IMG/VR virus record: IMGVR_UViG_3300046001_003660
Span: 1 to 22,807 of that record
DNA from: a virus
DNA: 22,807 nucleotides
Reading direction: 5' to 3' (one strand)
The position numbers and the translations under genes were made by a program. The first letter of the stretch is position 1, and each line of letters begins with the position of its first letter. Shown piece after piece: positions 1-22,807 of the stretch. The notes under the pieces were generated by a model, which was given only the letters and a program-made list of their open reading frames with translations, was not told the origin of the DNA and searched no databases.

Positions 1-1
1 G

Positions 2-280
2 GCACTACCAGCATCAGGACAGATTAGTATGGACGATATTAGAATTGAATTAGGTGTTCCATCTCAATCACCTTTTGGTTTGAATGAAGCAAGGAATGGG
101 ACATATGTAGCAATTAATCCTTGTTCTACATATAAACCACCATCATCAGGACAGGTAAGTTTAGCAAGTTGGTATGGATATAATCATACACAAGTTTGTG
201 TTTATCAATATTGTTGTGGATATGACGCAAGTGATTGTTGTGACGCAATAAACGATTATGAAACTAATTGTAATTTATAA
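2..280 (+). CDS. Phage structural protein, C-terminal part (5' end outside window)
   Basis: The frame is open to the left edge, so this is the tail end of a longer gene; the ATG at 29 is probably internal. The visible residues begin ALPASGQISMDDIRIELG and continue into a SWYGYNH stretch. This style (short SGQISMDDI segment, then SLASWYGY) recurs in virion proteins of Bacteroidota phages, as I recall them. The last 40 residues are rich in cysteine (CVYQYCCGY, SDCCD, TNC), so disulfides or metal binding are possible. It sits 12 nt before another cysteine-rich protein and upstream of tail genes, so a tail or adsorption-apparatus component is the likeliest role. The exact function is not recognised. 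Confidence 0.6.
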   Translation, partial: ALPASGQISMDDIRIELGVPSQSPFGLNEARNGTYVAINPCSTYKPPSSGQVSLASWYGYNHTQVCVYQYCCGYDASDCCDAINDYETNCNL

Positions 281-292
281 AAATTAAAAAGT

Positions 293-814
293 ATGAGTAG
301 AGAAGTATTTACAACTTGTAGCACATTAGCGGTAAGTTGTGTATTATATCAAGAAGAAGCAAGAACTAATTTATGGGGAGCAGGAAAATATTATGATGGA
401 GTTACTTGTTGGATAGTTAATAGTAGTGGAGAAATAACAGGAACGGCAACTTGTGTTTCAACAGCAACAATAGCTTGGACTTATAGTGAGACAGGTGGAG
501 CAGTCGGACAAATGAGATTATATGTTAATGGCACAGCCGTTGAAACAAGAGAAAATACATCAAGTGGAACTTGGACGGGAGTAGAAACAGGAGATGAAAT
601 ATACGTTCAGGTTGAACTTTTATCCTCTTGTAGTGGTTTTGATGACGCAGGAAATGTATATAGTCAGAGTAATAGAGGAACATTAACAGACGCTGCTTGT
701 TTTGTAGCATCAACAGGAACATATACATCACCAACATATACAGTAGTAGCGGGAGATTTAGGAAACACAATTACATTAGACACATACGCAAGTTGTGAAA
801 GTGGTTGTTTATAA
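293..814 (+). CDS. Cysteine-rich hypothetical structural protein
   Basis: 173 residues with no signal peptide or membrane segment. The composition is Thr/Ser/Gly-rich with strand-like segments (GQMRLYVNGTAVETRE, DEIYVQVELLSSC), so an all-beta, Ig-like or virion surface fold is plausible. Cysteines occur in spaced pairs: CSTLAVSC near the N-terminus, GVTCW and TATC around residues 38-54, SSC, AAC, and ASCESGC at the very end. The cysteine-rich style resembles the preceding gene, and the two probably act in the same structure. It is followed by a 30-nt gap before the propeller gene. Family not recognised; a tail-associated or appendage role is inference from position. Confidence 0.6.
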   Translation: MSREVFTTCSTLAVSCVLYQEEARTNLWGAGKYYDGVTCWIVNSSGEITGTATCVSTATIAWTYSETGGAVGQMRLYVNGTAVETRENTSSGTWTGVETGDEIYVQVELLSSCSGFDDAGNVYSQSNRGTLTDAACFVASTGTYTSPTYTVVAGDLGNTITLDTYASCESGCL

Positions 815-844
815 TAACGAACTAATTGTTTATATTAACAATAT

Positions 845-1801
845 ATGGTAAATAAAGTATTACAGATGGGAGGCAATATACATCCACTTATTATTGACGC
901 AAGTTATAATGATGGTCTTGGTCTCTGCAACCCCTCAATTTTCAACGATAATGGTGAGTTGATAGTAAATGTAAGGTCGGTTAATTACACCCTCCTACAC
1001 AGCGAAAATAAGATTATATATGGAAATAGGTATGGACCATTAGCGTATATCAATCCTGAAAATGATGTAAAATTAAAAACAAGAAATTGGAGGGTATGGT
1101 TAGATGATAATTTTAATATTAATAGATGGAACATTATTAACACAAGTCAATTTGATATTACGCCTGTATGGGAGTTTTATGGATTGGAAGACGCAAGAAT
1201 AGTTAAGTGGAATGAAAGATTATATTGGACGGGAGTAAGACGAGATGTTAAAACTGACGGACAAGGTCGTATGGAACTATCAATGATAGATGAAAAGTGT
1301 AATGAGGTAAGTAGAAAGAGAATTGAAGCGCCTGACCCAACATCTTATTGTGAAAAGAATTGGATGCCCATTATAGATTTACCATATCATTATATTAAAT
1401 GGACTAATCCATTAGAGATAGTTAAAGTAGATGTAGAAACAAATACAAGTGAGGTGGTTATATCTAAACCACAAATAGGAGAATTAAATGATTTAAGAGG
1501 TGGAACACAGGTAATACCTTTTGGTAAAGGACACTTATGTATAATTCATCAATGTAAGTTATGGTATAACGCAGCAGAAAATAGAAATGTATTATATACT
1601 CATAGATGGGTATTGTTTGATAAAGATTGGAACATAGAACATATATCTAATTCATTTAGTTTTATGAATGGTGATGTAGAGTTCGCTACGGGTATGTGTG
1701 AGTATGAAGGTGAATTACTTATCACATTTGGTTTCCAAGATAATTGTGCTTTTCTTCTTCGTATCCCATTAAATAAAGTTAAAGAATTAATATATGAGTA
1801 A
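845..1801 (+). CDS. Five-bladed beta-propeller, GH130-like glycan-active or glycan-binding protein
   Basis: 318 residues. The pattern resembles the GH130 / glycosidase-related five-bladed propeller group: an early CNPSIF segment, the GLEDARIVKW motif (residues about 116-125; GxED(P/A)R is characteristic), RGGTQVIPF with a following HQ pair, and a C-terminal ITFGFQDNCAFLLRIP strand. GH130 enzymes phosphorolyse or hydrolyse beta-mannosides, and relatives in large viruses and phages can be fused to or sit beside glycosyltransferases. No secretion signal is seen. It overlaps the next, TPR-like gene by 8 nt, implying coupled translation and a joint job. Possible roles are modification of virion or host glycans, or glycan recognition at the tail. 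The fold call is moderately sure; catalysis is not established. Confidence 0.6.
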   Translation: MVNKVLQMGGNIHPLIIDASYNDGLGLCNPSIFNDNGELIVNVRSVNYTLLHSENKIIYGNRYGPLAYINPENDVKLKTRNWRVWLDDNFNINRWNIINTSQFDITPVWEFYGLEDARIVKWNERLYWTGVRRDVKTDGQGRMELSMIDEKCNEVSRKRIEAPDPTSYCEKNWMPIIDLPYHYIKWTNPLEIVKVDVETNTSEVVISKPQIGELNDLRGGTQVIPFGKGHLCIIHQCKLWYNAAENRNVLYTHRWVLFDKDWNIEHISNSFSFMNGDVEFATGMCEYEGELLITFGFQDNCAFLLRIPLNKVKELIYE

Positions 1802-2351
1802 ATTACAAGATAAGTTAGAACAATATATAATGTTCCCAACTAATCAAGAAACATTATTTGACTTGGGTTGGGAGTATGAGGTGATAGGACAGACAGCAGC
1901 AGCGGTTGGTTTCTATTTGAAGACCTGTGAGTTTGGTAATGATTTAGATTTACATTATGAAAGTTTATTGAGAATATCAATTTGTTTTGGACTACAAGGA
2001 AATAGAAGATGGATTCAACGAAGTTTTTTATTTAGAGCAATTAGTTTATCACCTAAAAGACCCGAAGCCTACTACTTATTATCTAAACACTACAACGAGA
2101 TTGGTGATTGGGTTGAGAGTTATACATACGCAATTATGGGTGATGAAATTGGAACTAACATAAAAGGAACAAGGTCATATCTAACATTTCAAGGTAAGAT
2201 AGGATTGAAACTTTTACGAGCAGAAGGAGCCTTCAAGACAGGATTATTTGATGAATGTAGAGAATTATATAATGAAATGAAGAATGATAAACGAGCAACT
2301 CCACACTTTTTGGAATTAGTGGAGGAAAGATTAAAAGAAAAAATAAAATAA
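1794..2351 (+). CDS. TPR-like helical repeat protein
   Basis: 185 residues, almost entirely helical, with TPR-style units: LFDLGWEYEVIGQTAAAVGFYLKT (broken here as residues about 22-45), LLRISICFGLQGNRR, RPEAYYLLSKHYNEIGDW (about 85-102) and a final FKTGLFDECRELYNEM. The spacing and the Ala/Gly/Tyr pattern fit tetratricopeptide repeats, which usually mediate protein-protein contacts. Its start ATG lies inside the last codons of the propeller gene (8-nt overlap). TPR proteins often accompany glycosyltransferases and glycan enzymes in phages and giant viruses, so a partner role for the propeller protein is a reasonable inference. It ends 1 nt before the tape-measure start codon. Confidence 0.55.
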   Translation: MSKLQDKLEQYIMFPTNQETLFDLGWEYEVIGQTAAAVGFYLKTCEFGNDLDLHYESLLRISICFGLQGNRRWIQRSFLFRAISLSPKRPEAYYLLSKHYNEIGDWVESYTYAIMGDEIGTNIKGTRSYLTFQGKIGLKLLRAEGAFKTGLFDECRELYNEMKNDKRATPHFLELVEERLKEKIK

Positions 2352-2352
2352 T

Positions 2353-4677
2353 ATGGCAGACTTTAAAGAGTTCAAGGTTAAATTAGTAGTAGATACTAGT
2401 GAAGGAACAAAAAATGTTGAGACAACAATCAACTCCCTTGAAGATTATAATAAAATATTAGATGACTTAAATAAGAAGAAGACCAAACCAGGTATTTCAA
2501 AAGAAGAGATTGCAGCAATAGATAAAGAGATTGCACATCTTGGTAAAACTTTTACCGATAGTGGTAATAGTATGAATAAGTCATTAGTGGCATCCCAAGC
2601 AAATCTAAAACAATTAAAGAAGGATTTAAAGAATGTTACAGCAGGAACACCTGAATGGACTAAGTTAAAAGAAGAGATTAATGATATGGAAGATGCCCTC
2701 AAATCATCAGGACAAGGGGCAGACAACTTCGCAGAAATTATTGGAACATTACCAGGTCCTATTGGTGATATAGGTAGTAAGGTTGGAGGATTAATTGATA
2801 ATGTAAAAATATTCAGTGGTATTAAATTAGATGCAATTAAAGGTTCATTTAAAGCGTTAGGTGATGATATATTGAAGACAGGAAGTCAATTATTGAAACT
2901 TACAGGTATAGAAAAACTTTATACTGCAACTACCGTATTGATGGGTAAGGCTTTAAAGTTAGTTGGTATTGAAGCGAAGGCAGGAGCAATAGGAGTAAAG
3001 ATTTTTTCAGGAGCCTTAGTGGCAACAGGTATTGGAGCAATCGTTGTTGGATTAGGTATGTTAATTAGTTACTTTATGACCTTGGGTGAAGAGAGTGATA
3101 AGACCGCAAGTAAGATAAAAAATATGAACGCGGCAATCGCCAATACGGATAGAGTTTCAGCACAACGAAACGCAGAAGAGATTGCAAGAGCAAAAGCAAA
3201 AGGAGCAACTGAAACTGAATTATTTAATATCAAAAAAAGACAAGACCAAACCGCATTAGATGAAGCAAGAAAAAATTATAAAGAACAAACTGAACTTATT
3301 AATGCAGCAAGGACTAATGAAGAACAAGCAACAGAAGGATATAAAGAAGCGTTATTAGCAAGGAGTGAAGCGGCAAAAAAAATAGACGCACTTAAATCAC
3401 AAATGTTAATTGATGGTTATAATGAAGAAGCAAGAATTAATGGTGAGACAAAAAAGAATAATGAAAAGATTGAAGAGGATAAGAAAAAAGGTATTAAGGA
3501 AGTTAAGAAAGTAGTTGTAAAGACAGAAGAAGAAATACTAAAAGAAAGAAAAGAAGGTTATGAAAAATTATTAGTTGAGTTAGACAAATATCTTGATAAA
3601 GAAGAAGATAAAATATTAAAAAGAAGAACACAAACCGCAAGAAAAGAAACTCAAATATTAACTGAAAAGTTGATTAAAGGTCAAATTACACAAGAAGAGT
3701 TTGATGCAACATCTGTTGAAAATAATATTAAAAACCTTCAACAAAAACAAAAGGACGATGAAGATGCAGGAACAAAAAGATTAGCACAATTACAAATCAA
3801 TTATGCAGGTCAATTACTTGGATTTGAAGAATATATAAACGCTTATAGAGAACAAGAAGCACTTAATGAAGAATTAAATGTTGAAAATGAAAATCTAATT
3901 ACAGAAGCAGGATTAGCAAGGGACTTATCTAAAAAACAAAAACAATTAGAGCAAGAAAAAGGTTTCGCAACTATGATGGCGGATTTAGATAAAGCCTACA
4001 CTGACGCAATCATACAAAACAAAATGTCTGTGGCAGATGCCGTTGGTTCATTAGGAAGCACATTACAAGGTTTAGCAGGAGATAGTAAAGAATTAGCAAT
4101 CGTTGGATTGTTATTAGAGAAGGCGGCAGCAATCGCACAAGTAGTAATTAGTTCAAACGCAGTGGCCTTTAACATTAGGAAAGCCTATACAACACAACCA
4201 CCAACTATCGGCATCCCTCCTTTCATATTTCCAAACCCCGCCTTCTTTATTGAGCAAGCAACAAGAACATCATTATTAGCGGCAAACCGATTAAACGCAG
4301 GAGTTGCAATAGGTTCAATAGGAATATCCGCAGGAACAGGTATTGCAGGAATTAATAGTGCTTTCAAACAAAAAGAAAAGAAACAATTTGGAGGAATATT
4401 ACAAGGACCTTTACATCAAAACGGAGGTATAACAACTCCTTATGGTGAATTAGAAGGAGGAGAATATGTTGTTAATAGAGCATCAACAATGATGTTTAGA
4501 CCAACATTAGATAGGATTAATGGACTTGGTGGTGGAGTTGGAGACTTGACTACTACGGGAAATAGTAATACATTGAATGGTAATTATCAACCAATCATTA
4601 AGACCTATGTTGTAGCATCAGAAATGTCTTCACAACAAGAAACTGATAGAATAATAAAAGAAAGGAGTTTATTTTAA
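2353..4677 (+). CDS. Tail tape measure protein
   Basis: 774 residues. The N-terminus (FKVKLVVDTSEGTKNVETTINSLEDYNKI) matches the usual opening of Bacteroidota phage tape measures. Long coiled coils follow (about 30-120 and 260-520, rich in Lys, Glu, Gln and Ala). A hydrophobic segment at about 210-240 (LVATGIGAIVVGLGMLISYF) is typical of the membrane-active part, and a second hydrophobic region lies near 570-660. The C-terminus carries a Gly-rich GGILQGPLHQNGGI and EGGEYVVNR motif, common in these proteins. The family sets tail length and takes part in DNA passage. By the usual rule of about 0.15 nm per residue the tail would be near 115 nm, so a long-tailed virion is likely. No tail-assembly chaperone pair is visible upstream. 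Confidence 0.9.
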   Translation: MADFKEFKVKLVVDTSEGTKNVETTINSLEDYNKILDDLNKKKTKPGISKEEIAAIDKEIAHLGKTFTDSGNSMNKSLVASQANLKQLKKDLKNVTAGTPEWTKLKEEINDMEDALKSSGQGADNFAEIIGTLPGPIGDIGSKVGGLIDNVKIFSGIKLDAIKGSFKALGDDILKTGSQLLKLTGIEKLYTATTVLMGKALKLVGIEAKAGAIGVKIFSGALVATGIGAIVVGLGMLISYFMTLGEESDKTASKIKNMNAAIANTDRVSAQRNAEEIARAKAKGATETELFNIKKRQDQTALDEARKNYKEQTELINAARTNEEQATEGYKEALLARSEAAKKIDALKSQMLIDGYNEEARINGETKKNNEKIEEDKKKGIKEVKKVVVKTEEEILKERKEGYEKLLVELDKYLDKEEDKILKRRTQTARKETQILTEKLIKGQITQEEFDATSVENNIKNLQQKQKDDEDAGTKRLAQLQINYAGQLLGFEEYINAYREQEALNEELNVENENLITEAGLARDLSKKQKQLEQEKGFATMMADLDKAYTDAIIQNKMSVADAVGSLGSTLQGLAGDSKELAIVGLLLEKAAAIAQVVISSNAVAFNIRKAYTTQPPTIGIPPFIFPNPAFFIEQATRTSLLAANRLNAGVAIGSIGISAGTGIAGINSAFKQKEKKQFGGILQGPLHQNGGITTPYGELEGGEYVVNRASTMMFRPTLDRINGLGGGVGDLTTTGNSNTLNGNYQPIIKTYVVASEMSSQQETDRIIKERSLF

Positions 4678-4689
4678 TACTTATATAAT

Positions 4690-5970
4690 ATGAAAATAGT
4701 TGAATTACTAATAGATGAAGATGAAAGTTTAGCGGGTGGTGATGCAATCGCACTCGTAGAACAACCTGCTCACGAGAGCAATTTTTACGCCTTTTCCGCA
4801 GAACAATTATTGTTCGGTGATGAAAATAAAACTACCATAACATTATCAGAAGAGCAAAGTGATATGGTATTAGAAGAGTTTGAAAAGGTAGGTATAACAC
4901 ACAGAAACTTTTTAATGGGAGGATATGTTGTTAAAGATGTAAAAGCACTTGGAAACATTAATGTTAATCTATTGAAGGAAACTTTTGGTAGTATTAGTAT
5001 TGGTAGAGGTTATGAACCTGATGCTGATAGAATGGGAAAATCACTTTTGGATTATCAAGATGGTATGGGTAAATATAAAGTTCGTTTCCGTTATGTCGCA
5101 AGACCAGGTCGTCCATCAATATTACCTACATCAAGAAAGTTTTGTAAAAGAATGATTGATAGTGATAAGGTATATACATTTGAGCAGATAGACAACACCA
5201 TCAAAAACGGGTTTCAGGACACTTATCCTAACACTTGGGGTGAATGTTTCTTCAAGTTCGGAGGACCTAACTGCGGACATATATGGATTATGGTTACGTA
5301 TCAAGAAGTGTTTAATGAAGACAACGAAAAAACATTGAAGAGAATAGCGTCAGAAAATAGAGGAAGGAAAGCACAGGAAGCAGGTAGTAATATGAACGAA
5401 AGAACATTAAACAATCCTAAACCTTCAACAAGAAGAAACGCAGGAGTAGGTCAATTCTCAAATGAGGTTTCATTTACCGCCTTAGATAAAGAAACATTCA
5501 AGGACGAACAAACAAAAAAACAATTATTAGCAGGACCTATATTAATCCCTGATAAATTAATTTATAGAAGAGAACCAATAACGGGTGGTGAGTATTATGT
5601 GTTTTTCAGTAAAAAGACAACTGAAAGTATAGCGTATAAGTATATGAAAGACAAATATGTGTCTAACGCAAATATAGAACATAACCCAAATGAACCTCTA
5701 AAAAATACTACATTAGTAGAAAGTTGGATTATCACAGACCCTGAAAATGATAAATCCCAACAATATGGTTATACATTACCAGTTGGAACTTGGTTTGGAA
5801 TTGTAAAAATTGAAGATAAGGATGATTATGAAAAGTATGTTGAAAGTGGTGTCGTTAAAGGATTTTCACTTGAAGGATATTTTAGTTCTAAATTAGTTCA
5901 GTTTTATAACACCAAAATAGGTTATGACGAATATATATTAAATGAGATAGTTAAATTATTAAATGATTAG
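4690..5970 (+). CDS. XkdF-like capsid maturation (prohead) serine protease with N-terminal extension
   Basis: 426 residues. The C-terminal 150 residues fit the XkdF putative phage serine protease family: GPILIPDKLIYRR (about 282-294), an IEHN histidine (H331), LVESWIITDP (about 342-351), PVGTWFGIVK and VVKGFSLEGYFSS, where S393 is the expected nucleophile. The N-terminus IALVEQPAHESNFYAF is the typical lead-in of such head proteins. The middle (about 128-240) is a separate module with RKFCKRMID, WGECFFKFGGPNCGH (Cys/His, possible metal site) and an ASENRGRKAQEAGSNMNERTL tail. It lies directly upstream of the scaffold-like and capsid genes, as expected for a maturation protease. The stop is TAG and the next gene begins around it. 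Confidence 0.75.
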   Translation: MKIVELLIDEDESLAGGDAIALVEQPAHESNFYAFSAEQLLFGDENKTTITLSEEQSDMVLEEFEKVGITHRNFLMGGYVVKDVKALGNINVNLLKETFGSISIGRGYEPDADRMGKSLLDYQDGMGKYKVRFRYVARPGRPSILPTSRKFCKRMIDSDKVYTFEQIDNTIKNGFQDTYPNTWGECFFKFGGPNCGHIWIMVTYQEVFNEDNEKTLKRIASENRGRKAQEAGSNMNERTLNNPKPSTRRNAGVGQFSNEVSFTALDKETFKDEQTKKQLLAGPILIPDKLIYRREPITGGEYYVFFSKKTTESIAYKYMKDKYVSNANIEHNPNEPLKNTTLVESWIITDPENDKSQQYGYTLPVGTWFGIVKIEDKDDYEKYVESGVVKGFSLEGYFSSKLVQFYNTKIGYDEYILNEIVKLLND

Positions 5971-5971
5971 T

Positions 5972-6829
5972 ATGAACGCATCAGAAAAATTAGAACAAAT
6001 TAAAAACTGGTTATTCACTTGGAGTAAAGAAACATTTACAAAATACACATTACTTGATGGTAGTGTTGTAGTTGTTAATGGTGAATTGAAAGAAGGAGCA
6101 AAAGTTTTTAAGCAAAACGAAGATGATAGTATGAACCCTCTTGAAGATGGTGAGTATATATTAGCAGGAAGAACATTAAAAGTAGCAGCAGGATTTATCG
6201 GTTCAATATACACAGCCGATGAAATACTTGATAGTCCAAGTGTCCCGCAAAGAATAAAAGAAGAAATAAAACAAGAAAAAATGAACGAAACTAAATTAAA
6301 GTTTATGGCTGACGCCTTGGTTGATGGAACGGAAGTATCCATATCAGGAGACAAAATTGAAGCAGGACAAGATATTCGTATTATGAAAGATGGTGAAGAA
6401 TTATTACCCCCATCAGGAGAACACGCGTTAAAGTCAGGTGTAATTGTTGTCGTTGATGAAACAGGAAAAATCGTTGAAGTGAAACCAATGGAAGAAGAAA
6501 AATTAGAAGATAAAATGAAACCAATGGAAAAAGAAAAAGAAGAAGAAAAAATGGGCGATAAGTCCATTGATGAAACTACCGATGGTAGTAGTAAGAACAT
6601 TCAACAAGTAATGGCCGAGGTAATGGCAGCAGTTGAAGAACTTAAAAAGAAAATGGGCGAGATGGGAGACAACTATACTAAAATGAAAGAAGAGTTAGGT
6701 AAGTTCTCAAAACAACCAAAAGACGAACCAATTAAAAGAAACCAAGGTAATTACAATAATAATTATCAATTTGGTAGTGGAACAAACTCGAGAGTGGAAA
6801 TGATTGAAAAAATGAGAAACTCACAATAA
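5972..6829 (+). CDS. Capsid scaffold-like protein with two repeated beta domains
   Basis: 285 residues from the ATG at 5972 (MNASEKLEQIK); an in-frame ATG at 5963 would add three residues and overlap the protease stop. Two copies of a small domain can be aligned: LLDGSVVVVNGELKEGAKVF...DGEYILAGRTLKVAAGFIGSI (broken across about 24-70) and LVDGTEVSISGDKIEAGQDI...SGEHALKSGVIVVVDETGKIVEV (about 110-170). Then comes a very acidic/lysine-rich linker with repeated MEEEKLEDKMKPME segments, and a helix at about 210-245 (VMAAVEELKKKMGEMGDNY). The high charge, coiled coil and position between protease and major capsid protein support a scaffolding role that is cleaved during maturation. The name is by position and composition, not by a recognised family. 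Confidence 0.6.
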   Translation: MNASEKLEQIKNWLFTWSKETFTKYTLLDGSVVVVNGELKEGAKVFKQNEDDSMNPLEDGEYILAGRTLKVAAGFIGSIYTADEILDSPSVPQRIKEEIKQEKMNETKLKFMADALVDGTEVSISGDKIEAGQDIRIMKDGEELLPPSGEHALKSGVIVVVDETGKIVEVKPMEEEKLEDKMKPMEKEKEEEKMGDKSIDETTDGSSKNIQQVMAEVMAAVEELKKKMGEMGDNYTKMKEELGKFSKQPKDEPIKRNQGNYNNNYQFGSGTNSRVEMIEKMRNSQ

Positions 6830-6857
6830 TAAATAAAAAAAAATAAAAAAAAAATAA

Positions 6858-7802
6858 ATGAGCAATTTAAAAAAATATAATTTTAGTTTTGATTTAACAG
6901 GACTACAATCTTATACAGAACAACGCACTAATCAATTAATTAGTGAAAGTATTTTAACAGGAGACTGGGCATCACAAGTTCAAGTTATTCCAAATGTAAA
7001 AGGAACACAAGAATTAAACGTATTGTCTTCTTCATTAACAGCGCAAGCAGGTGGTTGTGGATGGGCACCTTTCAGTGGTAATTCAACTACCTTCACACAA
7101 AAATCAATTACATCGGTAAAAAATCAATTCCAAGAGGAATTATGCACAGATGATTTAGAGTCATTTTGGTATCAAACATTATTGAAACCAGGTCAATACT
7201 ACGATAGTCCTTCTGATATTCCATTTGAAGAATATCTTGTTAATTACAAGGTTCAACAAGTTAAGGAAGCAATTGAGTTGGATTTATTCCAAGCAACAAC
7301 AGGAACTACAGGTTATGATGGTTTCTTGAAATTAACAGGAACAGGTTATACAGGTGATAATGTTACTTATGTAGCATCAGCATCAGGTGTAACTTCATCT
7401 GATATTGGTAATAGTGTTGATGCTTTAATCGCAGCTTTACCTGATGCAATCGCAGCAGCAAAAGATGGTATAGTAGCAATGTCTTGGAGTAACTTCCGTA
7501 AATACACAATTTGGGTGAGAGATAAAAACTATTTCTATCTTACAAGTCCTGGTGACGGACAGACAGGGATATTACATCCGGGTTCTAATTTTATGGTATT
7601 ACCTGTGCACGGACTTACAGGTTCTAACAGAATATTTACATCAAAAAAATCTAACTTCTATATAGGAACAGATTTATTAACAGACTTCTCTTCATTCAAA
7701 ATGTGGTATAGTATGGATAATCAAATCGTTCGTATGAAGTGTCAATATCGTATCGGTGCTCAAACAGGAGCGGACGTTATTGCATCAAATGGTTTAGCGT
7801 AA
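6858..7802 (+). CDS. Major capsid protein (HK97-type)
   Basis: 314 residues. It starts MSNLKKYNFSFDLTGLQSYTEQ and includes SESILTGDWASQVQVIPNVKG, a FEEYLVNYKVQQVKEAIELDLFQ helix (broken at about 134-156, the spine-helix-like stretch), SWSNFRKYTIWVRDKNYFYLT, and a C-terminal FYIGTDLLTDFSSFKMWYSMDNQIVRMK segment (broken at about 268-295). The last is strongly reminiscent of Bacteroidota phage capsids. Size, location right after protease and scaffold-like genes, and a dedicated terminator-like hairpin just downstream all fit the most abundant virion protein. No N-terminal cleavage site can be assigned by eye. The upstream gap (6830-6857) is almost pure A/T. Confidence 0.8.
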   Translation: MSNLKKYNFSFDLTGLQSYTEQRTNQLISESILTGDWASQVQVIPNVKGTQELNVLSSSLTAQAGGCGWAPFSGNSTTFTQKSITSVKNQFQEELCTDDLESFWYQTLLKPGQYYDSPSDIPFEEYLVNYKVQQVKEAIELDLFQATTGTTGYDGFLKLTGTGYTGDNVTYVASASGVTSSDIGNSVDALIAALPDAIAAAKDGIVAMSWSNFRKYTIWVRDKNYFYLTSPGDGQTGILHPGSNFMVLPVHGLTGSNRIFTSKKSNFYIGTDLLTDFSSFKMWYSMDNQIVRMKCQYRIGAQTGADVIASNGLA

Positions 7803-7817
7803 TTATAAAAAAAAACA

Positions 7818-7838
7818 AAAGGGGTGAAAGTCCCCTTT
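7818..7838 (+). terminator. Hairpin after major capsid gene (weak terminator or processing site)
   Basis: A seven-pair stem, AAAGGGG with CCCCTTT, closes a 7-nt loop 15 nt after the capsid stop. Only three T residues follow inside the stem and no U tract comes next, so termination should be partial. It may act mainly to protect the 3' end of the capsid message or reduce readthrough into the next gene. Confidence 0.55.
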
Positions 7839-7874
7839 AACAAAAATAAATAAAAAAAATTAAATATATATACA

Positions 7875-8426
7875 ATGGCGTGTTCAGTAACCACAGCTTA
7901 TTCTCTTGGGTGTAAAGGTGGAGTTGGAGGAATTAGGAGTCTATTTTTATTTAGTGATATTATTACAGGTGTAACTTATACATCAGGCGGAACCAACAAT
8001 GAGGTGGTGTCTGATATAGCAGGAACAGGAACCTTGGTAGAGTTTCAACTTTATAGAGGCGGTAGTAATTTCGCTGAAACGATGGCGGCAGACCCTGCAT
8101 CAGGGACAGTAGTTTATACACAAACAATTACTGCTTTATTCAGGGACTTCAATAGTCAATTAAGAAACCAATTTTCATTATTAGCAAAATCAGGGACAAT
8201 ACAAGCAATCGTAAGAACAAATAAAGATGAATATATTTTATTCGGTGTAGATTTTGACGGCGGAGACGCAACTGCAATTAACCTTGCAAGCGGAACTGCT
8301 TATACGGATAGACAAGGATATGATGTAACTTTAACTTTCTTACAACAAAATCCTTCATCTTTTGTTGAAGTAACGAATAATAACTTACAAGCGGCACTTA
8401 CTGGTATTACAGTAACAGCGGCTTAA
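7875..8426 (+). CDS. Probable tail tube / major tail protein
   Basis: 183 residues, beta-rich and without membrane segments. It opens MACSVTTAYSLGCKGGVGGI and ends with a TVTAA-like strand. The FGVDFDGGDATAINLASGTAYTDRQGYDVTLTFLQQNPSSF region (about 122-162) has the layout (Gly-rich turn, SGTAYTDRQGY, then a strand) that I associate with Bacteroidota phage tail-tube or similar ring-forming structural proteins. It is flanked by two hairpins, so its transcript level can differ from those of the genes on either side, which would suit a highly expressed tube subunit. A head-decoration protein is the main alternative. Confidence 0.5.
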   Translation: MACSVTTAYSLGCKGGVGGIRSLFLFSDIITGVTYTSGGTNNEVVSDIAGTGTLVEFQLYRGGSNFAETMAADPASGTVVYTQTITALFRDFNSQLRNQFSLLAKSGTIQAIVRTNKDEYILFGVDFDGGDATAINLASGTAYTDRQGYDVTLTFLQQNPSSFVEVTNNNLQAALTGITVTAA

Positions 8427-8448
8427 TAAGAAATAAAAAACCAAAATA

Positions 8449-8478
8449 GGGTGGAGCACAAGTTCCGCCCTTTTTTTT
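8449..8478 (+). terminator. Rho-independent terminator
   Basis: The stem GGGTGGA (8449-8455) pairs with TCCGCCC (8464-8470), one G-T wobble, 8-nt loop, followed by eight T residues. It lies 22 nt after the stop of the probable tail-tube gene and only 4 nt before the next start codon, so readthrough must feed the fibre/portal part of the block unless a promoter there has escaped notice. Confidence 0.8.
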
Positions 8479-8482
8479 AGAT

Positions 8483-9061
8483 ATGCTACACATACTTTAT
8501 AATAATACTAACAATCTTGATGTAACGGTAAGTAATGAAAGTGAATTAGAGAACCCAACTTTTTTGTGGGTATTAACTAATTTAGAAACAAGAGATAAGA
8601 TTTATTTCATTCCATATCCTTCGGATGTCCCTCACGCAGGGAGATTTGACACATTCACTTTTACAACATTTCCATTAGAACCAATAGTATTAACAGGTTC
8701 AACTTGTAATATTCATATCAAACAAGGACAACATACATATACAATATACGACCAAGTAAGTCCAACAAACTTAAATCCATTACTATCTAATAGTGTTGTA
8801 GAAACAGGATTAGGATGGGTGGAACAAAACGAATTATGTTATAGTTTATATAACGACCAAAAAAAAAACGCTGAGGCGGTAGTATATAATATTGATGATG
8901 AGATATGTTATGAAACATATTTAAGTGATAATGAAGACGCAGAAGCAGTTATTTTTTATAATCCTGATTTGGTGTGTTTTGGGTTGAAGTGGAACGAAGC
9001 AATTGTATTTTGGAATAACGCAAACTTTAATTGGGAAACTCCAAATCCAGTTGTTAATTAA
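8483..9061 (+). CDS. Virion-associated hypothetical protein with C-terminal short repeats
   Basis: 192 residues. The N-terminal half (MLHILYNNTNNLDVTVSNESE, then NPTFLWVLTNLETRDKIYF) resembles small structural proteins that precede fibre genes in Bacteroidota phages: a beta-sandwich-like domain ending around YTIYDQVSP (about 90-100). The last 75 residues hold three related units: ELCYSLYNDQKKNAEAVVYN, DEICYETYLSDNEDAEAVIF and DLVCFGLKWNEAIVFW, each with a Cys near the start and an (A)EAV/I core. The ATG follows a terminator by 4 nt and the stop lies 22 nt before the tail fibre. A fibre-attachment or baseplate-periphery role is inferred from position only. Confidence 0.6.
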   Translation: MLHILYNNTNNLDVTVSNESELENPTFLWVLTNLETRDKIYFIPYPSDVPHAGRFDTFTFTTFPLEPIVLTGSTCNIHIKQGQHTYTIYDQVSPTNLNPLLSNSVVETGLGWVEQNELCYSLYNDQKKNAEAVVYNIDDEICYETYLSDNEDAEAVIFYNPDLVCFGLKWNEAIVFWNNANFNWETPNPVVN

Positions 9062-9083
9062 TTAAAAAAACATATATAATAAT

Positions 9084-12000
9084 ATGAGCACATTATACGG
9101 AAATAATATTAGTCAAACCTACCAAGGTTTAATAAAATTAAGTAATTCAACTACGGGCGTTACATCCGTTACACAATCATTACAAGATGGATTGGGAAAT
9201 AATATTCCTATACAAGTAAGTCAAACACAAGTTAATATATCAGGTAGTTTTTATATCAATAATGTTCCTATTACAAACGGAACAAACGGAACATCAGGAA
9301 CGAGTGGAGCAGCAGGTAGTTCAGGTTCAAGTGGAACGAGTGGAGCGTCAGGTAGTTCAGGTTCAACAGGTAGTAGTGGAACAGATGGTTCATCAGGAAC
9401 AAGTGGTGATAGTTTATTCGCACTAACAGGTTCAATATGGAACACAACAAATGATTTAGGTATAACAGGTTCATTAAATATTAATGGTAATATTACTGCA
9501 AACTCCGCATCATTTACTTATTTAGAAACGATATACGAGACAGCGTCAGTTATATATTCAAGTGGTTCAAATCAATTTGGAGACGCAAGTAACGACACAC
9601 AAACATTATTTGGGACAATTAAAATACCAACAGGACCAGTTGATATAACAGGTTCATTAACAGTTAATGGAGACCAATACATTTCTAATGGTGTATTACA
9701 AGTTGCAACATATCCACAAACAACAAAACAATGGTTCTCACCTACAACTATTCAAGCAATAGGCACATCATCAGTTGCTTACGAACAATATGTTGATGGT
9801 GGTGGTTATGATTGTTTTAATGTAGTATCAACATTAGATAGTGGTAGTGAGTTTAGAGATTTACCTTCGGACACTTTTGTATTTAATACTTGGTTACAAA
9901 TACCACAAAACACAGGAACCAATCCACCTCCTCAATTTAAAAGAGGGTTAGGTATTACAGGTTCATTAGATGTAAGTGGAACAACAAAACAAATTGGAGA
10001 TATATTTTTACAATCATCACAACAAACAACTGATTTTAGTAATGTAAGTTCATCTAATAATGGTAATTTAATATTTGGTGCGCAAGATGACGCAATACAA
10101 ATAGAACAAACAGGTTCATTAGTTATAAGTGGTTCAAATAATATTGTGGTATATGGAAAATATTATACAGGTTATTTTCCTGGTTATTATGGTTTTATAT
10201 CAGGTTCAGGAAACATATTAAGAGCACCAATATTATTATCAACAGGTTCATTATTAAAACCAAGTATAAGTAATAATATATCCGCAGGAACAACAATAAG
10301 ATTAAATTATATCACATCGTCAATCTCGGCTGGAACACCTAATTTTACAAACAATTTAACAGTAGGCAATGGTTCTGTTACTATCAACCATCAATCAGGT
10401 TCAGGTAATATTAACGGTAATATTTTTATGGGTAATATTTTTACCTCTAATCAAAATAATATTACATCTATTTCTAATCAAAATATAACATCTAATATTA
10501 TTAATGGAACAACTACCTTAAATCATATATCATCATCTTTTACTTTTGATAGGAACATTTCAGTTGGTCTTAATTCATTAACGGTAGATAATCATTATTC
10601 ATCATCAGCAAATCCTACACCATTTGTTTCAAGAAATATGTTTTTGGGAAACAGTAATGTTGTATATCTTTCAGGTAGTAATTCAAGTCAGATGCGCGGT
10701 GTAGTTCAAAGTTTTGTTGGAGGAAACCAAAATATTATTTCTTCATCATATGTTGGTGGAACATCAACCATTTTAACCAACACAATGATTTATGGAAATA
10801 ACTTAATGGTTTCTGCTTCAAGCCCAGCAACAACAAACGGAGGTTCAACATTTATAGGTAGATTTAACGCAACGGGTTCTCTTCAAGAAAGTAGTGAAAC
10901 CTCGGTATTTGTTGTTGGAACAGGAACATCAGCAGGAGCAAGAAGAAACGCCTTACATATTGATAGTAGTAACAATACAAGAATTACAGGTTCAGTTTCA
11001 ATATCAGGTTCATTACAAGTTAATGGTTTAAATGTTGTAACAGGTTCAGTTGCGTCAGATAGAAATGGTTTAATCACAACAGGGTCAGCAGGACAGACAC
11101 AAGTAATAACAGGTTCAGTTCAAATAGGTCCATCAACTAATTTCGGTCACCCACCATCATTAATTATTGGTTCTTTTGATAGTAGTAATAAAGCAGCAAA
11201 TATTACAGGTTCAGTTGGAGTATCAGGTTCAGTAAATGTATCAGGTTCAATCAATCTTAATGGTCTTCCTTTGGAAAGTAGTAATAGGAATGGTTTAATC
11301 ACAACAGGTTCTTATAGTATGTTTAATCCACAAGAAATATCAGGTTCATTAAGAATTACAAGTGGTTCATTAAAACTTGATAGAGGTAATGACGACGCAC
11401 AAATACAAGATTTTTATTCTCGTAATGTATTATATAAAAGCGAACAACTCAATAAGTTATTGGTAGGTGTTACTAATATGGACCAAGTAGATACAGAGTT
11501 TGGTGTGGCAAGTGGTAGTATAAACTTATTTCAATTTGGTGGTAATACTAACGCTTTTAGGTCAGGTAGTAATAATACTTTCTTTACATCAAATGTAGGG
11601 TTAAAGTCAGGTAGTAATAATACATTTATTGGAACATCACCATCATTCCAAACAGGTTCAGGAAACTTTATTATTGGTGGTTTTAATGATATAAGATTTT
11701 CAGGAACAGAGGTTAATAATTTATTTTCAATAGGAGCAGGAAATAATAATTCATTTCTTTTCAAGGAAGGTAATAACCCTCTTACTATTGTTGGAAACGC
11801 AACAATATCAGGTTCATTAGATATAACAGGGACTTATTCTGTTAATGGTGTTCCGCTTGGAGATGGAAATAGAAATGGTTTAATAACCACAGGGTCAGGT
11901 GTAGAACAATCTATAACAGGAGCGTTAAATGTAAGTAATGGTATTACATTAACAGGAGCCCAATTAAAAATAACAGACAATCCAATTACATTTAGTTCAT

Positions 12001-12692
12001 CTTACACATTAGGAACCGCTAATGATGTGTCAATAAATTACACACAAGGAGTTGGTTTAGGAATTAGAAATGGTAATATACAAATAGGTAGAGAAGCAGG
12101 ACAGAACTTTCTTAATAATCCAGACACAGCAGGAAACTTTTTATTCGGTCAATATGGTGGGCAAAGTTTTGAAAGTGGTTCAGGTAATGTATTTTTACAT
12201 ACAGGCGGTAGTCAATTTATTAGTGGTAGTAATAATACATTTGTTGGAAGAAATTACACAACAATTACAGGAGGAACAGGTAATGTTATATTAGGTGGGT
12301 ATGACGCACCTGAAACTAACATAAGTTCATTTATGTCGTTAGGTAATTTTGACACAAGTTTTATTACTAAAAGAACATCTCAACCTATTAGAATGAGTGA
12401 TAGTTTAACTATCACAGGTTCATTAAGAGTTACAAGTGATGTAATGTTCTCATCAGGTTCAAATAAGACGATGGGAACGATAGCGTTAGATGGTGCAAAC
12501 CCTGGTACTGCTACAATATCAAATACATTAGTAACAACAGGTAGTATGATATTCTTAACCAAACAAACTAACAATCATCCTAACGCAGGACCAGTAGTAG
12601 TAAGTTCAAAAGGTAGTGGAACATTTACAATAACATCAAACCATAATGGTGACACAGATGTTGTTGCTTATCAAATCATAAATCCTATATAA
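9084..12692 (+). CDS. Tail fibre with collagen-like stretch and beta-helical repeats
   Basis: 1202 residues. A short N-terminal attachment region (1-65, MSTLYGNNISQTYQGLIKLS) is followed by a collagen-like run of Gly-X-Y triplets at residues 66-108. Then come many ITGSLxVxG / SGSLxVNG units spaced along the protein, which suggest a trimeric beta-structured shaft. SGSNNTFIG-type units (about 840-880 and 1030-1075) resemble YadA-like or beta-helix head repeats. A compact C-terminal domain (about 1125-1202: TIALDGANPG, NTLVTTGSMIFLTKQ, GSGTFTITSN, VAYQIINP) looks like a receptor-binding or trimer-capping knob. No intramolecular chaperone is evident. This is the most likely host-recognition fibre, sited between a small virion gene and the portal. 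Confidence 0.85.
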   Translation: MSTLYGNNISQTYQGLIKLSNSTTGVTSVTQSLQDGLGNNIPIQVSQTQVNISGSFYINNVPITNGTNGTSGTSGAAGSSGSSGTSGASGSSGSTGSSGTDGSSGTSGDSLFALTGSIWNTTNDLGITGSLNINGNITANSASFTYLETIYETASVIYSSGSNQFGDASNDTQTLFGTIKIPTGPVDITGSLTVNGDQYISNGVLQVATYPQTTKQWFSPTTIQAIGTSSVAYEQYVDGGGYDCFNVVSTLDSGSEFRDLPSDTFVFNTWLQIPQNTGTNPPPQFKRGLGITGSLDVSGTTKQIGDIFLQSSQQTTDFSNVSSSNNGNLIFGAQDDAIQIEQTGSLVISGSNNIVVYGKYYTGYFPGYYGFISGSGNILRAPILLSTGSLLKPSISNNISAGTTIRLNYITSSISAGTPNFTNNLTVGNGSVTINHQSGSGNINGNIFMGNIFTSNQNNITSISNQNITSNIINGTTTLNHISSSFTFDRNISVGLNSLTVDNHYSSSANPTPFVSRNMFLGNSNVVYLSGSNSSQMRGVVQSFVGGNQNIISSSYVGGTSTILTNTMIYGNNLMVSASSPATTNGGSTFIGRFNATGSLQESSETSVFVVGTGTSAGARRNALHIDSSNNTRITGSVSISGSLQVNGLNVVTGSVASDRNGLITTGSAGQTQVITGSVQIGPSTNFGHPPSLIIGSFDSSNKAANITGSVGVSGSVNVSGSINLNGLPLESSNRNGLITTGSYSMFNPQEISGSLRITSGSLKLDRGNDDAQIQDFYSRNVLYKSEQLNKLLVGVTNMDQVDTEFGVASGSINLFQFGGNTNAFRSGSNNTFFTSNVGLKSGSNNTFIGTSPSFQTGSGNFIIGGFNDIRFSGTEVNNLFSIGAGNNNSFLFKEGNNPLTIVGNATISGSLDITGTYSVNGVPLGDGNRNGLITTGSGVEQSITGALNVSNGITLTGAQLKITDNPITFSSSYTLGTANDVSINYTQGVGLGIRNGNIQIGREAGQNFLNNPDTAGNFLFGQYGGQSFESGSGNVFLHTGGSQFISGSNNTFVGRNYTTITGGTGNVILGGYDAPETNISSFMSLGNFDTSFITKRTSQPIRMSDSLTITGSLRVTSDVMFSSGSNKTMGTIALDGANPGTATISNTLVTTGSMIFLTKQTNNHPNAGPVVVSSKGSGTFTITSNHNGDTDVVAYQIINPI
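9279..9407 (+). repeat. Collagen-like Gly-X-Y coding repeat in tail fibre
   Basis: Fourteen Gly-X-Y triplets plus a final Gly, with X/Y almost only Ser, Thr, Ala, Asn or Asp and no proline. Codons are recurrent (gga/ggt, agt/tca, aca/acg), giving a near-repetitive DNA stretch able to expand or contract in units of nine bases without changing frame. Confidence 0.85.
11055..11897 (+). repeat. Three dispersed RNGLITTGS-coding repeats in tail fibre
   Basis: Nearly identical 33-base segments occur at 11055-11087, 11280-11312 and 11865-11897, each coding (S/G)(D/N)RNGLITTGS. Each is followed within about 20 residues by a TGS/SGS plus hydrophobic strand. They mark module boundaries of the shaft and are long enough to support homologous recombination between modules. 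Confidence 0.75.
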
Positions 12693-12737
12693 TTAAAATA
12701 TTCAGGATAAACGAAAAAAAGATTATATTTATAATAT

Positions 12738-13790
12738 ATGAGTAATAAAAATAAAATAACATTAGATAGTTTCAATTTTGATGGAGCGGCAAGATTGCCG
12801 ATATACATTGAAATAACTAAAAATGACCCTTGGGTGAGGTATGGTGAAAATAATAATCTGTATAGTTCATTTCAAGTGTTCTATCAAAATGTTCCAATAC
12901 ACAGGGCTTGTCTTCAATCAAAAATAATGGGAGTTCAAGGTAAGAGTTTAACAACAGAAGACCCTTCACATCAACAATTAATTGAGATGGCTAATCCATA
13001 TGAAGATTTATATTCCGTATATAAAAAAATGGTAAAGGATTATCTTGTATTGGGTTCGTTCTCATCACAAATTGTTCGTAGTAATGACGGAGGTATAGCA
13101 CATTTTTATCATATGCCTGTGGATAAAATCCGTTCAGGTAAAGCAGGAGAAGATGATGTTGTAAGATGTTATTACGTAAGTGAAAATTGGGATAAGTATA
13201 GAGAACCAAGATATAAACCAAGAGAGGTTTATGCTTTTTCTATGAACGACACAGATAATGCGCAACAAATATTTTATTATAGAGATTATGAACCTAATGG
13301 AACTTTCTATTATGGTTTCCCATCTTACATTAGTTGTGTTCCATCATTACAATTAGCAATAGAGGTTGTTAATCATCACCTTACATCAATACAATCAAAC
13401 TTAACACCATCTATGGCTTTAAGTTTGGTTGGAGAAATACCACCACCCGAAGAAAGACAAAATATATTGGAGAAATTAAAAACAATGTATGGTGGAACCA
13501 ACGGACAAAAGTTTTTCCTAAACTTTATTGAATCGTCAGAACAAAAACCCCAAGTAGATATTATTACTCCAACAACGACTGACGGATTATATAACAACAT
13601 ACAATCACAAATAACACAAAATGTAATTACAGCACACCAAATCACATCTCCATTACTATTAGGTATTAGAGATTTAGGTGGTAATGGATTGGGAAACAAC
13701 AAGGATGAAATACTTATATCATATAATCATTTCATTAATACAAGTTGTAAGCCCGTTCAACGAGTTATATTAGGTGAGTTAGAAAAATAG
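12738..13790 (+). CDS. Portal protein, N-terminal 350 residues (ends at an in-frame TAG)
   Basis: 350 residues to the TAG at 13788. Portal-like features include WVRYGENNNLYSSFQVFYQNVPIHRACLQSK (broken, about 32-62), LLGSF-style KDYLVLGSFSSQIVR, the MPVDKIRSGK segment, YFYRDY-like IFYYRDYEPNG, and ITSPLLLGIRDLGGNGLGNNKDE (about 312-334), which I associate with portals of Bacteroidota phages. Portals form the dodecameric DNA gate of the capsid. The family is usually about 430-500 residues; here the frame stops inside what should be the C-terminal region, and the very same frame continues for 103 more codons with fitting sequence. The gene is either cut by a point change, read through, or affected by a sequence error. 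Confidence 0.8.
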   Translation: MSNKNKITLDSFNFDGAARLPIYIEITKNDPWVRYGENNNLYSSFQVFYQNVPIHRACLQSKIMGVQGKSLTTEDPSHQQLIEMANPYEDLYSVYKKMVKDYLVLGSFSSQIVRSNDGGIAHFYHMPVDKIRSGKAGEDDVVRCYYVSENWDKYREPRYKPREVYAFSMNDTDNAQQIFYYRDYEPNGTFYYGFPSYISCVPSLQLAIEVVNHHLTSIQSNLTPSMALSLVGEIPPPEERQNILEKLKTMYGGTNGQKFFLNFIESSEQKPQVDIITPTTTDGLYNNIQSQITQNVITAHQITSPLLLGIRDLGGNGLGNNKDEILISYNHFINTSCKPVQRVILGELEK

Positions 13791-14102
13791 ATATACTTAA
13801 AAACAAAAACAAAAGTTAAATTAATTTTAGAACAAAACCCAATCTTGGATATTGATGAATTACCTGGCGATGCAGGAGTTAAACAAACATTACCACAACA
13901 AGAAAGTGAAATGTCTATTAACCAAAACATTAAAGGATTGAAGGGTAGAGAATATCAAGCGTTAATGAGAATTATACGAGAGTTTAATAAAGGAAAAATA
14001 AACAGACTTCAAGCAACTCAAATGTTACAAACTGGTTATGGATTAACCAACGAGGATATGAATATTTGGTTAGGAGAAGAAGAAGAACAACAAACAATTT
14101 AA
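13791..14102 (+). pseudogene. In-frame continuation of the portal after the TAG (C-terminal part)
   Basis: The 103 codons between the TAG and the TAA at 14100 stay in the portal frame and contain no other stop. They read IYLKTKTKVKLILEQNPIL, then DIDELPGDAGVKQ, then a helical end with KGREYQALMRIIREFNKGK and LQTGYGLTNEDMNIWLGE. This matches the kind of C-terminus portal proteins of this group have (a KLILEQNPIL strand followed by helices). There is no ATG until about codon 41; only a TTG at 13845 offers an earlier start. With the TAG read as an amino acid the portal would be 454 residues, a normal length. I judge it to be the same gene, not an independent one. Confidence 0.7.
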
Positions 14103-14104
14103 TT

Positions 14105-14701
14105 ATGGCAACATTAGTAATGATGGTTTCAGTGGAAAGAGTAGTTCAAATGACTTCCATTTCACAAAACTTAGACACACATACAATTCGTCCGAACATC
14201 TTTATCGCACAAGAACAAGTGAGACAGATATTGGGTGATTTACAATACTCCGAACTTATACAAAAGATAGGTGATGGTGATGCTCTAACACAAAATGAAA
14301 CATACTTAATGGACTACATACAGCCGTTTTTAATATGGCTTTCTGCACTTGAAACTACTGTAAGTATGTATATGAAGATGGTTAATAATGGTGTTACGAC
14401 AGGAACCGATGGAGATGGTCGTAAGGGTGTTAGTATTGAAGAATTAAAGTTTCTTCGTTCTATGCTTACCAACAGAAGTGAAACATACAGGAAACAATTA
14501 CAAGAGTATATCCGTATTAATTTAGGATTATATCCATTAATTGCACAATCAAACTCTAATCAAGTTGTAAGGAGTAAAAGAAGAGCGAACTATTTTTCAG
14601 GCATCCACTTTGATGATTATTCTTATCGTAGTGTTTATTTCCCTGGTGCTGATAGATATAGTGAATTAGCGCACACAGACCCACCGGGTTGTGATATATA
14701 A
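14105..14701 (+). CDS. Head-tail connector / DUF6712-like protein
   Basis: 198 residues from the ATG at 14105, 2 nt after the preceding stop; a longer frame opens at 14066 but would overlap the portal tail and add an arginine-rich leader, so I reject that start. The opening MATLVMMVSVERVVQMTSISQNLD, then IRPNIFIAQEQVRQILGDLQY and a helical ETYLMDYIQPFLIWLSALETTV stretch (broken, about 60-85), fit DUF6712-type proteins found next to portals in Bacteroidota phages. These are thought to be head-completion adaptors. The C-terminus (NYFSGIHFDDYSYR...) is less conserved-looking. The adjoining portal supports the assignment. Confidence 0.6.
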   Translation: MATLVMMVSVERVVQMTSISQNLDTHTIRPNIFIAQEQVRQILGDLQYSELIQKIGDGDALTQNETYLMDYIQPFLIWLSALETTVSMYMKMVNNGVTTGTDGDGRKGVSIEELKFLRSMLTNRSETYRKQLQEYIRINLGLYPLIAQSNSNQVVRSKRRANYFSGIHFDDYSYRSVYFPGADRYSELAHTDPPGCDI

Positions 14702-14710
14702 AAAAAAAAT

Positions 14711-14965
14711 ATGAAAGACATACTATTACAAATACTATTATCAGCAGGAACTTCCCTTATTGGATATGTTCTTGGATATAGAAAATCAAAAAATGAAATT
14801 GAAGGCGGTCGTCTTGAAAATCTTGAAAAGTCATTAACAATATATCAAACACTTATTGATGATTTAAGTAGAAAGGTTGAAGATTTATCTACACATATTG
14901 TTCGGTTGGAATTAACGATTGATAGTTTGAAACAAGAGAACAGAAAATTAAAAGGTAGTATATGA
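14711..14965 (+). CDS. Small membrane-anchored coiled-coil protein
   Basis: 84 residues. An N-terminal hydrophobic segment (residues 3-21, ILLQILLSAGTSLIGYVLG) is followed by a basic stop (YRKSK) and then a continuous amphipathic helix to the end (ENLEKSLTIYQTLIDDLSRKV, HIVRLELTIDSLKQE). The layout (one anchor, then a coiled coil facing the cytoplasm or periplasm) occurs in holins, spanin partners and small phage membrane proteins. No lysis enzyme is in the window, so a lysis role is only possible. Its stop TGA overlaps the ATG of the next micro-gene (ATGA). Confidence 0.65.
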   Translation: MKDILLQILLSAGTSLIGYVLGYRKSKNEIEGGRLENLEKSLTIYQTLIDDLSRKVEDLSTHIVRLELTIDSLKQENRKLKGSI

Positions 14966-15075
14966 GAAAAGATTTACAATTCTTCCGAACCAAAATAGAA
15001 TTACAAGTAGCGGAAATGGTATATAGATATTACGACCATAAACATAACATAATATTTAAGTTCATAAACTTATGA
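14962..15075 (+). CDS. 37-residue micro-protein with ATGA junctions at both ends
   Basis: A short frame MRKDLQFFRTKIELQVAEMV...FKFINL that starts in the ATGA shared with the upstream stop and ends in the ATGA shared with the downstream start. These two overlaps, and the lack of any other use for these 110 bases, argue that it is translated by coupling. The peptide is basic, likely helical (residues 7-24), with no membrane segment. Function unknown. Confidence 0.55.
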   Translation: MRKDLQFFRTKIELQVAEMVYRYYDHKHNIIFKFINL

Positions 15076-15419
15076 CGACATTTTTTTCATTTATAAAAAA
15101 ATATAATAAAAAACATTTCAAGAGTTATAGTGATTATCCTGATGCTGTAAAAAATAACGCGAAAAGAGGAATTGAACTTAATAAAGAAAATGGAAACAAA
15201 TGTGCTACACAGGTTGGGAAAGTAAGAGCGCAACAATTAGCGCAAGGAGAACCAATCAGTGAAGAAACAATTAAGAGGATGTATAGTTATTTGAGTAGAG
15301 CAGAAACCTATTACGATAGTTCAGACGACAATACAGATTGTGGATATATATCTTTTTTGTTATGGGGAGGAAAATCCGCGTTAAGTTGGTCGGAAAGTAA
15401 GGTTAATTCATTTAAGTAA
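15072..15419 (+). CDS. Small conserved phage head-associated domain protein
   Basis: 115 residues. The signature SDYPDAVKNNAKRGIELNKENGNKCAT (broken at about 19-45), VGKVRAQQLAQGEPISEETIKRMYSYLSR (46-74) and the closing WGGKSALSWSESKV matches a small domain I know from phage proteins, often fused to prohead proteases or other virion proteins; there it ends in WGGDxGxxWAxxK. Here it stands alone as the last gene of the rightward late block, coupled by ATGA to the micro-gene. A DNA-packaging or head-assembly role is the usual context, but the biochemical function is not known to me. Confidence 0.55.
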   Translation: MTTFFSFIKKYNKKHFKSYSDYPDAVKNNAKRGIELNKENGNKCATQVGKVRAQQLAQGEPISEETIKRMYSYLSRAETYYDSSDDNTDCGYISFLLWGGKSALSWSESKVNSFK

Positions 15420-15485
15420 AATAATCCATCATTAAATTACATTACATATGTCAGTGATGGGATAAACCCACATTAATCATTAATT

Positions 15486-15513
15486 AGAGTTCCATTTTGG
15501 GACTTTCTTTATT
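15486..15513 (+). terminator. Weak terminator-like hairpin after late block
   Basis: AGAGTTCC (15486-15493) can pair with GGGACTTT (15499-15506) around a 5-nt ATTTT loop with wobble pairs, followed by the U-rich CTTTATTT. A competing pairing (ACTTTC at 15502 with GAAAGT about 15 nt on) is possible. It is the only plausible stop for rightward late transcription before the leftward block. A further stem (CCATCA 15426-15431 with TGATGG 15455-15460) lies upstream without a T tract. Confidence 0.35.
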
Positions 15514-15535
15514 TGGTGAGGAAAGTGTGAGGCAC

Positions 15536-15561
15536 AAAAAAAGACGACCTTAAATCGTCTT
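15536..15561 (-). terminator. Rho-independent terminator of the leftward operon
   Basis: Read on the minus strand, AAGACGA (15561-15555) pairs with TCGTCTT (15547-15541), a 7-bp stem with a 7-nt loop, followed by a run of T (complement of 15542-15536). It ends the minus-strand genes 97 nt after their last stop codon. Confidence 0.75.
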
Positions 15562-15632
15562 AAAACTACTAACCCCGACCTTAACATACTAAAACAAAAT
15601 TAAAAAAATAAAATGGAACCTGTGGTCGGGGT
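15560..15632 (-). repeat. Inverted-repeat RNA element, copy A (3' UTR of leftward operon)
   Basis: On the minus strand ACCCCGACC (15632-15624) pairs perfectly with GGTCGGGGT (15580-15572) over a loop of 43 nt. The 3' side belongs to a 22-base segment (15560-15581) that is identical to 16113-16134 in copy B. It leads straight into the operon terminator. It lies in the mRNA 3' to the gene at 15658-15846. Confidence 0.7.
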
Positions 15633-15657
15633 GTTCGTTATTACCCTTGGGGGGAAA

Positions 15658-15846
15658 TTATTTTAACTTACTAATAATAGAATTGATATATTCTATCTTA
15701 CCTATATAATCAGTAGGGGTATTTTTAATTTCTTTTCGTAAATTGATTTTAATACAAGCAAGGTCATTTTTAGTTAGTGTTACATCAACTATTTCTAACA
15801 TTTCTTTTTCTAAATCTTTTTTCAATTTTTTTATATCTTTTTCCAT
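15658..15846 (-). CDS. Short helical hypothetical protein
   Basis: 62 residues, MEKDIKKLKKDLEKEMLEIVD followed by a second helix ending YINSIISKLK. Highly charged (Lys/Glu), likely a coiled coil; no cysteines apart from one, no membrane segment. Its ATG directly follows the stop of the upstream minus-strand gene (0 nt gap), so the two are co-translated. It is the last gene of the leftward block, lying just before inverted-repeat copy A and the terminator. Function unknown. Confidence 0.55.
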   Translation of the reverse strand: MEKDIKKLKKDLEKEMLEIVDVTLTKNDLACIKINLRKEIKNTPTDYIGKIEYINSIISKLK

Positions 15847-16086
15847 TTAATTTGTTTTTAATTTTTTACCAATCTCAATACATCTATCATACGAAACATT
15901 CTTGAAAGCCGTATCGGTTCCAACCTTCTGTCCCTGTATGGCGGAGGTTCCGTAAGTATATTTCTTAACCATAAAGGTCGGTAGTGATTTTTTGTTCTCG
16001 TTCAATACTTTTGTTAAAGCATCAAGGTAGTCAAAAAACTCGTTCTCGGGTAGTTGTTTCAGTTCTTCATCAGTTAATCTTTTCAT
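15847..16086 (-). CDS. Small hypothetical protein
   Basis: 79 residues beginning MKRLTDEELKQLPENEFFDYLDALTKVL, an acidic helical front, then FMVKKYTYGTSAIQGQKVGTD and a helical end (YDRCIEIGKKLK). No family recognised. It has its own candidate promoter 147 nt upstream (16233-16269) and a leader holding inverted-repeat copy B, so it may be controlled separately from the larger operon. It abuts the downstream 62-residue gene. Confidence 0.6.
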   Translation of the reverse strand: MKRLTDEELKQLPENEFFDYLDALTKVLNENKKSLPTFMVKKYTYGTSAIQGQKVGTDTAFKNVSYDRCIEIGKKLKTN

Positions 16087-16112
16087 AATCGTTTTGTTTT
16101 ATTCTTTATCAA

Positions 16113-16206
16113 TTAAAACTACTAACCCCGACCTAATCGTATTAATTCAAAAATGGGTAAATCATCATTGTTAATACTCGTCTATCTTTTGGATGCGAGG
16201 TCGGGG
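16113..16206 (-). repeat. Inverted-repeat RNA element, copy B (5' leader of small-gene pair)
   Basis: On the minus strand CCCCGACCT (16134-16126, complement form) and AGGTCGGGG pair across 16126-16134 and 16198-16206, a perfect 9-bp stem over a 63-nt loop. The segment 16113-16134 is identical over 22 bases to 15560-15581 in copy A. The loop sequences of the two copies are unrelated. It lies in the leader between the candidate promoter and the ATG at 16086. Confidence 0.7.
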
Positions 16207-16232
16207 CTTTCGTTTTTACCTTTATTGAACCA

Positions 16233-16269
16233 CAAAGAAACGCCCATTACTCCGAAGAGCAATGAGTTT
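16233..16269 (-). promoter_or_regulatory. Leftward promoter of the AAACTCATTGC class
   Basis: On the minus strand AAACTCATTGC occupies 16269-16259; 19 nt after its TTG comes TTTCTTTG (16240-16233), five of six fixed positions of the Bacteroidota -7 box TAnnTTTG. Transcription would start near 16227 and run through inverted-repeat copy B into the genes at 16086 and 15846. It lies just after the stop of the gene at 16283, making it an internal promoter of the leftward block. Confidence 0.55.
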
Positions 16270-16282
16270 TTCAATGTTTTTT

Positions 16283-16573
16283 TTATAAAGTTATAACTGA
16301 CTGATTTTCAGTGGGTTCTACCACCTTGGACTTACCACCTGTCTTGGTGTGAAGGGTTTTAAACACCCCTGTTTGTCCTGTTTCCAAATACTCAAACATC
16401 TCCTTTTGTAGGTTAAACAATTCCACTACGGAGACCTGAATGTTAAATAACTTGATTAGTTCCAATGTCTGTGTTAAAGCGGTGGTTCTTGTTATGATTG
16501 GTTGAGTGGTTTCTTTGAAACCCTGTGTTCTGTCAAACCCGTAAGGTAGGTCATTCCATTTTTTTACTTCCAT
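16283..16573 (-). CDS. Hypothetical protein
   Basis: 96 residues, MEVKKWNDLPYGFDRTQGF, then a central helical region (ALTQTLELIKLFNIQ, VSVVELFNLQKEMFEYLETG) and a basic, flexible tail (GVFKTLHTKTGGKSKVVEPT). No membrane segment or metal motif. It starts 12 nt after the stop of the zinc-finger gene and belongs to the leftward operon. The pattern of a hydrophobic helix with a basic tail suggests a small protein- or nucleic-acid-binding factor, but I do not recognise it. Confidence 0.6.
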   Translation of the reverse strand: MEVKKWNDLPYGFDRTQGFKETTQPIITRTTALTQTLELIKLFNIQVSVVELFNLQKEMFEYLETGQTGVFKTLHTKTGGKSKVVEPTENQSVITL

Positions 16574-16585
16574 TTTGTTTTGATT

Positions 16586-17425
16586 TTATTTTAATTTTAA
16601 TTTATATGTTTCAGGTAATACTCTTAATTTCTTTAATTGAACGGGATGCGTATAAGTGAATCTAACCCTACTCCCAAACTCCACTATATTTTCACAAGGA
16701 CAGAAAGCGTAAAACTTTTCTTCCTTACCAAATAATTTCAATTCCCAATTACAATAATCTTTACCATTCCATTTCACTCCCTCCGCGTTAATCACTTCAC
16801 TTACAACGGCAACATACTCGTTGTTATGAATTAATCGTTCAGGTAGTTCGTAAAGTTTTTCTTTAACGGCCTCAACATCACTCAAAGGATTTTGTAGGTC
16901 TTTAATTTGGTTTTTCAAATCACCGATTTGTATTTCATAACTCAAACGGAACTTATCAAAATCACTTTTTAGATTTTGTAATTCGTTGTGCATCCGAGAG
17001 TGGGCTGTCTTCAATACATCAATCTTGTTCTTGAATTGTTCTTCTTCACTCATAATGTTTGGGTTTTTGTTTTGTAAATAATAATTCTTGCATCCGTCCC
17101 ACCACTTTTCAATATCTTGTTTCGGGACATCACCTACTACGAGGTCTTTAATTTTTTGTTTTTCAGTTTCCAATAACTCCTTGTGTTGTCGGTCTTTCCA
17201 TTCAGTCATTTTTTTATTTAAATCTTCGGTCATTAACTCCTGTGGTGTTCTCACCACTTGGTTTGTGTTTTTTTGTTTTTCCATTTTTTTATTTTTATTT
17301 CGTTGTGAATAATACTTACTACTGCACTCCTTACACCAAGAACCCAATCCGTCAATTTGGGATTTGTTATTGTGAAAATCTTCTTTTATTTTGTATGTCT
17401 TACAAATACTACATAACTTTATCAT
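16586..17425 (-). CDS. Zinc-finger / coiled-coil protein with C-terminal beta (OB-like) domain
   Basis: 279 residues in three parts. Residues 1-40 form a zinc finger with C5, C8, C31 and C34 (LCSICKTYK ... GLGSWCKECSSKYY), the type seen at the front of phage recombination endonuclease VII-like and HNH proteins, but no HNH residues follow. Residues about 45-185 are charged helix/coiled coil. Residues about 200-275 are strand-rich (EYVAVVSEVI, CNWELKLFGKEEKFYAF, GSRVRFTYTH), consistent with an OB-like fold, so binding of nucleic acid is plausible. Its ATG overlaps the upstream stop TGA (ATGA). A replication or recombination accessory factor is a guess from the domains; no enzyme motif is visible. 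Confidence 0.6.
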   Translation of the reverse strand: MIKLCSICKTYKIKEDFHNNKSQIDGLGSWCKECSSKYYSQRNKNKKMEKQKNTNQVVRTPQELMTEDLNKKMTEWKDRQHKELLETEKQKIKDLVVGDVPKQDIEKWWDGCKNYYLQNKNPNIMSEEEQFKNKIDVLKTAHSRMHNELQNLKSDFDKFRLSYEIQIGDLKNQIKDLQNPLSDVEAVKEKLYELPERLIHNNEYVAVVSEVINAEGVKWNGKDYCNWELKLFGKEEKFYAFCPCENIVEFGSRVRFTYTHPVQLKKLRVLPETYKLKLK

Positions 17426-17721
17426 ACTAATTTGTTTTTTAATTCTTCGTTTATTTCTTCAATCTCTTCTTGAATATTGACCTCATCAAGTATGTCGTTC
17501 ATTTCAAAACCATTATCATAACAATAATCAATAGATTTATATATTCTGTTTATGTTTCTTGTGTATATTTCATCTACAATATAATCTATACAACAATCTT
17601 CTAAAACGCTTTCAACTCGGTTGTATATTTCTTGTCTTACTAATTCAGTCGTCCATATTGAAGACGCAACATAATCAGGATGTTGTCTTAATTCATTTAT
17701 TATTTCATTTATATCTTTCAT
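17422..17721 (-). CDS. Acidic helical hypothetical protein
   Basis: 99 residues, strongly acidic at the end (DILDEVNIQEEIEEINEELKN). Mostly helical, with Cys-Cys (EDCCID) and DYCYD in the middle. It starts 1 nt after the SprT-like stop on the minus strand and overlaps the zinc-finger gene by 4 nt, so the three are one translation unit. Small acidic phage proteins of this kind sometimes mimic DNA or bind host factors, but nothing specific is recognised here. Confidence 0.6.
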   Translation of the reverse strand: MKDINEIINELRQHPDYVASSIWTTELVRQEIYNRVESVLEDCCIDYIVDEIYTRNINRIYKSIDYCYDNGFEMNDILDEVNIQEEIEEINEELKNKLV

Positions 17722-17722
17722 C

Positions 17723-18514
17723 TTAATTTGATTTATATTTTCTAACTACCATTTTATATTTTTCATCATACACATTACTGCATCTTCCGCAAGAGGTTGG
17801 TGTGTTTTTTTGTGTATAACTTTCTTTACCACATTCAGGACAAGTCATAATGTATTTTGGAATCCACTTTTTAATACCAAGTTTTTCATACATCTCCAAA
17901 TCCTTTTGTTGAGACCCCCAAGAAAAATCACTACGGGCAGAAGGTCTTGCACCAATCTCCCTACACTTACTCTTCCATACGTTATTGTGTCGTTCTCTTG
18001 CACCAACGAGGGCGTGAGCGACCTCGTGAAGAATTACGTCAGTAATTTCTTCAGGAGGGAGAACCTTAATCCATCTCTTGTTAAGGGAAATTTGTTTATA
18101 CTTGAAATTACATACACCCAAGTATGTCTTAGGTTCGTCTTTCCAAGTGAAACCCCATCCCGCATCAATTAAGTTGTATTGTGTTAATACATCTTCTGCT
18201 TGGGATTTAACATTATCCAACTCATCATCACTATTAATTAATTTAACAGGTGTAGGTGCAGTTAATTTGGGTTTCTTAATCTCATCTATCTTCGTTAGAA
18301 AGGTGTAGATGAACTTGTCTTCGGGTATTGAAGAAAGAATTAATTTATCAATACTAATTGTTTTAGTATCTCGGTTGATTTTTGTTGGTGGTTCATTATT
18401 ACCTTCCAACTTGGTTGTTAATTTCCAATCATTCAATCCCGCCTTATCCAACTCATTACGAGCGGCTTTTTTATTGACGCGGATTTGTAATAACTGATTG
18501 TGTGTAAAAGTCAT
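17723..18514 (-). CDS. SprT-like zinc metallopeptidase
   Basis: 263 residues from the ATG at 18514, chosen because an AGGAG lies just before it and because a longer in-frame start at 18625 would fall inside the promoter spacer. The C-terminal half has the SprT signature: DVILHEVAHALVGARERHNNVWKSKC with H163, E164, H167 and H176, followed by a zinc ribbon (CPEC at 225-228 and CGRC at 242-245). The first 90 residues are a different, non-conserved region. SprT/Spartan family proteins cleave proteins crosslinked to DNA; phage versions are common but little studied. It is the first gene of the leftward operon, with a consensus promoter 87 nt upstream. Confidence 0.85.
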   Translation of the reverse strand: MTFTHNQLLQIRVNKKAARNELDKAGLNDWKLTTKLEGNNEPPTKINRDTKTISIDKLILSSIPEDKFIYTFLTKIDEIKKPKLTAPTPVKLINSDDELDNVKSQAEDVLTQYNLIDAGWGFTWKDEPKTYLGVCNFKYKQISLNKRWIKVLPPEEITDVILHEVAHALVGARERHNNVWKSKCREIGARPSARSDFSWGSQQKDLEMYEKLGIKKWIPKYIMTCPECGKESYTQKNTPTSCGRCSNVYDEKYKMVVRKYKSN

Positions 18515-18535
18515 ACTCCTATTTTTTTTACTTCG

Positions 18536-18553
18536 TTTATTTTGGGTTTCCCC
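18536..18553 (-). promoter_or_regulatory. Shared 18-nt leader motif, SprT-like gene copy
   Basis: On the minus strand this is GGGGAAACCCAAAATAAA, 21 nt before the SprT-like ATG. The identical 18 bases occur at 19634-19651 before the DUF6291-like gene, which is read the other way. GGG-GAAA-CCC can form a tiny GNRA-capped hairpin. Role unknown; translation control is a possibility. Confidence 0.6.
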
Positions 18554-18600
18554 ACTTATATAAATATTTTGGAATATTACAAAGTGTCCGAAACCTGAAA

Positions 18601-18637
18601 CAAATATAAAAAATATTTTCCACATCGCAATGAGTTT
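18601..18637 (-). promoter_or_regulatory. Leftward promoter of the SprT-like operon (AAACTCATTGC class)
   Basis: On the minus strand AAACTCATTGC (18637-18627) contains the -33 TTG. Exactly 19 nt later is TATATTTG (18608-18601), a perfect TAnnTTTG box. Transcription should begin near 18595, giving a leader of about 80 nt that contains the shared 18-nt motif. Confidence 0.75.
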
Positions 18638-18670
18638 ATGAAACTATTTTTTTTTTATTAAAATATAATC

Positions 18671-18681
18671 AAACTCATTGC
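18671..18681 (+). promoter_or_regulatory. Fourth AAACTCATTGC element, rightward, without clear -7 box
   Basis: An exact 11-base match in rightward orientation, preceded by the same kind of A/T tract as the other copies. At the expected distance the sequence is ATTACTGT, not TAnnTTTG, so activity is doubtful. It shares AATCCAAA downstream with the copy at 18862, pointing to duplication. Confidence 0.4.
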
Positions 18682-18689
18682 CAATCCAA

Positions 18690-18860
18690 ATCTTTCTCAA
18701 TTACTGTATAAACGTAATTTACGGACACCAAGTAGGTTTCTAACAAAAGGGTTAGGTCAGTTGGTAAAGATGTAGTTTTGGAGATCTGGTAAGGTCTCAC
18801 CCGTATTACTGACCCCATCAGTATTTCACTCCATCAAAAAATAAAAAAAAAATATTTCAA
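18690..18860 (+). other. Non-coding control region between promoter copies, with small hairpins
   Basis: The 470 bases from 18515 to 18984 carry no convincing gene. Besides the promoters this part contains a small palindrome CGTAA-T-TTACG (18713-18723), a 6-bp hairpin GAGATC/GGTCTC (18781-18798, TGGTAA loop) and CTGA/TCAG around CCCCA (18809-18821). It is less AT-rich than the flanks, with a long A tract at its end (18835-18852). An RNA or protein-binding region is possible; I see no definite gene. Confidence 0.35.
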
Positions 18861-18861
18861 T

Positions 18862-18898
18862 AAACTCATTGCTAATCCAAAAAAAACCCGCATATTTG
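18862..18898 (+). promoter_or_regulatory. Rightward promoter of the AAACTCATTGC class
   Basis: AAACTCATTGC at 18862-18872, then 19 nt after its TTG the box CATATTTG (18891-18898), five of six fixed positions of TAnnTTTG. Transcription would begin near 18904 and run into the gene at 18985. Confidence 0.6.
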
Positions 18899-18900
18899 TG

Positions 18901-18922
18901 TTGTGGTTGGAAACGACCACAA
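18901..18922 (+). other. GAAA-capped hairpin at the 5' end of the rightward transcript
   Basis: A 9-bp stem (18901-18909 with 18914-18922, one G-T wobble) closed by a GAAA tetraloop. Given the promoter just upstream, this would lie at the extreme 5' end of the message, a position where stem-loops often protect phage RNA from decay. Confidence 0.5.
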
Positions 18923-18984
18923 TCAGTTCTTTCACATAACATAACGGGTGGTTCCGTCAAAGACCGAAAGGACATTTCATCATT

Positions 18985-19509
18985 ATGAAAAAGATTAACA
19001 AGAGTGGTAATGTTATTATCACCAATCCAAACCAATGGAATCACATTTCCAAAAACCCTGTTCTTACAAATGAGACTGGGTTCCAAATCCAACAACAAGG
19101 GTATGGTAAAACGGAGGAAGGTCAATCACAAGAAACCTTTATGAGAAAGGTGTCGGACATTCTCTCACAAATAAGAGAAGAAGAACTTGACCGATGGGCA
19201 CTCTACAACGAACCATTATTCTACGATAGTGGGTATGGTGAGGATAGGGAAGAAAATGGTTATTTACGTTGGGTTGAGTTGGTTGATGATGAAGACAACA
19301 TCATCGTTACAGCGGTTAAGGACAACGGAGAAAATGGAATTACATACGACATAACACTCGTAGGAACACCATACCTCTTTTCTTACTCGGTGAAGTTCAA
19401 TTTCTTTTGGAGAGTTGGAAAGTTCGTCCGAAACAAAATCGTTTCCATAACTCCTGAGACAGCGAACAAGGATTTAGCTTGGGACGACGATAAGAAGATG
19501 TGGTGTTAA
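18985..19509 (+). CDS. Hypothetical early protein
   Basis: 174 residues, MKKINKSGNVIITNPNQWNH. The middle is strongly acidic (REEELDRWALYNEPLF, SGYGEDREENGYLRWVELVDDED); the C-terminus has aromatic strands (PYLFSYSVKFNFFWRVGKFVRNK) and ends DDDKKMWC. It has its own promoter, a 5' hairpin and an excellent terminator right after the stop, so it is a single-gene unit. Fewer rare A/T-only codons appear here than in the late genes. Family not recognised; a host-takeover or regulatory role would fit a solitary, strongly bounded early gene but is a guess. Confidence 0.6.
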   Translation: MKKINKSGNVIITNPNQWNHISKNPVLTNETGFQIQQQGYGKTEEGQSQETFMRKVSDILSQIREEELDRWALYNEPLFYDSGYGEDREENGYLRWVELVDDEDNIIVTAVKDNGENGITYDITLVGTPYLFSYSVKFNFFWRVGKFVRNKIVSITPETANKDLAWDDDKKMWC

Positions 19510-19516
19510 ACCACAC

Positions 19517-19543
19517 AAGTTCCCCTTCGGGGGAACTTTTTTT
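19517..19543 (+). terminator. Strong rho-independent terminator with TTCG loop
   Basis: Perfect 9-bp stem AAGTTCCCC/GGGGAACTT (19517-19525 and 19530-19538) capped by the very stable TTCG tetraloop and followed by five more T residues. It begins 7 nt after the stop codon of the gene at 18985. Confidence 0.95.
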
Positions 19544-19633
19544 ATGTCTTGGTGGATTGCCAAACAAATTTGTATTGAAAAAATATTTTCAAACTTTTTA
19601 ATACTTTCCACTATTACAGCACATTTATTGAAA

Positions 19634-19651
19634 GGGGAAACCCAAAATAAA
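19634..19651 (+). promoter_or_regulatory. Shared 18-nt leader motif, DUF6291-like gene copy
   Basis: GGGGAAACCCAAAATAAA, identical to the minus-strand motif at 18553-18536, ending 24 nt before the ATG at 19676. Upstream lie A/T-rich sequence and the palindrome ACAAATTTGT (about 19563-19574), but no consensus promoter. Confidence 0.6.
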
Positions 19652-19675
19652 AATCATAAAACCAAAAAAATCAAA

Positions 19676-19963
19676 ATGAAAAAAAACTCAATCATTTTAC
19701 ACTCCACAATGTTGGAGGTGTTGAAAGAACTAAACAAGGAAGACATAATCAATTATATTGAAAATGTTTTTAAATGTAATAACGATGAAGCACCAATCTT
19801 CAACAATACTACAATGAAATTATTATATACATCAATCCTACCTGTAATTGAAGCAGACAAGTTGAGGTATGATAAAAAAGTTATTAATGGTAAATTAAAT
19901 GGACTTAAAGGTGGAGCACCACTTGGAAACAATAACGCATCTAAACAACCCAAAACAACCTAA
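19676..19963 (+). CDS. DUF6291-like replication-region protein
   Basis: 95 residues from the ATG at 19676; a longer frame from 19544 would run over the terminator and the shared leader and is not used. The layout, a helical body (MLEVLKELNKEDIINYIENVF) followed by LLYTSILPVIEADKLRYDKK and NGKLNGLKGGAPLGNNNASK, matches DUF6291-type proteins in Bacteroidota phages and prophages. These lie in replication regions and usually carry a long Asn/Gln/Thr/Pro-rich tail. Here the frame stops at KQPKTT, and the DNA beyond still looks like such a tail (repeated AACAACC/CAACCTAAA). It may be naturally short or truncated by a small frameshift. Right after it comes a heptamer array, which fits an origin-linked role. 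Confidence 0.55.
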   Translation: MKKNSIILHSTMLEVLKELNKEDIINYIENVFKCNNDEAPIFNNTTMKLLYTSILPVIEADKLRYDKKVINGKLNGLKGGAPLGNNNASKQPKTT

Positions 19964-19990
19964 ATCAAACCAATCAACCTAAACAACCTG

Positions 19991-20046
19991 TTATATGTTA
20001 TATGTTATATGTTATATGAAATATGTTATATGAAATATGTTATATG
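19991..20046 (+). repeat. Eight tandem TTATATG-type heptamers (iteron-like array)
   Basis: Eight consecutive 7-bp units without gaps: TTATATG four times, AAATATG, TTATATG, AAATATG, TTATATG. They lie between a DUF6291-like gene and a nuclease operon, an AT-rich location typical of phage replication origins. Because seven is not a multiple of three, copy changes would also shift any reading frame running through. Confidence 0.75.
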
Positions 20047-20049
20047 GAA

Positions 20050-20063
20050 ATATACTAGTATAT
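20050..20063. repeat. Perfect 14-bp palindrome beside heptamer array
   Basis: ATATACTAGTATAT is its own reverse complement and lies 3 nt after the last heptamer and 27 nt before the next start codon. It could be a binding site for a dimeric protein or part of the putative origin. Confidence 0.65.
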
Positions 20064-20090
20064 ACTGGGTAGAATTAAAATAAAAAAATT

Positions 20091-20426
20091 ATGTGTTTAA
20101 TAAAAAATAATATTGAAAGTAATAATGATATTTCTCTTGGAGGCAATATCCTTAATGAAATAAAACCTTCAACAGAAGAAAAGAAACTCCCAACTAAAAT
20201 CACCGGTAGTCAAGCACCAAGATGGAGAGAAGGTGAAGTGAATATAAAACAATTTCATACCCTCTCAACCGAAGGAAAGGAAGAACATATCAAGTATATT
20301 CAATCATTACCCGCAGCAATACTGGGTGATTGTGATGTATATTTAATTCGTTGGTATGGTAAGAAAGAAAAAATAAACTTCTTCTCAATAGAGGAGCACT
20401 CAAAATACTTAACCAAAAATATATGA
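20091..20426 (+). CDS. Hypothetical protein of the replication region
   Basis: 111 residues, MCLIKNNIESNNDISLGG; a polar, Asn/Glu/Lys-rich front half and a more ordered back half (KQFHTLSTEGKEEHIKYIQSL, AAILGDCDVYLIRWYGKKEK). No motif recognised. It follows the iteron-like array and palindrome by 27 nt and shares ATGA with the nuclease-like gene, so the two are translated together. A replication accessory role is suggested by place only. Confidence 0.6.
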   Translation: MCLIKNNIESNNDISLGGNILNEIKPSTEEKKLPTKITGSQAPRWREGEVNIKQFHTLSTEGKEEHIKYIQSLPAAILGDCDVYLIRWYGKKEKINFFSIEEHSKYLTKNI

Positions 20427-20941
20427 CACCAGCACTCCAAAAATACCTCCTATCCTTGGAAGAGGAAACACTCTACGAATTATTAAAGGAGACGATTTAC
20501 CCTGACCTGGTGAGGAATAGTGATGAAGCAACGGATAGTTTAGATTATTACCTCCCACCCAATAGTGGAAAGGAGTTTAAGTGTAGGAAAGAACCTGAGT
20601 TTGGAAGCGGTCAGTATTACACTTATATGATTGAAAAACATAAATACGATGCCATCATTAACAAGTATGATGAAATATCTTACATCTGTTCGGGTGGTAA
20701 TGGAATATTTGAATGGGACTTGAAGAATTATCCCGAAGAAATAAATTGGATATGGGAACCTGATTATACTTGGAGCACAAGATATGCAAACCAAGATAAG
20801 AAAAATAAAGAAGTGGCTTACCTCCCAATACATTACGCAAAATATTTACATCCATTAGTATTTGAAATGTTATTCCAAAACTTTTATGACTACGACCCAA
20901 AAAAGTTTCTATATCCATTTGACTATAATAGATTAATGTAG
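20423..20941 (+). CDS. PD-(D/E)XK-type nuclease, possibly a Holliday-junction resolvase
   Basis: 172 residues. A restriction-endonuclease-like core is visible: D41 in LDYYLPP, then E51-F-K53 in GKEFKCRKE (the D...ExK pattern), followed by a Tyr/Glu/Lys helix TYMIEKHKYDAIINKY and the strand ISYICSGGNGIFEWDL. Phage resolvases and related small nucleases of Bacteroidota that I know share this run (LP..., ElKcR, EkdKY, YI.s...gi..f) and a later Lys-rich KNKEVAYLPIHYA segment, also present here. Such enzymes resolve branched DNA before packaging. It overlaps the preceding gene by 4 nt (ATGA) and ends with TAG just before a terminator cassette. The fold call is fairly good, the resolvase role less certain. 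Confidence 0.5.
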   Translation: MTPALQKYLLSLEEETLYELLKETIYPDLVRNSDEATDSLDYYLPPNSGKEFKCRKEPEFGSGQYYTYMIEKHKYDAIINKYDEISYICSGGNGIFEWDLKNYPEEINWIWEPDYTWSTRYANQDKKNKEVAYLPIHYAKYLHPLVFEMLFQNFYDYDPKKFLYPFDYNRLM

Positions 20942-20949
20942 TATATTTA
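20919..20949 (+). promoter_or_regulatory. Promoter-like element at the end of the nuclease gene
   Basis: TTG (20919-20921, within CATTTG), 20 nt, then TATATTTA (20942-20949), close to the Bacteroidota -33/-7 pattern. It would start a transcript near 20955 that runs only about 60 nt to the next terminator. A similar TATATTTA lies at 21507-21514 before the second cassette. Confidence 0.4.
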
Positions 20950-20954
20950 TAATA

Positions 20955-21016
20955 GAGTTTGGAAATTGATTTTATTTGGTGAAGCCCAAAAGCGTAAAAA
21001 ACTTTTGGGTTTTTTT
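20955..21016 (+). ncRNA. Small-RNA-like cassette 1
   Basis: The short stretch from the promoter-like box to the terminator has no reading frame of note. Its arrangement (TATATTTA, TAATAGA, about 35 nt, strong hairpin, then TTTTTTGATTAATGA into the next gene) is repeated at 21507-21610. A small terminated RNA or an attenuator leader would both fit. Not recognised as any known RNA family. Confidence 0.35.
20985..21016 (+). terminator. Rho-independent terminator
   Basis: CCCAAAAG (20985-20992) pairs with CTTTTGGG (21002-21009), 8 bp, 9-nt loop, then seven T residues. It ends the replication-region operon and cassette 1, 24 nt before the likely start of the next gene. Confidence 0.9.
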
Positions 21017-21039
21017 GATTAATGAAAGTATTTATGGAT

Positions 21040-21504
21040 ATGAAGTTTTGTAGGATATGTGAGTTAGAAAAGTTTGAAGACCAATACTACACAAGTAATG
21101 ATGTTGTATGTAAGAGATGTTTATTAGACAGGGATAGAGTTAAGAGAAGAAATAAAACTATCTCAAATGGAGGCAGTGAAAGGGTTCCACAGAAACCAAA
21201 TACTTGGGCAGATGAAACACAAATGGAACAGACTCAACAATTTTTAGTATTACTTGGATATAAACAGAATAAAGAAAATAATGTATGGTATAAATTACCT
21301 TGGAAGACAAAAGATGCCGAGTTTCCGTTAATGGAAAAACAAAATAATCATCGAGGCAAACCAACACAATACTCAAAAGAACAAATAATGGAGTGGGTTG
21401 AGTTAAGAAAGAAAGGATTAACGTATGTAAAGATTTGTGAGATGTATGAAGTTCCAAATAAACAAACCATATATCATTATGTTAGAAAATATTTGGATAA
21501 ATGA
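21040..21504 (+). CDS. Zinc-finger / helix-turn-helix DNA-binding protein
   Basis: 154 residues from the ATG at 21040 (MKFCRICELEKF); in-frame ATGs at 21022 and 21034 would add six or two residues. I prefer 21040 because the sister cassette before 21621 aligns at ATGAAG. The front is a four-cysteine zinc finger (CRIC and CKRC, 20 apart). The C-terminus is a helix-turn-helix: YSKEQIMEWVELRKKGLTYVKICEMYEVPNKQTIYHYVRKYL (broken at about 105-150), of the type in small terminase subunits and transposase-like regulators. The middle (LVLLGYKQNKENNVWYKL) resembles part of a zinc-finger endonuclease-like domain. It may be a small-terminase-type or transcription factor; the position before the packaging genes makes the first attractive. 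Confidence 0.55.
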   Translation: MKFCRICELEKFEDQYYTSNDVVCKRCLLDRDRVKRRNKTISNGGSERVPQKPNTWADETQMEQTQQFLVLLGYKQNKENNVWYKLPWKTKDAEFPLMEKQNNHRGKPTQYSKEQIMEWVELRKKGLTYVKICEMYEVPNKQTIYHYVRKYLDK

Positions 21505-21527
21505 ACTATATTTAGTATAATAGATTA

Positions 21528-21544
21528 AATACCAATTTGGTATT
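21528..21544. promoter_or_regulatory. 17-bp inverted repeat, operator-like
   Basis: Two perfect 8-bp arms with one central base, placed about 14 nt downstream of a TATATTTA box, where a dimeric repressor could block transcription. As RNA it would be a hairpin with a loop too small to form fully, which makes a DNA site more likely. Confidence 0.5.
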
Positions 21545-21545
21545 G

Positions 21546-21601
21546 ACCCCGCAATGATAATCAAGTTTCTACTCCTATTCTCTGATTTAGCGGGGTTTTT
21601 T
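21546..21601 (+). terminator. Terminator with long loop
   Basis: Perfect 7-bp GC-rich stem (21546-21552 with 21590-21596) followed by a run of six T residues (21596-21601, the first paired). The 37-nt loop is unusual; it contains little self-pairing. Confidence 0.7.
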
Positions 21602-21620
21602 GATTAATGATGATATTTAT

Positions 21621-21977
21621 ATGAAGACAGATAAAGAAAAAAGAAAAATAATTCGTATAGTGATGAGACCAAAAATGATGAGGTTTTTAAATCAATTAAA
21701 ATTAATTGAGGAAGGAGTTTATTTTGAATTAACAGCAGAAGAAAAAATTGAAGTAGTCAAAAGAGTTAGAATGGTTATGGTAGAAGAAACAATAAAGGTA
21801 TTAGGAGGGATGGAAAGAAATAATTTAAAGTTAATAATGATGATATGTATTGAAACTTTACAATCCTTTTTAAGCGTATTTGAGGAGTTGGAAAATTACT
21901 CTTCTTGTCAGTTAATGACAGACGCAATAAAATTAATTGAAAATGATATTCAAGAGTTGGTTGAACCTGAATTATAA
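21621..21977 (+). CDS. Helical hypothetical protein
   Basis: 118 residues from the ATG at 21621; an earlier TTG in frame at 21600 lies in the terminator and is rejected. MKTDKEKRKIIRIVMRPKMM, then a helical body (LTAEEKIEVVKRVRMVMVEET, LKLIMMICIETLQSFLSVFEEL) and an acidic end (ENDIQELVEPEL). Rich in Met, Ile and Lys. A five-codon frame (21607-21624, ATG ATG ATA TTT ATA TGA) overlaps its start by ATGA. It overlaps the sigma-like gene by up to 41 nt. Function unknown. Confidence 0.6.
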   Translation: MKTDKEKRKIIRIVMRPKMMRFLNQLKLIEEGVYFELTAEEKIEVVKRVRMVMVEETIKVLGGMERNNLKLIMMICIETLQSFLSVFEELENYSSCQLMTDAIKLIENDIQELVEPEL

Positions 21978-22455
21978 TAAATTAAATACATTATCCAAAA
22001 AAATTGATAAAGAAAATGGGGAAGAGATATTACATTTTACAATTCAGAAGTTTTTGGAAAAGAATGATTTGGATTTTTTGGATAAGTTAGATGATGATAT
22101 AAAATTAAAATATATATCAAGGACTATGAAAATACAGGCAACCTCAACGGGCAGTCAATTTTATAGGGAGTGGAAAAGATTTACATTAATCACAAAAGAT
22201 GTTATTATTGAAGATAGGGAAGAAACTGATTATAGTGATGTAGATGAAATTAAAATAAAGTTTATAAAAGATAAATTAAAGGGAATGAATTGGTTTAGTT
22301 CATTATTGTTTCAGCGTTATGTTGAGATAGGGTGTTCCGCACAGAAACTATCAGAACAATTACTAATACCATTAACAACAATACAATATCATTTACGGAA
22401 GGTAAGAAATGAAATAAAGAACGATTGGAAAAATAGAAAAGATTATGGGATGTAA
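21937..22455 (+). CDS. Sigma-like / HTH transcription factor
   Basis: 172 residues from ATG 21937 (an ATG at 21943 is equally possible). The front (NYNKLNTLSKKIDKENGEEILHFTIQKFLE, broken at about 12-41) resembles sigma-70 region 2 of small sigma-like phage proteins, followed by KLKYISRTMKIQATSTGSQFYREWK. The end has a region-4-type helix-turn-helix: NWFSSLLFQRYVEIGCSAQKLSEQLLIPLTTIQYHLRKVRNEI (broken at about 118-160). Such genes stand beside packaging genes in Bacteroidota phages and may direct late transcription. It overlaps both neighbours (41 nt upstream, 11 nt downstream). Its target promoters are not known; the AAACTCATTGC class is one candidate set. Confidence 0.55.
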   Translation: MKMIFKSWLNLNYNKLNTLSKKIDKENGEEILHFTIQKFLEKNDLDFLDKLDDDIKLKYISRTMKIQATSTGSQFYREWKRFTLITKDVIIEDREETDYSDVDEIKIKFIKDKLKGMNWFSSLLFQRYVEIGCSAQKLSEQLLIPLTTIQYHLRKVRNEIKNDWKNRKDYGM

Positions 22456-22672
22456 TTGTAAAGGAAGCAAGAAACCTGTTATAAACGATGAAATAGGACG
22501 CAAGGTAGTCCTTAAAATCATAAATGAAGGGAATGTCTTGACCGAGGAAGAGAAGAGAACCTTGTATCTCTATTACGATTTTTTGTATGGAACAAATACA
22601 AATCCAAATTGTATTGATTGTTATGAGAATTATAAAATGAAATTAATAGAAAAATATAAACAAACATTATGA
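22445..22672 (+). CDS. Small CxC/CxxC protein
   Basis: 75 residues beginning MGCNCKGSKKPV, with C3/C5 and C56/C59 (NCIDC), likely one metal site, and a helical middle (TEEEKRTLYLYYDFLYG). Short proteins with an MGCNCK start are frequent next to packaging genes in Bacteroidota phages. It overlaps the sigma-like gene by 11 nt and the next gene by ATGA, so four genes here form one translation chain. No enzymatic motif. Confidence 0.65.
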   Translation: MGCNCKGSKKPVINDEIGRKVVLKIINEGNVLTEEEKRTLYLYYDFLYGTNTNPNCIDCYENYKMKLIEKYKQTL

Positions 22673-22807
22673 ATGTAAAAAAAACAAAAATCGGGGACAT
22701 TAAGATGAACCCCAATAATCCAAGAACAATTAAAGACGATAAGTTCAGACAACTCGTTAAATCCATTACGGAGTTTCCAAAAATGTTGGAGTTAAGACCC
22801 ATCGTTG
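22669..22807 (+). CDS. ParB-like nuclease domain protein, N-terminal part (runs off the window)
   Basis: 46 codons are visible, starting in ATGA shared with the upstream stop: MNVKKTKIGDIKMNPNNPRT, then IKDDKFRQLVKSITEFPKML and ELRPIV. This is the usual opening of ParB/Srx-type domains (IGDIKxNPxNPR, then LxxSIxEF), which in phages are often fused to a DNA methyltransferase or sit beside the terminase. What follows lies outside the window, so a methylase fusion cannot be confirmed. Confidence 0.8.
   Translation, partial: MNVKKTKIGDIKMNPNNPRTIKDDKFRQLVKSITEFPKMLELRPIV

Follow-up and report, generated by a model that had tools for sequence, protein, structure and literature searches.

In the middle promoters of phage T4, the -10 element is intact and a MotA box is found at -30. 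In Bacteroidota, the promoters of the primary sigma factor consist of a -7 box, TAnnTTTG, and a -33 box, TTTG, which was seen in B. thetaiotaomicron and is weak or undetected in F. johnsoniae (PMC6847099; PMC7366714), and transcription starts 4 to 5 nt past the -7 box (PMC6847099). Within the part of the open-access literature that was covered, we found no account of how phages of Bacteroidota time their genes. Here, we analyze a stretch of DNA of 22,807 nt (the window) from a small, uncultured phage, in which copies of an 11-bp element, AAACTCATTGC, occur in a fixed register with boxes of the Bacteroidota type. The host of this phage is probably a member of the Bacteroidota, judging from its predicted promoters and from its portal protein, which has a distant match in Nonlabens phages; no relatives of the portal were found in bacterial genomes.

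Results

The window contains four exact copies of the element, at 16259..16269 (minus strand), 18627..18637 (minus), 18671..18681 (plus), and 18862..18872 (plus), each at the position and on the strand given in the original prediction. All four are intergenic, and intergenic DNA makes up ~8% of the window. An order-2 Markov model of the window yields an expectation of ~0.014 exact copies, and when the intergenic DNA was resampled 500 times, comparable 11-mers (those containing all four letters and at least four G/C) never exceeded two copies. These counts speak against the element being a word that is common at random places, and among the 11-mers of the window that recur more often, most are runs of A/T or words of the CAGGTTCA type. 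Once up to two mismatches are permitted, the number of matches (12, versus 9.3 expected) falls to the chance level, indicating that the element recurs only as an exact word and is not surrounded by near matches. Copies 18627 and 18862 have A-tract flanks in common (33 nt at 91%), such that part of the identity of the 11-mer could stem from duplication, and copies 18671 and 18862 are alike over 31 nt (81%). Copy 18671 is divergent to copy 18627 and lies 33 nt from it.

When all four copies were scanned for TAnnTTTG, the best common offset was 18 nt past the 11-mer (19 nt past the TTG that it contains), at which the copies score 5, 6, 1, and 5 of 6. The octamers at this spacing are TTTCTTTG for copy 16259 (16233..16240, minus; 5/6), TATATTTG for copy 18627 (18601..18608, minus; 6/6), ATTACTGT for copy 18671 (18700-18707, plus; 1/6), and CATATTTG for copy 18862 (18891..18898, plus; 5/6). 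The -7 boxes claimed for three of the copies thus lie exactly 19 nt after the TTG, and at least three copies scoring at least 5/6 at one common offset are rare under permutation (p ~6e-4), as is the summed score of the four copies (p = 0.002). The full consensus is present only in TATATTTG, the other two -7 boxes deviating at one position, and the -33 box of the three promoter copies is ATTG, whereas the Bacteroidota consensus is TTTG.

Each of the three copies with a -7 box is oriented toward the start of a gene or operon, and A-tracts lie upstream of the predicted promoters. These three copies most likely belong to promoters of the Bacteroidota sigma-A type, for which the published start distance (PMC6847099) predicts transcription from about 16227-16229 (minus), about 18596 (minus), and about 18902-18903 (plus). 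The earlier view that the copies mark real promoters is supported for these three by the fixed 19 nt, the orientation, the A-tracts, and the geometry of sister phages described below, and it does not extend to copy 18671, which has no recognizable promoter and would be either a stand-alone regulator site or a degenerate or decayed promoter. Promoters of the E. coli sigma-70 type were also considered and discarded, with 35 found and 33.3 expected.

Copy 16259 falls in the -33 region of the predicted promoter of a small-gene pair (16086-15658; genes 15847 and 15658), whose 5' leader of 143 nt (16087..16229, minus) is strongly folded (z = -3.66). The same TTAAAACTACTAACCCCGACCT stretch occurs at both ends of this operon, within the structured leader (16114-16133) and near the 3' end (15561-15580). 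Copy 18627 holds the corresponding position in front of a four-gene leftward operon, which is headed by a SprT-like metallopeptidase gene (17723..18517, minus; Pfam SprT-like, 8.7e-12) and includes 17422-17721, 16586-17425, and 16283-16573. The leader of this operon (18536-18553, minus) and that of gene 19682 (19634-19651, plus) contain an identical 18-mer, GGGGAAACCCAAAATAAA, each on the sense strand. Copy 18862 supplies the -33 region for gene 18985 (18985..19509, plus), a solitary orphan whose 174-aa product had no significant match in a family search; a hairpin marks the predicted 5' end of its transcript (18900..18923, plus; leader z = -2.31), and an intrinsic terminator follows the gene (19517-19538). 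The stretch downstream of copy 18671 was rejected as a structured RNA (z = -0.85); an Rfam search of 15000-20500 and of seven sister loci returned no match, and no tRNA was found.

Distribution of the element and of its counterparts

The 11-mer has a narrow distribution among viral contigs. All four copies are present in L005, which is 99% identical to the window and lacks gene 17422, and the 16259 promoter is present in L074 (portal 88% identical), the sequence of which stops before the SprT region. Positions 16087-16282, comprising this promoter and its leader, differ from L074 by one 1-nt indel and by no substitutions, and in the neighboring gene, 16283-16573, 11 third positions have changed. 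Since the invariant block extends into coding sequence, recent exchange could account for the identity, and the conservation of the 11-mer is little tested because the element is common only to the near-identical L005 and, at one site, L074. L184, which continues the window rightward (99.9% identity over 810 nt), has no 11-mer in its 5.3 kb. Nor does the element define a widespread class of phage promoters: the 67 viral-contig stretches that contain the 11-mer and TAnnTTTG resemble coding or chance matches of mixed spacing, and in a second viral scan (107 stretches, ~80 of them listed), none of the other contigs listed has a pair of intergenic copies arranged in this way. The motif search in related phages that the original prediction had proposed finds the 11-mer in L005 and L074 and not in the sister phages, whose portals are 75-78% identical to that of the window. 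As read from these distributions, the promoter class is real yet private to one phage lineage, since no other viral contig among those read combines two intergenic copies with the geometry and the 11-mer is not a host element (see below).

In the same control region, the sister phages have promoters of the form TTG-N19/20-TAnnTTTG with a different -33 extension, TTTGGTGG, whereas that of the window copies is AAACTCATTGC. A TTG lies 19 to 21 nt upstream of 12 of the 26 intergenic TAnnTTTG boxes of sister phages (versus ~2% per position for genic boxes), mostly inside TTTGGTGG or TTTGGCGG. Sites of the TTTGGYGG type were found in L077, L085, L086, L087, and L088, and in L085 the promoter TTTGGCGG...TACATTTG (6195, minus) is situated upstream of the SprT-like homologue. 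That sister phages hold another extension at corresponding promoters suggests that the extension matters. A second conserved sequence, AAACATCTA, was rejected as the sister counterpart of the 11-mer because it sits downstream of the -7 box, within the 5' leader and beside the start codon. It recurs between -7 box and start codon in several genes (L085, L087, L088, and other sister loci) and resembles a 5' leader or translation-start element common to these genes.

The sister extension is abundant in bacterial genomes. In 14 Bacteroidota genomes, TTTGGTGG-N14-18-TAnnTTTG has 110 matches and reversed-pattern controls have 2, with a gap of mostly 16 nt; these genomes were picked for holding a match to a stricter form, such that the controls and the multiple matches per genome carry the weight. 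A scan of 84,980 species with the stricter form gave, among the matches listed, 80 of 80 titled Bacteroidota. With TTTGGTGG far above the controls, sister phages thus employ a host-type element. The same design with the 11-mer had 1 match versus 2 controls in 296 sampled Bacteroidota genomes, which is not above the control level, and 0 matches in the 14 genomes above. The extra bases of the 11-mer are thus a feature of the phage and not a host promoter motif.

The original prediction had attributed these bases to an activator or a modified sigma, and the latter option becomes concrete in that the phage encodes a sigma factor resembling those of the ECF group (21937..22455, plus), with a sigma2 plus sigma4 layout. 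Its AlphaFold model (pLDDT 74.6) comprises four helices, a low-confidence linker, and another four helices; the top matches in the PDB are ECF sigmas (best E, 1.2e-3), structure comparison of sigma-4 gives Z ~10 and an rmsd of 2.1-2.4 over 69-74 residues, and BFVD contains a sigma-70 region 2 protein at 2.6e-7. Sequence profiles are weak (best, 0.018 for phrog_1740 and 0.035 for Sigma70_r4_2), and the product, which lacks a clear family annotation, seems ECF-like by predicted fold. The family is 54-60% identical across the phage group, and its sigma-4 helix-turn-helix is nearly invariant among 11 members (S134, A135, I144, P145, L146, T148, Q150, Y151, H152, R154, K155, and V156). This constancy, in view of the TTTGGTGG element of those sisters that could be checked, disfavors the 21937 product as the reader, so that the sigma option stands as to the gene and weakens as to its role. 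Gene 21022 (21022..21504, plus) encodes a further candidate DNA-binding protein, with N-terminal CxxC-type cysteine pairs, a C-terminal HTH, and a weak TerS-type profile match, for which we infer a Zn-ribbon and a regulator role.

Other noncoding features were noted in the window and in related loci. A terminator-like hairpin at about 21535-21600 lies in front of gene 21621, the gene ahead of the sigma gene; the stem of this hairpin varies between phages, its loop (about TTCTACTCCCATCT) is conserved, homologous spots exist in L077, L085, L089, L185, L188, L191, and L194, and it is a possible attenuator or regulated terminator. DnaA-box-like TTWTCCACA sequences occur in the control regions of the window (18616-18624) and of L077, L085, L086, L087, L088, L089, and L185, and these boxes, with five in L089, suggest a replication origin. 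A conserved noncoding stretch with a ATTAGAGACGATTTAAGA core (L077, 12290-12410; L088, 6750-6850; L089, 9895-10005), which in L077 and L088 has TATTTTTG boxes nearby, is possibly a small RNA, for which an Rfam search gave no match. Another noncoding stretch adjoins TATATTTG in L085 (7015-7095) and L086 (6055-6130), and its stem arms covary between the two (GGGGTCGCAC/GTGCGGCCCC versus AGGGTCCACT/AGTGGACCCT). Tandem 7/14-nt repeats (ATGTTATATGAAAT-like) precede gene 20091 at 19989-20048, and a conserved block of the GATAAACGA / GTTGAGTA type, followed by a TATATTTA stretch right before the portal start codon, is present in the window (12693-12737) and in ~16 relatives, possibly as a late promoter.

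Discussion

We propose that the host primary RNA polymerase, of the sigma-ABfr type, would read three of the copies through the TTG, the 19-nt spacing, and the TAnnTTTG-like -7 box, and the assignment to host primary-sigma-type promoters, predicted as it is, is the best-supported part of the mechanism. In the lineage of the window, the -33 box would be embedded in AAACTCATTGC, in place of the host-like TTTGGTGG of sister phages, and a DNA-binding activator, encoded by the phage or, less likely, by the host, would bind over the -33 region, touching the 11-mer, and recruit polymerase. Gene 18985, the small-gene pair, and the operon of the SprT-like gene would then be switched on together, as in the timed regulon of the original prediction, probably early or in mid infection. 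Three observations lead to the activator: an 11-mer that is exact next to -7 boxes that are imperfect, the lack of this element in hosts, and the different allele of the sister phages. The 11-mer is best explained by a phage activator at the -33 region, which we consider about as likely as not, with promoter activity, activator, and timing all being predictions. On this evidence, early genes of the lineage have probably been retuned through a control site that is private to it. The fuller scenario, in which the lineage swapped TTTGGTGG for the 11-mer and a coevolved phage activator acts with the host primary sigma in a MotA-like takeover of sigma-ABfr, is more tentative and falls somewhat short of even chances.

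The main rival to an activator is that these are ordinary sigma-A-type promoters in which the TTG and the -7 box suffice, the identity of the 11-mer resulting from recent duplication or conversion. TTG-N19-TAnnTTTG alone suits the known Bacteroidota promoters (PMC6847099, PMC7366714), and the flanks of 18627 and 18671 each resemble those of 18862; however, the three spacers are unrelated although the 11-mer is exact, copy 16259 has little else in common with the others, and the matching promoters of sister phages retain another extension, all of which make this account rather unlikely.

Two further readings would assign the element to other proteins. ECF sigmas require a specific -35 element, and the 11-mer could be that of the ECF-like factor encoded at 21937-22455, whose gene and predicted fold fit the role, but the near-invariant sigma-4 helix-turn-helix in a group whose checkable members have TTTGGTGG, together with -7 boxes that look like the host sigma-A consensus, renders this improbable. 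We give a similarly low probability to the 11-mer being a repressor operator or a replication-origin iteron to which the -7 boxes are secondary. The divergent pair, the lack of a -7 box at 18671, and the DnaA-box-like sites in the same control region of the window and of most sister phages examined would agree with such a role, but it leaves the fixed 19-nt register in both orientations unaccounted for, and copy 16259 is 2.4 kb distant and the spacing is not regular, as that of iterons would be. A phage activator at the -33 region accordingly remains our preferred reading of the 11-mer.

With such an activator, the locus would resemble the MotA-dependent middle promoters of T4, in which a phage-specific box likewise replaces the host -35-type element beside a host-like -10-type box. 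The likeness is one of layout only, consisting of a lineage-specific 11-mer at -33 and a -7-like box in three of four copies; a counterpart of MotA/AsiA was not identified here, the candidate DNA-binding proteins being those of 21022 and 21937, and the arrangement of the -33 and -7 boxes follows the Bacteroidota pattern. The sigma-ABfr promoters of Bacteroidota (PMC6847099; PMC7366714) are similar to three of the four copies in having a TTG ~19 nt before a TAnnTTTG-type box and in being oriented toward genes; they differ in that the phage -33 box lies inside an exact 11-mer and that two of the three phage -7 boxes are off at one position. The closest parallels are the sister-phage and host promoters, TTTGGTGG-N16-TAnCTTTG, which have the same TTG-to-box geometry and, in the sisters, occupy the same control region, but whose extension is TTTGGTGG where that of the window is AAACTCATTGC. 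This phage and its sisters thereby present a natural allele difference at the -33 region, and the pair of alleles can be used to test both the role of the -33 element, which is weakly defined in Bacteroidota, and its replaceability by a phage activator.
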